This document shows, one piece after another, positions 1 through 64,000 of a stretch of DNA of 64,000 nt. The position numbers and the translations under genes are program-made. This DNA comes from Opitutaceae bacterium (GTDB lineage Bacteria > Verrucomicrobiota > Verrucomicrobiia > Opitutales > Opitutaceae). Under the pieces are notes generated by a model. That model worked only from the letters and a program-made list of their open reading frames with translations, was not told the DNA's origin and made no database searches. Position 1 is the stretch's first letter, and every line of letters starts with the position of its first letter. Where the stretch lies: NCBI GenBank assembly GCA_003151515.1, contig PLXS01000017.1:1-64000 (forward strand), read 5' to 3'.

Positions 1-80
1 GAACCGACGCTTGCCTCAGGCACGTCTCCTGCGGGGCAGGAGCCGCGCCATCGTTAGCGCGGTTCATTAGGACGTTCGGC
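1..80 (+). repeat. attC recombination site, 3' part (integron)
   Basis: The site ends in the core GTTCGGC (74-80), preceded by CATTAGGAC as in the second attC at 820-917. GAACCG at the window edge can pair with CGGTTC (60-65), and CTCCTGC/GCAGGAG forms an inner hairpin around GGG. This matches the folded single-strand structure of attC sites; the 5' core lies outside the window. The strongest support is that GTTCGGC is the exact complement of GCCGAAC at 820-826, as expected for the two ends of one cassette. Confidence 0.75.
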
Positions 81-161
81 GCGTATCTGCGGTCGGTAGA
101 TGTTCGTTTCTTGGTTAGGCTACCGTTGACTAGCGGTCTGTGTTGAGCAATCGTTGAGCTC

Positions 162-389
162 ATGAGAACGAGTCGTCAGTTCACTGCTATCATTCAACGC
201 GAGAATGACGGTTTCGTGGCGCTTTGTCCCGAGGTGGATGTGGCAAGCCAGGGGGATTCGGTGGAAGAGGCTCGCTCCAATCTACAGGAGGCGGTCGAAC
301 TGTTGCTCGAAACTGCTTCCCCGGCCGAGATTTCTGAACGGCTGCACGGTGAGACCTACGTCACGCGGCTGGAGGTCGGAGTTGGGTAG
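162..389 (+). CDS. hicB: HicB-family antitoxin
   Basis: This 75-residue protein has the compact HicB fold signature. A beta-strand start (FTAIIQREN) is followed by FVALCPEVDVASQGDS and a helix of the EEARSNLQEAVELLLE type. HicB antitoxins bind and neutralise HicA mRNA interferases. Unlike longer HicB proteins it has no added C-terminal DNA-binding domain, so autoregulation through a separate HTH is not evident. The gene precedes hicA, the reverse of the classic hicAB order, and its end overlaps the hicA start by 8 bases, which suggests translational coupling. The family call rests on sequence pattern only. Confidence 0.85.
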   Translation: MRTSRQFTAIIQRENDGFVALCPEVDVASQGDSVEEARSNLQEAVELLLETASPAEISERLHGETYVTRLEVGVG

Positions 390-606
390 GCTAAGGATCT
401 TCTCAGCGAGTGAACTATGCCGGCTCATGGAGGAGCACGGGTTTCGCAACGTGCGACAAAAGGGCAGCCACATAATTCTTCAGAAGCAGGTTCTCGGAGG
501 AACAGTGACTGTTCCAGTGCCGAATCATCGCGAAATACGTATTGGGACTCTTAAGTCGATTGTTCGTCAATCGAAGCTCCCGAGCGCTCTATTCGAATTA
601 CCCTGA
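382..606 (+). CDS. hicA: HicA-family toxin (mRNA interferase)
   Basis: The 74-residue product has the HicA dsRNA-binding-like fold: SASELCRLMEEHGFRNVRQKGSHIILQK, then PVPNHREIRIGTLKSIVRQ. The His in GSHII corresponds to the catalytic His of HicA RNases, which cleave mRNA during translation. The ORF track starts this frame much earlier; I prefer TTG at 382 because GGAGG lies 6 bases upstream and the product then has normal HicA length. It overlaps hicB by 8 bases. It sits in an integron cassette, where such modules are typical stabilising cargo. Confidence 0.82.
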   Translation: MGRLRIFSASELCRLMEEHGFRNVRQKGSHIILQKQVLGGTVTVPVPNHREIRIGTLKSIVRQSKLPSALFELP

Positions 607-652
607 GACCAAGAATAAGTGGAAGATCCTCGTCATTCAGCAAACTAGCAAG

Positions 653-829
653 ATGGGCTCGGTAAGACTAAAGATAGAGGGTGGGCAGGGCGGCCGGCGT
701 GGTCATTCAAACATGACTCATTGGGTCTCGACGGAAGAGATCAAGAGTGCGGCCAGAATCCGTCGCAGAAGAGAATCAAAGGCGATCATTGCCCGAGAGA
801 CGGTCGAAGCCATTGAGACGCCGAACTAA
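653..829 (+). CDS. small basic protein of unknown function in cassette 1
   Basis: This 58-residue reading frame follows hicA inside the same cassette and ends with a TAA that lies just after the attC core, as cassette genes often do. The C-terminal half is a basic amphipathic helix (STEEIKSAARIRRRRESKAI). I do not recognise a family. A shorter start at ATG 713 would give 38 residues. No strong ribosome binding site precedes either start, so it may be a remnant or non-coding. Confidence 0.35.
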   Translation: MGSVRLKIEGGQGGRRGHSNMTHWVSTEEIKSAARIRRRRESKAIIARETVEAIETPN

Positions 830-917
830 CTACCGGATCCGACGTCGCCGTCTGTCACGCCTCCTGCTGGAGCAGGCGGCGCGCCATCCGTCGCCGCGGA
901 TCATTAGGACGTTAGGC
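820..917 (+). repeat. complete attC site between cassettes 1 and 2
   Basis: The left core is GCCGAAC (820-826) and the right core is GTTAGGC (911-917). GGATCCG near the left end pairs with CGGATC near the right end, and GCCTCCTGCT/AGCAGGCGGC forms an inner hairpin. The length of 98 bp lies within the usual attC range. The two cores do not match each other because they come from different cassettes; each matches the far end of its own cassette. That mosaic is hard to explain without site-specific cassette insertion. Confidence 0.8.
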
Positions 918-1302
918 ATCATGAGCTCGCACGTTACCACCCGAAGGCTTTGGACGGAGGTCGTTATCGCAGCGATCTTGGGCTCAGGCGAACTTGTCTT
1001 GATGAATGTGTCGGATACGCATCCCGGAGTCGGTCTTCTCGAGTTCGTCTACCCCCTTGTAGCCGGTTTAGTAATCGGCGCGTTTGGCCGGGGTCCCGTG
1101 TGGATTGTCGGTCCAGCTGCGATGCTAGTTCTCCCCGTTGGGATGCTCGTCGGAGCTGTCACAGGTGGCACTGGGCTGAATCTATGGCCGATCGCTCTGG
1201 TTTATTACGGCATTTTTGCGGTAATCGCTCTCGGCGGAGCTGCCGTTGGTCGCTGGATGGCGCGCCGCTGGAGAAATCGGAGCGTTACAAACGATGCCTA
1301 AC
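912..1302 (+). mobile_element. integron gene cassette 2, attC interrupted
   Basis: The cassette begins with TTAGGC of the preceding attC and carries one gene. Its own attC starts at GCCTAAC (1296-1302), the exact complement of GTTAGGC. Beyond about 1320 the sequence becomes the 3' end of an IS110-type element, so the rest of this attC and its true right boundary are missing. Confidence 0.65.
921..1301 (+). CDS. small polytopic membrane protein (cassette gene)
   Basis: The 126-residue protein is mostly hydrophobic, with about four predicted membrane segments (EVVIAAILGSGELVLM, FVYPLVAGLVIGAFG, IVGPAAMLVLPVGMLVGAV, IALVYYGIFAVIALGGAAVG) and a basic tail (RWMARRWRNR). I chose ATG 921 rather than the longer frame from 747 because it begins 4 bases after the attC core, where cassette genes usually start. 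The stop codon TAA lies within the next attC core (GCCTAAC), also typical. The function is unknown. Small membrane proteins are common, poorly understood cassette cargo. Confidence 0.7.
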   Translation: MSSHVTTRRLWTEVVIAAILGSGELVLMNVSDTHPGVGLLEFVYPLVAGLVIGAFGRGPVWIVGPAAMLVLPVGMLVGAVTGGTGLNLWPIALVYYGIFAVIALGGAAVGRWMARRWRNRSVTNDA

Positions 1303-1325
1303 CAACACCTGAGCACAACCGCGCA
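1296..1325 (+). repeat. attC left half, truncated
   Basis: GCCTAAC at 1296-1302 is the left core of an attC site. No matching right half with the CATTAGGAC-GTT pattern follows. Instead the stop codon of a minus-strand IS110-family transposase lies 30 bases downstream. The exact junction cannot be placed without the intact site. Confidence 0.55.
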
Positions 1326-1332
1326 AGCAAAA

Positions 1333-2172
1333 TCAGGTGATGGCGAGACGAGTAGCCAGCGATGATTTTTGGCGCTGGAGAGAGGCGAGATAGCGGGCCT
1401 CGTTATAGGGAGCGCGGTCATGCCAGCATCGCCAGAGGATGCGGATCCACTTGAAGGCGAGAGCGCGTAAGGTGGCTTGGTGGTGTTTGCCGGCTGCTCG
1501 TTGCTGTAGGTAGTACGCCTTCGCCCAAGAGCACTTGGGTATGGACTGGCCGGCCCATTCGACGAAGGTCTGGCGCAGGAACTTGGGCGCATTCCATCGC
1601 CAGTGGATCCAGAGCGAGTGGCCGCTTTTCTGCGTAACGGGAGCAATGCCGGCATATTTCTGAAGGCTGCAGGCGTCAGGATAGCGAGAGCGGTCGGTGC
1701 CGAAGGCTGCGAGCAGGCGAGGGGCGGTCGCCGGTCCCGCACCCGGCAGGCCTTTGAAGAGATCTGCCTCGGGATGGGCCTCGAAGGCCTCGGCGATGTG
1801 CTCCTCGATGAGGGAGATGTTTTTCTGGAGGGGCCGCAGGATGTCGACGAGCATTTTCACCTCGAGCATCGCGGGCTCGATGACGGCCCGGTCTTCGGTC
1901 AGCGCGCGTGCCTGGGCAATGAGGGCGAGCCGCTCAGCGACTACGTCAGCGTGCCGTGAGTTATGGGCGGCATAGAAGGCCCGGAGGATTGCGGGCCGGG
2001 CTGCCTTCAGGCTCCTGAGTTCCGGCCAGCGGGCTAGGAAGTCGAGCATCAGGTCGGTGGCCGGTTCGCGTCCGCACAGCTCCAGCGCCTGCGGGTAGTA
2101 GGTCTTGAGCGTGCTGGCCAGTTCGCAGGCTAGTGCTTTGGTGCAAAGGCCGACCCGGTTGCCTCCACGTCA
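1333..2172 (-). pseudogene. IS110-family transposase, 5'-truncated
   Basis: Read from the minus strand, the frame is open from about 2172, upstream of the track's start at 2049. It holds the second half of an IS110-type transposase: TLKTYYPQALEL and LARWPEL, then the Transposase_20 region (LPGAGPATAPRLLAAFG, LQKYAGIAP, KSGHS, RWNAPKFLRQTFVEWA). Family members are about 330-400 residues with an N-terminal RuvC-like DEDD domain. Here most of that domain is absent, and the sequence at about 2175 switches to the end of an integrase gene. The element is probably inactive. Its 3' end sits 30 bases from a broken attC, in line with the IS1111-attC group that targets cassette sites. Confidence 0.75.
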
Positions 2173-2189
2173 AAGAATGCTCTCGATAA

Positions 2190-3317
2190 TCAGATTCTCA
2201 CTTTCTTAGCGGCCTCGACCGAATGCTCTTGGCGCAGGTGGCCATAGGTCCGCATCGCCAAAGCACCCCCATCGGCGTGCCCGAGCCAGCGCGAGATGGT
2301 CGGTATATCCACGCCTGACTCGATGCAAAGGGTCGCGAAGAAATGCCGCAGGTCGTGGTGGGTCATTCGATGGCAGCCGGCCTTTTCTGCCGCGCTCGTG
2401 AGCGCCTTTTGCGCCTCGTGAACGCGAAAGATCGAGTCTTCGGGTTTTGGTTTCCGTTCGGCGTGCAGCCTTTCGAGAAGCTGGCGCAGCGCCGGAATCA
2501 TCGGGATAGTCCGGTGGCTGGTCGCCGACTTCTCGCCGGGAATCGTGATTAGCCCCTTCTCGAAGTCCACATGACGCCAACGCAGGAGCGCGGCCTCGCC
2601 GATGCGCGCGCCGCTGTAAACCAACCCCTCGACCAAATCCCCGCAATCGCGACTCTGCCGTGAGCCGGCTGTGCGAACGGCCGCCACCAGTTGTGTGAAT
2701 TGAGCCCGCGATGGTAGTTCGAGTTTCTTCGCCCGGACACGGGCTTTCTCCAAATCAGCGGCTGGATTGCGGTAAATCGCTCCCTTCTCCACGCCGATCT
2801 CGAACAGGCGCCGGACGCAGTCAATGGCACCATTGACTGTCGTGTGACTCGCCGAGAGTCGGCGATGCTTTCCGCCATTCGGCACGAACTGGCTGCCGTT
2901 TGCCGTCAACTTGCGCAGCCACTCCCGGCAATCCGATTCCGAGACCCGCCGAATGTCGGCGAGCCGTAACTCGGGCCATGTTCGATCGAGCAATCGGATG
3001 AATCGCAAACGAAATTCTTTCGACCGCGCCTTGAGCCGGTGATCCGCTTTGACCGCGTCTTCGTAGACCGCGATGGCATCGCCGACGGTCATCTGGCCGG
3101 AATCAACGGCGGCGATGCGGTTGACGGCCCCTTTTACTTCATCTTCGAAATCGCGCAGGCGCAATTTGGCAACAGCCAGGACGGTCGTCTCAAGCGACCG
3201 CCATTTCTGCTTGCCAGCTACTTTCACCCGCCCGTAGTAGCTACCGCTCTGTCGGTTCTTTAACAGATTCGGAACACTGGTCGGAAGCCACCGAGTTTCT
3301 TTCACACTTGAGCTCAT
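2190..3317 (-). CDS. tyrosine recombinase / phage-type integrase
   Basis: The 375-residue protein has an N-terminal SAM-like core-binding region (about 70-190) and a C-terminal catalytic domain. The catalytic set is visible: Arg in YSGARIGEAALL, HDLRH (about 321-325), LGH, and Tyr near 358 (TYGHL). Such enzymes integrate or excise genetic elements at att sites, often tRNA genes. Its start is 87 bases from a tRNA-Phe. It lacks the features I would expect of an integron IntI and looks like a genomic-island or phage integrase. Its 3' end abuts the IS110 remnant. The tRNA reads away from it, so the usual integration at a tRNA 3' end does not directly explain the layout. Confidence 0.9.
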   Translation of the reverse strand: MSSSVKETRWLPTSVPNLLKNRQSGSYYGRVKVAGKQKWRSLETTVLAVAKLRLRDFEDEVKGAVNRIAAVDSGQMTVGDAIAVYEDAVKADHRLKARSKEFRLRFIRLLDRTWPELRLADIRRVSESDCREWLRKLTANGSQFVPNGGKHRRLSASHTTVNGAIDCVRRLFEIGVEKGAIYRNPAADLEKARVRAKKLELPSRAQFTQLVAAVRTAGSRQSRDCGDLVEGLVYSGARIGEAALLRWRHVDFEKGLITIPGEKSATSHRTIPMIPALRQLLERLHAERKPKPEDSIFRVHEAQKALTSAAEKAGCHRMTHHDLRHFFATLCIESGVDIPTISRWLGHADGGALAMRTYGHLRQEHSVEAAKKVRI

Positions 3318-3403
3318 TCGATAGCCAAGAGTGTAGATAATCGGTGTAGAAAATTCAAGCAGTGAAATGAGTCTGTTACGTAAGTAATTGAATATAAGTT
3401 GAT

Positions 3404-3479
<76 letters not shown>

Positions 3480-3662
3480 CTTTAACGTAAGATATTTAAA
3501 ATAAAAACCTTACAACACAATTGTCAGGCCAAGTTTCGCGCATCAACTTGAGTTCAACGAAAAAGAATATCGATGCCCTTTCAGAATTCATCTTCGCGAA
3601 AGAAGAAACGTTGCAATTCGAATTCGAGGATGGTCGATGGCGCGATGCTAGCAAGTTGCCTT
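3480..3662. other. AT-rich intergenic stretch, possible ORF fragment
   Basis: This stretch between the tRNA and the FkbM gene is clearly richer in A and T than the rest of the window. A plus-strand frame from TTG 3521 to a stop at 3700 encodes a protein-like peptide (ETLQFEFEDGRWRDASKLPF), but it has no ATG and overlaps the FkbM gene end. It could be a gene remnant. No terminator or att repeat was recognised. Confidence 0.3.
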
Positions 3663-4442
3663 TTAGATCGTCTTCATTGGCCGAGGTTGCCCCCGGTTGA
3701 AGGCGTAATCATCGATGAAAATCGTGTTGATGTAGGTATCCGCGTAAACTCGGTAGCTGTTCTGTTTCAGAAGTTCGATAATGTTTTCCAATTTCTGCCC
3801 AGTGTTGTTCTCACTGTAGGTCAACGTCTCCACGCAGATAATCTTAGGTCGATATTTTCCAAAATCGAGCGATTGCAAGACGGCGAAATCCAGCCCTTCG
3901 ATATCCAACGACATGATGTCGGGAGCCCGGACAAAATATCGTTCGAGGAGCGTGGTGATTGAAAGCAGGTCTATTTTAAGTATTCGGAGAATTCTCTTGG
4001 AGCCAAGCCTCTCGATTCTGAGCGCTTCCTCTTTTGAAAAGGTGTTCAGCTTGGGATCCGTCATTTCGTAAAAATCTGCTTTTACTTCGTTCTTAAAGCT
4101 GATGCCGATGTTGAGGCAAAGATCCCTATTCCGCCTACGGCGGATTGTTGCATAGAGGGTTGGGTCAGGTTCAACGAGCACTCCCGTGCATCCCCGTTTG
4201 TAAAAGAGGTAAGTATTATTCAATCTGACCGGATCATTGGTTCCGATGTCGAGATAGGTTGGGCAGGCGATATTCAACGACCTGCATACAAAATCCATAA
4301 TCACGTCTTCACCGCATTGTGAATAGCTCGTTGGCGGCCGGTTTGCGCGAGCTTGTCGGAAGCGATCGTAGGTTCCGCGAAACAGTTTCTGGCAGATCGG
4401 ATACAAAAACGTCCGTCTCAGGAGTTGTTTGAGGCAATCCAT
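3663..4442 (-). CDS. FkbM-family methyltransferase
   Basis: The 259-residue protein shows the FkbM SAM-dependent methyltransferase pattern: YLDIGTNDP (SAM-binding loop), GVLVEPDP, and IMSLDIEGLDFAVLQSLDF. Members often O-methylate sugars or polyketides, and many sit in polysaccharide or glycan clusters; the substrate here is unknown. The gene uses more A/T-ending codons than its GC-rich neighbours (AAA, AAT, ATA, TTT), which suggests horizontal acquisition. It lies beside a tRNA and an integrase. The C-terminal tail after YINTIFIDD looks normal, so the gene appears intact. Confidence 0.85.
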   Translation of the reverse strand: MDCLKQLLRRTFLYPICQKLFRGTYDRFRQARANRPPTSYSQCGEDVIMDFVCRSLNIACPTYLDIGTNDPVRLNNTYLFYKRGCTGVLVEPDPTLYATIRRRRNRDLCLNIGISFKNEVKADFYEMTDPKLNTFSKEEALRIERLGSKRILRILKIDLLSITTLLERYFVRAPDIMSLDIEGLDFAVLQSLDFGKYRPKIICVETLTYSENNTGQKLENIIELLKQNSYRVYADTYINTIFIDDYAFNRGQPRPMKTI

Positions 4443-4452
4443 AGCGTTTTAC

Positions 4453-4803
4453 TTACTCCCAGTGCATCCGGGTCCAGAACAGTGTTTTCTTTCCGATCAC
4501 GGTACCCTTGGAGGACTCCTCAAGAGCTTCCTTATGCCGCCTATCCGCCAGATTGTGACCTTCGGCATCCCTCTCAATCGCTCGTTGCTCCGCCAGCTCC
4601 TGCATGCGCTCCACCCTGGCTCCCTTCAGCTGGTCCAAAGCGGCCTGCTGGCCATACTCTTTGCACATGTGAATATTCGAAATGGCATAATCAAACATTG
4701 GCACGGACCAGGTCTCAGAGCGTGCAGTCAGCAGGACCATGTCCGGCAGCTTCTGGACGGTGGTGGAGACCTCGATCTTTTCTTGCTCGGTTAGCTCTGC
4801 CAT
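4453..4803 (-). CDS. hypothetical protein, hydrophilic and helical
   Basis: The 116-residue product is hydrophilic with no signal peptide or membrane segment. Its middle (QQAALDQLKGARVERMQELAEQ) is helix- or coiled-coil-forming. A strong purine-rich ribosome site (GGAAGGGGGG) ends 5 bases before the ATG, which supports it as a real gene. Ten bases separate its stop from the FkbM start, so the two may be co-transcribed. I do not recognise a family. Confidence 0.5.
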   Translation of the reverse strand: MAELTEQEKIEVSTTVQKLPDMVLLTARSETWSVPMFDYAISNIHMCKEYGQQAALDQLKGARVERMQELAEQRAIERDAEGHNLADRRHKEALEESSKGTVIGKKTLFWTRMHWE

Positions 4804-4911
4804 TTTGCCCCCCTTCCATGATAGACGGCTAACCCAATGGCAAGTTTGCCCCTGTTCCGTGCCCGATCTGGGCCTGCTAGGGCCACAAGAATGGCTGGGA
4901 CGGGGCGGTGG

Positions 4912-5352
4912 CTACACGGTGTTAACGATCTTCGCCTTAATGGCCTCGTACTCAGAATCAGAAATCAGCTTCTGCTCCAGCATCTGCTTGGCCTGCTGAA
5001 GGCGTTTCACCGGATCAGCCTGCACTCCATTGTCACTGGGGGGCTGCGTCGGCAGGCGTGGGGAGCGCCGCAGTCCTGACCTCATTGGTGATGGGCGGCC
5101 TTTGTTGGGGCACCATTGTCGGCCCCGTGGCCTACCGGTGGCTCGCGGGCCCGGGCCACTAGGCCTGCCGGCTACTTGGGCCCGGCCGGCGCTCATCGAA
5201 GCCTCCGGAGTCTCGGTCAGGTAACCGGAGGCGTACTCCACGAGCCGGTACGCAACGACGAGCTTCCAGCCATCGGCGTCTTGGTGGAACGTCACGGCCG
5301 AATTGTGGACGATCGAATCATCCGCGTGCTGCCACTGGGTGTGGAGCGTCAC
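4912..5352 (-). CDS. SHOCT-domain protein, possibly 5'-truncated
   Basis: The last 35 residues (DPVKRLQQAKQMLEQKLISD...) match the short C-terminal SHOCT domain, an oligomerisation module usually found at the end of small membrane or secreted proteins. The first part (VTFHQDADGWKLVVAYRLVEYA) looks like folded beta structure. The middle, about 60 residues, is rich in Pro, Arg and Gly and may be disordered or mark a frameshift. The only start in the track is GTG 5352, but the frame stays open and protein-like upstream without an ATG. The gene may be truncated or its start misplaced. Confidence 0.45.
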   Translation of the reverse strand: MTLHTQWQHADDSIVHNSAVTFHQDADGWKLVVAYRLVEYASGYLTETPEASMSAGRAQVAGRPSGPGPRATGRPRGRQWCPNKGRPSPMRSGLRRSPRLPTQPPSDNGVQADPVKRLQQAKQMLEQKLISDSEYEAIKAKIVNTV

Positions 5353-5565
5353 GTCGTTCGGCCCGTCGGTTGCATTAGCGCCTGGGAATCCCTCCAGCGA
5401 GCGCGCAGGCCGGCGCTTCGCCCTCCCTCTTTCTTCCCTCTCAGGCCACGCGACGGCCCGGAATGCGCAGCCTTTTGCAACGGATGCGCACGCTGGCGGC
5501 TAGACATGGGCGCCCGGCTGAGGAAGGATTGCTGGAACCTGCGCCCCAGCGCGGGCCCCTCGATC

Positions 5566-6783
5566 ATGAGCAAGACAAGCCATCCCAAGAAAGTCGCTCT
5601 TCTCACCGCCGGCGGCCTCGCCCCGTGCCTAAGCTCCGCCATCGGCGCGCTGATCGAGCGTTACACGGAGATCGCCCCGGACGTGGAAATCATCGCTTAC
5701 AGGAGCGGCTACAAGGGCCTGCTCCTGGGCGACAGCTACCGGGTCACCCCGGAGGTGCGCGCAGGCGCCCGCGCGCTGCACGGCTTCGGCGGGAGCCCGA
5801 TAGGCAACAGCCGCGTGAAGCTGACCAACGTCAAGGACTGCGTGAAGCGCGGGCTCGTCAAGGAGGGCCAGGACCCGCAGAAGGTCGCGGCCGACCAACT
5901 CGTGCGCGACGGCGTCGACGTCCTGCACACGATCGGCGGCGACGACACGAACACCGCGGCGGCCGAGCTCGCCGCTTTCCTCTCCCGCAACGGCTACGGC
6001 CTCGCCGTGATCGGGCTGCCGAAGACGATCGACAACGACGTGTTCCCGATTCGCCAGTCGCTAGGCGCTTGGACCGCGGCCGAGCAGGGTGCGCGGTACT
6101 TCGCAAACGTCGTCGCCGAGCATGGGGCGAACCCGAGGATGCTGATCGTCCACGAGGTCATGGGCCGCAGCTGCGGCTGGCTGACCGCGGCGACCGCCCG
6201 ATTCTACCGCGGCATGCTGGCGGCGCGTGACTTTGTCCCTGGGCTCGGCCTCTCGAGGGAGAGGCTCGACGTCCACGGCGTCTACATCCCGGAGGTCCCG
6301 TTCGACGTGGCCTCCGAGGCGCAGCGCCTCAGGGCCCTCATGGGGCGCCTGGACAACGTGAACCTCTTCGTGTCCGAGGGGGCGGGAGTCGAGAGCATCG
6401 TCGCCGAGATAAAGGCCAGGGGCCAGGAGGTCCCGCGCGACGCGTTCGGGCATGTGAAGCTTGATGCGATAAACCCCGGAAAATGGTTCGGTGAGCAGTT
6501 CGGCAAGATGATCGGCGCCGAGAAGGTGCTCGTCCAGAAGAGCGGCTATTTCGCACGATCCGCCGCCGCGAACGCGGACGACCTGAGCCTCATCAAGGGC
6601 TGCTGCGACCTCGCGGTCGAGTGCGCCCTTCGCCGCGAAAGCGGGGTCATCGGCCACGACGAGGGAAGGGGCGGCGTCCTTAGGGCGATCGAGTTTGAGC
6701 GGATCAAGGGCGGAAAGCCCTTTGACACGCGAACCCCGTGGTATGTCGAGCTTCTCGGGGCGATCGGGCAGCCGGGGCGCTGA
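5566..6783 (+). CDS. pfp: pyrophosphate-dependent 6-phosphofructokinase
   Basis: The enzyme phosphorylates fructose-6-phosphate reversibly using PPi instead of ATP, in the cytoplasmic glycolytic pathway. The discriminating residues are visible: GGDD at about 124-127 (ATP enzymes have GGDG) and PKTIDND at about 152-158 with the Lys typical of PPi use. MGRSCGW and the FVSEGAGV region fit the family. I start at ATG 5566 (405 residues, normal for the family). The track's longer frame adds about 150 residues of non-homologous, Arg/Pro-rich sequence. No strong ribosome site precedes the ATG. A reversible step suits a cell that also makes hexose phosphates from mannan. Confidence 0.9.
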   Translation: MSKTSHPKKVALLTAGGLAPCLSSAIGALIERYTEIAPDVEIIAYRSGYKGLLLGDSYRVTPEVRAGARALHGFGGSPIGNSRVKLTNVKDCVKRGLVKEGQDPQKVAADQLVRDGVDVLHTIGGDDTNTAAAELAAFLSRNGYGLAVIGLPKTIDNDVFPIRQSLGAWTAAEQGARYFANVVAEHGANPRMLIVHEVMGRSCGWLTAATARFYRGMLAARDFVPGLGLSRERLDVHGVYIPEVPFDVASEAQRLRALMGRLDNVNLFVSEGAGVESIVAEIKARGQEVPRDAFGHVKLDAINPGKWFGEQFGKMIGAEKVLVQKSGYFARSAAANADDLSLIKGCCDLAVECALRRESGVIGHDEGRGGVLRAIEFERIKGGKPFDTRTPWYVELLGAIGQPGR

Positions 6784-6792
6784 GGCCGGGCC

Positions 6793-6945
6793 TCACTCGG
6801 CCTCGTCCAGCACCGACCCGACCGTGCTCGGCACGGCCTCCACCGAAAAAGGCTTGGCGAGGAACCGCCTGACCCGCGTTGCGGCGGGCCCCGCCGCCAT
6901 GTTGGAGCAGCCGCTCGTCGCTATTATCCGCAGGCGCGCCCGCAG
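6793..6945 (-). pseudogene. response-regulator receiver domain remnant (3' end)
   Basis: On the minus strand, the frame ending at the TGA at 6793-6795 encodes LRIIATSG, then FLAKPFSVEAV and TVGSVLDEAE. These are the end of a CheY-like receiver domain: the IIATSG strand with its conserved Thr/Ser, the invariant Lys-Pro of AKPF, and the last helix. Nothing matching the start of the domain (acidic pocket, phospho-Asp) is in frame upstream, where the next gene's leader begins. It is a decayed fragment of about 50 codons wedged between pfp and the hydrolase gene. Confidence 0.5.
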
Positions 6946-7037
6946 TTGTCTTGTCGGTTGTTGAGGAGGAAGCTTCGGGGCCAGCCCGGGATGCTATTTT
7001 TTCTCGTCTGGACGGTAAAATCTGCAAACAACCCTCC

Positions 7038-8813
7038 ATGCCCTCCGCCATCTCACGCCACATGCGGATCGCCCTGGGATGCGCCACCGCTGTGGCCGCG
7101 GCCCTTCCGGGCTCCGCACGCGAGGTGGTGCTCTCGGGTGACACCAGGGTGGTCGTCGAAAGGAACGTGGAGATGAGCACGCGCGACGGCGTCAAGCTTC
7201 GCGCCGACGTCTACCGCCCCGACGCCGACGGGCGCTTTCCCGTGGTCCTGGAGAGAACCCCGTACGACAAGCGGCTCGAGTCATTCGGCCCCCAGGTCGC
7301 GGCGCGCGGCTACGTCTTCATTGCGCAGGACGTGCGGGGCCGCTTCGCCTCCGACGGGGAGTGGTACCCGCTCAAGCACGAGGCCGACGACGGCTACGAC
7401 GCCGTGGAGTGGGCTGCCGCGCTGCCCTACGCGAGCGGCAGGGTGGGGATGTACGGGCCCTCCTACCTCTCCGCCGCGCAGCTCCTCGCGGCGGTGGCCG
7501 CACCGCCGCACCTATCGTGCATCATGCCCTTCGCCATGGCCTCCAACTTCCACGAGCAGTGGGTCTACCAGGGCGGGGCGTTCTCCCTTGTGCTGAACGA
7601 GGGCTGGTCGAGCGCGGTCTCGATAAACGTGCTCGAAAAGCGGGCGGGCGACGGCGCGCAGCCCTCACGCTGGGACATGAAGCTGCCGCCGATCGGCTAC
7701 CCGGTCCTGGACCTGCCGGCGGCGCAGCAGCTGGCGCCCTACTATTACGATTGGCTCAGGCACCCCGACTACGACGACTACTGGAAGCAGCTGTCCATAG
7801 AGGAGCACTTTGGCCAGATCAGGGTGCCGGCCCTCCACGTCGGCGCCTGGTACGACTACTTCGAGGACGGGCCCGTGCGCAACTTCGTCGGCATCCGCGC
7901 CAGGGGCGGAAGCGAGGCTGCGCGCAGGGGCCAGCGCCTCGTGATGATCGTGGGCGGGCACGCAGGGGCGGGCCCGAAGATCGGCGACGTCGACTTCGGC
8001 AAGGACTCCGTCGTGGACATAGGAGCCCTTGCGCTTCGCTGGTATGACTTCGTCATGAAGGGTATCGACAACGGGATGGCGGCGGAGAAGCCGGTCAGGA
8101 TCTTCGTCACGGGCGCCAACAAGTGGGTCGACGCGGACGATTGGCCCGTGCCCGGGACAAGAAGCGTACGCTACTACATGCACTCCGCGGGCAGCGCCAA
8201 CACGCTCTCGGGCGACGGTGCCCTCTCCACAGAGCCCCCGGGCGCCGAGGCGCCCGACCGCTACGTCTACGACCCGGCCGACCCGGTTCCCACAACGGGC
8301 GGGCCCGCCTTCGGGGACGCTCGGCTGCGGCTGGGCCCGTGCGACCAGCGCGAGGTCGAGAAGCGCGCCGACGTCCTGGTGTACTCGACGCCGGCCCTCG
8401 CCCACGACACCGAGGTGCTCGGGGCGGTCTCACTGGAGCTGGCGGTGTCGTCCTCCGCCGTCGACACCGATTTTACGGGAAAGCTGGTCGACGTCCGCCC
8501 CGACGGGACAGCCATCAATCTGAAGGAGGGCATCATCCGGGCCCGCTACCGCGCGTCGCGCGAGAGGCCCGGGCTCATGCATCCCGGCGAAGTCTGCACA
8601 GTGACCGTCGACCTCGGATCCGCCGCCCACGTGTTCCTAGCCGGGCACAGGATCAGGGTCGAGGTTTCGAGCAGCAACTTCCCGCACTACGACCGGAACC
8701 TGAACACGGGTGCCGGCCCGGGCGATCCCTCGACCCGGGCCGTGGTGGCCGCGAACGAGGTCTTCCACGACGGCGCGCGCCCCTCCGCCCTCGTGGTGGC
8801 GCTGGCCCCGTAG
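7038..8813 (+). CDS. CocE/NonD-family (X-Pro dipeptidyl-peptidase S15-like) hydrolase, exported
   Basis: This alpha/beta-hydrolase is followed by a jelly-roll PepX_C domain. The nucleophile is Ser142 in MYGPSYLS. VGAWYDYFEDG and GGHAG supply the acid and base regions. The C-terminal part (VSLELAVSSSAVDTDFTGKLVDV) is the PepX_C beta-sandwich. Start ATG 7038 gives 591 residues with a signal-like stretch (RIALGCATAVAAALPGSAR); ATG 7062 is an alternative. Family members cleave esters or acyl groups; the substrate is unknown. It is a clear paralogue of 14049-15800. It lies directly before a GH2 gene, so action on decorated sugars is plausible but not shown. Confidence 0.85.
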   Translation: MPSAISRHMRIALGCATAVAAALPGSAREVVLSGDTRVVVERNVEMSTRDGVKLRADVYRPDADGRFPVVLERTPYDKRLESFGPQVAARGYVFIAQDVRGRFASDGEWYPLKHEADDGYDAVEWAAALPYASGRVGMYGPSYLSAAQLLAAVAAPPHLSCIMPFAMASNFHEQWVYQGGAFSLVLNEGWSSAVSINVLEKRAGDGAQPSRWDMKLPPIGYPVLDLPAAQQLAPYYYDWLRHPDYDDYWKQLSIEEHFGQIRVPALHVGAWYDYFEDGPVRNFVGIRARGGSEAARRGQRLVMIVGGHAGAGPKIGDVDFGKDSVVDIGALALRWYDFVMKGIDNGMAAEKPVRIFVTGANKWVDADDWPVPGTRSVRYYMHSAGSANTLSGDGALSTEPPGAEAPDRYVYDPADPVPTTGGPAFGDARLRLGPCDQREVEKRADVLVYSTPALAHDTEVLGAVSLELAVSSSAVDTDFTGKLVDVRPDGTAINLKEGIIRARYRASRERPGLMHPGEVCTVTVDLGSAAHVFLAGHRIRVEVSSSNFPHYDRNLNTGAGPGDPSTRAVVAANEVFHDGARPSALVVALAP

Positions 8814-8822
8814 GCAAGGATC

Positions 8823-11024
8823 ATGCGCGCCGCCCACACCCACGTCGAGAGCCGGCGCAGCCGGCCGGCCACGGCCTGGCAGGTCGCCCGCCTCGGCGCC
8901 CGGGACTCGGTCCCCGCGGCCGGCGACTGGATCCCGGCCTCGGTGCCCGGCGCGGTGCAGCTGGACTGGGCACGCGCACGGGGGCTCCCCGACCCGTACT
9001 ACGGCAGCAACGTCAGGGCCTACGGCGGCCTCGAGGACAGTTACTGGCTCTACCGCACCCAAATCCCCAGGGTCGCCCACCGCTCCAACGAGCGGCTCGT
9101 CTTCGCGTGCGCCGGCGTGGACTACGAGTGCGAGGTGCGCATCGGCGGGACGCACGCCCTGTCGCACAGGGGGATATACACGCCCTTTGAAATCGACGTG
9201 TCGCTCGTCCCGCCGGGAACCGCGCTCGAGGTGCTCCTCTTTCCGGCGCCCAAGCGCCACGCGCTTCCCGCCGACCGCTCCCAGGCGAGCCACGTGACCA
9301 AGCCCGCCGTGAGCTACGGCTGGGACTGGCACCCGCGCCTGATCCCTCTGGGTCTCTGCGAGCAGGCGGGGTTTGAGGTGCGCCCGCGCGTCCACCTGAG
9401 GCACGTCGATTTCGCGTACACGCTGAGCGAGGACCTCTCCTCGGCCGAGTTGAGGGTCTCGGTCGAGAGCAGCGACCCGGCGGCCCGGCACACGTGGCGC
9501 CTGAGCGACCCCCAGGGCGGCGTGGCCGCCGAGGGACGCGGGCCCGGCGGCCGGCTTGAGAACCCGCGCCTGTGGTGGACGCACGACCACGGCGGCCCCG
9601 CGCTGTACACGCTCGAGGTCACCCTCGCCGGGGAGGACACCGTCCGAAGAAAGGTGGGGTTCAGGCGGGTGCGGCTTGTCATGTACCCGGGCCAGTGGGA
9701 CGCCGACAACTCCATGCCGAAGTCGCGCGACAAGCCTCCGGTGACATTCGAGCTGAACGGCCGGCGCATCTTCGCCAAGGGAAGCAACTGGGTCTGCCCG
9801 GACATCTTCCACGGCCGGGTGGACGCGGGCACCTACAGGCCGCTTCTCGAACTCGCCCGCGGCGCGCACTTCAACCTGCTTCGCTGCTGGGGGGGGGCGC
9901 CCGCGCCCAGGGAGGAGTTCTTCGAGATGTGCGACGAGATGGGCCTGCTCGTCTGGCAGGAGTTCCCGCTCGCGTGCAACCTCTACCCCGACGATCCCGC
10001 CTACCTGGAAACGCTCGAGCGCGAGTCCCGGGCGCTCATCCGGCGCGTTCGCCAGCACCCCTGCCTCGGCCTCTGGGTCGGGGGCAACGAGCTCTTCAAC
10101 TCATGGTCGCGCATGACGGACCAGAGCCTTCCCCTGCGCCTGCTCAACCGCAACTGCTACGATCTGGACCCGCTGACGCCCTTCCTGCCGACCTCGCCGA
10201 TCGAGGGCCTGGGTCACGGCGACTACCGCTTCCGAAACCGCGGCCTCGACGCCTTCGAGATATTCCAGAGGGCGAGCTGCAACGGGTACCCCGAGTTCGG
10301 GTGCCCGGGCGCGTCGCCCGTCGAGTACCTGCGAACCTTCATCCCGCCGGAGGAGCTCTGGCCGCCGCGCGAGGGCACGAGCTGGGAGGTGCACCACGGC
10401 CTGCGCGGCTGGGAGGGCGACGCGAACAGCTGGCTCTTCCTGAACACGCTCGAGGACTACTTCGGCCCGTCGGCGTCCCTCGAGCAGATGGTCTCAAGGA
10501 GCACGTGGCTGCAGGTCGAGGGATACCGTTCCCTTTTCGAGGAGGCGCGCCGCCAGCAGCCCCGCTGCTCGATGGCGCTAAGCTGGTGCTACAACGAGCC
10601 CTGGCCGTCGGCCGCGAACAACAGCATTGTCAACTGGCCCGCGCGGCCGAAGCCCTCCTACGGCGCCGTCCAGGCGGCTTGCCGGCCGGTCCTCGCGTCG
10701 GCGCGCATCCCCAGGTTCCAGTGGCGCGCGGGCGAGACCTTCACGGCCGAGCTTTGGATGCTGAACGACTCGGCCGAGGCGCTGCCCGGGGGCACGCTGA
10801 CCGCCGAGCTCGTCCTCGGGGCGGGGCGCTCGCGCCTCTCGCAGTGGACGTTCCCGGGGCTCGCGCCCCAGGAGAACCTGCGCGGGCCCGCCGTGAGCAT
10901 GGAGCTGCCCGGCGCGGCGGCGGCGGAATTTGTCCTTGAGCTTTCCGTGTCGCCCCGCGCGGATTGGTCCAGTACGTACCGGCTGAGCCTGCGCGCGGCC
11001 GGGCTGCCGCCGCTTCCGAAATAA
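8823..11024 (+). CDS. glycoside hydrolase family 2, beta-mannosidase-like
   Basis: The 733-residue enzyme has the GH2 layout: sugar-binding beta domain (ASVPGAVQLDW, YYGSNVRAYGGLEDSYWLYRT), an immunoglobulin-like domain, and a TIM barrel. WHPRLIPLG, NLLRCWGG and EFPLACNLYP are typical of the mannosidase branch. The acid/base is Glu423 in GGNELFN, and the probable nucleophile is Glu491 in PEFGCPG. It would remove terminal beta-mannose from manno-oligosaccharides. No signal peptide is seen, so it is probably cytoplasmic. It is somewhat shorter than many beta-mannosidases (about 800-850 residues). AAGGA lies 2 bases before the ATG; the gap to the preceding hydrolase is 9 bases. Confidence 0.85.
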   Translation: MRAAHTHVESRRSRPATAWQVARLGARDSVPAAGDWIPASVPGAVQLDWARARGLPDPYYGSNVRAYGGLEDSYWLYRTQIPRVAHRSNERLVFACAGVDYECEVRIGGTHALSHRGIYTPFEIDVSLVPPGTALEVLLFPAPKRHALPADRSQASHVTKPAVSYGWDWHPRLIPLGLCEQAGFEVRPRVHLRHVDFAYTLSEDLSSAELRVSVESSDPAARHTWRLSDPQGGVAAEGRGPGGRLENPRLWWTHDHGGPALYTLEVTLAGEDTVRRKVGFRRVRLVMYPGQWDADNSMPKSRDKPPVTFELNGRRIFAKGSNWVCPDIFHGRVDAGTYRPLLELARGAHFNLLRCWGGAPAPREEFFEMCDEMGLLVWQEFPLACNLYPDDPAYLETLERESRALIRRVRQHPCLGLWVGGNELFNSWSRMTDQSLPLRLLNRNCYDLDPLTPFLPTSPIEGLGHGDYRFRNRGLDAFEIFQRASCNGYPEFGCPGASPVEYLRTFIPPEELWPPREGTSWEVHHGLRGWEGDANSWLFLNTLEDYFGPSASLEQMVSRSTWLQVEGYRSLFEEARRQQPRCSMALSWCYNEPWPSAANNSIVNWPARPKPSYGAVQAACRPVLASARIPRFQWRAGETFTAELWMLNDSAEALPGGTLTAELVLGAGRSRLSQWTFPGLAPQENLRGPAVSMELPGAAAAEFVLELSVSPRADWSSTYRLSLRAAGLPPLPK

Positions 11025-11046
11025 CCACAATAACCCCCCACGAACG

Positions 11047-11877
11047 GTGAAAACCGCACGATTTAACCGCCTGTTCAATCCCAGGACCCGCCGCTGCTTC
11101 GACGTGGCCGTCGACCACGGGTTCTTCAACGAGAAGGTGTTCCTCGCCGGCATCGAGAACCTGCCGAAGGCCATCGAGACCCTGGTCGGGGCTGCGCCCG
11201 ACGCGATCCAGCTCACGATCGGGCAGGCCCCGCACCTGCAGGCGCTGCCCCTGCGCCCGAAGCCGGCCCTGGTGCTGCGCACCGACGTCGCCAACGTCTA
11301 CGGCAGCAAGCTGCCGCGAGCGCTCTACTCGCGCATCCTCGAGGACGCCGTGCTGCAGGCCGTGCGCATCGACGCCGCGTGCGTCGTCGTGAACCTGTTC
11401 CGCGTCCCGGACCAGCCGGAGCTCGCCGACCAGTGCATCCAGAACATCATGCGCCTCAAGCCCCAGTGCGACCACTACGGGATGCCGCTCATGATCGAGC
11501 CGCTCGTGTTCCGCCCGAATGAGACCGCGGGCGGCTACGGCGTCGACGGCGATGTCGACAAGATAATCCCGCTCGTGCGCCAGGCGGTCGAGCTTGGCGC
11601 CGACATCATCAAGGCGGACCCGACCGACGACGTGTCGCTCTACCACTCGGTCATAGAGACGGCGGGTGGCATCCCGGTGCTCGTGCGCGGGGGCGGCAAG
11701 GCCTCGGAGAGGGAGATCCTCGAGCGCACGGCGGCCCTCTTGGCGCAGGGCGCCGCGGGGATCGTCTACGGGCGCAACATCATCCAGCACCCGCACCCGG
11801 CGAAGATCACGCGGGCGCTGATGGCCGTCGTCCACGAGGGCGCAACCCCGGCCGCCGCCGCGGCCCTGCTCAAATGA
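11047..11877 (+). CDS. class I aldolase, DeoC/LacD/FbaB-like
   Basis: The 276-residue TIM-barrel protein resembles archaeal-type class I fructose-bisphosphate aldolases (DhnA/FbaB/LsrF group). FDVAVDHGFFNE is near the N-terminus. The probable Schiff-base Lys is in ADIIKADPTDD, and phosphate-binding loops follow (VLVRGGGKASE, AAGIVYGRNI). It starts with GTG 22 bases after the GH2 stop and shares an ATGA overlap with the next gene. With the adjacent dehydrogenase and PfkB kinase it suggests a route that oxidises and phosphorylates a sugar and then cleaves it. The true substrate may differ from fructose-1,6-bisphosphate. Confidence 0.75.
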   Translation: MKTARFNRLFNPRTRRCFDVAVDHGFFNEKVFLAGIENLPKAIETLVGAAPDAIQLTIGQAPHLQALPLRPKPALVLRTDVANVYGSKLPRALYSRILEDAVLQAVRIDAACVVVNLFRVPDQPELADQCIQNIMRLKPQCDHYGMPLMIEPLVFRPNETAGGYGVDGDVDKIIPLVRQAVELGADIIKADPTDDVSLYHSVIETAGGIPVLVRGGGKASEREILERTAALLAQGAAGIVYGRNIIQHPHPAKITRALMAVVHEGATPAAAAALLK

Positions 11878-13007
11878 GCGCGGCCCCGGCGCCCGTTCGT
11901 GTCGCCGTTGTCGGCGCCGGCCTCATGGGCCGGGAGGTCGCGAGCGCGTTCGGCCGCTGGTTCGCGCTCCTCGACTGCCCGGTGCGCCCCGAGCTCACCG
12001 CGGTCTGCGACCTCAACCCCAAGGCGCTCGACTGGTTCCGCCAGGTGCCGACCGTGCGGCACTTCGAGAGCGACTACCGCGCGCTCCTCGCGCGCCCGGA
12101 CATCGACGTCGCCTACGTGGCGCTGCCGCACGACCTGCACGAGGCCGCCTACCTGGAGGTGATACGCTCCGGCAAGGACCTCTTCGCCGAGAAGCCCTTC
12201 GGCATCGACTTGGCCGCCGCGAGGCGCGTGCGCGACGAGGCGGCCCGCCTGGGCAGGTTCGTGCGGGTGTCCTCGGAGTTCCCCTTCCTCCCCGCGGCCA
12301 ACCGCATGTTCAAGCTCATCAAATCGGGGGAGCTCGGCCGCCTAATCGAGATCCGCGCCGCCTTCCACCACTCGAGCGACCTGGACCCGAACAAGCCCAT
12401 AAACTGGAAGCGCCAGGTCGCGCACTGCGGCGCGGCGGGCGTCATGAACGACCTCGGGATGCATGTCGCGCACCTGCCCCTGCGCCTCGGCTGGAAGCCG
12501 AAGACTGTCCACGCGACCCTGCAGAAGATCTACCGCACGCGCCCCGACGGCCGCGGCGGCACGGCGCCCTGCGACACGTGGGACAACGCCTCGCTCCACA
12601 CGACCGTCGAGATCGGCGGCGAGACGGTGCCCATGACCCTGGAGATGAAGCGCATGGCCCCCACGGAGACGAACACCTGGATATTCGAGGCGCTGGGGAC
12701 CGACCGCGGCGTGCGCCACTCGACGAAGGAGCCGAAGACCCTCTGGACGTACAGCCGCGGCGCCGAGCAGACCTGGACGAAGGTGGACCTGGGCTTTGAC
12801 ACGCCGTTCAAGACGATTACCGGGGCCATCTTCGAGCCCGGCTTCCCGGACGTCCTCATGCAGATGTGGGCGGCGTTCCTCGCCGAGAGGGCCGGGGCCC
12901 TGGGCGGGCGATTCGGCTGCGCGACGCCTGACGAGGCCGTCGCGCACCACGAGATATGGGCGGCCGCGCTCGAGAGCCAGCGCGGTCAGTCGGTCGTGAC
13001 CCTCTAG
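11874..13007 (+). CDS. Gfo/Idh/MocA-family NAD(P)-dependent sugar dehydrogenase
   Basis: The Rossmann motif VAVVGAGLMGREVA starts at about residue 9. The conserved EKP motif appears as LFAEKPFGIDL near residue 105, and the C-terminal beta-sheet substrate domain follows. Total length is 377 residues, normal for the family. Such enzymes oxidise or reduce hydroxyl groups of sugars, inositols or amino-sugars; the specificity cannot be read from sequence. No signal peptide is present. The start overlaps the aldolase stop in ATGA, so the two are translationally coupled. Confidence 0.85.
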   Translation: MSAAPAPVRVAVVGAGLMGREVASAFGRWFALLDCPVRPELTAVCDLNPKALDWFRQVPTVRHFESDYRALLARPDIDVAYVALPHDLHEAAYLEVIRSGKDLFAEKPFGIDLAAARRVRDEAARLGRFVRVSSEFPFLPAANRMFKLIKSGELGRLIEIRAAFHHSSDLDPNKPINWKRQVAHCGAAGVMNDLGMHVAHLPLRLGWKPKTVHATLQKIYRTRPDGRGGTAPCDTWDNASLHTTVEIGGETVPMTLEMKRMAPTETNTWIFEALGTDRGVRHSTKEPKTLWTYSRGAEQTWTKVDLGFDTPFKTITGAIFEPGFPDVLMQMWAAFLAERAGALGGRFGCATPDEAVAHHEIWAAALESQRGQSVVTL

Positions 13008-13027
13008 GAGGCCCCAAGGCGAAGCCC

Positions 13028-14041
13028 ATGAGCACAGGCGTTCTTGCGGCTGGGAACTGGATCCGCGACCACGTCAAGACGGTCGACCGGTGGCCCGACC
13101 AGGACGGCCTCTCGATGATCCTGGAGCACGCGGACGCGAACGGCGGGGGGCCGTACAACGTGCTCAAGGACCTCTCGGGGCTCGGCGCGCCTTTCCCGCT
13201 CCTCGGCATGGGGCTCGTGGGCGACGACGACGACGGCCGCGCGATCCTCGCCGACTGCGCCGCCTGCGGGATCGACGCCTCGCGCCTGCGCAGGGATCCG
13301 GTCTCGCGCACGAGCTACACCGACGTGATGACCGTGCGCAGCACCGCGCGGCGCACCTTCTTCCACGACCGGGGCGCGAACGCGCGCCTCGGGCCCGAGC
13401 ATCTCGACTTCGCGGGCACGCAGGCGCGCATCTTCTACCTGGGCTACCTTCTCCTTCTCGACCGACTCGACGCGCCGGGCCCGGGCGGGCGGCCGGCCGC
13501 GTACGGCGTCCTCAAGGCCGCCCGCGACGCGGGGCTGCTGACCGCGGTCGACTGCGTGAGCTCGTCAAGCGAGCGGTTCCGCTCGGTCGTCCTGCCGTCG
13601 CTCCCCGAGATCGACGTCTTCTTCGTGAACGACTTCGAGGCGGAGCAGATAACCGGTCTGTCCCTCGGGCGGGGCCCGTCGCTCAACCGCCGGGCGGTCG
13701 AGGCGGCGGCCCGCGCGCTTGCGGGCTTTGGCGTCAGGCAATGGACGATCCTTCACTTCCCCGAGGGCGCGTGCGCCTGCTCGAGCGCCGGCGAGGTCGT
13801 CTGGCAGCCGTCGGTGCTCGTCCCGCCGGGGCTCATCGCGGGGCCGGTCGGCGCGGGCGACGCGCTGGCCGCCGGCGTCCTTCTGGGCGTCCACGAGCAC
13901 TGGCCGATGGGGCGCGCGCTGGAGCTCGGCGCGTGCACGGCCGCGGTGTCGCTCCTGCACCCGACCTCGTCGGGGAGCATCCGGCCTGCCGCCGAGTGCC
14001 TCGCCTTCGGCCGGCAGCACGGCTTCGTGGCGCCCCCCTGA
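13028..14041 (+). CDS. PfkB-family carbohydrate kinase
   Basis: The 337-residue kinase has the ribokinase fold: NGGGPYNVLKDL (substrate region), GLVGDDDDG, RTSYTDVM, and the anion hole/catalytic motif GPVGAGDALAAGVL, where the Asp of GAGD is the base. I use ATG 13028, 20 bases after the previous stop; AGGAGG lies a little further upstream. The longer track frame overlaps the dehydrogenase out of frame. It probably phosphorylates the product of the neighbouring dehydrogenase for the aldolase. The exact sugar is unknown. Confidence 0.85.
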   Translation: MSTGVLAAGNWIRDHVKTVDRWPDQDGLSMILEHADANGGGPYNVLKDLSGLGAPFPLLGMGLVGDDDDGRAILADCAACGIDASRLRRDPVSRTSYTDVMTVRSTARRTFFHDRGANARLGPEHLDFAGTQARIFYLGYLLLLDRLDAPGPGGRPAAYGVLKAARDAGLLTAVDCVSSSSERFRSVVLPSLPEIDVFFVNDFEAEQITGLSLGRGPSLNRRAVEAAARALAGFGVRQWTILHFPEGACACSSAGEVVWQPSVLVPPGLIAGPVGAGDALAAGVLLGVHEHWPMGRALELGACTAAVSLLHPTSSGSIRPAAECLAFGRQHGFVAPP

Positions 14042-14048
14042 GCGGGCG

Positions 14049-15800
14049 CTACGGAACGACCGGCACGACCAGGGCCGAGGGGTGGTCGCGGTCGTGGCGG
14101 ATCACGTTCGTCGCCTTCGCGTACGGGCCGCCGGCCTCCGGGCTCGCCCCCGTGTTGGGGTTGCGGTCGAAGCGCGGGAAATTGCCGCTGGCGACCTCGA
14201 CCCGCAGCCTGTGGCCCGCGAGGAAGACGTTCGAGGTCGACCAGAGGTCGACGACGAGCCTGTAGGTCTCGCCCGGGTTCATGAGGGAGGCCCTCTCCAT
14301 GGAGTCGCGGTAGCGGGCGCGCAGGATCCCGTCGGTCAGGTTGATCGCGGTGCCGTCCGGCGCCACGTCCACAAGCTTGCCTGTGAAGTCGGTGTCCAGC
14401 GCGGAAGAGCTCGCGTAGAGCTCGAGGCTCACCGGGCCGGTGACCTCGGTGTCCGCAGCGAAGGGGGCGCTCGTGTAGACGAGCACGTCCCTGCGCGACT
14501 CCACCGAGCGCTGGTCGAGGGGGCCGGCCGGGAAGTTGACCGTGTCGCCCAGGACGCCGCCGCCGTGGGTCGGCACCGGGTCCTCCGGGTCGCAGACGTA
14601 GGAGTCCGCGGGCTCCGAGCCCGGCGCCTCGGTGCTAAGGACCCCGTCGCCCGCGAGGGAGTTGGCCCCCCGGGCCGAGTGCAGGTAGTAGCGCGCCGGC
14701 TCGGCCCTTGCGAGCGGCCAGTCGTCCTCGTCGCGCCACACGTTCCTTCCCATGACGAAGATCCTCACGGGCTTCTCGCGGTCGACGCCGTTGTCGATCC
14801 CCTTCATCAGGTGGTCGTACCAGCGCAGCCCGTAGCCCTCGACGTCGATGGCCGAGTCGGCCCCGAAGTCGACGTCGCCCACCTTGCGCCCCCAGCCGGC
14901 GTGGCCCCCGGGGATGACGATCAGGCGCTGCCCCTTGCGGGCCTCCGGCGTCGCGGCATGGCGCCTCAGGCCCATGTAGTTGCGAATCGAGCCGTCCTGG
15001 AAGATGTCGTACCAGCCGGCGACGTGGACCATGGGCACCGTCACCTGGCCATAATGCGCCTCGATGGACCACTGCCTCCAGTAGTCGTCGTAGGCCGGGT
15101 GGGCGATCCAGTCGAAGTAGTAGTCGGCGACGCCCTCCGCCTTGCCGGGGTCGATTACCGGGTAGGCGCCCGGCGCCTTCATGTAGTCCCAGTGGGCCGG
15201 CACCGCGGACGCCCCCGAGCGACGCTCGAGCACGTTGACCGAGAGCGCGGAGCTCCATGCCTGCGCGAGGAGCTGCATGAACGCCCCGCCCTGGTAGGCC
15301 CAGTGCTCGTGGTAGTTCGAGGCCGTTATGGTCGGGAACATGCCGGCCAGGTGGGGCGGCGCGGCTATGGCCGCCAGCATCTGCGTGGCCCCGACGTACG
15401 AGCCCCCGATCGTGCCCACCTTGCCGTTGGAGTACGGGAGCTTCGCGCACCATTCGACGCTGTCGAAGCCGTCCGCGGGCTCGTACTTGAAAGGGTACCA
15501 TTCGCCCTCGGAGGCATTGCGGCCCCGCACGTCCTCGAGGACGACGACGTAGCCGCGGGCAGCGCCCCTCAGGCCCGAGTCAATGTTGCTGTACTTGTTG
15601 TACGGGGTGCGCTCGAGGAGGACGGGGAACGTCCCGTCGGCCTTCGGCCGGTAGATGTCGGCCCTCAGGGTGACGCCGTCCCTCATGGGGACGGCGACGT
15701 TCCCCTCGTATGCCACGGCGTAGGGGCCATCCTCGGCGCGCAGCGCGCCGGCGAGGATGAGCGCGACGATTGCCGCCACGCGGGTCGATGACGCGTTCAT
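14049..15800 (-). CDS. CocE/NonD-family hydrolase, exported (second copy)
   Basis: The 583-residue protein has a signal peptide (STRVAAIVALILAGALRAE) and the same domain order as 7038-8813: alpha/beta-hydrolase with GTIGGSYVGATQML (nucleophile Ser), a cap region, GGHAGWG, and a PepX_C jelly roll. The two proteins align along their whole length with matching blocks (DTDFTGKLVDV, DGTAINL), so they are paralogues. It ends 7 bases from the convergent kinase gene and follows the beta-helix gene by 10 bases, with which it probably forms an operon. Serine hydrolase activity is secure by family; the substrate is unknown. Confidence 0.85.
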   Translation of the reverse strand: MNASSTRVAAIVALILAGALRAEDGPYAVAYEGNVAVPMRDGVTLRADIYRPKADGTFPVLLERTPYNKYSNIDSGLRGAARGYVVVLEDVRGRNASEGEWYPFKYEPADGFDSVEWCAKLPYSNGKVGTIGGSYVGATQMLAAIAAPPHLAGMFPTITASNYHEHWAYQGGAFMQLLAQAWSSALSVNVLERRSGASAVPAHWDYMKAPGAYPVIDPGKAEGVADYYFDWIAHPAYDDYWRQWSIEAHYGQVTVPMVHVAGWYDIFQDGSIRNYMGLRRHAATPEARKGQRLIVIPGGHAGWGRKVGDVDFGADSAIDVEGYGLRWYDHLMKGIDNGVDREKPVRIFVMGRNVWRDEDDWPLARAEPARYYLHSARGANSLAGDGVLSTEAPGSEPADSYVCDPEDPVPTHGGGVLGDTVNFPAGPLDQRSVESRRDVLVYTSAPFAADTEVTGPVSLELYASSSALDTDFTGKLVDVAPDGTAINLTDGILRARYRDSMERASLMNPGETYRLVVDLWSTSNVFLAGHRLRVEVASGNFPRFDRNPNTGASPEAGGPYAKATNVIRHDRDHPSALVVPVVP

Positions 15801-15810
15801 GAAAGGGCGC

Positions 15811-17226
15811 CTAGGGCCGGTTCCCGGAGACCGAGGCGCGCTCGCCGGCGGCGTTCTCGATTCGGTTCCCGTTGAGCTGGTTGTCGTGGACTACCGCGTC
15901 CCTGACCTTCGGCCCGATGACGATGGCCGTCCCGGGTCCGGCGCCCTTCACGACGTCCGGGTAGATCAGCAGCGAATTGTCGTGGATGTTGGCCTGTCCG
16001 TCCAGGATCTCGACCATGGGTCCGTGCAGCTCCCAGGGCACGAGCCGCGAGTCGGAGACCGAGACCAGGCCGGCGTTCTCCCATTTCACGACCCGGTCGA
16101 GCTCCCCCCAGAAGCTCCCCCCGCGCACGAAGAGGATGACCGAGGTGGGCTCGGTGACCTCGACGCCGTTCAGCGTGCGCACCTGGGAGGCGCCCTGCTC
16201 GGAGCTGCGGCCCCAGATGGCGGTGCGTGTCTTGCCGCGTCCGTCGTTGGCGATCGCCAGGTTGGAGATGGACACGCCCGGCTGCTGGGTTGCGTCCGCC
16301 AGGATGCCGATGTCGACGCCGTCGAAGTCGACCTCCGACATCTGGCCGTTCGTCGCGCCGTCCTTGGACGCCGAAAGCTCCATGCCGACGTGGTAACCCC
16401 AGCTGAAGACGTTTTCGACGACCTCCCAGTCGGCGCGCTGGAATATGAAGGAGGTCGCATGCGCCTCCGTGAAGTCGATGACCTTCTTGTCCTGCGACCA
16501 GAACGGCCAGAAATGGACGTCGTGGATGCGGCCGATGTCGGTGCACCTGTCGACCCAGATCCCCTTGAGCAGGGGCTGGCCGTAGAGCCCGCGGATGTAG
16601 TGGCGCGACCCGCCCATCGTCGCCAGGTCAACCGCCTGGTAGGGGTTGACGAGAAGGACGTCGATCAGCGCCGCCCCGTCGCCGGCACCGCCCCTCACAG
16701 TCCAGGGGTAGGCGACGGGCGCGTCCGCGATCACCTGGTTGGGGTAGAAGACCTTCAGGCCCTGCAGCGTGGAGTTCGGCCCCTGCAGCGTGATGAACGC
16801 CGTGGCGTCGGCCTGCCCGGCGCCCTCGACGGCCAGCAGGGTGGATCCGGGGGCCTTCTCCCTGTAGAGGGTCGGGGCCTTGCCGATGCCAACGAGGGAC
16901 GTCTCCGCGGGCACCGAGAGGTGCGTGCGCACCAGGTAGCTTCCCGCCGGAAGGTACACGACGCCACCGCCGGCGGCGCCCACGGCGTCCAGGGCGGCTT
17001 GGATGGGCGCCGTGTCGTCGCTCCTGCCGTCCCCCTTTGCAAGGTACGGCGCTTTGCGCACGCTCACCCAGCCCGCGTCAGGCGCGTCAGGCTGGCCGGC
17101 CCGCGCGCTTGGCGCCCGGATGACGGGCATGAGAAGCAGCGCCGAGGCGAGCATGAGCGCGCCCCGCGCCGCACGTGACAGGTGACGCGCGAGCGCGGCG
17201 TGACTGGTGTTTGCGGTGGTTGTCAT
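15811..17226 (-). CDS. secreted right-handed beta-helix protein (pectate lyase superfamily 3)
   Basis: The 471-residue protein has an N-terminal signal region (ALMLASALLLMPVIRAPSARA). DGRSDDTAPIQAALDAVGAAGGGVVYLPAG then follows, the classic start of Pectate_lyase_3/GH28-type beta-helices. The rest is beta-helix coils with Asn/Asp ladders. No convincing GH28 catalytic motif (NTD, DD, GHG, RIK) is visible, so it may be a lyase or glycosidase of another family, or a carbohydrate-binding helix. Alternative starts exist inside the signal region. It is probably co-transcribed with the downstream hydrolase. Confidence 0.75.
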   Translation of the reverse strand: MTTTANTSHAALARHLSRAARGALMLASALLLMPVIRAPSARAGQPDAPDAGWVSVRKAPYLAKGDGRSDDTAPIQAALDAVGAAGGGVVYLPAGSYLVRTHLSVPAETSLVGIGKAPTLYREKAPGSTLLAVEGAGQADATAFITLQGPNSTLQGLKVFYPNQVIADAPVAYPWTVRGGAGDGAALIDVLLVNPYQAVDLATMGGSRHYIRGLYGQPLLKGIWVDRCTDIGRIHDVHFWPFWSQDKKVIDFTEAHATSFIFQRADWEVVENVFSWGYHVGMELSASKDGATNGQMSEVDFDGVDIGILADATQQPGVSISNLAIANDGRGKTRTAIWGRSSEQGASQVRTLNGVEVTEPTSVILFVRGGSFWGELDRVVKWENAGLVSVSDSRLVPWELHGPMVEILDGQANIHDNSLLIYPDVVKGAGPGTAIVIGPKVRDAVVHDNQLNGNRIENAAGERASVSGNRP

Positions 17227-17233
17227 CCTGGTC

Positions 17234-17280
17234 GGGGAAGGGAGGCGGGGAAGGGAGGCGGGGAAGTGGGGCGGGGAAGG
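17234..17280. repeat. 13-bp G-rich tandem repeat, about 3.6 copies
   Basis: Units GGGGAAGGGAGGC (17234-17246, 17247-17259), GGGGAAGTGGGGC (17260-17272) and a partial fourth copy lie in the leader between two divergent genes, 8 bases from the beta-helix gene start. The plus strand could form a G-quadruplex. The rest of 17281-17447 shows no gene. Confidence 0.8.
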
Positions 17281-17447
17281 GCCGGCACCCGTTGGCGAAT
17301 CCCATTCGCCTCAGGGCCCGTAGGGGTTGCCCGAAACTGCCCGATTCGGCGCCGTTTGTCCATCCCCGGACCGGGCGGCTGCGCGCGCCGCGCCCATGGG
17401 AACAGCCGGGTTGACCTGTCCCGGCGCCGTTCTTAGTGCTGGGCGCA

Positions 17448-18398
17448 ATGCCAGAGCCCGGCCCCGCCTGTGTGAGCGTGCGCGACCTGACCAAACGCTA
17501 CGGCGCCGTCGAGGCCGTGGCGGGCGTGAGCTTCGAGGTGTCCGAGGGCGAGGTGTTCGGGATCGTGGGGCCCAACGGGGCTGGGAAGACCTCGATACTC
17601 GAGTGCCTGCTGGGCCTTCGCGCAGCGGACTCCGGCTCGGTCACGATCGCGGGCGTCGACGCCCTGCGCAGCCCGGGGCGCGCGAAGGAGCGCCTGGGAG
17701 CGCAGGTGCAGCTGGGCTCCCTCCAGGACAAGATAACGGCCCGCGAGGCGCTCGGCTTCTTCGCGTCGTTCTACGAGCGCCGCGCCGGCGTCGAGGAGCT
17801 GGTCGGCCGCTTCGGCCTCGGGGACAAGGCCGACGCCCCGTTCGACTCCCTTTCGGGCGGCCAGCGCCAGCGCCTCCTGCTCTCCCTCGCGTTCGTCAAC
17901 AACCCAGAGATCGTGGTCCTTGACGAGCCCACCGCCGGCCTGGACGTGCATTCCCGACGGGAGCTTGGCGGGCTGATCCGCGGGATGCGCGGGTCGGGGC
18001 TGACCGTGCTCCTGAGCACGCACCACCTGGGCGAGGCCGAGGAGCTCTGCGACCGCATCGCCATCCTCGACAATGGAAGGATCATCGCCCTGGGGAAACC
18101 CTCCGAGCTCGTGTCCAGGTCGCGCGCGAGGCCGCGCTTGGAGGTGAAGACCGCCCGGCCCCTTGCGCCCGCGGACGCATCGTCGCTGGCGGGAGTCGTC
18201 GGCAGCGGCGCGGGCGACCAAGCCTGCTGGCTCGAGACCGCCGACGTGGGGGCGACGGTGACGGCGCTCATGGCCCGGCTGGCATCGGACTCGAACGCGC
18301 TCCTGGACATAGCGATCCGGCGGCCGACGCTCGAGGACGTATTCGTCGAGCTGACGGGCCGCTCATTCCCCGCCGCCGGCGCCGAGGGGCAGCCATGA
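17448..18398 (+). CDS. ABC transporter ATP-binding protein (ABC-2 exporter type)
   Basis: All nucleotide-binding motifs are present: Walker A GPNGAGKTS, signature LSGGQRQR, Walker B IVVLDEPTAGLD and the H-loop STHH. The C-terminal extension (RPTLEDVFVELTGRS) is typical of the CcmA/drug-exporter subfamily. The length of 316 residues from ATG 17448 is normal; a GTG at 17436 is an alternative. Its stop overlaps the permease start in ATGA. It powers the partner permease at the inner membrane; the exported substrate is unknown. Confidence 0.92.
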   Translation: MPEPGPACVSVRDLTKRYGAVEAVAGVSFEVSEGEVFGIVGPNGAGKTSILECLLGLRAADSGSVTIAGVDALRSPGRAKERLGAQVQLGSLQDKITAREALGFFASFYERRAGVEELVGRFGLGDKADAPFDSLSGGQRQRLLLSLAFVNNPEIVVLDEPTAGLDVHSRRELGGLIRGMRGSGLTVLLSTHHLGEAEELCDRIAILDNGRIIALGKPSELVSRSRARPRLEVKTARPLAPADASSLAGVVGSGAGDQACWLETADVGATVTALMARLASDSNALLDIAIRRPTLEDVFVELTGRSFPAAGAEGQP

Positions 18399-19741
18399 TG
18401 CGGGCATGCATCTATCGCGGCCTGCTGCGGCATTTTGCCCTGACCCTGCGGCTCAATTTCCGCAGCAGGCAGGCGGTCATCTACGGGTTCGTGATGCCGG
18501 TCCTCTTCCTCCTCGCGTTCGCCGGGATCTTCCGCGGGGACACGCCGCTCCTGCAGCACGAGATGGGCCAGCTGCTGACGATCACGATCCTCGGGGGGGC
18601 CTGCTTCGGCCTGCCGACCGCGGTCGTTGCCGAGCGCGAGCGCGGGCTCTGGCGCCGCTACAGGCTCCTGCCCGCCCCGATGGGCGGCATCCTCCTGGCG
18701 ACCCTCGCGGCCAGGCTCGTCCTGCTTGCGGCGGCCGCGCTGCTCCAGGTGGTGCTCGCGCGCGCCATCTACGGGACGCCGCTGCCGGCCGCGCCCGCCC
18801 AGGAGGCCGTCGCGTTCCTGTTCACCTCCTTCTCCTTCCTTGGGCTGGGCCTGCTCGTCACCGCGGTGGCCGACGACGTGCCCTCGGTCCAGGCCCTGGG
18901 GCAGTGCCTGTTCCTGCCGATGATCATGCTGGGCGGCGTTGGCGTCCCGCTCTCGGTCCTGCCGGCCTGGGCGCAGAGGGTCGCGGGCTTCATGCCCGGC
19001 AGATATGCGGTCGGCGTCCTGCAGCGCTGCAGCAGCAGCGCCAGCGGCCTCTCTGGGCAGGGGTTCAACCTTGTCGCCCTCGTCGTGATCGGCGCCGCGG
19101 CCGGTGCCATCGGCGTGCGCCTCTTCAGGTGGGACGCCGGCCGGCGGGCCGGCAGGCCGGCGTGGGCCTGGGTGGCGTCGGCCCTGTTTGCCTGGGTCTT
19201 GGTCGGGGGTGCGGCGGCCGCGACCGGCCGCCTGGGGCCCGCGGCGCCCGGTGAGGACGACTTCGAGTCGATAACGGACGCCGAGGTGGGGGAGGTCACC
19301 TTCGACGACCTTCCCGGCGACAACGAGCTTGCGACGAGGCTCGCCCCACCGTTCGACGCGGCCGAGGCGCAGCACATGGCGGAATTCAGGGGGATGCTCG
19401 AGGCGTGGCCTCCCGGCCGGCTCGAGGACAAGGCGCAGGCGGCCAGGAACCTGCTCAGCGTCGCGGCGGTCGCGGACATAACCGCAAACCTACGGGAGGC
19501 CGAGATCGCGAGGGTGGTGTTCAACGTGCTCGTGGCGCGCAGCCCCCGCGGCGAGCTCGAGCGCATCCTCGCTTGGATCATCCTCAACCCGGAGGGGGGA
19601 AGCGTCGTGAACCATGTCCCCGAGCTGGGCCTGAGGCGCCGCCCCACGGAGGCGATCGTGCGCGAGCGGGTGACCCTGTACGCCAAGAAGCTCCTCGGCA
19701 GGCTCGAGGGAAAAATTCAGGAGGAGTCGCAACAAAGGTAG
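18395..19741 (+). CDS. ABC-2 type permease with an extra C-terminal domain
   Basis: Residues 1-250 form a normal ABC-2 permease with about six membrane segments (VIYGFVMPVLFLLAFAG, LLTITILGGACFGL, LFTSFSFLGLGLLVTAV, LVALVVIGAAAGAIGV) and the ERERGLWRRYRLLPA loop. After an additional hydrophobic segment at about 267-287, some 158 acidic, helical residues follow (SITDAEVGEVTFDDLPGD onwards). That part is not in standard permeases, which stop near 250 residues. The extra segment would place the domain outside the cytoplasm. I do not recognise it. Start and stop are firm; the gene is coupled to the ATPase. Confidence 0.85.
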   Translation: MMRACIYRGLLRHFALTLRLNFRSRQAVIYGFVMPVLFLLAFAGIFRGDTPLLQHEMGQLLTITILGGACFGLPTAVVAERERGLWRRYRLLPAPMGGILLATLAARLVLLAAAALLQVVLARAIYGTPLPAAPAQEAVAFLFTSFSFLGLGLLVTAVADDVPSVQALGQCLFLPMIMLGGVGVPLSVLPAWAQRVAGFMPGRYAVGVLQRCSSSASGLSGQGFNLVALVVIGAAAGAIGVRLFRWDAGRRAGRPAWAWVASALFAWVLVGGAAAATGRLGPAAPGEDDFESITDAEVGEVTFDDLPGDNELATRLAPPFDAAEAQHMAEFRGMLEAWPPGRLEDKAQAARNLLSVAAVADITANLREAEIARVVFNVLVARSPRGELERILAWIILNPEGGSVVNHVPELGLRRRPTEAIVRERVTLYAKKLLGRLEGKIQEESQQR

Positions 19742-19809
19742 ACAACGGGCTGCGGACAGATCATCGAGGACGTTTCCAATCCTCGAACTCCGCCCAGCTC
19801 CCGGCCCCG

Positions 19810-21045
19810 ATGATCGCCCAAGCCCCATCCGACACCCTCGCCAGAATCGAGGCGGACCTGCGAGGGAACATCCTTCCGTTCTGGATCAGGCGCGTGCGGC
19901 TCGGGTCCGGTGGGTTCGTGGGCGCGATGACGAACGACCTCGCCGTGGACGCCTCCGCGGAGCGCGGGGCGCTCCTGACCTCCCGCATCCTCTGGACCTA
20001 CTCCGCGGCCTACGCCCGCTACCGGGACCCGGAATACCTCGCGATGGCGGACCACGCGTACGCCGACCTCCTCTCCGTGTTCCATGACGGGGCGAACGGC
20101 GGATTCTACTGGTCGGTGGCTTGCGACGGCACGGTGCTGCGCGACCGCAAGCAGGTCTACGGGCAGGCCTTCGCCATCTACGCCCTCGCGGAATACCACG
20201 CTGCGACCGGCCGGCGCGAGCCCCTGGACCTCGCCGTGGCGACCCAGGCCCTCGTCGAGGCGCACGCGCGCGACGGGCGCCACGGCGGCTACCTCGAGGC
20301 CTTCGGCCGCGGGTGGGAGCCGATCGCGGACATGAGGCTTAGCGCCGTGGACCTGAACGAGCCCAAGTCGCAGAACACCCACCTGCATGTGATGGAGGCC
20401 TACACGAGGCTCCTGGGCGTCTGGCCGGACGCGGGGCTTCGCGGGCAGCTTGCGCAGATCCTGGAGCTCATGCTCGGGCGCGTCGTGAATCCGCGCACGT
20501 GCCACCTGGGTCTCTTCTTCGCCGAGGACTGGACGCTTCGCTCGGACCGGATCTCATACGGGCACGACATCGAGGCGGCGTGGCTCCTGTGCCAGGCGGC
20601 GGACGCGCTCGGGGATGAGGGACTGAAGGGGCGCATCCGGCCCCTTGCGGTGCGGGTAGCCGAGGTGACCCTCGACCAGGGCGTGGACTCGGACGGCGGC
20701 GTCTACAACGAGGGGGCGCCCTCGGGGCTCACGAACACCAACAAGGAGTGGTGGCCGCAGGCCGAGGCGGTCGTCGGATTCCTGAACGCCTTTCAGGTGT
20801 CGGGCGAGGAGCGCTTCCTCGGCGCCGCGCTTCGCACGTGGGACTTCATCGAGAAGAGGATCATAGACCACAAGGGGGGCGAGTGGCTCAGGGGCGTCAC
20901 GCGCGAGGGACGCGTCCTGGAGGGCGAGCTCAAGGTGGGCTTCTGGAAATGCCCCTACCACAACGGGCGAACGGGCCTCGAGGCCACCCGGCGCCTGCGC
21001 GAGATCATCGCCGGTGGCGCCCACCTCCGAGTTTCCACGCCATGA
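19810..21045 (+). CDS. AGE-family 2-epimerase (cellobiose/mannobiose 2-epimerase type), cytoplasmic
   Basis: The 411-residue protein has the (alpha/alpha)6-barrel pattern of N-acylglucosamine/cellobiose 2-epimerases: RGNILPFWI, GALLTSRILWTYSAAY, RKQVYGQAFAIYALAEYH, SYGHDIEAAWLL (catalytic His), TNTNKEWWPQAEAVVGF and KCPYHNGRTGLEA (catalytic His). No signal peptide is present. It overlaps the GH130 phosphorylase gene in ATGA. In mannan degraders this pair converts beta-1,4-mannobiose to mannosylglucose and then phosphorolyses it, which argues for mannobiose 2-epimerase activity over cellobiose. The longer track frame reads out of frame through the permease gene. Confidence 0.88.
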   Translation: MIAQAPSDTLARIEADLRGNILPFWIRRVRLGSGGFVGAMTNDLAVDASAERGALLTSRILWTYSAAYARYRDPEYLAMADHAYADLLSVFHDGANGGFYWSVACDGTVLRDRKQVYGQAFAIYALAEYHAATGRREPLDLAVATQALVEAHARDGRHGGYLEAFGRGWEPIADMRLSAVDLNEPKSQNTHLHVMEAYTRLLGVWPDAGLRGQLAQILELMLGRVVNPRTCHLGLFFAEDWTLRSDRISYGHDIEAAWLLCQAADALGDEGLKGRIRPLAVRVAEVTLDQGVDSDGGVYNEGAPSGLTNTNKEWWPQAEAVVGFLNAFQVSGEERFLGAALRTWDFIEKRIIDHKGGEWLRGVTREGRVLEGELKVGFWKCPYHNGRTGLEATRRLREIIAGGAHLRVSTP

Positions 21046-22307
21046 AAAAGAAGAACCCCGGCGCCCCGCGCCCAAAGACCAAGACAGCCTCGCCCACAAG
21101 GAAGGGGGGCGGGATCCCGGCGGGCGCGCCCGCCGCATGGGCGGCGCGCCTCGCCCGGCTTCGCCGCGACCACGAGAGCTTCCTGTCGCGAAGGAATCCC
21201 GTCGACCCCGATTGGGACAACGGGGTCTTCGAGCGCTTCAAGCACCCCGCGATCACGTACCGCCACGCGCCCATCGAGTGGCGCTTCGACCTGAACCCGA
21301 AGACCAACCCCTTCCTCATGGAGCGCCTGGGCGTCAACGCGACCCTGAACCCGGGTGCGTTCCTCTGGAACGGCAGGCCCCACATGGTGGTGCGCTTTGA
21401 GGGATACGACCGCAAGAGCATCTTCGCGATCGCGGAGAGCCCGAACGGGTTCGACAACTGGAGGTTCTGGGACGAGCCCGTCGACCTGCCCGAGGTCAAG
21501 CCCGAGACCAACGTGTACGACATGCGCGTCACGTTCCACCAGGACGGCTGGATCTACGGGGTCTTCTGCGCCGAGTCCAAGGACCCGGCGGCGAAGCCCG
21601 GCGACCTCTCGAGCGCCGTCGCGGTCGCGGGCGTCGTGCGCACGAGGGACTTCAGGAAGTGGGAGCGCCTGCCAAACCTAAGGACGCCGGCCTCCCAGCA
21701 GCGCAACGTCGTACTGCACCCCGAGTTCGTCGGGGGCAAGTACGCCTTCTACACGCGCCCCATGGACGGGTTCATCGACGTGGGCTCGGGCGGCGGCATC
21801 GGCTGGACGCTCTGCGACGACATCGCGACCGGCGTCACCGGCCCGGAGGCGATCATCGACGGGCGCGCCTACCACACGATCAAGGAGGTCAAGAACGGGC
21901 AGGGGCCGGCGCCGATCAAGACGCCCGCGGGCTGGCTGCACCTCGCGCACGGCGTGCGCGCCTGCGCATCGGGCCTGCGCTACGTGCTCTACATGTTCAT
22001 GACCTCGCTCGAGGACCCGTCCAGGGTCACCGCGCGCCCGGGCGGGCACTTCCTGGCGCCGTACGGCGGCGAGGGCTTCGGCGACGTCTCCAACGTCACG
22101 TTCACGAACGGCTGGGTGGTGCTTCCCGACGGGACGGTGCTCATCTACTACGGGGGCTCCGACACGCGCTGCTACGTCGCGCGCTCGAGCGTCGAGAGGC
22201 TTGTCGACTGGTGCCTGAACACGCCCGAGGACGCGCTCACGACGCGCAGGGCGGTGGAGCAGCGCTTGAAGCTCATCCGCGCCAACAGGGCCGTCCTCGC
22301 CCGCTGA
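21042..22307 (+). CDS. GH130 4-O-beta-D-mannosyl-D-glucose phosphorylase
   Basis: The 421-residue enzyme closely follows the GH130_1 pattern: WRFDLNPKTNPFLMERLGVN, ESPNGFDNWRFWDEPV, TNVYDMRVT (general-acid Asp), RNVVLHPEF, GWLHLAHGVR and YYGGSDTR. GH130_1 enzymes use phosphate to split beta-mannosyl-1,4-glucose into mannose-1-phosphate and glucose in the cytoplasm. A basic 40-residue N-terminal tail (KKKNPGAPRPKTKTASPTRKG) precedes the domain and is unusual. ATGA coupling with the epimerase gene defines the pathway. It ends 7 bases from a convergent gene. Confidence 0.9.
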   Translation: MKKKNPGAPRPKTKTASPTRKGGGIPAGAPAAWAARLARLRRDHESFLSRRNPVDPDWDNGVFERFKHPAITYRHAPIEWRFDLNPKTNPFLMERLGVNATLNPGAFLWNGRPHMVVRFEGYDRKSIFAIAESPNGFDNWRFWDEPVDLPEVKPETNVYDMRVTFHQDGWIYGVFCAESKDPAAKPGDLSSAVAVAGVVRTRDFRKWERLPNLRTPASQQRNVVLHPEFVGGKYAFYTRPMDGFIDVGSGGGIGWTLCDDIATGVTGPEAIIDGRAYHTIKEVKNGQGPAPIKTPAGWLHLAHGVRACASGLRYVLYMFMTSLEDPSRVTARPGGHFLAPYGGEGFGDVSNVTFTNGWVVLPDGTVLIYYGGSDTRCYVARSSVERLVDWCLNTPEDALTTRRAVEQRLKLIRANRAVLAR

Positions 22308-22314
22308 GGCGGCG

Positions 22315-23772
22315 CTAGTTCGGGTCCCTGCCGAAGCGCGCCCGGAACGCCGAGCGCAGCTCCTGCGCCACCTCCGGCGGCGTCCGGGGCTGGCCGCGCA
22401 CGTGCGCCCACCACTCCAGCGCCTTGGCCTCGTTGCCCTGGCTCACGTAGTAGCCGGTAAGCATCGAGATCGCGGCCGGGTTCTCCGGCAGCTTCTCGAG
22501 CGAGAGGTCGAGCGCCTCGAGCGCCTCGCCGGCCCTGTTGATGGAGAAGAGCAGGCCCGCGAGCTGGATGAGCGGGTTGGTGTCGCCCGGGTTCAGCTGG
22601 AAGGCCAGCCTGAACTCGGCGATGGCCTCCTCGCTGCGCGCGGCGCCCACGAGGCGCCGGGCCTCCTCGAAGTGCAGGCTCGCCGCATCCGGGCAGTTCG
22701 CGAGGCCCGAGCGCAGCGCCTGCTCGGCCGCGGCGGTCTCGTGCATGGTTCCCAGGTACTGGTAGAGGAGCAGCCATGCGTCGTTGTCCTTGGGCGATAT
22801 CGCCACGGCCCTTCGCAGGTGCTCGCAGGCCTCGGGCAGATTCTGGTCGTGGGCTAGCAGCACGGCCAGCTGCCTGTGGAACGAGCCGCTCTTCGTTGTG
22901 AACGCGATCGCGCGCTCAAGCAGCTGCTCGGCGCCGGCCCGGTTCCCCGCGGCCTCCTGCACGGCCGCTGCGACGCTCAGCCTGTACGAATCGACGCAGT
23001 CCTCCATCAGCTCGTCCAGCCAGGGATCCTTTATGTCCACGAACTCCCGGGCGCCGATCGTCCGCTTGAGCGCCTCGGCCTCGGGCTGCCTGCCGAGGTG
23101 CTCGTAGGCGGCCGCCAGCGTCTCGAGCCCGCCCACGAATTCCGGATTCTTCTTCAAGCAGCCCTCGAGGCGCTCCCGCGCCTTCTCCCAGTCGCCGTTG
23201 AGCAGCTCGACCTTGGCCAGGCCGAGCTCGGCGTAGGGGTTGCTGGGCTCCCTCTCCAGCACCTGGTTGAAGACCCGGGTGGCGTCGGCCCTCCTGTTGG
23301 CGATCAGCATCTCCTGGCCCAGGCGCACGCGCGCCGCGATGTAGCCGGGAGCCAGGTCGACGGCGAACTGCTCGCGCTCGAGCGCCTCGTCCTGGCGGCC
23401 GAACTGGGAGAGGATGGCGGCCTCCAGGTGGGGCCAGCGCGCATTGCGCGGCTCGAGCGTCCTCAGGGCGCGGTAGCACTGCATCGCCTCGTCGTAGAAG
23501 CTGTTGGCGTGGTAGAGCCTGCTCACCCTGGCGAGGCCTTCCGCCGAATGGAGGTAACTGCGCGCGAGCTGCTCCGAGGCGCCCAGCTCGTCCCCGAGCT
23601 CCGGGGGCATGGCGCTCAGGTCCGGGCGCGCGGGGATGGCCGCAACCACGGCGGCGCGCCTGAGCGCCATCCGCGCGGCCAGCCCGGCGCACGCCACGGC
23701 GACGAGCGCCGCCGCGAGATACAGCGGCCAGCGGCTGCGCCCCGGCTCTACTTCTTGTGAGATTGTCGCCAT
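22315..23772 (-). CDS. membrane-anchored TPR protein
   Basis: The 485-residue product has one N-terminal membrane segment (RWPLYLAAALVAVACAGLAARMAL), then a long helical array of tetratricopeptide repeats (EPRNARWPHLEAAILSQFGR, EREPSNPYAELGLAKVELL, NPGDTNPLIQLAGLLFS), probably facing the periplasm. I use ATG 23772, which overlaps the upstream lipoprotein gene by 25 bases; the track's longer frame is antisense noise. TPR arrays mediate protein contacts. Its operon with an FG-GAP lipoprotein suggests an envelope assembly or secretion role, which is only inferred. Confidence 0.8.
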   Translation of the reverse strand: MATISQEVEPGRSRWPLYLAAALVAVACAGLAARMALRRAAVVAAIPARPDLSAMPPELGDELGASEQLARSYLHSAEGLARVSRLYHANSFYDEAMQCYRALRTLEPRNARWPHLEAAILSQFGRQDEALEREQFAVDLAPGYIAARVRLGQEMLIANRRADATRVFNQVLEREPSNPYAELGLAKVELLNGDWEKARERLEGCLKKNPEFVGGLETLAAAYEHLGRQPEAEALKRTIGAREFVDIKDPWLDELMEDCVDSYRLSVAAAVQEAAGNRAGAEQLLERAIAFTTKSGSFHRQLAVLLAHDQNLPEACEHLRRAVAISPKDNDAWLLLYQYLGTMHETAAAEQALRSGLANCPDAASLHFEEARRLVGAARSEEAIAEFRLAFQLNPGDTNPLIQLAGLLFSINRAGEALEALDLSLEKLPENPAAISMLTGYYVSQGNEAKALEWWAHVRGQPRTPPEVAQELRSAFRARFGRDPN

Positions 23773-25040
23773 ATGACTATCCGGCCCATCCTCTCGAACG
23801 GCGGGTATCCCTCGAAGCCGCAGCTCACAATGCTCGGCAGCCCCGACCCGTCGAGATCGGCGGCCGCGCACGAGATCTGCTCGATCGGCTCGTGGGCGAG
23901 GATATGCATCGTGAAGTTCTGCTTGCCGTCGTTCTTGAAGACCACGAGCGACGCGGCCTTGGGGTTCGTCCAGGTGTTGAACGCGCTCGTGCACACGATG
24001 TCCATAACACCGTTCCCGTCGAGGGAAACCCCGATCGGCGAGTAGGCGCCCGGCAGGTTGCCGATCCGGTGGTACTTGAAGAACCCGTTGCCCAGGTTCT
24101 CGAGCCACTGCACGCCGTGCCATGGGCGTAGCCCCGGGTCCGCATACGCGAAACCGTCCCCGTTGGTGTAGAGGATGTCGGGGCGGCCGTCATGGTTGAT
24201 GTCGCAGAGGCTGATGCCGCTGCTCCCGTAGTCCTCGTTCGTCGAGCCGAACAGCACCTTGTTCGTGAAGTTGCCGCTGCCGTCGTTCTCAAACAGGTAG
24301 ATCTCCTCGTATTGCTGCGAGACCAGCGCGACGATGTCCTGGTGGCCGTGGCCGGTCATGTCCGCGCAGCAGACGTTGATCGTGCCCGGAAGGCTTAAGA
24401 GTATGTGGCTCTCGAAGCGCCAGTTGCCGAGGTTTCGCATCCAGCGGATCTCCCCCTGGGTGTAGCCGAACTGGCCGACCGCGAGGTCGAGCTTGCCGTC
24501 GCCATCGAGGTCGGCGGCCTGCACATCGGTCACCCGCGCGATGTGGTCCGCTATCAGGTGCCTGCTGAAGTGCTGGTGGCCGTCGTTTTCTAGGATGTAG
24601 ATCGATCCTATCTTGTCGTTGTTGGGGAACACCTCGCCCATGCAGGCGACAAGGAGGTCGAGGTGGCCCGTGTGGTTCATGTCGACGGCCTCGACGTGCA
24701 CGACCCCCGGCAGTTGGTCGGCCAGGATCGACTCGGTGAACTTCCCCTTCGGGTACTGCCGCAGCCAGACGATCGCGTTCAGGTGGTCGTCGCAGGCGAG
24801 GATGTCGGGCAGCCCGTCCTGGTCCAGGTCGACGATGCAGACGTGGGACATCCAGGGGTTGATGTCGTAGTGGTCCCCGACCTCCTCGGGCTTGAACCTG
24901 CCGGTGTCCTCGATCGCCTCCGTGCGCGTGACGCTGATGGGCGCCTCTGGGGCGCTCTTGGTGCAGCCGCCCGCCGCGAGGAGGGCGAGGGCCGCGGCCG
25001 CGGCGAGCAGGAAGATTGGGCGACTGTGCGGCAGCGGCAT
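23748..25040 (-). CDS. FG-GAP/VCBS repeat lipoprotein (beta-propeller)
   Basis: From ATG 25040 the 430-residue protein begins with a lipoprotein-like signal (IFLLAAAAALALLAAGGC-TKS). Successive FG-GAP blades follow, with Asp-rich calcium loops (DLDQDGLPDILAC, DLDGDGKLDLAVG, DINHDGRPDILYTNGD, SLDGNGVMDIVC). Such seven-bladed propellers act in ligand or surface binding outside the cytoplasm. The track begins at 25166, but those residues look like leader sequence and overlap a promoter-like site. It overlaps the downstream TPR gene, so the two are probably one operon. Confidence 0.82.
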   Translation of the reverse strand: MPLPHSRPIFLLAAAAALALLAAGGCTKSAPEAPISVTRTEAIEDTGRFKPEEVGDHYDINPWMSHVCIVDLDQDGLPDILACDDHLNAIVWLRQYPKGKFTESILADQLPGVVHVEAVDMNHTGHLDLLVACMGEVFPNNDKIGSIYILENDGHQHFSRHLIADHIARVTDVQAADLDGDGKLDLAVGQFGYTQGEIRWMRNLGNWRFESHILLSLPGTINVCCADMTGHGHQDIVALVSQQYEEIYLFENDGSGNFTNKVLFGSTNEDYGSSGISLCDINHDGRPDILYTNGDGFAYADPGLRPWHGVQWLENLGNGFFKYHRIGNLPGAYSPIGVSLDGNGVMDIVCTSAFNTWTNPKAASLVVFKNDGKQNFTMHILAHEPIEQISCAAADLDGSGLPSIVSCGFEGYPPFERMGRIVIWRQSHKK

Positions 25041-25137
25041 GGATTTGCGGTATACCGATGCCAGACGGCGGACCCTTGGGGACGGTTGCGGGCGTCCGTT
25101 CGAGATCACCTCGTGGGCTTGATTCGGCGGATTGCCC

Positions 25138-25166
25138 ATTTTTTGACGGCCGCCTTTTTTCGTCAA
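25138..25166 (-). promoter_or_regulatory. possible sigma70-type promoter for the FG-GAP lipoprotein operon
   Basis: On the minus strand, TTGACG (25161-25166) and AAAAAT (25138-25143) are separated by 17 bases, about 100 bases before ATG 25040. The -35 match is good and the -10 match is weak. TTGACG/CGTCAA also forms a small hairpin here, so the site could instead be structural. Confidence 0.3.
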
Positions 25167-25188
25167 GACCCGTTCGGGCGCGGGCGCC

Positions 25189-28100
25189 TTACGGGCGCGC
25201 CCCGGCCGGCGGCGGCGAGAGGGCGAGCACGGCGTCGTCCCTGCGAACGGCGGACGCGGAGACCGCCCCCGACGGCCAACGCACGCTCACGGAGATTGCC
25301 GGGTTCGACTCGCTGTATCCGAAAAAGCATGATGCCGTGGACTGGCTGTAGTAGCCGCTGCCGGCGTGGACCTCGCAGGTCTGCGAGCTGCCGTCGGCGA
25401 ACGCCGCCATGACCCTGGCCCCGACAGCGGTCGGGTTGCCCGCGCCGCCGCGAAGGACTACCTTCAGGGGCCTGCGCCCGGGCGCGCCGCCGTTTCGGAA
25501 GAGGAGCGAGGCGGAGCCGTTGCGAGTCACGGCAAGGCTGGGCCAGCCTGCGCCCCCGACGTCGAGGATCACGAGGGCCTTTGCGTCGCCCGGCACGACG
25601 AGGTTGCTCTCGGCCGGGGCGACGGGGTCCAGCCGGCCGCGGCCGTCGCCGCGCAGAAGCTGGCTAAGGCCGCCGTCAAACCGGCCGACGGGCGGGATGG
25701 GTGCGAAGGAGTTCTGCACGGCGTAGACGTCGGCGCGCCCGTCGCCCAGGAGGTCGCCGGCGACCATGCCCTGCAGCGGCGCGACCTGCGCGATCCGCGG
25801 CAGCGGCTCGAAGCGGAACGTGCCGTCCGGCTGGCCCCTGAAGACGCCGCTTTGGAACTGGGTTGCGGCGAACCGGCTCGCCGCCGCCAGCCTGTCGGCG
25901 CCCAGGATCTCCTGGAGCGTTGCCCGGGCGTAGAGGTCATTCCTCGGGTACTTCCTCAAGATGGAGGGAATCACCGCGTCCAGGTCGCGGCGCGTGCGCC
26001 AGGGGTAGACCGCGTCGCCCTCGTAGTAGGCCTCGATCAATTCGCTCGCCCCGTTGCCGCGGAAGTCGCCCGAATAGAGCAGGGCGGGGTGCTGCGTGTC
26101 GGCGCGGTACTGGGTGTTCAGGCCCACGTTGCCCACGATGTAGTCCATGCGCCCGCTTCCGCCCAGGTCCGCCGCGGCGATCGAGGTCCACCAGCCGGTC
26201 CCCGCCTCGGCGAAGCCTGCCCGCTCGGTCCAGTCCTCGAATCCCTTTCCCGCATTGTTGTGGAAGTACCTGACGCAGCCCCACTCGAGGGCGACCAACA
26301 GGTCGGGCCAGCCGTCGCCGTCGACGTCGGTCCACAGGGCTGAGGTCACCATGCCCACGTTTCGAAGGCCCGGGGCCAGGGCGTCCGTAACGTCCTCGAA
26401 GCGCCCGCCGCGGTTGGCGAGGAGCGCGCTTCGCGGCGCCATTGGGTACTGGCCGTTCTGGACCCGCCCTCCGATGAAGAGCCCGAGGCGCCCTTCGTGG
26501 AGGAAGTCGGCCGCGGCGACGGCGCCGGCGCTCACGGGAAGCGGCGGCAGGGTGCCGTCCGGCGCCGGCTTGAAGCCCCCGTGACCGTCGTTCAGGTAGA
26601 GCCTCGGCTGGTATTCCGGCGCGTCGGCGGGAAGCGCGTTTCCACCCTTTGTGACAAGCAGGTCCGTGGTGCCGTTGCCGGTGGCGTCGAAGAGGAGGAC
26701 CGGGCCGTCGTCGGCCCCGTTGGGCGCTGCGATCGCCGACGCGTCGCCGGCCGCGAACCTCCCATCGGGGCCCTGGCGCAGGATCCGCAAGGGGTCGAGC
26801 GTCGTGCCGCCCACGACCACGTCGTCGCGGCCCTCGCCGTACACGTCGCCGACCGCAAGGGCCGGCCCGCGCCGGTTGAGTCGAACCGGGATGAGGCGCT
26901 GCTCGTTCGTCTCGTCCACGATCTCCTCCCTCGAGGCGAGGGCTAGGCCCGCCGCCCCGCCCACCTCCTCGAACTGGTGCCGCGGCGCGACTGCGGCCTG
27001 CGGGGGCGCCGCCCCGGCTGGCGGCTCGGTCACGGTGTAGCGCATGTCGACGGCCAGGTTCTCGAACACCTGCACGCGCCCGGACGGCCAGGTCACGGTC
27101 ATGCGCCTGATGAGCGTGTCCTTGCCGAGCCCGAAGTGCAGCATGGGCTCGCTGCTGGACATGTATCCGTGCGCGAGCCAGAGCTGGCGCACCTGCACGC
27201 CGAGGTCGCTCTCCACCCTGACGACGGAGCCCACGCCGTAGCGGTTGGACGCGCTGCCCCTCAGGTCGACGTTTACGACGTGGCCCGAGTCGCAGTCGTT
27301 GCGCAGGATCGTGACGCCGCCCTGGTAGTTCGAGTAGACGATGTCCAGGTTTCCGTCGCCGCTAAGATCGCCGGTCGCCGCGCCGAAGCTGACGCCCCGC
27401 TGGTCGAGGCCCCACTTCGCCCCGACGCTCTCGAAGCGAAGGTCGCCCATGTTGCGGAAGGCGAGGTGCGTGCTCGCGAGCACCGGGCTGTCGTGCATGA
27501 TCCTTGCCCGCTCGGCCGTCGTCTCGGCGCTCATCTGGCGGTTGAGGATGTCAACGTTGTTCTGTTCGCGGTTCATCCCGTTCGTGACGAAGAGGTCCTG
27601 GCGGCCGTCGTTGTCCAGGTCCTCGAACCGTACGGACCACGTCCAGTCGGTCGCGGCGATCCCGGCGAGCTTCGCAGCCTCGAGGCAGCGGCCGGTCCCC
27701 GTGTTTATGAACAGAGCGCTGAACTGGTACTTGGGCGCCGTGGGCGAACCGTCGGGTACGTCCCGGGTCTTGCTGCGCGACGACGCCTCGGTGCGCTGGT
27801 CCTCCTGGTGTGTCGTTCGCGCCATGTCGGCGACGAGCAGGTCGATCCGCCCGTCGTTCATCACGTCGCCGGTGTCCGAGCCCATCGACGAGAACGAGGT
27901 GTGCGGCACGACGCTGTCTATCACGTCGGTGAACGTGCCATCGCGGTTGTTGCGATAGAGCTTGTCGGGCGTGCCGAAGTCGTTGGCGACGTAAAGGTCG
28001 GGCCAGCCGTCGTTGTCGTAATCCCACCAGGTCGCCGAGTGGCCCTGGGCCACGCCGCTTATGCCCACCCGGGCGGTCACGTCGGTGAACGTCCCGTTGC

Positions 28101-28788
28101 GGTTGTTGTGGAAGAGGTAGTCCTTCTCCCCGTACGGGTTCCTGGCGATGTCCAGGAGGTTGGTGACGATGAAGACGTCGAGCCAGCCGTCCCGGTCGTA
28201 GTCGCAGAACGACGCCTGCACCGAGGCGTCCACGACGTCCAGGCCGTAGGCATGGGCCATCTCCTTGAAGGTGCCGTCGCCCTGGTTGATGAACAGGAGA
28301 TTCGGGGCATTGAAACGGCAGAGGTAGATGTCCAGGAGGCCGTCGTTGTTTATGTCGACGAAGGTCGCGCCGCCGTTCCAGGCGCCCTCGGTGCCGGTGA
28401 TGCCCGCCTTGTCCGTCACGTCCTCGAACTTGTAGCCGCCCAGGTTGCGGAAGAGCTGGCACTTGCCCGTCTTGTTGACGACGAAGATGTCGGGCCGGCC
28501 GTCGCCGTCGTAGTCGCCGATCGCGACGCCTGAGCCGATGGAGCCCACCTCGAACTCCTGGTACAGATCCCCCCACATCCTCGGGTCGTCGTAGGGGTTT
28601 TGGGCGCGAACGCCCGTGTCATCGGGCGAAAGCTTGACGAACATGGTCTTGCCCCGAGGGAACGGGCGGGGGGCCAGCGGCTTCCCTGTGATCGCGCCCG
28701 CGTCGCCCTGCGCGTGCGCCCCCGCGCAGGACCAAAGGATTCCCGCTGCGAAGACGATACGGGAGAGTTGCGCCCAAGCACCTCGCAT
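25189..28788 (-). CDS. secreted CRTAC1-like FG-GAP protein with two ASPIC/UnbV domains
   Basis: The protein of about 1,199 residues has a signal peptide (RIVFAAGILWSCAGAHA) and two consecutive CRTAC1-like halves. Each is an FG-GAP propeller (GDYDGDGRPDIFVVN, DINNDGLLDIYLC, DVDGDGWPDLLVALEWG) closed by an ASPIC/UnbV domain with the TWPSGRVQVFENL or RWPSGAVSASAV signature. Calcium-binding DxDGDG loops are abundant. CRTAC1-like proteins are secreted and numerous in Verrucomicrobiota and Bacteroidota, often near TonB receptors; their role is unproven. I chose ATG 28788 because it directly precedes the signal peptide; the upstream extension in the track is Arg/Pro-rich. Confidence 0.85.
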   Translation of the reverse strand: MRGAWAQLSRIVFAAGILWSCAGAHAQGDAGAITGKPLAPRPFPRGKTMFVKLSPDDTGVRAQNPYDDPRMWGDLYQEFEVGSIGSGVAIGDYDGDGRPDIFVVNKTGKCQLFRNLGGYKFEDVTDKAGITGTEGAWNGGATFVDINNDGLLDIYLCRFNAPNLLFINQGDGTFKEMAHAYGLDVVDASVQASFCDYDRDGWLDVFIVTNLLDIARNPYGEKDYLFHNNRNGTFTDVTARVGISGVAQGHSATWWDYDNDGWPDLYVANDFGTPDKLYRNNRDGTFTDVIDSVVPHTSFSSMGSDTGDVMNDGRIDLLVADMARTTHQEDQRTEASSRSKTRDVPDGSPTAPKYQFSALFINTGTGRCLEAAKLAGIAATDWTWSVRFEDLDNDGRQDLFVTNGMNREQNNVDILNRQMSAETTAERARIMHDSPVLASTHLAFRNMGDLRFESVGAKWGLDQRGVSFGAATGDLSGDGNLDIVYSNYQGGVTILRNDCDSGHVVNVDLRGSASNRYGVGSVVRVESDLGVQVRQLWLAHGYMSSSEPMLHFGLGKDTLIRRMTVTWPSGRVQVFENLAVDMRYTVTEPPAGAAPPQAAVAPRHQFEEVGGAAGLALASREEIVDETNEQRLIPVRLNRRGPALAVGDVYGEGRDDVVVGGTTLDPLRILRQGPDGRFAAGDASAIAAPNGADDGPVLLFDATGNGTTDLLVTKGGNALPADAPEYQPRLYLNDGHGGFKPAPDGTLPPLPVSAGAVAAADFLHEGRLGLFIGGRVQNGQYPMAPRSALLANRGGRFEDVTDALAPGLRNVGMVTSALWTDVDGDGWPDLLVALEWGCVRYFHNNAGKGFEDWTERAGFAEAGTGWWTSIAAADLGGSGRMDYIVGNVGLNTQYRADTQHPALLYSGDFRGNGASELIEAYYEGDAVYPWRTRRDLDAVIPSILRKYPRNDLYARATLQEILGADRLAAASRFAATQFQSGVFRGQPDGTFRFEPLPRIAQVAPLQGMVAGDLLGDGRADVYAVQNSFAPIPPVGRFDGGLSQLLRGDGRGRLDPVAPAESNLVVPGDAKALVILDVGGAGWPSLAVTRNGSASLLFRNGGAPGRRPLKVVLRGGAGNPTAVGARVMAAFADGSSQTCEVHAGSGYYSQSTASCFFGYSESNPAISVSVRWPSGAVSASAVRRDDAVLALSPPPAGARP

Positions 28789-28915
28789 CGTCGGATTTCT
28801 TGCTTTCTCGACAGCGAACATGGAGTGGGCCATGGGACGAACCGCCATTGGGTTAGTCAAGGCAGGTTTGGGCGCCGCAGGCAATCGGGGCTGTTCTTGG
28901 CGCATTCTTGTTGGT

Positions 28916-31378
28916 ATGGGTTCGCGCGTGTCTGCGAAATCCGTGGCAAGCCAGACCGCACCCGTGAACAGCACGCGCCGGATTCCCGGCTGGGCGTGGG
29001 TCCTTGTCCCTATCCTGGCCGCGGCGTTCGCCATTGCGACAACGACCCTGCGCATCCAGCGGGTGCGTTACGTCTCCGGGCTCGCGGGATGGTCCGCGAC
29101 CGCATCACAGGGAGGATCGGCGGCCTCGCAGCCGCAGCTTGTCGTCCCGGGAAACCAGGACTCCAGTTTCGAGTGGCTTGACCAGACGCGCCTGATGCTC
29201 GTCACGGGCCAGCTCAGGATCCGCCACGTGGACTACGAGAACGCCCCTTTCGGGCACGACGTGCGCCATCCTTCGCCCTACCGCTGGTGGCTGGGCGCCC
29301 TCGCCTGGGCCTTCCACAAGGTCTCCGGTCAGCCGCTGGGCGCCTCGCTGGAGATGGCCTCCCTCCTTGCCGATCCGTTCCTCTACGCCCTCCTGCTTGC
29401 GGGCACGGCCGGGTTTGTCGCGTGGCGCTTTGGGCGCGCTGCGGCGGCGGTTGGCGCCGCGGCGCTGGCCGCACTGTACCCGCTGGCGGTCGATTTCTTG
29501 CCGGGGGCGCCCGACGACCAGGGACTCTGCCTGATGGCCGTTCTCTGGAGCATCCTGCCCATCCTCGCGGGACAGGCATCCAAGGCACACCGCAAGCACT
29601 GGTTCCTGGCGGCTGGCGTGGCCGGTGGCATCGGACTCTGGCTCGGGGTCGTCTCCCAGGTGCCCGTCATTGTCGGGATCGGATTGGGGGGCCTTCTTGC
29701 GGCGTGGGTTGCGCGCCGGGACGGGCTGCAGGACGGCCCGGACGTCCTGCCCTGGAAGACCTGGGCAGGCGGAGGCGCCGCCGTCACCCTTCTGGCATAC
29801 CTTTGCGAGTACTTTCCGTCGTACCTGGGCTCATGGGACGTGCGGGCAGTCCACCCGCTTGAGGGGATTGCCTGGCTTGGATGGGGCCAGCTTGTCGCGA
29901 CACTGGCCCTGCTCATCCAGGGAGGGCGCCCGGCCTCGCGGGCCCGCGAGGCCTCCCTTTCGCTCCTTGCCCTGGCGGCTATCGCCTCCCTTCCCGCGGC
30001 CGTATGGTTCACTCGCGCCAGGGGGTTCATATCCACCGACATATCAACGCTTAAGTTAACACGCCTTCCGGGCGGAGCAGCGTCCCAGAACCTGCTGACG
30101 CTCGTGATCCACGAGGGCTTCAGCCCGCTTGTCCTGGGCACCATCCTGCCGGCGCTCCTCGCGTTTCCCGCGATCTGGATTCTGATGCGCCGCGCCCCCG
30201 GCTCGGCCTCGCGCCGCGCCGTTGCCGTCGCCCTTGGCCCCGTGGTCGTCGCCCTTGGCATCGCCCTCTTCCGGCTCAGCTGGTGGAGCGTCTTCGACGC
30301 GGTCCTCGTGGGGCTGCTCGCGGCCGAGACCGCGGCGCTTCACGTCGGGGAGGCGCCCCGCCTGATGCGCAGCGCCTGGCTCGTCCTTCTCGCGGTGCTG
30401 CTCATCCCCGGGGCGTCGCAGGCGTGGCCGCGCGTCGGAACCGAGGACAAGAACGCCCTCCTGGAATCCGAGGTCATCGGGCTCATAGAGAGGGACCTCT
30501 CCCGATGGCTCGCGGGCCATGCGTCACCCGGGGGTGACATCGTCCTTGCGCCCCCAAAGGCGACGACCGCGCTCTATTACTATGGGGGGCTGCGGTGCCT
30601 GGCGACCCTTGACCTGGAGAACCAGGAGGGGATACAGGCGGCGGTGCGCATGGTGAGCGCCACCTCGTTCGACGAGGCGCTCGACCTATTCGGCAGGCGC
30701 AATGTCACCTGGGTGGTCATACCTTCATGGGACACCCAGCTGGACACGTTCGCGCAGCTCGGCCTAGGGCAAATCGAGAGGTCGTTTATCAACAGTCTCC
30801 ATCATTGGTCGCTGCCACCCTGGCTGCGGCCTGTGGCGTATCCGCTGCCGGCAATTGGGGGCTTCGAGGGGCAATCGGTGGTTATAATGAAAGTAACTGA
30901 AGATCAGGACGATGCACTTCTAATGAGCCGGATTGCGGAATACATGATCGAAACCGGCAACCTGGGCCTTGCCGGATCCGCGGGCAACGCCCTGCGCCGC
31001 TTCCAGGCGGACCTGGGCGCCCTCGTGGCCCGCGCCCAGGTCGCGGTCGCCCGCGGCGAGAACGACGAGTTCATGCGGGTGCTGGCCTCGCTCTTGTCCC
31101 GCCTGTCTGGCGAGGGGGAACGGGCGCTGCCCTGGGACCGCCGGGTCAGCCTGGCCGTGGTGCTTGCCCAAGGGCAGCACCTTGACCGCGCCCGCGACCA
31201 GCTCAGGAAATGCCTTGCCGAGGTGAATGAAGAGAAGCTCCGCTCCCTTACGACCGGGTCGCTTTACCACTTCGAGGTGCTGGAAAGAGTTCTGGGCATG
31301 GAGATTTCCGATCCGGCTCTGCGTCAACTCGCGTTAAATCTGCTGCCGCCGGAAATGGCGAAACGCTTCGAAAAATGA
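28916..31378 (+). CDS. polytopic membrane protein, GT-C/STT3-like
   Basis: The 820-residue protein has one N-terminal membrane segment and about ten more up to residue 510, then a soluble domain (about 515-700) and a helical tail. The first external loop (about 75-110) holds DSSFEWLDQTRLM and YENAPFGHDVRHPSPYRWW. It resembles the acidic first loop of STT3/AglB-type glycosyltransferases, which move lipid-linked glycans to proteins. The canonical WWDxG-type motif is not evident, so this is a GT-C resemblance, not an assignment. The gene is divergent from the CRTAC1-like gene; the 127-base gap should hold both promoters. Confidence 0.6.
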   Translation: MGSRVSAKSVASQTAPVNSTRRIPGWAWVLVPILAAAFAIATTTLRIQRVRYVSGLAGWSATASQGGSAASQPQLVVPGNQDSSFEWLDQTRLMLVTGQLRIRHVDYENAPFGHDVRHPSPYRWWLGALAWAFHKVSGQPLGASLEMASLLADPFLYALLLAGTAGFVAWRFGRAAAAVGAAALAALYPLAVDFLPGAPDDQGLCLMAVLWSILPILAGQASKAHRKHWFLAAGVAGGIGLWLGVVSQVPVIVGIGLGGLLAAWVARRDGLQDGPDVLPWKTWAGGGAAVTLLAYLCEYFPSYLGSWDVRAVHPLEGIAWLGWGQLVATLALLIQGGRPASRAREASLSLLALAAIASLPAAVWFTRARGFISTDISTLKLTRLPGGAASQNLLTLVIHEGFSPLVLGTILPALLAFPAIWILMRRAPGSASRRAVAVALGPVVVALGIALFRLSWWSVFDAVLVGLLAAETAALHVGEAPRLMRSAWLVLLAVLLIPGASQAWPRVGTEDKNALLESEVIGLIERDLSRWLAGHASPGGDIVLAPPKATTALYYYGGLRCLATLDLENQEGIQAAVRMVSATSFDEALDLFGRRNVTWVVIPSWDTQLDTFAQLGLGQIERSFINSLHHWSLPPWLRPVAYPLPAIGGFEGQSVVIMKVTEDQDDALLMSRIAEYMIETGNLGLAGSAGNALRRFQADLGALVARAQVAVARGENDEFMRVLASLLSRLSGEGERALPWDRRVSLAVVLAQGQHLDRARDQLRKCLAEVNEEKLRSLTTGSLYHFEVLERVLGMEISDPALRQLALNLLPPEMAKRFEK

Positions 31379-31780
31379 GCCTTTCGTGTTGCGGTTCCGG
31401 CCCCGGGTTCGAGCTGGTTTCGGGGTGCGCGACCGGGCCTAGAGATACCGCCGGGCGCGGGCTCTGGAAGCCATTCCGCCGTTGCGCCGGCGCCGCATCG
31501 GATTGGCCACCTAATTCCTCGTCTACCGAGCAAATTGCTATGACGCGGGAGTGTCACAAAGCGTTCATTAATGGCAAAGGAGCTTAATTCGCGTATAACA
31601 AAACTCATTCACATTCGCTAGCGTAGTAAGTATAACTCCGCCTGCTTTCACCACGCGTCGTCCCCAGGTTCACCCCTTGGGGCAGACTTTTCACCCCGTA
31701 AGACGGACAATTCGCCTACAAGCTAATAGTCCTTTCAGACCAAACCTGAATCGTAAGTAAGATCCTAAAAAAACATACAA
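31379..31780 (+). other. non-coding leader and promoter region of the large TonB receptor gene
   Basis: This 402-base gap is AT-richer than its neighbours. It contains the promoter at 31608-31636 and a leader of about 140 bases. The leader holds two TTCACCCC motifs, and CCCC-AGGTTCACCC-CTTGGGG can fold. A 70-codon frame at 31375-31587 is not protein-like. No riboswitch family was recognised. Confidence 0.5.
31608..31636 (+). promoter_or_regulatory. sigma70-type promoter upstream of the TonB receptor
   Basis: TTCACA (31608-31613) and TATAAC (31631-31636) are separated by exactly 17 bases. Both boxes match sigma70 consensus well, in an AT-rich setting unlike most of the window. Transcription would start near 31643, giving a leader of about 138 bases. 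Confidence 0.6.
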
Positions 31781-34700
31781 ATGCCTGCTCTACGAAATCT
31801 GTTGCTGCGCGCGCTTACCATCGCGTCAGCACTTTGTTTTGCGGTTGTCCCGCGGATAGCGTTTGCCCAGGCGGCAGCGCCGGCCACGGACCAAACGACC
31901 ACTACCACGACGACGTCGACCGTGACGCCTACGACGACGGCCGGGAATGAGGAGGAGGCAGTCGTCCTCTCCCCCTTCGTCGTCGACGCAGCCGAGGAAA
32001 AAGGCAGTTACAAGGCCAACAGCACGTTGGCCGGCACGCGCGTGCGCACCGACCTGGGTGACGTCGCATCGGCGCTCTCCGTTGTCACCGCCCAATTCCT
32101 GCAGGACACCGGCGCGACCAACTCGCAGGACCTGCTGATCTACACCCCGAACACGGAAGTCGCGGGCCTGAACGGTAACTTCTCGGGACAGGCGGGCAAC
32201 GCCCAGTACAGCGAGAATCTCCTGACGCCCTCCACGACGACCCGCGTCCGCGGCCTGAGCGCGGCGGACAACACACGCGACTACTTCCTGACGGACATCC
32301 CGTGGGACAGCTTCAACGTCGGCCGCGTCGACCTGCAGCGCGGACCCAACTCGATCCTGTTCGGCGTCGGCAGCCCCGGTGGTATCATCAACAATGACGT
32401 CAACGACGCTGAGTTCACGAATGCGAACAACATCACGGACCGCTACGGCAGCTACAACTCGATCCGCAATTCCGCCGACTTCAATTACGTCCTGATACCG
32501 AATCAGCTGGCGATCCGCGTGTCCTGGGTGAACGACGAGGAGAAATACCAGGAGCGCTACACGTTCGACAACCAGACCCGCTACTTCGGCGCGGTCCGCT
32601 GGGATCCGAACCTGTTCGGCAAGGACAGCCACACGTCGATCCGGGCGAAGTTCGAGAAGGGCACGGTCTCCTCGAACAATCCGAGGACGCTGCCTCCGAT
32701 TGACGAGATCACGCCGTGGTTCGCATTCGGCAAGCCCCTCGACAACGAGTGGTCGCCCGGCTACGTGAACAATTCGACCACACAGAAGGCCATCCCGCTC
32801 CTCGGCATCGCCGACATCGGTGGATGGGCCCAGGGCCGCACCTACTGGCAGGACGTCTTGAGCTACTACAACGGCGTCCAGGGCGGCGCCAACATGAACG
32901 CCGGCAACACGCCGAGCTACGTCGAGTCGGGCATGATCAACAACACGGTCCTGAACGCGACCCAGATCGGCGTGAACCAGGGCACGGGCGTCGGCGACCT
33001 GCCGTTCTACCGCCCGATCGGCGTGCCGGACTACAACCTGTATGCTGTGAACGCCGGTGTCCCAGGCGGCTCGTACTACTCGGACAGGGTCCTCACGGAT
33101 CCGTCGATCTTCAACTACTTCGACTCGACCCTTGACGGACCGAACGAGCGCCAGTGGCAGGGCTGGACGGCGGCGAACTTCTCGGTTTCGCAGACGTTCT
33201 TCAACGACCGCCTCGGCTTCGAGCTCGTCTACGACCAGCAGCGCTACAACAACGGGCAGATCGGCAGCATGGGCGGCCCGAACTACGCGCTCACCGTCGA
33301 CGTGAACGAAACCTATGCGGACGGCTCGGCCAATCCGAACTTCGGGCGGCCCATGGTCGCCAACTCGGATGCCTACGGCAACAACTCGTCCGTGATCGAC
33401 CGCAACAGCCTGCGCTTCACGGCGACGGCTGAGCTGCGTACGTCGGACTTCGTGGACAAGAGCTCATGGCTCAACCGGATCTTCGGCCACCATGCGTTCA
33501 CGTTCCTGGACGAAGAGGACCATAGGAAGGAGCAGGACATTCAATGGTCGCAGTACGCGACAACGGCTGACTGGGAAACCCTGAACGATGTCCCGCTCTC
33601 AACCGCCATCACGAACAACCGCCAGTATGACTGGGCGGTTTACGTCGGCCCGAACCTGCTCGGCAACTCGTCGGCCTCCGGCCTCAACGCCAGCCCGATC
33701 AGCTTCATCCTGACGCCTGGCGCGCAGTCGATTGTCCGCAACTTCAACGCGACATGGAATAACCCGAACATCAGCCCGACGGCTCCGTACAACTACACCG
33801 ACCCGACGACCGCCACGCTCGACGTGAGCACGCAGGTCGCCAACCCTGCCAACTACGTTGGCTGGCAGAGCGTCCCGGTGCAGTGGTTGAACGCCAACAA
33901 CGCGGCGGACTTCCCGAGCCTCGTCACGGGTGGCCAGAAGACCTCCTACGTGGACGCCTCTCAGGGCTTCACATGGCAGGGCAGCATGCTTGACGACACA
34001 TTTGTGCCGACCTTCGGCTGGCGCAAGGATCACGTCGTCAACTACCAGACGCAGGCGCCCGAGGAGGCCTCCAATCCGTTCGTGGCGACGGACTACGGCC
34101 TAAATCCGAACACACGCCGCGAGGCGATCGGCGAGACGAAGGCCTACGGTGCAGTGTACCACTTCCCGAAGTTCCTGACGAGCTGGATAGGAGGCGGAAC
34201 GACATTCAGCCTGTTCTTCGACCATAATTCGAACTTCGAGGCGCAGGCGCCGCGCATCAGCCTGACGGGCACCACGCTGCCGAACCCGACCGGCAAGACC
34301 AAGGAGTACGGCTTCACCATCACGACCCTGAACGACAAGATCACGTTCAAGGTCGACTGGTACCGCACCCAGATCCAGAACGCCACGCTGGACGCCTCCA
34401 ACGACGGCGGCCTGGGCGGAAACGGCTACCAGATCTGGGCCCTCCCGGCCTGGGGCTATCAGTATGCGACGGATCTGCAGATGGGCATCAATGGTCAGGA
34501 CAATCCGAACAACTACTCGTACAACTGGAACTACGCCTGGCAGGACCAGCAGTCCGGCATCGCCGGCCACACTGGAAACACGCAGTACACGCAGAACCCG
34601 AACGACCCCGACGTGGCGCTTGAGCAGAGCATCATCCAAGGATGGCTCAACACGCCGATCCCGGCCGGATTCTTCGCGGCCTACGGCCTGCACCCGAACG

Positions 34701-35476
34701 AGATCAACCCGGCCCTCGCCAAGGCGTCCGGCCAGCTCGTCGACGGTATGGGCGGCCTGAGCCAGTACAATCCGAACACTGGGACTGGATCTGACCAGCC
34801 GGGTTCGCTCAACCCCGTTACCACGGTGGACACGCTCTCCCGGGGCGAGGAGTTTGAGCTCAGCGCCCAGCCGCTGCGCAACTGGAACATCACGGTCAAC
34901 TACTCGCGCACGTTCGCGACACACGATAACATCGATGCGCTCACGGTCGGCCTGATGAACCAGATCACCACCTGGTTTAACGGCCCGGCCGGCCAGCTTC
35001 GCCTGTGGGGCTCCGGCGGTTCGCCGATCGCCACGAACTGGGTCGACTACGTGTGGAACCCATACCTGGTCGAGGTCAACTCGTCCGGGCAGTCCGCTCC
35101 CGAGGTCTCCCCCTGGAGGCTCAACCTGATCACGACCTACACGTTTGACCGCGGCAAGCTGAAGGGCTACTTCATTGGCGGCGCGGTACGCATGGAGGCC
35201 GGCCGCATCGAGGGTTACCAATACGATCCGACGCTCGGCACGCTCGACGTGACCAAGCCTTGGAACGGCCCGAATGATGAACACTACGACCTGTGGTTTG
35301 GTTACTCGCGCAGGATCTTCGCAAACAAGATCAACTGGCGCATCCAGGCCAACATCCACAACGTGCTCAACAAGACGGAACTGGTTGCGGCACAGTACGA
35401 GCCTGACGGCAGTCTCGCCCTGGCCCGCATTCAGGACGGCATGAGCTGGCAGCTCACGAACTCGTTCGACTTCTGA
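31781..35476 (+). CDS. large TonB-dependent outer-membrane receptor
   Basis: The 1,231-residue protein has a signal peptide (LTIASALCFAVVPRIAFAQA), a Thr-rich linker, a conserved EEEAVVLSPFVVDA segment near the TonB-box position, a plug domain (TRVRGLSAADNTRDYFL, VDLQRGPNSILFGVGSPGG) and a long beta-barrel ending in Phe (QLTNSFDF). It would take up a bulky ligand across the outer membrane with TonB energy. The size and style are typical of Opitutaceae receptors. No SusD-like partner is present. It has its own promoter and terminator. The neighbours suggest manno-oligosaccharide uptake, but the ligand is inferred only. Confidence 0.92.
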   Translation: MPALRNLLLRALTIASALCFAVVPRIAFAQAAAPATDQTTTTTTTSTVTPTTTAGNEEEAVVLSPFVVDAAEEKGSYKANSTLAGTRVRTDLGDVASALSVVTAQFLQDTGATNSQDLLIYTPNTEVAGLNGNFSGQAGNAQYSENLLTPSTTTRVRGLSAADNTRDYFLTDIPWDSFNVGRVDLQRGPNSILFGVGSPGGIINNDVNDAEFTNANNITDRYGSYNSIRNSADFNYVLIPNQLAIRVSWVNDEEKYQERYTFDNQTRYFGAVRWDPNLFGKDSHTSIRAKFEKGTVSSNNPRTLPPIDEITPWFAFGKPLDNEWSPGYVNNSTTQKAIPLLGIADIGGWAQGRTYWQDVLSYYNGVQGGANMNAGNTPSYVESGMINNTVLNATQIGVNQGTGVGDLPFYRPIGVPDYNLYAVNAGVPGGSYYSDRVLTDPSIFNYFDSTLDGPNERQWQGWTAANFSVSQTFFNDRLGFELVYDQQRYNNGQIGSMGGPNYALTVDVNETYADGSANPNFGRPMVANSDAYGNNSSVIDRNSLRFTATAELRTSDFVDKSSWLNRIFGHHAFTFLDEEDHRKEQDIQWSQYATTADWETLNDVPLSTAITNNRQYDWAVYVGPNLLGNSSASGLNASPISFILTPGAQSIVRNFNATWNNPNISPTAPYNYTDPTTATLDVSTQVANPANYVGWQSVPVQWLNANNAADFPSLVTGGQKTSYVDASQGFTWQGSMLDDTFVPTFGWRKDHVVNYQTQAPEEASNPFVATDYGLNPNTRREAIGETKAYGAVYHFPKFLTSWIGGGTTFSLFFDHNSNFEAQAPRISLTGTTLPNPTGKTKEYGFTITTLNDKITFKVDWYRTQIQNATLDASNDGGLGGNGYQIWALPAWGYQYATDLQMGINGQDNPNNYSYNWNYAWQDQQSGIAGHTGNTQYTQNPNDPDVALEQSIIQGWLNTPIPAGFFAAYGLHPNEINPALAKASGQLVDGMGGLSQYNPNTGTGSDQPGSLNPVTTVDTLSRGEEFELSAQPLRNWNITVNYSRTFATHDNIDALTVGLMNQITTWFNGPAGQLRLWGSGGSPIATNWVDYVWNPYLVEVNSSGQSAPEVSPWRLNLITTYTFDRGKLKGYFIGGAVRMEAGRIEGYQYDPTLGTLDVTKPWNGPNDEHYDLWFGYSRRIFANKINWRIQANIHNVLNKTELVAAQYEPDGSLALARIQDGMSWQLTNSFDF

Positions 35477-35507
35477 GCTAGCCCAAGAAGCACACAGTCA
35501 CAATTCG

Positions 35508-35541
35508 AGGCCCGGCAGCCAAAAGCTGCCGGGCCTTTTTT
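35508..35541 (+). terminator. rho-independent terminator after the TonB receptor
   Basis: AGGCCCGGCAGC pairs with GCTGCCGGGCCT (12 perfect base pairs) around a CAAAA loop and runs into TTTTTT, 32 bases after the receptor stop. It isolates the receptor transcript from the esterase gene downstream. Confidence 0.93.
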
Positions 35542-35628
35542 GCGGTTTCAGAGAGCCCTGCGGCGCGGCCGCTTCCCCGGGCTTTTCGGTTTGAGGAGGG
35601 CGCCGCGTTCGGTTGCCCTAGGGCCACC

Positions 35629-36711
35629 ATGAAGCTTGAACTTCTCTGCGGCGCCCTTGCGGCCATGGCGGGACTGGGTGGTCGCGCCTGCGCGGCGGAG
35701 GCCCTGCCGCTTGTCGCGGCGGGCGATGACTCGGTGCGCTACGAGGGCCGGTATGCCCCGGGCCCTGGCGGGTCGGTGCGCCTCGGCTATCCGGGCGTCA
35801 CAGCGCACCTTCGGTTCCGCGGCAGGGCCCTTTCCCTGCACGCCCGGGCGTCGGCCGAGGTGTTCCTGGACGTCCTCGTGGACGCAGGGAAGCCGCGGCG
35901 GGTCCGTCTCGGGGCGGGCGAGGGCACCTGCGAGATCCTGCGCTCGCCCGAGGCGTCCGAGCACACGGTTGCGATTGTCCGGTGCAATGAGAGCTGGCAG
36001 GGCACGTGCGAGTACCTGGGATTCGTGCTCGACGCGGAGGGCAGGCTGCTTCCCGCGCCGGAGCCGCCGCAGCGCCGCCTCATGTTCATCGGCGATTCCG
36101 TCACGTGCGGCGAGCTGACGGCCTGGCTGCCCGGTGGTGACACCAAGGACAGGGCCAACGCGAACGCGCGCCTGTCCTACGGAATGATCCTTGCCCGCAG
36201 GCTCGGTGCACAGTGCCACCTCGTGAGCTACGGCGGGCGCGGGATCGTCCGGGACTGGCAGGGTATCCGGGACACGAGGAACGCTCCGCAGTTTTACGAG
36301 CTTGCCCTTCCCGACGATCCCTCGGCCGCGTGGCGGCATGCGGACTACGTGCCCGACGCGGTTGGGATCCAGCTCGGCACAAATGACTTCAGCCAGGGCA
36401 TACCCGACCAGAACGAGTTCGTGAACACCTACGTGGAATTCGTGCGCAAGGTGCGCCGCGACGCCCCGGGAGCGCTGATCTTCCTGATGGACTCGCCCAT
36501 ACTCGCGGACGATCCGGCGCGCGGGCCGCGGCGCTCGGCGCTGCACGCCTACCTGGCGCAGGTGGTCGAGCGGGCCGCCGACCCCAGGGTCGTCCTTGCC
36601 GGGTTGGGCCATTACCCGGGGGTTCCCGGAAACGGCCACCCGACAGGGGCCGAGCACGTCGCGATGGCGGACGAGCTCGAGCCCGTCCTTCGCAGGGCCC
36701 TGGGCCGGTAA
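35629..36711 (+). CDS. exported SGNH acetyl esterase, CE2-like
   Basis: The 360-residue protein has a signal peptide (LCGALAAMAGLGGRACA), an N-terminal beta-sandwich (about 25-140) and a C-terminal SGNH hydrolase. Block I is FIGDSVTCG with Ser157, and further blocks are GTNDF and GNGHPTGAEH (catalytic His). This two-domain order is that of carbohydrate esterase family 2, which deacetylates xylan and mannan oligosaccharides. In this locus it would remove acetyl groups from acetylated mannan in the periplasm. Block GG is replaced by VSYGGRGI. It is separated from the receptor by a terminator. Confidence 0.82.
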   Translation: MKLELLCGALAAMAGLGGRACAAEALPLVAAGDDSVRYEGRYAPGPGGSVRLGYPGVTAHLRFRGRALSLHARASAEVFLDVLVDAGKPRRVRLGAGEGTCEILRSPEASEHTVAIVRCNESWQGTCEYLGFVLDAEGRLLPAPEPPQRRLMFIGDSVTCGELTAWLPGGDTKDRANANARLSYGMILARRLGAQCHLVSYGGRGIVRDWQGIRDTRNAPQFYELALPDDPSAAWRHADYVPDAVGIQLGTNDFSQGIPDQNEFVNTYVEFVRKVRRDAPGALIFLMDSPILADDPARGPRRSALHAYLAQVVERAADPRVVLAGLGHYPGVPGNGHPTGAEHVAMADELEPVLRRALGR

Positions 36712-36741
36712 GCCCAAGAGCTGCGCGGCCCCGCGAGTGGC

Positions 36742-39183
36742 TCATCTGCCGCCCGCCGGCCGCCCGAGCATCTGCCTGGCGAGCTCGAGGTTCCTGAACG
36801 CGTCCGGATAGCCGGGCCGGATCCTGAGCGCCTCCTCGAAGTGCGCGACGGCCTCCGAAAGGAGCCCGGGCGTGCCAGCGAGGGCGATGCCAAGGTTGTT
36901 GTGCAGCTCGGCGTTGGCTGGGCTCAGCCGAAGCGCCGCCTCGAACTCGGAGACGGCCTGCGGCAGCCGCCCCGGCGCCTGCGAAAGCGCGAGGCCCAGG
37001 TTGTTGCGGGCCTCGACGTAGTCCGGCTTGAGCCGCACGGCCGCCTCAAAGTGCCCTATCGCCTCGTCCAGCCGGCCCGGCTGGACGGCGAGGGCGAGGC
37101 CCAGGTTGTTGTGCGCCTCCGGGTAGCCGGGCCTGGCGCGCAGCGCCGCCTCGTACTCCCGGATTCCGTCCGCGGCGCGCCCGCTGGCGGCGGCGAGGGC
37201 CACGCCCAGGGCATTGTGCGCCGGCGCGAAGCCGGGATCGGCGCTGATGACCGCCCGGTACTCGGAGATGGCCTGCGCGAGCCCGCCGGGGCTCCTTGCG
37301 AGGGCTATGCCGAGGTTCGTTCGCGCGTCGGAGTAGCCGGGGTCGATGGCCAGGGCCTTCCCATACTGCGAGATGGCGTCGGGCAGGCGCCCGGGGACGC
37401 CCGCGAGCGCGACGCCCAGCGCGTTGTGCGCCTGCGGGAAGTCGGGGTCAATCCGGATGGCCTCCTCGAACTGGGCGATCGCCTCGCCCAGTCGCCCCGG
37501 CTGGCCGGCGAGGGCGAGCCCGAGGTCGTTGTGCGCCGGAGCATACCCCGGGTCGATGCGCAGCGCCTCCTCGAACTCGGACACCGCGTCGGGCAGCCTC
37601 CCGGGGATGCCCGCCAGGGCCGCTCCAAGGCTGTCGTGCGCCCGGACGAAGCGCGGGTCGAGGCGCAGCGCCTCCTCGAACTGGGCGATCGCCTCCGGGA
37701 GCCTCCCCGGGGTCTGCGCGAGCGCGATGCCCAGCTTGTTGTGGGCGTCGACGTACCCGGGGTCCAGCCGCACGGCGGCCTCGTACTGCTCGATGGCGCG
37801 GGGGAGGCCCCCGGGCCTCTGCGACAGGACGAATCCGTAGGCGCAGTGGGCCCGCACGTTGCCTGGGCGCCTCGCAAGGGTGTCGGTCCAGATCGCCTCC
37901 TCGCTGCGGTAGTCGCCGTTGCGCAGGTGGGTGATGCAGGCGAGGAGGAGCACGGCCGCGACAAGGGGCAGGGCGCACCAGCGGCCGAGGACGCGATGGA
38001 GCACGAGGACGGCCGCGCAGGCCGCGGCGGCGAGCGCCAGGTAGGCCCTGTGCTCGGCCATGGGCTGGGCGGCCACCGGGATGAAGCTCGTCGTCGGGGC
38101 AAGGACGATGAAGAACCAGGCGAAGAGGAAGCCGGCGGCGGGGCGCCGCCAAAGGGCGAAGGCCCCTGCCGCGAGGAGCGCGACGACGAGCAGGCCCTGC
38201 GGCCAGACCTCGGCGGGGCTGCGGACGGCGTCCATGCCGTAGTCAAAGACGAGCGGGTGGGGCCAGAAGGCCAGGCCGATGTAGGTCGCCAGCGAGCGGC
38301 AGGAGGTGAGCGCGTAGTCCCACGGCCCGATCCCCAGCCCGAAGCCGACGCCCCGGCTGCCGTGGCCGCGGGCAAGGAGCGCTAGGGGAATCCAGGTGGA
38401 GGCTGCGGCCGCGAGATAATAGCGCCAGCGAAGCCGCAGGGCGGCGCGCAGGGAGCCTGCGAGGAACGTGCGGTCATAGAGAAGCAGGAGGAGGGGCGCC
38501 GTGGCGATCACCTCCTTGGTCAGGGCGCCCATGAGGCACGCGAGGACCGAGCCCAGGCGCCACCAGCGGGCCGAGGCCGAGGCGTCGGCCGCCACGAACA
38601 GGTAGAGGGCCAGCAGGCACAGCAGCCCCGCCAGCGACTCGGCCCGCTGCGAGACGTAGGTCACCGCCTCGGTCTGGAGGGGATGGACCGTCCAGAGGAG
38701 GGCCGCAAGGAGGGCGAGGAGCGGGCCGTCCCGGCCGTAGCGGCCGGCGAGCACCCGAAGGGTGAGCGTGCGCCGAACGATCCCCAGAAGGGCGAGGCCG
38801 GCCGACACGTGGATGAGGAGGTTGAGGGCGTGGTAGCCCCAGGGCTGCTGGCGGCCGAGGGCGTAGTTGGCGGCGAACGAGAGGTTAAGGAGCGGCCGTC
38901 CGCTTACCGGGGTCCCGGGCGGGGGCGAAAGGGCCCTTCCCAGGCTCCTCACGGAGGGGTTGGTCGCGATGGCGGCCGAGTCGTCCAGGAGGAAGGGGAC
39001 GGCGAAGCTGTTGGCGTACGCGGCCAGGGCCGCGAGGGCGACGGCCGCCGCGGCCAGAAGGCAGCCCCGCCGGCCCTGGAGCAGGCCGGGCGCCCGGGCC
39101 GGCGGGCCTGCCGCGGCCCCGCCGCCTTGGATTTGTGTGGCCACCGCACGAGCCCAATCCGCGCGGGATGGGTCGGCAACCAT
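36742..39183 (-). CDS. TMTC-like membrane glycosyltransferase with C-terminal TPR array
   Basis: The 813-residue protein has about ten membrane segments (residues 40-430). The first loop (AVPFLLDDSAAIATNPSV) and the block ALLWTVHPLQTEAVTYVSQRAESLAGLLCLLALYLF are characteristic of the TMTC/PMT-like family. Ten tandem TPR units with a strict 35-residue period follow, most beginning PGRL. Eukaryotic TMTC proteins are O-mannosyltransferases; the bacterial homologues are uncharacterised. It probably acts at the inner membrane using lipid-linked sugar, which is inference. Its end converges on the esterase gene (30 bases), and it lies downstream of the symporter on the same strand. Confidence 0.82.
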   Translation of the reverse strand: MVADPSRADWARAVATQIQGGGAAAGPPARAPGLLQGRRGCLLAAAAVALAALAAYANSFAVPFLLDDSAAIATNPSVRSLGRALSPPPGTPVSGRPLLNLSFAANYALGRQQPWGYHALNLLIHVSAGLALLGIVRRTLTLRVLAGRYGRDGPLLALLAALLWTVHPLQTEAVTYVSQRAESLAGLLCLLALYLFVAADASASARWWRLGSVLACLMGALTKEVIATAPLLLLLYDRTFLAGSLRAALRLRWRYYLAAAASTWIPLALLARGHGSRGVGFGLGIGPWDYALTSCRSLATYIGLAFWPHPLVFDYGMDAVRSPAEVWPQGLLVVALLAAGAFALWRRPAAGFLFAWFFIVLAPTTSFIPVAAQPMAEHRAYLALAAAACAAVLVLHRVLGRWCALPLVAAVLLLACITHLRNGDYRSEEAIWTDTLARRPGNVRAHCAYGFVLSQRPGGLPRAIEQYEAAVRLDPGYVDAHNKLGIALAQTPGRLPEAIAQFEEALRLDPRFVRAHDSLGAALAGIPGRLPDAVSEFEEALRIDPGYAPAHNDLGLALAGQPGRLGEAIAQFEEAIRIDPDFPQAHNALGVALAGVPGRLPDAISQYGKALAIDPGYSDARTNLGIALARSPGGLAQAISEYRAVISADPGFAPAHNALGVALAAASGRAADGIREYEAALRARPGYPEAHNNLGLALAVQPGRLDEAIGHFEAAVRLKPDYVEARNNLGLALSQAPGRLPQAVSEFEAALRLSPANAELHNNLGIALAGTPGLLSEAVAHFEEALRIRPGYPDAFRNLELARQMLGRPAGGR
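36750..37830 (-). repeat. ten tandem 105-bp units encoding 35-residue TPRs
   Basis: The TPR part of the TMTC-like gene is a tandem DNA array with period 105 bases. Units share PG(R/G)L...A(I/V)..(F/Y)E.A.R..P....AHN.LG.ALA. Such internal repetition lets the array expand or contract by recombination. Confidence 0.8.
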
Positions 39184-39201
39184 TATGAGGGCGGCTGCTC
39201 C

Positions 39202-41031
39202 CTAGCTGGCCTTCTCCAGCCGGTCGTACCAGTTGTACTTTATGTACGTCGAGGTGGCGACCAGGAGCGCGAATATCGCGCAGGCCCAGGACCACTGCTT
39301 GAGGACGATGTAGACCGCGAGCGTCACCAGGCACAGCTGCCAGACGATGCCCACGGCGACGTTCGTCAGGTCGCGCGCCGCGCTGCGGTTGGGCACGAAC
39401 GACGGGTCCTCGAGCATCACCTTCTCGCGGATGGGGCCCCACCAGCCCCAGGGGTTGACGCTCTTGTAGAACTTTTTCAGGACCTCGTCGTCCTCGGCCG
39501 TACTCATGAAAGTCCCGGCGAGGCAGCCCGCCAGCGAGATGACGAGCAGGAACGGGAACGTGTAGAGGGCGTTGAAGCTCCTGCCCGTCGCCTTCTCAAG
39601 GAGCAGGAACAGGATGGCGCCGGCGATGCCGCAGACCATCCCCCAGAAGTACCCGTAGCCATTGAACCGCCACCAGTACCATTTGAGGACGTTCGCGGCG
39701 ACGAAGGCGCTGTAGAGGGCTCCGACGAGCCACATCATGACGCTCGTGATGCTTGTCGTCAGCAGGCCGCAGACGATCCCGATCACGAGGAAGACGATCG
39801 AGAAAATGCGGCTTAAGGCCACCTCGTGCCTGCCCCCGGAGTTGGGGTTCATGAAGCGCTTGTAGATGTCGTTGACGACATAGGCTGGGGCCGCATTGAG
39901 CGTGGCCGCGAAGTTGGACATGAACGCCGCGGCGAGTCCCGCAAGGAGAAAGCCGACGACGCCCGACGGGACGTGGCCCAGCGCAATGGGGAGGATCTTC
40001 TCGAAGTCGGGGGCGGCCTGCGACTGCAGCTGCGGCATGCAGAAGGCGAGGGCGAGGACCGTGATCCCGGCGATCATCATGTAGCGCGGGAACATGAGGA
40101 CGACGGTCACCATCCCGTTCATGAGCGAGGCCTCGCGCGGGTTGCGCGTCGCCAGGATGCGCTGCATGTCGTAGTTCGGGGCCGGCCCCGCGAGGCTCGC
40201 GAGGACGCCCTTGAAGGTCATCAGGCAGAAGATGATCGTGAAGAGGTCGTTGCCGTCGCTCGTGATGGAGGCGTTCGCGGTCTTGAGGATCCCGTCCCAG
40301 TTCAGCCCGAGCCTCCAGCCGAAGAAGGGGTTCATCCAGCCGGCCGGGATGCTGTGCGCGATCATCTCGGGCGAGACCTTGACCAGGGCGATGATGCCTA
40401 GCGTGAGCGCCGTGAGCGTGAGGATCGTGAACTGCGCCACCTCGGTGATGACGACGCTCACCATGCCGCCCTTGATCGCGTAGAGGGACGTGAGCCCGAG
40501 CAGGATGATGGCGTAGATGTTCTCGTCGGCGAAGACGCCGCTCGCCTGGTTCGTGAAGCGCCACGGCAGCAGGACGACCGCGAACTTGCCGATGCCCTTG
40601 AAGGCGTAGGCCAGGAGCCCGACCACGTTGACGAGCGCGAACACGACGACGCTCAGGTGCGCGAGCGTGGCGCCGCGGTCGTTGCCGAAGCGCGTCTGCA
40701 TCCACTGCGCGCCCGTGAGCACGTTCGAGCGCCTCAGCCAGGCGCTCATGAACATCATCAGGAAGATCTGGTTGAACGTCGGCCAGACCCAGGGCAGCCA
40801 GATGCTCTTGAGGCCGTAGATGAAGAGCGCGTAGACCAGGTACATGGTGCCGCTGATGTCGAACATCCCGGACGCGTCCGAGACGCCGAGCATGAACCAG
40901 GGCAGCTTTTTTCCGCCGAGAAAGTAGCCGTCCAGGTCCTTGGATCCCTTCCGGGAGACCCACAGGCCGATGGCGACCACGGCCACGAAGTAGCCGACGA
41001 CGATGCTGATGTCTAGGACGTGCAGCTGCAT
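39202..41031 (-). CDS. sodium:solute symporter (SSS family), probable sugar transporter
   Basis: The 609-residue protein has about 14 membrane segments and SSS features: DISIVVGYFVAVVAIGLWVSRKG at the N-terminus, DGYFLGGKKLPWFMLGVSDASGMFDISG, and GFLLAGLAAAFMSNFAATLNAAPAYVVNDIY, which contains the sodium-site helix. It couples Na+ to uptake of a sugar or similar solute across the inner membrane. ATG 41031 fits the family start; the track's longer start adds non-homologous residues. The gene is divergent from the exported epimerase gene across 161 bases that must hold both promoters. Its substrate is probably mannose, mannobiose or mannosylglucose. Confidence 0.9.
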   Translation of the reverse strand: MQLHVLDISIVVGYFVAVVAIGLWVSRKGSKDLDGYFLGGKKLPWFMLGVSDASGMFDISGTMYLVYALFIYGLKSIWLPWVWPTFNQIFLMMFMSAWLRRSNVLTGAQWMQTRFGNDRGATLAHLSVVVFALVNVVGLLAYAFKGIGKFAVVLLPWRFTNQASGVFADENIYAIILLGLTSLYAIKGGMVSVVITEVAQFTILTLTALTLGIIALVKVSPEMIAHSIPAGWMNPFFGWRLGLNWDGILKTANASITSDGNDLFTIIFCLMTFKGVLASLAGPAPNYDMQRILATRNPREASLMNGMVTVVLMFPRYMMIAGITVLALAFCMPQLQSQAAPDFEKILPIALGHVPSGVVGFLLAGLAAAFMSNFAATLNAAPAYVVNDIYKRFMNPNSGGRHEVALSRIFSIVFLVIGIVCGLLTTSITSVMMWLVGALYSAFVAANVLKWYWWRFNGYGYFWGMVCGIAGAILFLLLEKATGRSFNALYTFPFLLVISLAGCLAGTFMSTAEDDEVLKKFYKSVNPWGWWGPIREKVMLEDPSFVPNRSAARDLTNVAVGIVWQLCLVTLAVYIVLKQWSWACAIFALLVATSTYIKYNWYDRLEKAS

Positions 41032-41192
41032 GAGGTTTCTCGGTCGGGCGGCCGGGTTTGCGCTTGGTGCCTTGGGGATATCGCAGCCGCGAACAGGGCC
41101 AAAATGCTTGGGGCAGCGCCCCGGCAGGGCAAACAAATCCCGATGCGGGCGCGGGTTGCGCACCGGCCCTTTGTCCGCCATGCTTCGTGCCG

Positions 41193-42539
41193 ATGACTAC
41201 CCCACGAACCCTCCTCGGGGGCCTGGCCCTTGTGGCGTGCACCTGCGCCGCGGCCGCCCCCGCCGCGACCCCGGCGCCGGCGGGGGCGCAGGCCCAGCTC
41301 ACCCGCCTCGCGTCCGACGCCGAGGCCGAGCTGCGCGGCGACATCCTGCCGTTCTGGCTCAAGCACGCGCGAGACACCGAGCACGGCGGCTTCCACTCGT
41401 TCATAGGGGAGGACATGTCGGTGCGCGACGACCCGGTCCCGCACGGGGCGCTCCTGACGAGCCGCATCCTCTGGACGTTCTCGGCGGCGTACCGGCTCTA
41501 CCGGGACCCCGCGTACCTCGAGATGGCGCGCTGGGCGTTCAAGGACCTGGCCGGGCGGTTCACGGACCCGCAGTACGGCGGGCTCTACTGGTCGGCGCGC
41601 GCCGACGGGACGCCCGTGGACGCGCACAAGCAGGTCTACGGGCAGGTCTTCGGCATCTACGGCCTTTCGGAGTACTACAGGGCCACCGGCGACAGGGCCG
41701 CACTCGACCAGGCGATCGCGATCTACCAGCTGATCGAGAAATACGCGCACGATCCGGTGAATGGCGGCTACTACGACTCGCTCGCGCGCGACTGGAAGAA
41801 GGGGGACTCCGACAAGGCTGAACTCCTCGGGGGCGCCCCCAAGTCACAGAACTCCCACATCCACATCCTCGAGGGCTTCACGAACCTGCTGCGCGTCTGG
41901 CCGGACGAGGGGCTGCGCTCGCGCGAGCGCGAGCTGGTCCTACTGGTGATGACGCGCATCATCGACCCCAGGACCCACCACCTGGTCCTCTTCATGAAGG
42001 ACGACTGGACGCCGATCGGCGACGACGTCTCGTACGGCCACGACATCGAGCTGAGCTGGCTCCTGGTCGAGGCGACCCGGGTGCTGGGAGAGCCCGCGCT
42101 CAGCGAGCGCGCGCGAAGGCTCGCCCTGCAGATCGCGGACGTGACGCAGGCCCAGGGCGTCGACGCGGACGGCGGCGTCTACACCGAGGGCGGCCCCAAG
42201 GGCCCGACGAACACGGACAAGGAGTGGTGGGAGCAGGCCGAGGCCGCCGTGGGCTTCCTGAACGCCTACCAGATCTCCGGCTCTCCGGCGTACCTGGCCG
42301 ACTCGCTCAGGAGCTGGAGCTTCATCCAGGACAGGCTCGTGGACCGCAAGAACGGGGACTGGCACAACATGCTGCGGCGCGACGGCACGCCCATCCTGGA
42401 GTACAAGGGGCGCGACGGCCGCACGTTCCCGAGCGCGAAGCTGAGCGTCTGGAAGTGCCCGTACCACAACAGCCGCTCGTGCATGGAGCTGATCGAGCGC
42501 TCGCGCGAGATGGGCGCCGGTGCGCCCGCCGCCCCCTAG
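41193..42539 (+). CDS. exported AGE-family 2-epimerase
   Basis: The 448-residue protein shares the barrel of 19810-21045 along its length: RGDILPFWLKHA, GALLTSRILWTFSAAY, HKQVYGQVFGIYGLSEYY, SYGHDIELSWLL, TNTDKEWWEQAEAAVGF and KCPYHNSRSCMEL. Both catalytic His residues are kept. Unlike the first copy it begins with an export signal (TLLGGLALVACTCAAAAPA) containing the lipobox-like LVAC, so it may be a periplasmic lipoprotein. AGE-family epimerases are normally cytoplasmic. I start at ATG 41193, directly before the signal. Its stop overlaps the convergent GH5 gene in CTAG. Confidence 0.87.
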   Translation: MTTPRTLLGGLALVACTCAAAAPAATPAPAGAQAQLTRLASDAEAELRGDILPFWLKHARDTEHGGFHSFIGEDMSVRDDPVPHGALLTSRILWTFSAAYRLYRDPAYLEMARWAFKDLAGRFTDPQYGGLYWSARADGTPVDAHKQVYGQVFGIYGLSEYYRATGDRAALDQAIAIYQLIEKYAHDPVNGGYYDSLARDWKKGDSDKAELLGGAPKSQNSHIHILEGFTNLLRVWPDEGLRSRERELVLLVMTRIIDPRTHHLVLFMKDDWTPIGDDVSYGHDIELSWLLVEATRVLGEPALSERARRLALQIADVTQAQGVDADGGVYTEGGPKGPTNTDKEWWEQAEAAVGFLNAYQISGSPAYLADSLRSWSFIQDRLVDRKNGDWHNMLRRDGTPILEYKGRDGRTFPSAKLSVWKCPYHNSRSCMELIERSREMGAGAPAAP

Positions 42540-43636
42540 CCCGCGAGGAGCAGCTCGAGCATCCGGCGGTCGAGCTTGTGGCCCTCGAAGTCCTCGTAGC
42601 GCACGTCGGCCCTGCCGCTGTCGACGATCCCGAAGGGGCCGCGCAGGTTCCACATGGACCAGCCCCAGCCGGCCTCCCTCCAGAGGGCCAGCAGGTCCGT
42701 CATCCAGCCCAGGCAGGCGCCGTGCGGGGTCCTGGAGAAGCAGCCCCACTCGCCGACGTGGACGGGGACGCCGAGCTCGACGAGCGCCCTCCACTTCGTG
42801 ATCAGCTCGGCGCGCAGCTTCGCGCGGTCCCAGGTGACCCCGTTCTTGTCCACCATGGGCCAGGTGGGCGTCGCGAGCGACTCGAACTCGCGCGGCGGGA
42901 CCCAGTCGGCGGTGTAGTGGCTCACCATCTTCGGCAGGTAGCCGCGCGTGCTCTGGACGATGCCCTGGTCCGCGAGGCCCATGACAGGGGTCTGGCCGAT
43001 GTCGGCGCCGTCGGCGACGATCAGGCGCCCGGGGCTTGTCTCCCTTATGGTCGCGATCAGCGCCCGGGCCACCTCGACGTAGCGGGACTGGTCGGCCATG
43101 AACGGGGGCTCGTTGAACAGGTCGAAGCTCAGGCGCGAGCTCGGGATGTCCCCGTAGCGCAGGGCCAGGTGGCGCCAGTGGTGGCGCGCGGCCTCCAGGG
43201 CGCGGGCCATCGAGTCGGGCGGGCTGTCGAAGAGCTGGTGGGGCTCGAGCTCGCGCCCGTTCACGCAGTAGCCCGGTATCCGGTGCAGGCAGAGGTTGAG
43301 GTAGATGCCGTGGCGCCGGCCCATCTCCATCGCGGCGTCCAGGGGCTTGAGGGACTCCTCGTCGATCCTCATCCAGTCCTTCGGGTCCGACCAGGACCAG
43401 TAGGAGACGGGAAGGCGGGCGAAATTGAAGCCCCAGCGCGCCATCCACTCGAAGTCGCTCTCCCTGTAGGCGAGCGCGCGGGAGCCGCGCGAGGCCCCCT
43501 GGATGTTGAAGCCGCGCCAGAGGGGTATCTTGGGCTGGGGGCGCGGGCCGGGGGCCTCGGCGCGGCCGAGGCCGGGAAGGATGGCCCCCGCGGCCGCGGC
43601 GGCCGAGGCGCCGATGAATGTTCTGCGTGTGATCAT
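42536..43636 (-). CDS. GH5-family glycoside hydrolase, Tat-exported, probable mannanase or glucanase
   Basis: The 366-residue enzyme starts with a twin-arginine signal (TRRTFIGASAAAAAGAIL). WRGFNIQG and GFNFARLPVSYWSW, then the acid/base Glu in FDLFNEPP, and the nucleophile Glu in HVGEWGCF are clan GH-A, GH5 hallmarks. Endo-mannanases, glucomannanases and cellulases all occur in GH5; the neighbours favour mannan or glucomannan. Its start overlaps the stop of the GH28-like gene (ATGA), so the two are coupled. The longer track frame is rejected because the Tat signal marks the start. Confidence 0.85.
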   Translation of the reverse strand: MITRRTFIGASAAAAAGAILPGLGRAEAPGPRPQPKIPLWRGFNIQGASRGSRALAYRESDFEWMARWGFNFARLPVSYWSWSDPKDWMRIDEESLKPLDAAMEMGRRHGIYLNLCLHRIPGYCVNGRELEPHQLFDSPPDSMARALEAARHHWRHLALRYGDIPSSRLSFDLFNEPPFMADQSRYVEVARALIATIRETSPGRLIVADGADIGQTPVMGLADQGIVQSTRGYLPKMVSHYTADWVPPREFESLATPTWPMVDKNGVTWDRAKLRAELITKWRALVELGVPVHVGEWGCFSRTPHGACLGWMTDLLALWREAGWGWSMWNLRGPFGIVDSGRADVRYEDFEGHKLDRRMLELLLAG

Positions 43637-45054
43637 AGGCTTGGGCGGATGAGCCGCGCCTCGGCGCCCGGGTGGGCCGCCTCGCCGGCCAGGCCGGAGT
43701 CGTCCAGGCCGGGGCATCCCGCGGCGTCGAGCGCATGCTCGAAGTAGGCCGGCGGGTTCGGGCCCCAGGTGACGCTGCAGTCGCGAAGGCTGACCCGGGC
43801 GGCGCCGCGCAGCAAAAAGCCGCTTGTCGCCATGCGGGGCAGAGCGTCGCCCTCGCTCGGCCGCAGGTCCTGGCGCCCGCCCTCGAAGGTGCCAGGCCTG
43901 ACGATTCGGATGGAGACCCCCTCGAAGGAGATCCCTTCAATGTGGCCGGGCTGCGCGGCGTAGACCATGGCTCCGTTCTCGCAGGTGCAGGTGAGGTTCG
44001 AGAAGCGCACGTCCCTGATGACGCCGAGCCGGGTGTCCTTGGTCCACGGAAGTGCCAGGACCTGGATCGGCTCGCCGCGCCCCCACCACATCGAGTCGAA
44101 GATCCTGGTGGAGATGACAAGGTCAGAGAAGAGGACGTGCTCTATCGTGCCCCCGAGGCTCAGGCGCACCGCCACGCCGCGATGGCTGTCGCTGATCACG
44201 CAGCCGCTGACGATCACGTTGCGGATCGGGCCCGCGGCGTCGCAGCCCAGGACGACCCCGCACGAGCGCGTGACGAGCGTGCAGCCGGTGATGACGATGT
44301 TCTCGCAGGGCCGGCTCACGCCCTCGCTCAAGGGCGCCGTCTTGAGCGAGATGCAGTCGTCGCCGGTCGTGATGTGGCAGCCGCGCACGCGCACGTTCGA
44401 GGACCAGTCGATGTCGAGGCCGTCGTTGTTGGGCATCAGCAGGTCGCCGTCTATGCGCAGCGAGTCGGCGGTCACGTCGTCGCAGCCGAGCAGCCTCAGG
44501 GTCCAGAACGCCGAATTCGTGAGGGAGAAGTCCCGCAGCAGCACGTGCGTGCACTCCTTGAGCACCATCGTGAACGGGCGCAGGCCGACGCAGGTGTAGA
44601 TGTACGGCCCGACCTTCGACACGTAGGCCATCCCGTTGCCGTCTATCCTCCCCGGGCCCGTGACGGCGATGTCGTCGGCCTTCTCCGCGTAGACGATGAC
44701 GCCCATCATCGGCACCGGGCCGGGGTCGAACGACACGGGCGGCGGCGCGAAGCGCGTGAAGTCCGCGTGGCGGGGGCTGCCCTGCAGGAGCGACCCGCGC
44801 CCGAGGTGAAGCTCGACGTGGCTCTTGAGGACGACCGTTCCGATCGTCAGGCGCGTCCCCGGGGGCACCTCCACGCGGCCTCCCCCCTGGGCGGCGCAGG
44901 CGTCAATGGCGCCCTGGATGGCCGCGGTGTCGGCCTGGACGCCCCGACCCGTGGCCCCGTAGTCGACGACGCTGAAGATGCCCGGCGGGGACGCCATGGC
45001 GCAAAGCGGCACCAGGAGGGTGGCGAGGCCTCGCAGGATCGGGGCGCGTGACAT
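43633..45054 (-). CDS. GH28-like exported beta-helix protein
   Basis: The 473-residue protein has a signal peptide (LRGLATLLVPLCAMA) and the polygalacturonase fold: DYGATGRGVQADTAAIQGAIDAC, VTGPGRIDGNG, NNDGLDIDWS (NxD motif) and TGDDCISLK (DD motif). At the next catalytic position TRSCGVVLG replaces the usual (S/G)HG, so the conserved His is Cys, and RIK is not evident. Activity may be altered or lost, or the enzyme may act on another glycan. It is first in a two-gene unit with the GH5 gene. Confidence 0.8.
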   Translation of the reverse strand: MSRAPILRGLATLLVPLCAMASPPGIFSVVDYGATGRGVQADTAAIQGAIDACAAQGGGRVEVPPGTRLTIGTVVLKSHVELHLGRGSLLQGSPRHADFTRFAPPPVSFDPGPVPMMGVIVYAEKADDIAVTGPGRIDGNGMAYVSKVGPYIYTCVGLRPFTMVLKECTHVLLRDFSLTNSAFWTLRLLGCDDVTADSLRIDGDLLMPNNDGLDIDWSSNVRVRGCHITTGDDCISLKTAPLSEGVSRPCENIVITGCTLVTRSCGVVLGCDAAGPIRNVIVSGCVISDSHRGVAVRLSLGGTIEHVLFSDLVISTRIFDSMWWGRGEPIQVLALPWTKDTRLGVIRDVRFSNLTCTCENGAMVYAAQPGHIEGISFEGVSIRIVRPGTFEGGRQDLRPSEGDALPRMATSGFLLRGAARVSLRDCSVTWGPNPPAYFEHALDAAGCPGLDDSGLAGEAAHPGAEARLIRPSL

Positions 45055-45343
45055 GCTTGGGGGCAGGGGTTTGGGGGATGTCGGGGCGCCCCTGGGGGGC
45101 CGGGGGGCCGCCTCCTAGACGGTTCAGATTCCGCGCGAAGTCAAACCTCGGGCCCCGGAGGGATCCGGGCGCCCCATGCGGCTGCGGGAGGGCATAACTG
45201 CCTTCTCAACAACTTGGCAAAGGTTCTCATTAACACCGGCTGCCGTTGAGGATACGGTTGCCCCCGGTCCCCCGGCTTCTCTGGAAGAACCCCCTGTCAG
45301 CCTGAGCCTTCCAATGGCTGCCGCATGCGATTACCCATTCACA
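45055..45343 (+). other. divergent promoter region between GH28-like and GH130 genes
   Basis: The 289 bases hold no convincing gene; the track extends the GH130 frame to 45176, but that part is not family-like. The stretch near 45205-45235 is AT-richer than its surroundings, with the imperfect palindrome AACTTGGCAAAGGTT. That could be an operator for the XylR-like regulator encoded downstream. No terminator was seen. Confidence 0.4.
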
Positions 45344-46333
45344 ATGAAGCTAAAGATTGAAGGTCCAGCGCTCCCGAACATCCCGTGGCAGCCCAGGCCC
45401 ACGAACAATGCCGACACCGCCTGGCGCTACAGCGGCAACCCGGTCGTGGGGCGCCGCCCCCTGCCCAGGGTCACCGGAATCTACAACAGCGCGGTCGTCC
45501 CATGGAAGGGTGGCTTCATCGGCGTGTTCCGCACCGAGGGCATGGACCGCATACCGCACCTGCACGTCGGGCGCAGCAAGGACGGCTTCAAGTTCACATT
45601 CGAGCCGAAGCCGATCGACCTGGAGTGCGACGACCCCGAGGTGCGCAGGTTCGAGTACGCCTACGACCCCCGCGTCACGCCGATCGACGGCGTCCACTAC
45701 GTCACCTGGTGCAACGGCTACCACGGCCCGACAATCGGGATCGCGAGGACCAGGGACTTCGTGCGCTTCGAGCAGCTGGAAAACGCCTTCCTGCCCTACA
45801 ACCGAAACGGCGTCCTCTTCCCCCGCAGGTTCGACGGCAAGTTCCTCATGCTCAGCCGCCCCTCCGACACGGGCCACACGCCCTTCGGGGACATATTCAT
45901 AAGCGAGAGCGAGGACCTGGTCCACTGGGGGCGCCACCGCCACGTGATGGGGCGCGGAGGCCCGTGGTGGCAGGGGACGAAGATCGGCGCGGGCCCGTCG
46001 CCCATCGAGACGAGCGAGGGCTGGCTCCTCTTCTATCACGGCGTCACGACCACCTGCAACGGATACGTGTACGCGATCGGCGCGATGCTGCTCGACCGCA
46101 AGGAGCCATGGAAGGTCATCGCCTGCGCCGACCAGCCGCTCATCAACCCCGAGGCGCCCTACGAGGTGTCGGGCTTCGTCCCGGGCGTCTGCTTCCCCGT
46201 GGGCTGCCTGTGCGACTCCGCCACCGGCCGGATAGCGATCTACTACGGGGCCGCCGACACCTTCACCGCGCTGTGCTTCTGCGACGCCAACGAGGTCGTC
46301 AGGTTCATCAAGGACCACCCTCTCGCGAGATGA
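45344..46333 (+). CDS. GH130-family mannoside phosphorylase (second type)
   Basis: The 329-residue enzyme has the five-bladed GH130 propeller in a different sequence style from 21042-22307: TGIYNSAVVPWKGGFIGVFR, EYAYDPRVT (acid Asp), YVTWCNGYHGPTIG, NRNGVLFPRRFDGKFLMLSRPSD, GAGPSPIETSEGWLLFYHG and IYYGAADT. This resembles the GH130_2 branch, which includes beta-1,4-manno-oligosaccharide phosphorylases. No signal peptide is seen, so it acts in the cytoplasm on imported manno-oligosaccharides. I chose ATG 45344; ATG 45314 is an alternative. The regulator gene follows after 53 bases on the same strand. Confidence 0.87.
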   Translation: MKLKIEGPALPNIPWQPRPTNNADTAWRYSGNPVVGRRPLPRVTGIYNSAVVPWKGGFIGVFRTEGMDRIPHLHVGRSKDGFKFTFEPKPIDLECDDPEVRRFEYAYDPRVTPIDGVHYVTWCNGYHGPTIGIARTRDFVRFEQLENAFLPYNRNGVLFPRRFDGKFLMLSRPSDTGHTPFGDIFISESEDLVHWGRHRHVMGRGGPWWQGTKIGAGPSPIETSEGWLLFYHGVTTTCNGYVYAIGAMLLDRKEPWKVIACADQPLINPEAPYEVSGFVPGVCFPVGCLCDSATGRIAIYYGAADTFTALCFCDANEVVRFIKDHPLAR

Positions 46334-46386
46334 GCGCCCGCTAGGCGGCGCTTGCCACCGGTAGGGGTTGGACGCACTTTCTGCCC

Positions 46387-47625
46387 GTGAAAGCCCACGT
46401 GCTCCTGGTCTTCCTGACCCGCTTCGAGGAGAGCATGGCGATGCTCAAGGGGATCGCGCACTTCGAGCGCACCCACCACCTCTGGACGGCGTTCCACGAC
46501 GACCAGGCGCGCAGCGAGCAGGACCCCCACTGGGTGCGCAGCAAGAAGTGGGACGGGGTCATCAGCCGGCACACCACCCCGCAGATGGTGAGCGCCTGCG
46601 CCGAGCGCAAGATCCCGCTCATAGACCTGAACGACTGCCCTCCCTATCCCGGGGTGCCGAAGATCCGGCCCGACAACACGGCCATGGGCCACATGGGCGC
46701 CGAGCACTTCATCGAGAGGGGATACCAGAAGTTCGGCTTCTGCGGCTTCTCCAACGCGAGCTGGTCGCGCGAGCGCCGCGACGGGTTCGTCGAGGCCATC
46801 AAGCTGGCGGGTCGCCAGTGCTCGGTCTACGACGTGAGCTACCGCGGGGACACGACGCCCCTGGAGTGCGCCATCTACGACGTCGACTACCCCGGCGACA
46901 TGACGCCCTTCTGGGACGACGAGCAGATCAGCAAGCTCGCGGCCTGGATCGACCGGCTGCCGAGGCCCATCGCGCTCATGGCGTGCAACGACATGCGCGC
47001 GCAGCAGGTGATCAGCGCCGCGCGCTCGAAGGACATCCTCGTCCCCGAGGAGGTCGCCGTGCTCGGGATGAACAACGACACGATCCGCTGCGAGCTTTCC
47101 GACCCGGCCCTCTCGAGCGTGGCGCCGAACGCGTTCCAGTCCGGCTACCGCGCCGCCGAGCTGCTGGGCGAGATGCTCGCGGGGCGCGCCCCGAAGGAAC
47201 TCGACCAGCGAGTCGAGCCGGTCGGCGTCGTTACCAGGCATTCCACGGACGTCCTGGCCGTCGAGGACCGCAACGTGGCCGCCGCCCTGAGCTTCATCCG
47301 CGAGAACGCGTGCAACGGGATTACGGTCGAGCAGGTGCTGCAGCACGCGCACGCCTCGCGAAGCCAGATCGAGCGCAAGTTCCGCCAGCACATCGGCCGC
47401 TCCCCCCAGGCCGAGATCCGTCGCGTGCAGCTGCGCAAGATCCGCCAGCTGCTGATGGAGACCGACTTCCCCCTGAAGCGCATCGCCGAGCTCACGGGCT
47501 TCGAGCACATGGAGTACATGTGCGTGCTCTTCAAGCGCATGACGGGGATCTCCCCCGGGATCTACAGGGCGAAGATGCAGGACAAGACGATCGTTGGGTC
47601 CGCCGCCGCGCCGCAGGGCCAATGA
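46387..47625 (+). CDS. XylR-like transcriptional regulator (periplasmic-binding-like sensor plus AraC HTH)
   Basis: The 412-residue protein has an N-terminal LacI/periplasmic-binding-type sugar-sensing domain (ALMACNDMRAQQVISAA, VPEEVAVLGMNND). An AraC-type DNA-binding domain follows (ASRSQIERKFRQHIGRSPQAE; FPLKRIAELTGFEHMEYMCVLFKRMTG). This order is that of the E. coli xylose regulator XylR. It starts with GTG 46387. It probably activates the mannan genes in response to a sugar; its own gene lies between the GH130 and DUF5060 genes. The stop overlaps the next start in ATGA. Confidence 0.9.
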   Translation: MKAHVLLVFLTRFEESMAMLKGIAHFERTHHLWTAFHDDQARSEQDPHWVRSKKWDGVISRHTTPQMVSACAERKIPLIDLNDCPPYPGVPKIRPDNTAMGHMGAEHFIERGYQKFGFCGFSNASWSRERRDGFVEAIKLAGRQCSVYDVSYRGDTTPLECAIYDVDYPGDMTPFWDDEQISKLAAWIDRLPRPIALMACNDMRAQQVISAARSKDILVPEEVAVLGMNNDTIRCELSDPALSSVAPNAFQSGYRAAELLGEMLAGRAPKELDQRVEPVGVVTRHSTDVLAVEDRNVAAALSFIRENACNGITVEQVLQHAHASRSQIERKFRQHIGRSPQAEIRRVQLRKIRQLLMETDFPLKRIAELTGFEHMEYMCVLFKRMTGISPGIYRAKMQDKTIVGSAAAPQGQ

Positions 47626-49718
47626 CCCCGCCCGGCCCCCCGATGCGCCTGCGCCGCCTGCTGATCGCCCCCGCCTGTGCCCTTGCCTTCGCGGCCGCCC
47701 AGGGCGGCCCGAAGCCGATCGAGTTCGACTTCGTCGCGCCCGTGAGCGACGTCGCGAACCCGTACTCGCGCGAAATCTGGGCGAAGGTGACGACGCCCTC
47801 CGGCCAGACGCTGACGCTGCCGGCCTATTACGCCGACATGGGCCTATACGCCGTGCGGGTGCGCCCCGACGAGGCGGGGACCTACCGCTTCGGGGCGGTC
47901 TCGGAGACGACAAAGGGGGTGCGCTCGAGCGACCTCGTCGTCAGCCTGATCCCGCCGGCCGAGGTTGCGAACACCGCCCGGACGCGCCTGCCCGCCATCA
48001 TGAGGAACGCGGGCGAGCCCCGGCTCCTGCAGCGCTCGGACGGCCACCCTTACATACCGGTGGGCGCAAACCTCGCCTGGGCGCCCGACGAGAGCCCCGA
48101 CACGGTCGCCTTCTACCAGAAGGCGTTTCCGGCCTTCGCCCGGGCGAACCTCAACTGGATGCGCGTGTGGATGGCGGACTGGGACGGCCTGGACCTGGAC
48201 TGGCTTCCCGCCAGCATGGGCCCTTCGCCCAAGCCCGGGAGGCTGAGCGAGGACGTCGCCGAGCGCTGGGATAGGATCATCGAGTCGGCCGAGGAGAACG
48301 GGGTGTACGTGCAGGTGGTCCTGCAGCACCACGGCCAGTACACCACCTACAACGACTCAAACTGGGCCCAGAACCCGTGGAACGCCGCGAACCCCGGCGG
48401 ATTCCTGCGGTCGCCGACGGACTTCTTCACCGACCCGAACGCCCGGCTGATCACGCTGCTCAAGTACCGCTACATCGTCGCCCGGTGGGGCTGGTCGCCG
48501 GCGGTGCTGGCCTGGGAGCTGTTCAACGAGGTGCACTGGACGAACGCCATGAGGGAGGGGCACGAGGCCGACGTCGCGCGCTGGCACTCGGCAATGGCGG
48601 ACTACATCCGCTCGGTCGACGCCTACGGCCACCTGATAACGACGAGCACCGAGAACCTCCGAAGCCCCGTCTACGAGAAGATGGACTACTGCCAGCCGCA
48701 CCTCTACGCGTCCAACATGGTCGCGGGGGCGCGGGCCTTCGCCCAGGGCTACGCGTCGCTCGGCAAGCCCGCGTTCTACGGCGAGGCGGGCAACGATCAC
48801 GAGGCCGTGCCCGCCGAGGCCATCAAGGCGGGACTGGACCTCGTGCCGCCGGTGTGGGCGAGCATCATGGGCCAGGGGGACCTTGCCGCCCAGCCGTGGG
48901 ACGGGTGGAACGTCCTCGGGACGAACCGGCTGGGGGAGCTGGGATCGGTCATCCGCTTCCTCGCGGTGAACGGGGTCGCCGCGCAGAGGGGACTCGGGCC
49001 CTTTTCGTGCGTTGTCGAGTGCGCCGCCCGCGTGCCGCTCAAAATCGTCGCCGGCGAGGTCTGGCAGCGCCGCGCCCCGCTGGAGACCGAGTACCCGCTT
49101 GACGGCAGGGAGCCGATCGAGGCGGCGGAGGTCGCCGCAACCCTCGTGGGCAACCGCGCGAGCGTCGCCGACGGTTACCCGGACCGCGCGACCTACCGCC
49201 TGGACATGCCGCGCGACACGACGATGCGCGTGCGCGTCGATTCCAGGGCGGAGGCGGGCGGAGGCCTGCGGGTGAGCCTGGACGGCTCGATCGTGGCGGC
49301 CCACCGGTGGGCCGGGGGAACGGCGCCGATGGATCCGGTTGTGCTCGAATTCCCCGTCGCCAAGGGCAGGCGCACGCTCCTTCTTGAGGATCCGGGCCCG
49401 GACTGGATCGGCATTGCCGAGATCGACACGGGGCTCGACCAGCCGGCCCTGGCGCTCATCGGACGGCGAAACGAGCGCTTCATCGAGGCGTGGATCTGGA
49501 ACCGCGCGGGGCTGTACGCCCTGGGCCAGCCCAAGCCGGTGGCCGGAACCGCGGCAATCGACAACGTGGCCGCCGGAACGTGGAAGGTCACCTGGTGGGA
49601 CGCCGCGAGGGGCGCCCCCTCCGGCACGCTCGTCGTGAAACATCCGGGCGGGACCCTCAGGCTCGAGACCCCGCCGATAGGCCGCTACGCCGCGGTCGCG
49701 CTCTCCCTCGTGCCCTAG
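47622..49718 (+). CDS. DUF5060 / clan GH-A-like secreted glycosidase
   Basis: The 698-residue protein has a signal region (RRLLIAPACALAFAAAQGG) and an N-terminal beta domain of DUF5060 type (IEFDFVAPVSDVANPYSREIWAKV, AGTYRFGAVSET). A TIM barrel follows, with NLNWMRVWMADWD, LAWELFNEVHWTN (acid/base Glu) and AFYGEAGND (probable nucleophile Glu), and then C-terminal beta domains. Homologues are annotated as cellulase-like or GH5-like hydrolases; the substrate is uncertain, with mannan a candidate from context. ATG 47622 overlaps the regulator stop, and a second ATG at 47643 is possible. Its stop overlaps the convergent gene in CTAG. Confidence 0.78.
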   Translation: MTPPGPPMRLRRLLIAPACALAFAAAQGGPKPIEFDFVAPVSDVANPYSREIWAKVTTPSGQTLTLPAYYADMGLYAVRVRPDEAGTYRFGAVSETTKGVRSSDLVVSLIPPAEVANTARTRLPAIMRNAGEPRLLQRSDGHPYIPVGANLAWAPDESPDTVAFYQKAFPAFARANLNWMRVWMADWDGLDLDWLPASMGPSPKPGRLSEDVAERWDRIIESAEENGVYVQVVLQHHGQYTTYNDSNWAQNPWNAANPGGFLRSPTDFFTDPNARLITLLKYRYIVARWGWSPAVLAWELFNEVHWTNAMREGHEADVARWHSAMADYIRSVDAYGHLITTSTENLRSPVYEKMDYCQPHLYASNMVAGARAFAQGYASLGKPAFYGEAGNDHEAVPAEAIKAGLDLVPPVWASIMGQGDLAAQPWDGWNVLGTNRLGELGSVIRFLAVNGVAAQRGLGPFSCVVECAARVPLKIVAGEVWQRRAPLETEYPLDGREPIEAAEVAATLVGNRASVADGYPDRATYRLDMPRDTTMRVRVDSRAEAGGGLRVSLDGSIVAAHRWAGGTAPMDPVVLEFPVAKGRRTLLLEDPGPDWIGIAEIDTGLDQPALALIGRRNERFIEAWIWNRAGLYALGQPKPVAGTAAIDNVAAGTWKVTWWDAARGAPSGTLVVKHPGGTLRLETPPIGRYAAVALSLVP

Positions 49719-51310
49719 GGGGCCCCTTCCAAGGGCCCCTGGACCAGGTGGCCGCGCCCGTTCAGGTAGATCGGCAGCGCATAGTCTCCCACATACTCCT
49801 TGCGCCAGTAGTTGCCCGTCCTGCGGTAGGTCGCCAGGTCCGTGAAGCTGAACACGTAGACCGGCATGCGCACGAGCGTTGGCGGCCTGTCGGCGAAGGG
49901 GTCGCCCCTGAACAGGGCCATGACGTCGGGGTTGCGCAGGATCAGGAGCGCCGCGACCCTCGGAATCACCGTGGTCTGGGGCACGTTGACGGCAAGCTGC
50001 AGCCCCGCCTCGAACCGGTCGAACCAGGGGGCGACGTGGCGGCAGATCTGGTCCTCGTGCTGGGGCTTGTAGCGGAACTCGAAGCTGCGCCAGGTCCTGC
50101 CGCCGTCGTTCGACCCCTCATACTCGACCTCCAGCTTGGCCCGGGGGAAGGAGACGTAGGGGATGTAGGCGTTCGCGCTCTCGAAGTCCCTGAAGAGGTA
50201 GTCGACGGGCCGGGATTCGAAGCTCGGGATGCTCCTTAACGTCTTGTCCATCGCGGCAGCCACGAAGAAGTACACGCCCAGGAAGAAATGCACGCCGAGA
50301 AGCGCCCGCAGGCCGTAGACGCGCCACGCCGAGCACGCCGCGCGCGTCTGGCTCGCCGTGCACACCGCGATGGCGCCGGCCACGCGGGACAGGCGCAGCC
50401 GCTGCGCCGCCGCCGCGAGCATCTGGTCGTCCAGCAGCGCGGCCCCCAGGGCGAGCGCCGCCGTGTTAAGCCAGCCGAAGCTCGTCGTCAGCTGGATCCC
50501 CGACTGGAAGGCGACCCAGGCCGCGAGCGCAAACCAGCGCCACCGCCGGGCGCAGAACATCGCCAGGAGGGGCCCCGCGATCTCCGCCGTGAACGTGAGC
50601 GCGATCTCGAACACGTGGTACGCATGGGGCATCTGGTGGTCGAGGTAGCCCAGGAAGGTGGGCAGCGGGCTCGTCTCGTACATGACATCCATCGCCGTCA
50701 GGTCCCGCCAGCGGGGGTCGCCGTTGATCAGCTTGATGATGCCCGCCTCGAACATGATCCTCACGAGCAGCCACCGCACCGTCAGGACCGCGATGGGGCG
50801 CGGGGGCGACGAGGCTCCGAGGCCCGGGCGCAGCCCGGCCGGCGCGAACGGGATGAAGAGGAGCGCCGTCTCGAGCATGAGCTTGTCGACTATCGTCGAG
50901 GAGAAGATCCCCCACGCGGACACGAACGATAGGAGCGCGAGCCAGCACGCGAAGAGCGCCATCCTCGGCCAGAGGTTGAGGACAAGGGCGACCGCCGCCG
51001 CCATGCCGAGCCACTCGAGGGCCGTGATCGCCGCAGTGCCGGTGCCCAGCCAGAAAAGGCTCGGCGCCCGCAGCAGCCTCTCGGCGGCGCCCGGGAAGAG
51101 CCCCCGGAGTGTGTGGAAGTACTCGGAGGCCGGGGCGATGCCGGCGGGGCCGATCAGGGCGCGGCCCTCGACGATGATTCCGGCAAAGACGATGATGAAG
51201 ACCAGGCCTATGCAGCGAAGCAGGAACCAGCGCGGCCACAGGTAGGTGGCGCCGCCCGCCAGACCGAAGAAGTCCCTGAGGTTGCGCCAGGCGCCTCCGA
51301 GAAGCCTCAT
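49715..51310 (-). CDS. lipase-maturation-factor (LMF1)-like membrane protein
   Basis: The 531-residue protein has about eight membrane segments and the LMF family pattern: TYLWPRWFLLRCIGLVFIIVFA, AITALEWLGMAA, LLVRIMFEAGIIKLINGDPRWRDLTAM, and a soluble C-terminal domain (GGRTWRSFEFRYKP, RHVAPWFDRFEAGL). Vertebrate LMF1 helps fold dimeric lipases in the ER; bacterial homologues are uncharacterised. I start at ATG 51310, coupled to the upstream DUF255 gene by an ATGA overlap. The downstream end converges on the DUF5060 gene with stops sharing CTAG. Confidence 0.85.
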   Translation of the reverse strand: MRLLGGAWRNLRDFFGLAGGATYLWPRWFLLRCIGLVFIIVFAGIIVEGRALIGPAGIAPASEYFHTLRGLFPGAAERLLRAPSLFWLGTGTAAITALEWLGMAAAVALVLNLWPRMALFACWLALLSFVSAWGIFSSTIVDKLMLETALLFIPFAPAGLRPGLGASSPPRPIAVLTVRWLLVRIMFEAGIIKLINGDPRWRDLTAMDVMYETSPLPTFLGYLDHQMPHAYHVFEIALTFTAEIAGPLLAMFCARRWRWFALAAWVAFQSGIQLTTSFGWLNTAALALGAALLDDQMLAAAAQRLRLSRVAGAIAVCTASQTRAACSAWRVYGLRALLGVHFFLGVYFFVAAAMDKTLRSIPSFESRPVDYLFRDFESANAYIPYVSFPRAKLEVEYEGSNDGGRTWRSFEFRYKPQHEDQICRHVAPWFDRFEAGLQLAVNVPQTTVIPRVAALLILRNPDVMALFRGDPFADRPPTLVRMPVYVFSFTDLATYRRTGNYWRKEYVGDYALPIYLNGRGHLVQGPLEGAP

Positions 51311-53115
51311 CGGGCGGCGGTGGCCCCGGCCTGGCGCCCCGCGAAAAGGGCGATGGCGAGGAGCTGCTCGCCCGGGGCCTGGGCGGCGGCGTCCTCGAGC
51401 CCGTCCGAGAGGGCCGAGGCGACGCGCTCGGAGCTTCGGGAGCCGGCTGCGATGGCAAGGCTCTCGGCCGATGGCGGGTCGCCCCCGGCGAGCGGCCTCA
51501 GGAAGAGGCCCGCCGGCACTGGCGAAGCGCAGGCATAGTAGCATCCGGACGGATCGAGGAAGGTGGCGTCCAACCGGTCAAGGAGCCGGTCGGCAAGGGC
51601 GCCGGCCTCCCGGTCGCCTGCGGAGGCCGCAAGGTCCCGGCAGCCGAGCGCCAGCGCGGCGTAGTCCTCCGGGGCCGCGGGCGTCGCCGCGCCCTCGAAC
51701 CGGAGCAGTGAGCCGTCCGGCGCCAGGAAGCGCCCCCTCACAGCCCGCAGCGCCTGGCGGGCGGCGTCAAGGTAGCGCTTCTCGCCAAGCTGGACCCCCG
51801 CGCGCGAAAGCGCGCTCAGGAGCAGGCCGTGGGCGCCGGCTGTGGCCCTCTCGTCCCTCGGCGGGGCGGGGCGGCGGTCGCGCAGCGAAAGGAGGCGAGC
51901 TTCCGCCGCGGACGGCCATGCGGCGTCGGCCGGGCAGCGCAGGAAGTTCCTGCCGGCATAGGTGCCGGCGGGGTCGTCGTCCTGGGGCACGTTACCGAGC
52001 GCCTGCACTGCGTGGGAGCGCTCGAACGCCGCCGCGCCGGCGCCAAGGGCCGCGTCGATCTCCCCTTGAGTCCACGCATAGTAGCCCGAGTGCTCCTCGG
52101 CGGTGGCGTCCACCGTCGCCGCGTAGGTCCCGTCGGGGCGCGCCAGCCGGCCGAGGGCGTAGTCAAGCGCGCCGCGGGCGCACGCTCCGAAGGACGAAGC
52201 GTCGGAGAGCCGGGCCCCCTCCAGGAAGGCCAGGGCTATGCGGGCCTGGTCCGAAAGCGTCTTCTGGGGGTAGGGTATGCGCCAGGCGGCGTCGTTTGCA
52301 TAGCGGAAGAAGCCCCCGTCGAGAGGGTCGCGCACCGCGCCCGCCGCGATCGCGCGCAACGTGAGGAGAGCCGCGTCGCGGTCGCCGGCCGACTGCCCGA
52401 GCAGGAAGCGAAGGAGCTCGGGCTCCAGCGTCCTGGGTGGGTCGCCGAAGCCGCCGTGCTGGGCGTCAAGCGCAGAGCGCCACGCGGCTGAGGCCGCAGA
52501 GAGCCTGGCCGCCGCCTTCTGGGCGCTCCAGGCGTGCCCGGCCGCCCCGGCGCCCTCCGCGAGCTGGCCCCGGGCCTCGGCCGCGTGCCTGCGGCATGCG
52601 GCGGGGTTCGCCTCCCACGCGCCCGCCGCCTGGCCGGCCAGCTTGAGGAATCCCGGGGCCCCCCAGTCCTCGGACGGCGACAGGTAGGTTGCGCCCTCGT
52701 AGGGAAGCAGTTCCGGCGTCAGCCACACGTTCAGGGGCCAGCCCCCGAGCTGCTTAACCTCGCCGACATACCTCTGGTAGAGCGCCGCCACGTCGGGCCT
52801 CTCGTCCCGGTCCACGATCACGCAGACGAAGCGGCTGTTGAGCCACTCGGCGCTCTTCGGGTTGGCGAAGGTCTGGCGGCGCATGGCGCCGGCGAGCTCG
52901 CTCTCGAAGGACCCCACGAAGAGGAACACCGGCTTCTGCTCGGCCTTCGCGCGGGCAAACGCCGCCTCGCCCCAGGGCATCCAGTCGACGGGGCTGTCCG
53001 CGTTCTCCCGCAGGAACGCCGACGCCTCGCCCCGGAGGCGCTCCGCGGCGTGCGCCGCGGTCGCGCATGCGCCGATTGCCGCAATGAGGATGGCGGGGCC
53101 GTGTCGGAGGGGCAT
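51307..53115 (-). CDS. DUF255 (YyaL/SPATA20-like) thioredoxin-fold protein lacking the CxxC motif, exported
   Basis: The 602-residue protein has a signal peptide (PAILIAAIGACATAAHA), a DUF255 thioredoxin-like domain (ENADSPVDWMPWGEAAFARA, IVDRDERPDVAALYQRYV, GGWPLNVWLTPELLPYEGATYL) and an (alpha/alpha)-barrel C-terminal part (TLSDQARIALAFLEGA, EEHSGYYAWTQGEID). In the family the active site reads about TCHWCHVM; here it is ESELAGAM, with no Cys. Redox chemistry is therefore unlikely. Family members are usually cytoplasmic and longer (about 670 residues). It is coupled to the LMF-like gene. Confidence 0.83.
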   Translation of the reverse strand: MPLRHGPAILIAAIGACATAAHAAERLRGEASAFLRENADSPVDWMPWGEAAFARAKAEQKPVFLFVGSFESELAGAMRRQTFANPKSAEWLNSRFVCVIVDRDERPDVAALYQRYVGEVKQLGGWPLNVWLTPELLPYEGATYLSPSEDWGAPGFLKLAGQAAGAWEANPAACRRHAAEARGQLAEGAGAAGHAWSAQKAAARLSAASAAWRSALDAQHGGFGDPPRTLEPELLRFLLGQSAGDRDAALLTLRAIAAGAVRDPLDGGFFRYANDAAWRIPYPQKTLSDQARIALAFLEGARLSDASSFGACARGALDYALGRLARPDGTYAATVDATAEEHSGYYAWTQGEIDAALGAGAAAFERSHAVQALGNVPQDDDPAGTYAGRNFLRCPADAAWPSAAEARLLSLRDRRPAPPRDERATAGAHGLLLSALSRAGVQLGEKRYLDAARQALRAVRGRFLAPDGSLLRFEGAATPAAPEDYAALALGCRDLAASAGDREAGALADRLLDRLDATFLDPSGCYYACASPVPAGLFLRPLAGGDPPSAESLAIAAGSRSSERVASALSDGLEDAAAQAPGEQLLAIALFAGRQAGATAAR

Positions 53116-53254
53116 CGTGTTCTTGGGCGTTGCGCCGCCCCGCGGGCGGGGTCGTCGGGCGTCCATGTTGGATGCCGGGGCGCGCCATCGCAACCCTGTG
53201 CTCGGGCGAGTGCGGGTTTGCCCTCGGCTTAAATTGTTGGTACCGCTCGCCCCC

Positions 53255-53902
53255 ATGAGGATCCACGAAGGCCAGCGCGTGCTCAGGGCAGGCACACCCC
53301 TGCGCACCGCCCGTGCGGCCGTCATCCTCCTTCATGGCCGGGGGGCCACGGCCGAGGACATCCTCTCGCTTGGCGAGCAGGCAATCGAGGACGTCTCGTG
53401 CGTCTCCCTGCTGGCGCCGCAGGCCTCGGGCAATGCCTGGTACCCGCTGCGCTTCCTGGCGCCCCTGGATCAGAACGAGCCTCACCTGGGCGCCGCTCTG
53501 GGTGTCGTCGCCGGGCTCGTGCGCGAGGTCGAATCCGTGGGCCTGGCGCTCTCAAGGATCGTCCTGGCGGGCTTCTCGCAGGGCGCCTGCCTGGCGCTTG
53601 AGTACGCGGCGAGAAACCCGGGGCGCTACGCGGGCGTCCTGGGGCTGAGCGGGGCCCTGATTGGCCCGCCTGGCACCCCCCGCAGCCCGAAGGGCGGCAT
53701 GGCCGGGACCCCCGTCTACCTGGGCTGCAGCGACAGGGACCCGCACATCCCGCTCCCCAGCGTCGAGGAGACCGCCGCTTTCTTCCGCGGCCTTGGCGCC
53801 GAAGTCGACAAGGCCATTTTTCCCGGCATGGGCCACACGGTGAACGCGGAGGAACTCGCGGAATTCCAGAGTCTTGTGAGCGCCGCCGCGGCAGCGGCCT
53901 GA
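53255..53902 (+). CDS. phospholipase/carboxylesterase family alpha/beta-hydrolase
   Basis: The 215-residue enzyme has a complete triad: Ser in LAGFSQGACLA, Asp in YLGCSDRDPHIP and His in GMGHTV. VILLHGRGATAEDIL gives the oxyanion region. No signal peptide is seen, so it is cytoplasmic. Family members hydrolyse short-chain or acyl esters; in a glycan setting a feruloyl or acetyl esterase role is possible but unproven. I use ATG 53255; the long track frame runs through the divergent promoter and is not protein-like. Confidence 0.85.
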   Translation: MRIHEGQRVLRAGTPLRTARAAVILLHGRGATAEDILSLGEQAIEDVSCVSLLAPQASGNAWYPLRFLAPLDQNEPHLGAALGVVAGLVREVESVGLALSRIVLAGFSQGACLALEYAARNPGRYAGVLGLSGALIGPPGTPRSPKGGMAGTPVYLGCSDRDPHIPLPSVEETAAFFRGLGAEVDKAIFPGMGHTVNAEELAEFQSLVSAAAAAA

Positions 53903-53961
53903 CACGCGGATTCCGGGGGTCGGCGCTTGCGGTTGGCCGCCGCGGACCTAAGATTGAGAGT

Positions 53962-53992
53962 CCCCCCGGGCCCTTTCCGGCCGGGGGCTTTC
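53962..53992 (+). terminator. GC-rich hairpin, probable terminator between esterase and propeller genes
   Basis: CCCCCGG-G-CC pairs with GGCCGGGGG around CTTTCC and is followed by CTTTC. The stem is strong but the T-tract is short, so termination may be weak, or the hairpin may act in the 5' leader of the next gene. Confidence 0.5.
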
Positions 53993-54015
53993 AAAGCAGG
54001 AGAACCCCCATCAAC

Positions 54016-55545
54016 ATGCCCTCAGAAACCCTCGCAATGCTGTCCTCCCATCTAGGCCTGCTGCCCTCGGTATGCTGCGCCTTCGCCCTCGGGGCGATGA
54101 CATCGGCCCGCGGGGCCGACGCCTCGGGGCAGGTGGGGGTCTTCGAGCAGCACGGCGACATAGGCGGCGTCGCCATCCCCGGCACAGCCGCATACGACGC
54201 CGACACCCAGGAGTACGCGGTGTCGTCATCCGGGACGAACATGTGGACGGACCACGACGAGTTCCAGTTCGTGTGGAGGAAACTCAAGGGGGACTTCATC
54301 ATCCAGGCCTCGACGGAGTTCCTGGGCGCCGGCAGCAACGCGCACCGCAAGATGGGCCTGATCGTGCGCGCAAGCCTCGACCCGCGCTCGCCCCATGTGA
54401 ACGCCTGCCGCCACGGCAGCGGGCTGGCGGCGCTGCAGTTCCGCAAGACCCAGGGCGGCCCGACCGAGGAGATCCGCCTCAAGGTCGACGGACCCGACGT
54501 GCTGCAGCTTGAGCGCTCCGGCAAGAAGTTCACGATGTCGGCCGCGCGCTTCGGCGACACATACACGAGCCAGGACCTGGACGGCGCCGACCTTCCCGAC
54601 GAGGTCTATGTGGGCATCTACGTCTGCGCGCACAACAACACGCTGGTCGAGAAGGGCATCTTCAGGAACGTGCGGCTGGTCCAGCCCGCGAGGCCCGACT
54701 TCCGGCCCTACCGCGACTACATCGGCAGCGACATCGAGCTGCTCGACGTCAACACGGGCGTGCGCCGGACGATCTACCACGCGGATGACTCGCTGCAGGC
54801 GCCGAACTGGACGCCCGACGGCAAGCGCCTCGTGTACAACCACAACGGGCGCATGTTCAGCCTGGAGCTGGCGACGCGCGAGTCCTCTGCCATCGACACC
54901 GGGGACCAGGTCCACTGCAACAACGACCACATGCTTTCCTTTGACGGGAGGATGCTTGGGATCAGCAGCGGCTCCCCGTCGATCGTCTACACGCTGCCCG
55001 TCGGGGGCGGGGTGCCGAAACAGATCACGCCCACCGGGCCGTCCTACCTGCACGGCTGGTCGCCCGACGGGAAGTTCCTCGTCATCACGGGTGCCCGCAA
55101 CGGCAACCTCGACATCTACAAGGTCCCGGCCGACGGCGGCCCCGAGGTGCGCCTGACGACCGCCAAGGGCCTGGACGACGGCTCGGAGTACACCCCGGAC
55201 GGGGGCACGATCTTCTTCAACTCGGAGCGCTCGGGCAAGATGCAGATCTGGAGGATGAACGCGGACGGATCGGAGCAGACCCAGGTCACGAACGACGAGT
55301 ACAACAACTGGTTCCCGCACGTCTCGCCCGACGGAAAGACGATCCTTTTCATCACCTTCCCCCCGGAGATCCCCTCCGGCGAGCACCCGTTCTACAAGCG
55401 CGTCTACCTGCGAAAGATGCCGGTGGACGGCGGCAAGCCGACGGTCGTCGCCTACGTGTACGGCGGGCAGGGTTCCATCAACGTGAACTCCTGGTCGCCG
55501 GACTGCAGGACCATCGCGTTCGTCAGCAACTCGGGCTCCTTCTGA
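54016..55545 (+). CDS. exported protein: N-terminal LamG/DUF1349-like domain plus TolB-like beta-propeller
   Basis: The 509-residue protein has an N-terminal signal-like stretch (SVCCAFALGAMTSARGA). A concanavalin-like domain (DEFQFVWRKLKGDFIIQAS, RKMGLIVRASLDP, EVYVGIYVCAHN) follows, then a PD40/TolB propeller whose blades carry WTPDGKRLVY, WSPDGKFLVITG, YTPDGGTIFFNSERSGKMQIWRMNADGSEQ and VSPDGKTILFI. Such proteins bind proteins or glycans in the periplasm or at the surface; no enzyme motif is evident. AGGAG lies 13 bases before the ATG. Confidence 0.8.
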   Translation: MPSETLAMLSSHLGLLPSVCCAFALGAMTSARGADASGQVGVFEQHGDIGGVAIPGTAAYDADTQEYAVSSSGTNMWTDHDEFQFVWRKLKGDFIIQASTEFLGAGSNAHRKMGLIVRASLDPRSPHVNACRHGSGLAALQFRKTQGGPTEEIRLKVDGPDVLQLERSGKKFTMSAARFGDTYTSQDLDGADLPDEVYVGIYVCAHNNTLVEKGIFRNVRLVQPARPDFRPYRDYIGSDIELLDVNTGVRRTIYHADDSLQAPNWTPDGKRLVYNHNGRMFSLELATRESSAIDTGDQVHCNNDHMLSFDGRMLGISSGSPSIVYTLPVGGGVPKQITPTGPSYLHGWSPDGKFLVITGARNGNLDIYKVPADGGPEVRLTTAKGLDDGSEYTPDGGTIFFNSERSGKMQIWRMNADGSEQTQVTNDEYNNWFPHVSPDGKTILFITFPPEIPSGEHPFYKRVYLRKMPVDGGKPTVVAYVYGGQGSINVNSWSPDCRTIAFVSNSGSF

Positions 55546-55551
55546 CCGGAG

Positions 55552-55586
55552 CCGAAAAGAAGGCCGCCCGGCCTTCGCCGGGCGGC
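55552..55586 (-). terminator. terminator for the minus-strand TonB receptor (possibly bidirectional)
   Basis: GCCGCCCGGC (55563-55572) and GCCGGGCGGC (55577-55586) form a perfect 10-bp stem around CTTC. On the minus strand the hairpin is followed by TTCTTTTCGG, an intrinsic terminator 26 bases after the receptor stop. On the plus strand no T-tract follows, but the stem may still block read-through from the propeller gene. Confidence 0.8.
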
Positions 55587-55612
55587 AACCGCGGGGATGG
55601 CTTCCCCCGGGC

Positions 55613-58090
55613 TTAGAACTTGTACTTGAAGGTCGCGAACCCCTCGATCCCGGCGTCGGACACGATCCCCTCATACGCATAGGTCGCGTCCGAGGGCGTC
55701 CAGTTGTGCTGGTTCGTGAGGTTGGTGATCGTGACCTTTACCTCCCACCTCTTCGTCTTGTAGAAGACGCTGGCGTCGAGCGAGTACTGCCAGGGGATCA
55801 CGAGGTTCCCTTGGTAATCCGCGTTCATCGGGCTCGTTACAAGGACGTTTGCCTCGGCCCCGAACCCGCTGTCGGCCGTGTACGAGGCCAGCGCGTTGAT
55901 GATGTCGAGCGGCTGGCCCGGGGCGCGAAGCTTGCCCGTCGTCTGCGCGAACGTGAAGGGCGACGGCGGGCCGCCAGGGATCTGGTTGGTGTCATAGGCC
56001 TGGAAGGGCGCCGGGGCGGGCGTGGCGCCGTTGACCCATGAGTAGCCGAGGGTCGCGAACAGGTTCTTGTTGGGCTGGTAGTTCGCGGATATCTCGGCGC
56101 CGTAGAAGCGGTACTGGATGACAGGTGACGCCTGCGGCTTGTACTGGCGCGACTGGTCAAAGACGTCCGTGCTCAGGAAGAGCGTGTTGTTGAGCACCAC
56201 GAACTTCCAGCCGTACTCGAAGAGCTGGCTCTGCTCGGAGAACAGGCTTCGCGGAAGCGTGGGGTTGCCCGTGTTCGGGTCCGTGTATATCCCGAAGCCG
56301 CCGCCGTCCGCGAGCTCGCCCGTGTAGTTCTGGCTGTAGTTATACGTGGCGTACGTGGACGCCATTGGGGAGACCTTGTAGACCAGGCTCACGTTCGCGT
56401 TGGGTTCGCCCACGCCGACCGAGGCCTCGGTGTTCGGTGTGAACGGGTCCTTGGACTCGACGTGCATCAGGTCCAGGCGCGCCCCCGACACGAGGTCCCA
56501 CGCGTCGTTGATCTTCCAGGTGGCCTGGACGAAGGGAGAGGCGGACGCGGCCTCGGACTGGTTGGTGTCGTTGTTGACGATGCCCGCCGTGGCGTAGCGC
56601 CCCGGCCAGCCCGGCACCTGGACGCCCGCGTACCCGCCGTAGCCCGGGGCCAGCGTGTAGTTGATGTTGGGCCGCAGGTTGTCCGATGAGAGATCCCAGA
56701 CGTTGACGGGCTCGAAGAAGAAGTCGTCGTAGGCGTTGACGCTCTGGAACTTCTCCTCGACGCCGGTATTCACGGTCAGCTTCGGGAGCGTGAAGATGAA
56801 CTCGGTGCGGTTGTCAAGGAACCAGACCGGATCGATGATCTCGCTGTAGCCGTTCGAGTTGAAGGTGTCCCTCTTCGTGTAGCTGAACATCGTGTTGTCC
56901 ACGACCTTGAACTCCGACGAGACGAGCAGGGTCTGGATCACCTGGGCGTTGTATTCCTGGCCGTGGGCGTGGCTGGCGGGCCCCTGGGCGGTCTCGTGGT
57001 AGTTGATCGGGACCAAGGGGCCCCAGTCGATCGTGTCAACGCCGCTCGCGGCCTGCTGGATGTTTGTCGCATTCTGAAGGTTTCCCGGCCCGGCGGAGGT
57101 CCCATTGTTGATGTTCGTTCCGGACTGGTAGAGGCCGTTCGAAATCAGGGCCTGGGTCGGGCGGTTGATGCCGAAGTTCTCCCTGTAGTCCGCCCAGAAC
57201 CCCTTCGCGTCCGCAAACAGCTCGTAGCTCTTGTTCGGGCGCCATGTGATGGCGCCGTAGAGCGCGGTCGTCTCCTTGATCCAATTGTCCCAGTACCCGT
57301 CGCTGTCCTCGCCCGAGTAGCTGAACCTGTAGGCGAGGGTGGGGCTGATCGGCCCGCCCAAGTCGATGTTCCAGCGGTTGGTGTCGTAGGAGCCCACGGT
57401 GTAGCTGACCGAGCCCTTCGGGGCGTCGAAGAACGGCTGCTTGGAGATGAGGTCGACGAAGCCTCCGACGTAGGCGGAGGCGCCCTGCACGGCCGTGGCC
57501 GGCCCGGGCACGATGTTCACCGACTCCACGAAGTTGAAGTCGACGGGCATGCCGTCGCCGCTCTCGCCGATGCGCTGGCGGATCCCGTTCATGAAGACAT
57601 CGGCCGACTGCCCGCGGATCGTCGGGTTCGCAGGCGAGCCGAAGTTCGAGTCCGTGTAGGAGCTCGAGGTCAGCTTGCTGAACTCGGTGACGTCCTGGAT
57701 GTCAATGACGTCCATCTGCGCGCGCGAGACGATCGTCACGTTCCTCGGTATGTCCATGATGTTGTCATCGGTGCCGAAGACCGAGGTGAAGGGGCGCGAG
57801 GTCGGCAGGATCTGCTGCTCGATCGGGACGTCGCTCACCTGGTACTTCTCCATCTGCACGGCGGCCTGCGTGCTTGCGGCGGACGTGCTTGTGGCGGCGG
57901 CCGCCTCCTGTGTCTGGCTCGTCGTGGGCACCGCAGTCGCCGGGGCGGCCGCTGGAGCAGTTGCAGGTGCTGTTGCCTGGGCGTCGTCCGAGGCCTGGGG
58001 CTGATTTGCGGCTGTCTGCGCCAGCGCAACGGGTGCTAGGGCCGCCAGGCAAAGCCCGGCGACCACTCTCAGGTGGTTGGTGTAGGTCAT
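55613..58090 (-). CDS. TonB-dependent outer-membrane receptor (FecA/siderophore-like plug)
   Basis: The 825-residue receptor has a signal peptide (VVAGLCLAALAPVALAQ) and an Ala/Thr/Gln-rich low-complexity linker of about 50 residues. The plug (MEKYQVSDVP, DIPRNVTIVSRAQMD, PTIRGQSADVFMNGIRQR, VNIVPGPATAVQGASAYVGG) and the beta-barrel follow, ending in FATFKYKF. The plug resembles ferrisiderophore receptors more than the 1,231-residue receptor at 31781 does. The ligand is unknown. It ends at a strong terminator and lies 94 bases downstream of the efflux lipoprotein gene, so it probably has its own promoter in 58091-58184. Confidence 0.9.
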   Translation of the reverse strand: MTYTNHLRVVAGLCLAALAPVALAQTAANQPQASDDAQATAPATAPAAAPATAVPTTSQTQEAAAATSTSAASTQAAVQMEKYQVSDVPIEQQILPTSRPFTSVFGTDDNIMDIPRNVTIVSRAQMDVIDIQDVTEFSKLTSSSYTDSNFGSPANPTIRGQSADVFMNGIRQRIGESGDGMPVDFNFVESVNIVPGPATAVQGASAYVGGFVDLISKQPFFDAPKGSVSYTVGSYDTNRWNIDLGGPISPTLAYRFSYSGEDSDGYWDNWIKETTALYGAITWRPNKSYELFADAKGFWADYRENFGINRPTQALISNGLYQSGTNINNGTSAGPGNLQNATNIQQAASGVDTIDWGPLVPINYHETAQGPASHAHGQEYNAQVIQTLLVSSEFKVVDNTMFSYTKRDTFNSNGYSEIIDPVWFLDNRTEFIFTLPKLTVNTGVEEKFQSVNAYDDFFFEPVNVWDLSSDNLRPNINYTLAPGYGGYAGVQVPGWPGRYATAGIVNNDTNQSEAASASPFVQATWKINDAWDLVSGARLDLMHVESKDPFTPNTEASVGVGEPNANVSLVYKVSPMASTYATYNYSQNYTGELADGGGFGIYTDPNTGNPTLPRSLFSEQSQLFEYGWKFVVLNNTLFLSTDVFDQSRQYKPQASPVIQYRFYGAEISANYQPNKNLFATLGYSWVNGATPAPAPFQAYDTNQIPGGPPSPFTFAQTTGKLRAPGQPLDIINALASYTADSGFGAEANVLVTSPMNADYQGNLVIPWQYSLDASVFYKTKRWEVKVTITNLTNQHNWTPSDATYAYEGIVSDAGIEGFATFKYKF

Positions 58091-58184
58091 AGGTTTAGGA
58101 AGCAGTCAAGCATCCTACGTGCCAAACGGTGGTTGGGAAGGGCATTCGCAACCCTCCCCGCGGCCCACCTCCGGCGCTTCCTGC

Positions 58185-59651
58185 CTAATGCGCGACGACC
58201 TTGCCCGGGGCGGGCAGGTCCGCGGCTGTCCAGCCGCCCCCGGTCGCCTGGATAAGCTCCACGCTCGCCAAAAGTTCGGACTGGATGATGGCGAGCGCCG
58301 CCTCCCTGTTCGACAGCTCGATGACCTGCGCCGTGACGACGGTAGTGAAATCCACGGTGCCTGCGTTGTACTCGTTCAGGGCGATCTGCGCCGCCTGCGC
58401 GGCCTCGACCACCGCGTCCTGCTCGACCTTGGCCTGCGTCTTGAGGATGCGAAGCCCCGACAGGCCGTCCTCGACCTGCTGCAACGCGGCCAGCACCGTC
58501 TGCTTGTAGTTGTCGGCGGCCGCCTGGTAGGCGGCCTTGGCGGAGAGCACCTGGTCGCGGCGCTGCCCCCAGTCGAGGATGGCGTCCGTCGCCTGGGCGC
58601 CGAGGGTCCAGAACCTGAACGGGGTCGTGAACAGACTGTGGAGCGGCGACCCCTCGTAGCCGGCGTCGCCCGTGACGCTGAACGAGGGGTAGTAGGCGGC
58701 CGTCTGGATTCCCACCCGCGCGTTGGCGGCCGCGGCCTGGCGCTCCGCCGCCGCGACGTCGGGCCGGCGCTCGAGCAGGCTCGACGGCATCTGCGGCGGG
58801 ATCTCCGGCGTCGCGATCGCCAGGTCCGGCCTGCGCTCGATCGCGAAGTCCGCGGGCGCCTTGCCCAGGAGGACGGCGATAGCGTGCTCGTACTGCGCCC
58901 GCTGGACACCCGCGCCGATTAGCTGGGCGCGCGTGCTGTCGAGCTGGGTCTGCGCCGTGATGACGTCGCTTCGGGCGGCGACTCCGACCGAGTACTTGTT
59001 CTGGGTGATGACGACCGTTCGCCTGTAGGCCTCGACCGCGTTCTCAAGGAGCCTGATCTGGTCGTCGGCGACGCGCAGCTGGATGTAATCCTCGGCGACG
59101 AGTGCCTGCTCCGAGAGGCGGGCGACCGCGAGGTCGGCTGCGCTCGCCTGCGCGGCCTCGACGTCGGACTCGACCGTCCTGCGGATGCGGCCCCAGAAGT
59201 CGGGCTCCCACGAGGCGCCGAGGTCGGCGGTGAAGGTCGAGGCCGTGAGCCCGCCCTGCGGCACCGGCGCGCGCGCGCGCTGCGCGGCCCCCGTCGCCGC
59301 GATGGTCGGCAGGTAGCCCGTCCTGTCGGCGCGGGCGACCTGGCGGGCCTCCTCGTAGTTCGCGACGGCCTGGGCGATCGTGAGGTTCGAGCGCTCGAGC
59401 TGCGCCTCGAGGCCGTCCAGGACCGGATCCCCGAAAAGCTTCCACCAGGGGCCCCGGTACGCCTGCTCGTTCGGGGTCGCGACCTTCCAGCCGGGGTTCT
59501 CCTTGAAGGCGGCGGGCAGCGCGACCTCGGGCCGTTTGTAGTCGGGCCCGACGGCGCACCCGGCCAGGACGGCGAGCGAGGTCGCGGCCAGGAGAATGAG
59601 GGAGGGGCGCGTGTCTGCCCGCGGGGGGGCGCTTTGGATCGGGGCCGTCAT
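58185..59651 (-). CDS. RND efflux outer-membrane lipoprotein (NodT/OprM family)
   Basis: The 488-residue protein has a lipoprotein signal (ILLAATSLAVLAGC-AVGPDYKRP; PDYKRP is typical of the family) and two OEP repeats rich in coiled coil (NLTIAQAVANYEEARQVAR; AALQQVEDGLSGLRI; ALNEYNAGTVDFTTVVTAQ). It forms the trimeric TolC-like exit duct for the pumps encoded just upstream on the same strand (26 bases gap). I start at ATG 59651, before the lipobox signal. The longer track frame is out of family. Confidence 0.92.
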   Translation of the reverse strand: MTAPIQSAPPRADTRPSLILLAATSLAVLAGCAVGPDYKRPEVALPAAFKENPGWKVATPNEQAYRGPWWKLFGDPVLDGLEAQLERSNLTIAQAVANYEEARQVARADRTGYLPTIAATGAAQRARAPVPQGGLTASTFTADLGASWEPDFWGRIRRTVESDVEAAQASAADLAVARLSEQALVAEDYIQLRVADDQIRLLENAVEAYRRTVVITQNKYSVGVAARSDVITAQTQLDSTRAQLIGAGVQRAQYEHAIAVLLGKAPADFAIERRPDLAIATPEIPPQMPSSLLERRPDVAAAERQAAAANARVGIQTAAYYPSFSVTGDAGYEGSPLHSLFTTPFRFWTLGAQATDAILDWGQRRDQVLSAKAAYQAAADNYKQTVLAALQQVEDGLSGLRILKTQAKVEQDAVVEAAQAAQIALNEYNAGTVDFTTVVTAQVIELSNREAALAIIQSELLASVELIQATGGGWTAADLPAPGKVVAH

Positions 59652-59677
59652 GGGTGCGGGTTCGTGTATCCTTGGTG

Positions 59678-62600
59678 TCAAACGTGCGCGAGTCCGGGCT
59701 CCTCGCGGGCCTGCGAAAATCCAAGCCGAACGCGCGTGCGGCGCAGCCAGTTGCGGGCCTGGTCGATGTACAGGTAGACGACGGGCGTCGTGTAGAGGGT
59801 CAGGAGCTGGCTCACGAGGAGCCCGCCCACGATCGAGATCCCGAGCGGCCTCCTCAGCTCCGCGCCGTCCCCGAACCCGACGGCCAGGGGAACCGCGCCC
59901 AGGATGGCCGCCATGGTCGTCATCAGAATGGGCCGCAGCCTGAGCTGGCACGCCTTGAATATCGCGTCCCTCGGGCTCAGGCCCTCGTTGCGCTCGGCCT
60001 CGATAGCGAAGTCGATCATCATGATCGCGTTCTTCTTGACGATTCCGATCAGAAGGAAGACGCCGATCAGGGCCATCAGGCTGAGCTCGACGTTGAAGAC
60101 GATGAGGGCGAGAAACGCCCCGACGCCCGCCGACGGCAGGGTGGAGAGGATCGTCAAGGGATGCGCGTAGCTCTCGTAGAGGATCCCCAGGATGAGGTAG
60201 ATCGCGGTGATCGCCGCCAAGATGAGGACGGGCTCGTTGGAGATCGACTGCTGGTACGTTTTGGCCGTCCCCTGGAAGCTGCCATGGATCGTCTTTGGCA
60301 TGTGGATCGATGCCGCCTGACGCTCGATCGCCTCGACAGCCTCGGATATCGAGGCGTCGGGGCTCAGGTTGAACGAGATCGTCCCGGCGACGAAAGACCC
60401 CTGGTGGTTGACGGAAAGGGGCGTCGTCCCGAGCTGGTAGTGCCCGATCGCCGAGAGCGGGACCATGGTCTCGTAGACGGTGCTCACGGACTGGCCGGTC
60501 GAGGCCGCGCCGTGGCCGGTCGTCGCAATGGAGTTCATGCTGGCGTTGCGGGCCGTGTCCGCCGCGACGGAGTTGGCGTTCAGCTGGCCCGAGCCCCTCG
60601 AGGCGCCCGTGGCCGCGGAACCGTAGACGGTACCCGCGACCGCGTTCGTGAGCTGCGTCCCGTTCACGACGCCTCCCGTGGAGCTCACGTAGATGTCCTT
60701 GAGCGCCGAGGGGTCCTGCCAGAAGCGGGTCGCGACGACCATGACCACGTGGTACTGGTTGAGCGACTCGTAGATGTTGGACACCTGCCGCTGTCCGAAC
60801 GCGTCGTAGAGCGTGTTGTCGATCTGGGCCGCCGTCAGGTTCAGGCGGGAGGCCGTGTCGCGGTCGATGACGAGCTCGGTCTCAAGCCCCTTGTCCTGCT
60901 GGTCGGAATTGAGGTCCGTGAGGACGGGCTCCTGCTTGAGCGCCTCGAGCAGTTTTGGGGTCCAGGCGCGCAGGTCCTCCAGGTTGTCCGCCTGGAGGGT
61001 GTACTGGTAGAGGGAGAAGCTCTGCCGGCCGCCCACGCGCACCTCCTGCTGCGGCGCCATGAAGAGGGTGGCGCCCGCAACGTGCGCCAGCTTGGGGCGC
61101 AGGCGCGCCATGATCTGCTCGGTCGAGTCCTTGCGCACGCCGAGCGGCTTGAGGGAGATGAACATCCTGCCGGAGTTGCCGCCGCCGCCGCCCGCCCCCG
61201 TGAATCCGACGGCCTCGTCGACGTCCTTGTCGTCCTGGACGATCTTCATGTACTGGCGCAGCTTGTCGGAGATCCGCTGGAACGAGGTGCTCTGGTCGGC
61301 CTGGATGAACCCGAACATGCGGCCGGTGTCCTGCTCAGGGAAGAACCCCTTGGGTATGATGATGAAGAGCCAGACAGTTAGCACCACGGTCGACAAGAAC
61401 ACCATCAGCATCGGGAACTTGTGGTCCAGCACCCAGGCCAGCGATTTCCTGTAGTCGGCGAGTATCGTCTGGAAGCCGCCTTCGCTCAGGCGGTGGAATG
61501 CGCCCCTCTCCGATATGGGCCTCTGGACGCTCAGCAGCCGCGCGCACATCATCGGCGTCGTTGTGAGGGAGATCACCATCGAGATCAGGATGGCGATCGA
61601 GAGGGTGACCGCGAATTCGCGGAAATAGAGCCCAAAGACGCCTCCCATCAGCAGGATCGGGATGAACACCGCGATCAGCGACAGGCTCATCGAAAGCACC
61701 GTGAACCCGACCTGACGGACGCCTATCAGGGCGGCCTGGAAGCGGGGGACGCCCGCCTCCATGTTGCGCACGATGTTCTCCATGACGACGATCGCGTCGT
61801 CGACGACGAAGCCGGTCGCGATCGTGAGCGCCATGAGCGACAGGTTGTCCAGGCTGTAGCCAAGCAGGTACATGGCGCCGAAGGTGCCGACCAGCGACAC
61901 GGGCACCGCGACGGCCGGCACGAGCACCGCCCTTCCGTCGCGCAGGAACAGGAACACGACGATGACGACAAGGATCATGGCGATCGCCAGGGACGTCTCC
62001 ACGGCTCTGAGCGAGGCCCTGATGACGGTGCTTCTGTCCGAGGCGATGACGAGCTCGGTGGCCGGCGGGATGTTGGTCTTGAGCCTCGGCAGAAGGGCGC
62101 GGACGCGGTCGACCGTGGCGATGATGTTGGCCTGGGGCTGCCTTGATATGGCGACGATCACGGCGGGGTGGCCCTTGGACAGGCCCGTGTTCCTGATGTC
62201 CTCGATCGAGTCGCTTATGTCGGCGACGTCGTGCAGCCGCACGGGCGACCCGTTGCGGTAGGCGACCACCAGGTCGCGGTAGTCCTTGGCCGAGCGGGAC
62301 TGGTCGTTGTCGTAGATCTGCCAGTGCATCCGCGAGTCCTCGATCGCGCCCTTCGGGCTATTGGCGTTGGCCGCGGAGAGCGCCGCCCGCACGTCCTCGA
62401 GCCCGACGCCGTACTTGAACAAGGCCGACGGGTTCATCTCGACGCGCACCGCTGGCAGCGAGCTGCCCCAGACGTTGACGTCGCCCACGCCGTCGACCTG
62501 GAGGAGCTTCTGCTGGAGGATGGTCGACGCGGCGTCATAGAGCTGCCCCTGGGTCAGCGTCTGAGACATGAGCGCCAGGATCAGGATCGGCGCGTCCGCG

Positions 62601-63001
62601 GGGTTCGCCTTCCTGTAGGTCGGGTTGCTCCTGAGCGCCGTGGGCAGGTCCACGCGCGCCGCGCTTATGGCCGCCTGGACGTCCCGCGCCGCGCCGTCGA
62701 TGTTGCGGCTGAGCCCGAACTGCAGCGTTATCTGGGTACTGCCGACTGAGCTGGAGGAGGTCATCTCGGTCACGTCGGCGATGGTGCCCAGGTGGCGCTC
62801 AAGGGGGGTGGCCACCGTGGTCGCCATCGTCTCGGGGCTCGCGCCCGCCATGTTGGCGGACACCGATATCGTGGGCAGGTCAACCTGAGGGAGCGGGGAG
62901 ACAGGCAGCTGGATGAACGCGGCCGCACCCGCGAGCACGATGCCTGCCGTGAACAGCGTCGTCGCGACGGGCCTGCGGACGAACAGCTCGGAGAAGCTCA
63001 C
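59678..63001 (-). CDS. RND multidrug efflux pump subunit (MdtB/MdtC-like)
   Basis: The 1,107-residue inner-membrane pump has the RND layout of twelve membrane segments and two large periplasmic loops. It begins [19 protein letters not shown] and contains the proton-relay helix [14 protein letters not shown] and the TM11 region [16 protein letters not shown]. The start is GTG 63001, overlapping the upstream pump stop as GTGA. It is about 80 residues longer than MdtC. Most of the excess is a Ser/Gly/Thr/Ala-rich insertion in the second periplasmic loop (near [17 protein letters not shown]). It acts with the NodT-like duct and a membrane-fusion protein that must lie beyond the window. Confidence 0.92.
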
Positions 63002-64000
63002 GTGAGCGCCTCCCTCGCGGCGCCGGCCTCAGGCTGCGCCTTCCTGAAGCGCGCGGCGATGCGGTCAAACATGAGGTAGATGACCGGCGTCGTGAAGAGG
63101 GTCAGGACCTGGCTCACGATCAGGCCCCCAACGATCGTGATGCCGAGCGGGTTGCGGAGCTCCGAGCCCATCCCGGTGCCGAGCATGAGGGGAACGGCGC
63201 CGAGGATCGCCGCCATGGTCGTCATGAGGATCGGACGGAACCGCAGGAGCGATGCTTGATAGATGGCGTCGCGCGGGGCCAGGCCCTCGTTGCGCTCCGC
63301 GTCCAGGGCGAAGTCGATCATCATGATCGCGTTCTTCTTCACGATGCCGATCAGCAGGATGATCCCGATGATCCCGATGACGCCCAGGTCCTTGCCCACG
63401 AGCATGAGCGCGAGCAGAGCCCCTATGCCCGCCGACGGGAGCGTCGAGAGGATCGTTATGGGGTGGATGAAGCTCTCGTAGAGGATCCCCAGGATGATGT
63501 ACATTGTCAGCACCGCGGCGCCCAGCAGGTAGAGCTCGTTCGAGAGCGACGATTCGAACGCGGAGGCCGCCCCCTGGAAGCTGGTCACGATGCTCGCGGG
63601 CATCCCGATCTCGCGCTCCGCCTTGTGGATGGCTTTGACCGCGCTGCCGAGGGATTCGCCATGGCGCACGTTGAAGGAGATGGTGTTCGCCGGAAACTGG
63701 CCCATGTGGTTCACAAGGAGCGACGCCGGCCGCTCCTGGATGCTGGCGATCGCGCTCAGCGGGACCTGCCCACCCGCGGCCGACGGCAGGTAGATCTGGG
63801 AGAGCGAGGCCGGCGAGCGCTGCAGCTCGGGGTTCGCCTCCATGATGACCCGGTACTGGTTGGACTCCGTGAATATCGTGGAGATGATCCGCTGGCCGAA
63901 GGCGTCGTAGAGGGCGTTGTCGATCGTGGCCGCCGTGATGCCGAACCTCGCGGCGGTGTCGCGGTCGATGTTGACGAAGGCGGCAAGGCCGCCCTCGGAC
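62998..64000 (-). CDS. RND efflux pump subunit, partial (5' end outside the window)
   Basis: The frame is open to the window edge; the track's start at 63843 is internal. The visible 333 codons are the C-terminal third of an RND pump: periplasmic loop ([20 protein letters not shown]), then [53 protein letters not shown] and [13 protein letters not shown]. It lacks the low-complexity insertion found in the next pump. Two RND subunits in tandem fit an MdtBC-type heteromeric pump. Confidence 0.92.

What the first reader, a model, noticed from the sequence alone, without database searches (positions are those of the whole stretch)
1296..2172. IS110/IS1111-type element inserted in an attC site
The transposase stop lies 30 bases after the attC core GCCTAAC, and the rest of the attC is missing. 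A subgroup of IS1111 elements (IS1111-attC) is known to target cassette recombination sites. Finding one beside a putative verrucomicrobial attC would extend that relationship to another phylum.
Basis: partly seen in the sequence, partly recalled or inferred. Interest (0 to 1): 0.7.

Follow-up and report, generated by a model that had tools for sequence, protein, structure and literature searches.

The report
RNA-guided jumping gene inside integron site
The window holds the broken end of a jumping gene that belongs to a bacterial family (Verrucomicrobiota) which repeatedly lands at one exact position in integron cassette recombination sites, apparently steered by a short guide RNA that it carries; this is known for a different branch of these elements in other bacteria but seems not to have been described for this branch or this phylum.

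Summary
Window 1296-1302 (GCCTAAC) is the first core box (R'') of an integron attC; the end of an insertion sequence starts at 1303. The copy is a fragment (1303-2134): its 5' third and the rest of the attC are absent from the window.

Intact relatives settle the question. In L004 (Opitutaceae MAG, same genus) a 1581-bp element splits an attC beside an integron integrase gene; joining its flanks gives a 98-nt attC, 90/98 identical without gaps to the window's intact attC. Eleven right ends abut the same core position; nine have the matching core at the far end of the cassette (0.7 expected by chance). The window's own genome holds a second copy's left end with the other attC half.

The family assignment is wrong: this is IS110-type, not IS1111-type (5' non-coding region, guide order, tree). 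A predicted bridge RNA reads attC: its left guide varies with each host's attC sequence; its right guide reads the near-invariant GTT of the core. Across 15 relatives cognate guide-target matches average 7.8 versus 3.8 (0/20,000 permutations). Relatives with other guides sit elsewhere.

New variant of a known kind; RNA, transposition and effect on cassettes are inferred.

The parts
1..80 (+). attC cut by the contig start; its R' core GTTCGGC is at 74-80
   Evidence: 80% identical to the intact attC at 815-922; contig G000:C18 starts at window base 1
74..826 (+). gene cassette 1, carrying hicB-like and hicA genes; start core GTTCGGC matches its R'' core GCCGAAC (820-826)
   Evidence: sequence; HicA_toxin PF07927 E 2e-17, HicB-like weak
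820..917 (+). intact attC of cassette 1, 98 nt, R'' GCCGAAC, R' GTTAGGC (911-917)
   Evidence: bottom strand folds at -28.5 kcal/mol, z -3.84; 90/98 identical to the restored attC of L004
911..1302 (+). gene cassette 2 (ORF 921-1301, no Pfam match); start core GTTAGGC matches its R'' core
1296..1302 (+). R'' core GCCTAAC of the interrupted attC of cassette 2
   Evidence: same core position abutted by the IS in the other copies found
1303..2134 (-). 3' part of an IS110-type insertion sequence; core dinucleotide TG (CA on +) at 1303-1304; right end reads ..GGTTGTGCTCAGGTGTTG|GTTAGGC
   Evidence: 81% DNA identity to L003 and 77% to L004 over 1296-2134
1333..2134 (-). truncated transposase gene (C-terminal part; most of the N-terminal DEDD domain missing)
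   Evidence: PF02371; matches residues 150-415 of the 417-aa L004 transposase, which has both PF01548 and PF02371
2190..3317 (-). tyrosine recombinase gene beside the truncated IS; not an integron integrase
   Evidence: Phage_integrase PF00589 E 1e-19; TIGR02249 only 51.9 bits against a cut-off of 265
3404..3479 (+). tRNA-Phe(gaa) next to the tyrosine recombinase
   Evidence: ARAGORN

Best explanation
The feature is the right-hand end of a 5'-truncated IS110-type (ISEsa2-like) insertion sequence that had inserted at a fixed position and in a fixed orientation in an integron attC, between the R'' core box and the L'' side. Intact members are about 1.58 kb and encode a DEDD transposase of about 417 aa. 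Their long 5' non-coding region is predicted to give a bridge (seeker) RNA. The RNA's left target guide pairs with the attC spacer and L'' side (for example UCCGGUAG or UCUGGCG); the right target guide (..AACCA) pairs with TGGTT, which spans the core dinucleotide and the near-invariant GTT of R''; the left and right donor guides pair with the element's own joined ends (CTCAGGTG, TGTATTG). The element therefore lands beside R'' of many different cassettes in one integron lineage. Insertion splits the attC, which should stop IntI from excising or moving that cassette. Shown: precise attC insertion, empty-site match, conserved position, guide-target correspondence. Inferred: the RNA is made and used, the element transposes, the cassette is immobilised.
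For: Joining the L004 flanks restores a 98-nt attC, 90/98 identical without gaps to the window's intact attC; L004 lies beside a 341-aa integron integrase ORF (TIGR02249, 255 bits). Eleven right ends abut GTT..., and nine have the exact matching core at the far end of the cassette, against 0.74 expected. Own-genome contig C41 ends inside a left end of the same IS preceded by an attC half. Left guide against left target: cognate mean 7.8 versus 3.8 non-cognate over 15 elements, 0 of 20,000 permutations; L004 guide AUCCGGUAG = target ATCCGGTAG, L027 UCUGGCG = TCTGGCG. The right donor guide covaries with the left end, including the core: CAATACA, TGATACA, CGATACA, CGATACG. The guide loop sits in a stable hairpin (z -3.2 to -3.8) with compensatory changes. 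Tree: with ISEsa2, far from IS4321/IS5075.
Against: No RNA or transposition data. Most genomes are MAGs. The window copy is a fragment with no guide region of its own; its guide is read from L004 and from the other copy in the same genome. The left guide of one attC-resident copy (L082) does not match its target, and one RE remnant (L118) and L082 lack a matching cassette partner within 1.2 kb. The right guide is only a 5-6 nt match, and in L004 a rival 6-nt match (CCTAAC) lies elsewhere in the loop. The donor-loop fold is not better than shuffled sequence in two of three members. L004 and the own-genome copy have an 8-bp subterminal inverted repeat, an IS1111-like trait.
Confidence: 0.88

Rival explanations
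1. It is a member of the IS1111-attC group (relatives of ISPst6, ISKpn4, ISPa21) that spread into Verrucomicrobiota.
For: Same kind of target (one end of attC); L004 and the own-genome copy have an 8-bp subterminal inverted repeat GCACAACC/GGTTGTGC, and bridge-RNA work gives 7-17 bp for IS1111.
Against: Long non-coding region is upstream (297 bp in L004), 3' one about 30 bp; guides in IS110 order, bottom-strand match first (rule); transposase tree puts it with ISEsa2 and far from IS4321/IS5075; inverted repeat shrinks to 5 bp in L005 and 3-4 bp in L027 and clade B.
Confidence: 0.05
2. The IS recognises the folded attC hairpin (structure-directed targeting) rather than a linear sequence through RNA guides.
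For: attC and REP targets of other family members are potentially folded structures (PMC11187229); R'' cores vary while the position stays fixed.
Against: Guide-target matches of 7-10 nt covary between elements, including relatives with targets that are not attC but use the same RNA layout; L006, grouping with clade A, carries a different left guide and sits at a site matching that guide.
Confidence: 0.05
3. The IS end next to GCCTAAC is a chance product: the IS was carried there by a deletion or island rearrangement that also truncated it.
For: The copy is truncated next to a tyrosine recombinase and a tRNA, and the other attC half is missing from the window.
Against: The right end is intact and abuts the core at the same base as in L003, L004, L005, L007, L027 and others, with matching cassette partners; the truncation is at the other end.
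Confidence: 0.02

Closest known systems
ISEsa2 and other IS110-group elements with a 5' bridge/seeker RNA (IS621, ISEc21)
   Same: DEDD plus Transposase_20 protein, long upstream non-coding region, left-guide-then-right-guide order, conserved CTCAG near the right end and TAT at the left end; ISEsa2 (41% protein identity) has the same guide layout
   Different: ISEsa2 and its plasmid relatives have guides for other sites; the window clade's guides match attC
IS1111-attC group (ISPst6, ISKpn4, ISPa21, ISPa25)
   Same: Insert at one fixed position at one end of integron attC sites, guided by an element-encoded RNA (PMC11187229); reported to disrupt attC (PMC11616780)
   Different: IS1111 family: downstream non-coding region, reversed guide order, long subterminal inverted repeats; described from Proteobacteria. 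Exact insertion point could not be compared, because the original papers are not held
IS4321/IS5075 (IS1111 group)
   Same: DEDD transposase of the same superfamily; one fixed target
   Different: Target Tn21-type terminal repeats; transposase separated by a very long branch
Group IIC introns associated with integrons
   Same: Another mobile element class known to be associated with integrons (PMC7923331 abstract)
   Different: Ribozyme and retroelement, unrelated machinery; none seen here

Membership tests
IS110 family/superfamily (DEDD recombinases) | DEDD (PF01548) plus Transposase_20 (PF02371) domains in the full-length relative | tested here: met
   L004 and L005 hit both above cut-off; window fragment hits PF02371. 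NF033542 132.6 bits, slightly under its 140 cut-off
IS110 group (as opposed to IS1111) | Longer non-coding region upstream of the transposase gene | tested here: met
   L004 297 bp upstream, about 30 bp downstream; rule
IS110 group (as opposed to IS1111) | Bottom-strand guide lies 5' of the top-strand guide | tested here: met
   Left guide 5' of right guide in the attC clades (rule)
IS110 group (as opposed to IS1111) | Transposase phylogeny | tested here: met
   Groups with ISEsa2 relatives (100/100), apart from IS4321/IS5075; few IS1111 references were available
IS1111 family | Subterminal inverted repeats of 7-17 bp | tested here: inconclusive
   8 bp in L004 and the own-genome copy, 5 bp in L005, 3 bp in L027 and L081, 4 bp in L082
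IS1111 family | Longer non-coding region downstream of the transposase gene | tested here: not met
IS1111-attC group | Insertion at a fixed position in integron attC | tested here: met
IS1111-attC group | Transposase related to ISPst6/ISKpn4/ISPa21 | not tested
   Those sequences could not be fetched from the collections at hand
Integron attC site | R''/R' cores matching within each cassette, folded bottom strand, cassettes between | tested here: met
Integron array | Integron integrase next to the array | tested here: inconclusive
   None above cut-off in the window's own genome (92% complete MAG); present beside L004 in the same genus (256 bits, just under the 265 cut-off) and in several other host genomes
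Bridge/seeker RNA | RNA transcribed and bound by the transposase | not testable with these tools
   Only sequence, folding and covariation evidence; no Rfam match

The most novel reading that the evidence does not exclude
IS110-type elements, a branch separate from the IS1111-attC group, evolved attC targeting on their own in Verrucomicrobiota (perhaps twice), by a bridge RNA whose right guide reads the universal GTT of the integron core while the left guide tracks the lineage-specific attC sequence of the host integron: natural guide reprogramming that follows the host's cassettes.
Probability: 0.7. Interest if true: 0.65.

Novelty: new variant of a known kind. Interest (0 to 1): 0.55.

Why it matters
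Two separate branches of RNA-guided insertion sequences have settled on the same integron site, which suggests that attC is an especially good landing place: repeated, spread among cassettes, and outside genes. It gives a natural series of guide-target pairs on a structured, variable target, useful for testing how bridge RNAs tolerate mismatches and how they are reprogrammed in nature. It also offers a way to test whether such insertions freeze cassettes, and so shape integron arrays in environmental bacteria outside Proteobacteria.

Tried and rejected
IS1111 membership: rejected on layout, guide order and tree. Chance core match: rejected by cassette-partner matches and the empty site. Missing attC half in the window: looked for, not there; found instead in relatives and, for another copy, at the end of contig C41. 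A first strict attC finder returned almost nothing because these cores deviate from RYYYAAC; relaxed. Rfam has no model for this RNA. tblastn with IS4321 gave only IS4321/IS5075 copies, so no IS1111-attC reference was obtained. A single origin of both attC clades without L006 is rejected (p-AU 7.6e-7), but with L006 it is not (0.30), so one versus two origins stays open. No direct repeat of the tRNA-Phe region was found in the contig, so the island border stays undefined.

Full report
What is in the window. The first 1.3 kb of the contig is an integron cassette array. Cassette 1 (74-826) carries hicA and a hicB-like gene; cassette 2 (911-1302) carries a small ORF without a Pfam match. Each cassette opens with a core that is the reverse complement of the R'' core at its end (GTTCGGC/GCCGAAC; GTTAGGC/GCCTAAC), which is what a cassette formed by integrase recombination at R' must show. 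The attC at 820-917 is complete and folds as bottom-strand DNA (z -3.84). The second attC consists of its R'' box only, 1296-1302; at 1303 the end of an insertion sequence begins, in reverse orientation. The transposase stop is at 1333-1335. DNA homology to intact relatives stops at about 2134, so the element lacks its 5' part. A tyrosine recombinase (2190-3317) and tRNA-Phe (3404-3479) follow; the recombinase is not an integron integrase.

Intact relatives. One scan of bacterial genomes and several genome searches gave close relatives only in Verrucomicrobiota. L004 (PLTZ01000090.1, an Opitutaceae MAG; the same contig appears as G661, same genus as the window genome) has the whole element: left attC half 725-815, IS 816-2396, R'' GTTAGGC 2397-2403. 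Joining the flanks restores a 98-nt attC that aligns without gaps to the window's intact attC with 90 identities. The integron integrase ORF (341 aa, 3075-4100; TIGR02249 255 bits, just below the 265 cut-off) lies beside it. L005 (70% protein identity) and L027 (67%) also have both ends in attC; L003 and L007 show the right end. A second clade at about 43% identity (L081/L030, L042, L033, L082) sits at the same core box. Of eleven right ends, nine have the exactly matching core at the far end of the neighbouring cassette; 0.74 would be expected by chance.

The window's own genome. Contig C41 ends inside the left end of the same element, preceded by an attC half (..AGCGTCGGATCCGACGATTG|TATTGCACAACC). 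This is another copy, since the window copy has lost its 5' part.

Guide RNA. Published rules (PMC11187229, PMC11208160) say that IS110 and IS1111 elements carry an RNA with guides for both strands of the target and the donor. In this family the left target guide follows a conserved ACGAA in the 5' non-coding region. Over 15 elements the match between this stretch and the element's own left flank averages 7.8, against 3.8 for mismatched pairs, and none of 20,000 permutations reached the observed sum. L004 has AUCCGGUAG for target ATCCGGTAG; L005 and L027 have UCUGGCG for TCTAGCG and TCTGGCG. Plasmid relatives including ISEsa2 show 8-10 nt matches to quite different sites, and L006, which groups with clade A in the tree, has a different guide (UGGAUCC) and sits at a site that fits it. 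The right target guide contains AACCA(G), complementary to (C)TGGTT, that is the core dinucleotide plus the near-invariant GTT of R''; this is a short match and less certain. The right donor guide is the exact complement of the core plus left end in the seven members read and changes with it, core included. The target loop lies in a long hairpin with compensatory changes; the donor loop folds less convincingly.

Family. The upstream non-coding region, guide order and tree place it in the IS110 group near ISEsa2, not in IS1111. One trait is mixed: an 8-bp subterminal inverted repeat in L004 and the own-genome copy that fades in relatives. It works like the IS1111-attC elements but is not shown to be one of them; the layout tests speak against it. 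Whether the two attC-targeting clades arose once or twice is undecided.

Function. Insertion separates R'' from the rest of the attC. From established knowledge of IntI, which needs the folded site, this should immobilise the cassette; others have suggested the same for ISPa21 (PMC11616780). That step was not tested. Literature searches in the held library found attC targeting described for IS1111-group elements only and none in Verrucomicrobiota; most subscription papers, including the two original ones, are not held.

Noticed in passing
window 162-606: Cassette 1 carries a HicBA-type toxin-antitoxin pair (HicA E 2e-17), a common kind of cargo in chromosomal integrons.
   Followed up: no
window 2135-3479: A tyrosine recombinase gene and tRNA-Phe adjoin the truncated IS; the recombinase lies on the 5' side of the tRNA and no repeat of the tRNA region was found in the contig, so what truncated the IS and where the island border lies is open.
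   Followed up: partly
L091 (G000:C41 172,000-178,092): The own genome has a further run of attC-like sites near the end of contig C41 and one in C34, without an integron integrase above the model cut-off in this 92% complete MAG.
   Followed up: partly
L061 8459-9512: In G081 the attC next to the IS is followed by another, unrelated IS110-family transposase (very long branch in the tree), so a second IS lineage may also use this array.
   Followed up: no
L100 (ISEsa2) and L099, L103, L104: Plasmid-borne ISEsa2-like elements show clear 8-10 nt left-guide matches to their own flanks, so their bridge RNA and target can be predicted from sequence.
   Followed up: partly
L082 (G384:C1): This attC-resident copy has a left guide that does not match its present left flank, unlike nearly all others.
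   Followed up: no
L118 (G919:C72): A short right-end remnant (about 24 bp) of the same IS abuts GTTCGGC in another genome of the same genus; no matching cassette partner within 1.2 kb.
   Followed up: partly

Follow-up and report, generated by a model that had tools for sequence, protein, structure and literature searches.

The window, a 64,000-nucleotide stretch of an Opitutaceae bacterium contig, encodes two cellobiose 2-epimerase (CE)-type proteins of the AGE family. One of them, AGE_B (448 aa; 41193–42539, forward strand), is probably a periplasmic or cell-surface enzyme that acts on β-1,4-linked manno/gluco-disaccharides before import, beside the usual cytoplasmic CE. We infer its location, its activity and its place in the order of steps from its sequence and fold, its catalytic residues, a conserved signal, co-occurrence with other enzymes and a GH9 fusion.

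The AGE_B reading frame is real, with an ATG at 41193, a stop codon ending at 42539 and a GC3 of 0.93. PF07221 matches the protein with an E-value of 5e-37 (Pfam), and its top PDB match is the CE of Rhodothermus marinus (RmCE, 3wkf; E 1.7e-102). The AlphaFold model has a pLDDT of 88.7 and superimposes on 3wkg and 3wkf with TM scores of 0.92–0.93 (normalised by target). Both sequence and model comparison thus place AGE_B among AGE-type (α/α)6 barrels, nearest to the CEs. AGE_B shares this fold and the catalytic residues with RmCE (PDB 3wkf/3wkg/9l8i; 42% identity in the structure alignment) but differs from it by its signal peptide and, in its own seven-member subclade and nowhere else, by 11 extra residues close to the active site, inserted before the last catalytic histidine (42381–42440).

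The active site was compared with that of RmCE. His283 (42039–42041) and His425 (42465–42467) align with the catalytic residues His259 and His390 of RmCE, and His224 (41862–41864) aligns with His200; all three codons lie on the forward strand. Likewise, Arg91, Asn220, Glu286, Trp346 and Trp420 correspond to Arg66, Asn196, Glu262, Trp322 and Trp385. These eight residues are invariant in all 28 orthologs. The first-pass annotation, made from the DNA letters, had stated that both catalytic histidines are kept; their retention holds, but there are three rather than two, the number given for CEs generally (PMC13281645). The active-site columns and the best matches are CE-like, as opposed to those of mannose or GlcNAc epimerases. 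Just two minor active-site columns separate the exported from the cytoplasmic clade, and they give no clue to specificity. With the NCBIfam EpiA equivalog, AGE_B scores 282 bits, below the 800-bit cut-off, although this is still its best family by far. Since the cytoplasmic paralog AGE_A also falls short (345 bits), the strict EpiA model covers close EpiA relatives only.

AGE_A (19810–21045, forward strand) is 49% identical to AGE_B by sequence comparison and has the same active site, but it begins directly with the fold core and has no signal peptide. AGE_B is preceded by a signal peptide and linker, MTTPRTLLGGLALVACTCAAAAPAATPAPA (41193–41282, forward strand), delimited by ortholog comparison and the AlphaFold model: residues 1–24 have a pLDDT below 50, the first barrel helix comprises residues 30–58 and the mature fold begins at about residue 30. 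The features of a Sec-type signal (a short n-region, a hydrophobic core and a cleavage motif) are present and are kept in the orthologs. We called signal peptides from hydropathy and comparison rather than with SignalP, using relatives from 252 Opitutaceae-family genomes and from other sources; the search of genome contigs reached close relatives only. All 28 intact members of the exported (B) group start approximately 45–70 codons upstream of a conserved ILPFW core and continue with a hydrophobic stretch. Nearly all of the 29 members of the cytoplasmic (A) group start 20 codons ahead of this core, about 30 codons later than the B members, and none has a hydrophobic stretch or a signal; the other CEs compared lack a signal too. 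The 10-residue hydropathy is 1.96–3.32 throughout the exported orthologs and at most 1.62 in every A paralog. The signal peptide proposed in the first-pass annotation is therefore borne out by 28 of 28 orthologs set against signal-free paralogs.

The same comparison bears on whether AGE_B could be an ordinary cytoplasmic CE whose N-terminus was mis-annotated or is bypassed by an internal start. An internal start is conceivable, as GTG at residue 14 is the sole in-frame alternative ahead of the AGE_B core and some exported orthologs (8 of 28) carry GTG or ATG where the A paralogs begin. However, the N-terminus is hydrophobic in every ortholog, no obvious ribosome site precedes these internal codons in the exported orthologs, and in one relative the AGE domain bears the only signal of a protein that also contains a GH9 domain (see below). 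We regard a cytoplasmic AGE_B as very unlikely. A downstream start removing the signal, which had been named in advance as one of two cases against export, is likewise improbable, because the upstream ATG and the hydrophobic stretch are found in every ortholog; an artefact of start-codon annotation was rejected as the source of the signal on the same grounds.

The codon 20 positions ahead of the ILPFW core is GTG or ATG in 8 of 28 exported orthologs, compared with 34 of 756 other linker codons. They may be left over from the ancestral start, or they may act as a second start that yields a cytoplasmic form.

AGE_B had also been noted for a lipobox-like motif, LVAC, at residues 13–16 (41229–41240, forward strand). 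The motif satisfies the strict lipobox pattern, but predicted lipidation is not shared across the clade: only two of the 28 orthologs have such a box, LVAC in AGE_B and VAGC in its sister in G010. In most of the other 26, the hydrophobic core is followed by a type I site (A-x-A), and the clade thus lacks the conserved lipobox cysteine of bacterial lipoproteins. Because the box is confined to two members, lipidation is unproven, the lipoprotein reading was demoted, and release into the periplasm appears likelier from the sequences. Anchoring via Cys16 as an outer-membrane or surface lipoprotein, for which the strict fit of LVAC and the VAGC of the sister speak, seems rather unlikely given the A-x-A sites of most orthologs; it is a sub-question of location and would agree with a CE acting outside the inner membrane.

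An independent argument for export comes from a natural gene fusion. In the complete, single-contig genome G619, the B protein is 1218 aa long (L106:9365–13018) and consists of an AGE domain (residues 63–398) followed by CelD_N and a GH9 catalytic domain, and its sole signal peptide is situated at the AGE end. GH9 enzymes have external polysaccharides as their substrate, so an AGE domain fused to one is expected to be outside as well. The same AGE–GH9 join, cut by the contig end, is found in G685 (L113). In G015, a stand-alone GH9 gene with its own signal starts 34 bp downstream of the B gene, and in G724 a GH9 gene is adjacent to it. Cytoplasmic location is a habit of described CEs rather than part of the definition of the enzyme, and AGE_B, with its signal, departs from it. 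Taken together, comparative genomics and the GH9 fusion give good support to the prediction that a CE-type epimerase with a complete catalytic site is exported. AGE_B would thus combine a known CE fold and active site with a different (predicted) compartment and, in relatives, a new domain partner.

The genes around AGE_B outline its probable context. Convergent with AGE_B, and overlapping its 3′ end at 42536–42539, is a gene for an exported GH5 enzyme with a twin-arginine N-terminus (42536–43636, reverse strand), assigned by Pfam and related to TM1752 and CpMan5B; the latter cuts both manno- and cello-oligosaccharides (PMC3835425), and the mannan specificity of the window enzyme is inferred from these two relatives. 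Further downstream, Pfam identifies a secreted GH28-type protein (43633–45054, reverse strand; syntenic in the genus), a cytoplasmic GH130 of the mannooligosaccharide phosphorylase type (45344–46333, forward strand; nearest TM1225, UhgbMP and RaMP2), a regulator with a periplasmic-binding-like sensor domain and an AraC-type HTH (46387–47625, forward strand) and a secreted GH5-type protein with DUF5060 (47622–49718, forward strand). On the other side, Pfam identifies a TonB-dependent receptor (31781–35476, forward strand), syntenic with AGE_B and the symporter gene described below in L034 and L041, and a secreted CE2-type acetylesterase (35629–36711, forward strand). By inspection, the GH5, GH28, CE2 and DUF5060 proteins carry export signals and GH130 carries none. 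Directly after AGE_A lies a second phosphorylase gene (21042–22307, forward strand), whose assignment to the GH130_1-type mannosylglucose phosphorylases is by resemblance and not by a subfamily model. The gene order SSS, AGE_B, GH5, GH28, GH130, regulator, GH5-DUF5060 is well conserved across the genus; in three members the SSS gene or its adjacency is missing. The window thus brings together a mannan hydrolase, a GH130, an importer and a TonB receptor, as in a mannan utilisation locus. We take the source to be a soil bacterium and the locus to target plant-wall mannan and cellulose. A scan for promoters and terminators found nothing. The GH28-type protein is nearest to polygalacturonase and rhamnogalacturonidase models, and it has a conserved place inside this mannan-type locus.

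Co-occurrence agrees with this setting. Among the 252 family genomes, 30 have B genes. The window-type exported GH5 is found in 25 genomes, 23 of which have a B gene (p 2.5e-24), and the GH9 type in 36, including 27 of the 30 B genomes (p 2.3e-25); as the genomes are related, these p-values overstate independence. Together with the neighbouring genes, this points to β-1,4-linked manno/gluco-oligosaccharides as the context of AGE_B. An exported AGE-fold epimerase could instead have another main substrate, such as free mannose or glucose, or longer cello-oligosaccharides made by GH9, on whose reducing ends it would act; the import of epimerised disaccharide would then not be its purpose. Characterised CEs do interconvert mannose and glucose (PMC13281645), and the GH9 fusion hints at products of cellulose or glucan. 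Nevertheless, the locus contains GH130 and a GH5 related to CpMan5B and TM1752, and the active-site columns and top matches are of the CE type, not of the mannose or GlcNAc epimerase type, so that we consider a different main substrate unlikely.

Divergent from AGE_B is the gene for a 609-aa SSS-family symporter (39202–41031, reverse strand; PF00474), confirming the earlier description of this neighbour; its true start is probably 41031, leaving a divergent intergenic region of 161 bp. The symporter was demoted as a dedicated partner of AGE_B, since its presence and linkage do not track AGE_B beyond one genus. Apart from the window, just five congeners have it beside AGE_B. At the threshold applied, congeners G003, G006 and G008 lack it, and its type is present in 14 of the 30 B genomes and in 10 genomes without B. 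In G626 it is located near AGE_A and the associated GH130 instead. Over its full length, it shares 48% and 45% identity with the symporters of the SSS–GH130–CE clusters on plasmids of the Bacteroidota Flammeovirga kamogawensis and Hymenobacter NBH84, respectively, where CE and GH130 are likewise adjacent but the CE has no signal peptide. This patchy co-presence and the linkage to cytoplasmic CEs make it probable that the symporter works for the entire pathway. Its substrate may be mannobiose, mannosylglucose or both; a symporter of a Muricauda PUL has been described as an importer of manno- and manno-gluco-disaccharides (PMC9860051).

In a tree of trimmed proteins, exported and A members are on opposite sides of one branch, and 26 of the 28 B members form a clade with 97% support. 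Support for the deepest A/B branch is low (18), and the tree is therefore compatible with a single origin of export without proving it. A cytoplasmic CE coexists with the B gene in 26 of 30 genomes, which shows that the two are not simple replacements for each other; G664, for example, holds a cytoplasmic-type CE besides the exported one, and G663 has fragments of one. This coexistence could also mean that AGE_A does the enzymatic work and that AGE_B is a sugar-binding protein or a relic that the cell could do without. Against that, all checked catalytic and main binding residues are invariant in the 28 orthologs, down to approximately 50% identity, which makes such a role highly improbable. 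In G724 and G685, a mannosylglucose phosphorylase gene is present and the exported CE is the sole PF07221 match; these gene sets fit epimerisation taking place outside first, with the caveats that the genomes are 93% and 80% complete and that the phosphorylase gene of G724 is frameshifted. At C1:884000–899000 of G724 (L166), the frameshift splits this gene, and there is no cytoplasmic epimerase gene in its usual upstream place.

In the pathway described so far, cells first take up mannobiose; cytoplasmic EpiA then epimerises it, and GH130 cleaves the product (PMC12704710; also PMC6643232). The first-pass annotation had correctly placed known CEs in the cytoplasm. Import comes first in this accepted order, so an exported CE would represent a new one. 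The annotation had further proposed epimerisation before uptake by the symporter; predicted export supports the first half of this proposal and the novelty that the order would have, whereas a dedicated role of the symporter is not supported. Part of the sugar pathway probably runs before uptake.

We propose that a cytoplasmic CE-type enzyme gained an N-terminal Sec signal, which would place AGE_B outside the inner membrane, in the periplasm and possibly bound to the surface. Exported GH5, GH9 and GH26 enzymes would release β-1,4-linked disaccharides, and AGE_B would flip C2 of the reducing-end sugar, converting mannobiose to mannosylglucose and glucosylmannose to cellobiose. The four glucomannan disaccharides would thereby be narrowed to two, mannosylglucose and cellobiose, both usable by cytoplasmic enzymes. 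Both would be taken up by whatever sugar carrier the inner membrane contains, in this genome probably the SSS symporter, GH130 would then cleave the imported disaccharides, and AGE_A would run the same reaction inside the cell. It is a serious possibility, if somewhat short of probable, that Opitutaceae have split epimerisation over two compartments in this way, with a periplasmic or surface CE, sometimes fused to GH9, that rewrites reducing ends on release, narrows the set of sugars to be imported and provides the sole epimerisation step where a cytoplasmic CE is absent.

Described CEs act after import, and a stable exported clade tied or fused to wall-degrading enzymes would alter the order of steps in mannan pathways. 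It would also suggest, in a form open to testing, why a bacterium retains two copies of the same enzyme. For the production of epilactose and other rare sugars, in which CEs are used, the B clade would supply naturally secreted enzymes, and it would provide a natural cellulase–epimerase fusion.

Among the closest described systems is the EpiA pathway of Segatella copri (PMC12704710), which similarly clusters a CE, GH130, exported mannanases, a TonB receptor and a symporter. There, import precedes epimerisation, whereas in the window genome one of two CEs is predicted to be exported. The BF0772 phosphorylase of Bacteroides fragilis is cytoplasmic (PMC4599007). A literature search without most subscription journals found no paper on an exported or periplasmic CE. 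Among AGE-fold proteins, export is not confined to the B clade, since a plasmid-encoded AGE protein of Spirosoma oryzicola (WP_232563039.1; L149:3908–5278) resembles AGE_B in having a signal-like N-terminus and the catalytic histidines. Unlike AGE_B, its nearest PDB entry is a Runella glucose 2-epimerase and it has no mannan genes alongside; the two proteins are only 31% identical.

A third AGE-family gene in the window genome (G000, contig C12:68309–69550) is distant and encodes no signal peptide. Outside the window genus, neighbours of B genes include GH26, GH44, GH5 and an MFS_2 sugar transporter, and several AGE_B genes (L067, L099 and L111) are situated amid unrelated genes. At L098:7586–9103 of G565, a single ORF combines an NMT1/THI5-like domain with a pterin-4a-carbinolamine dehydratase domain.
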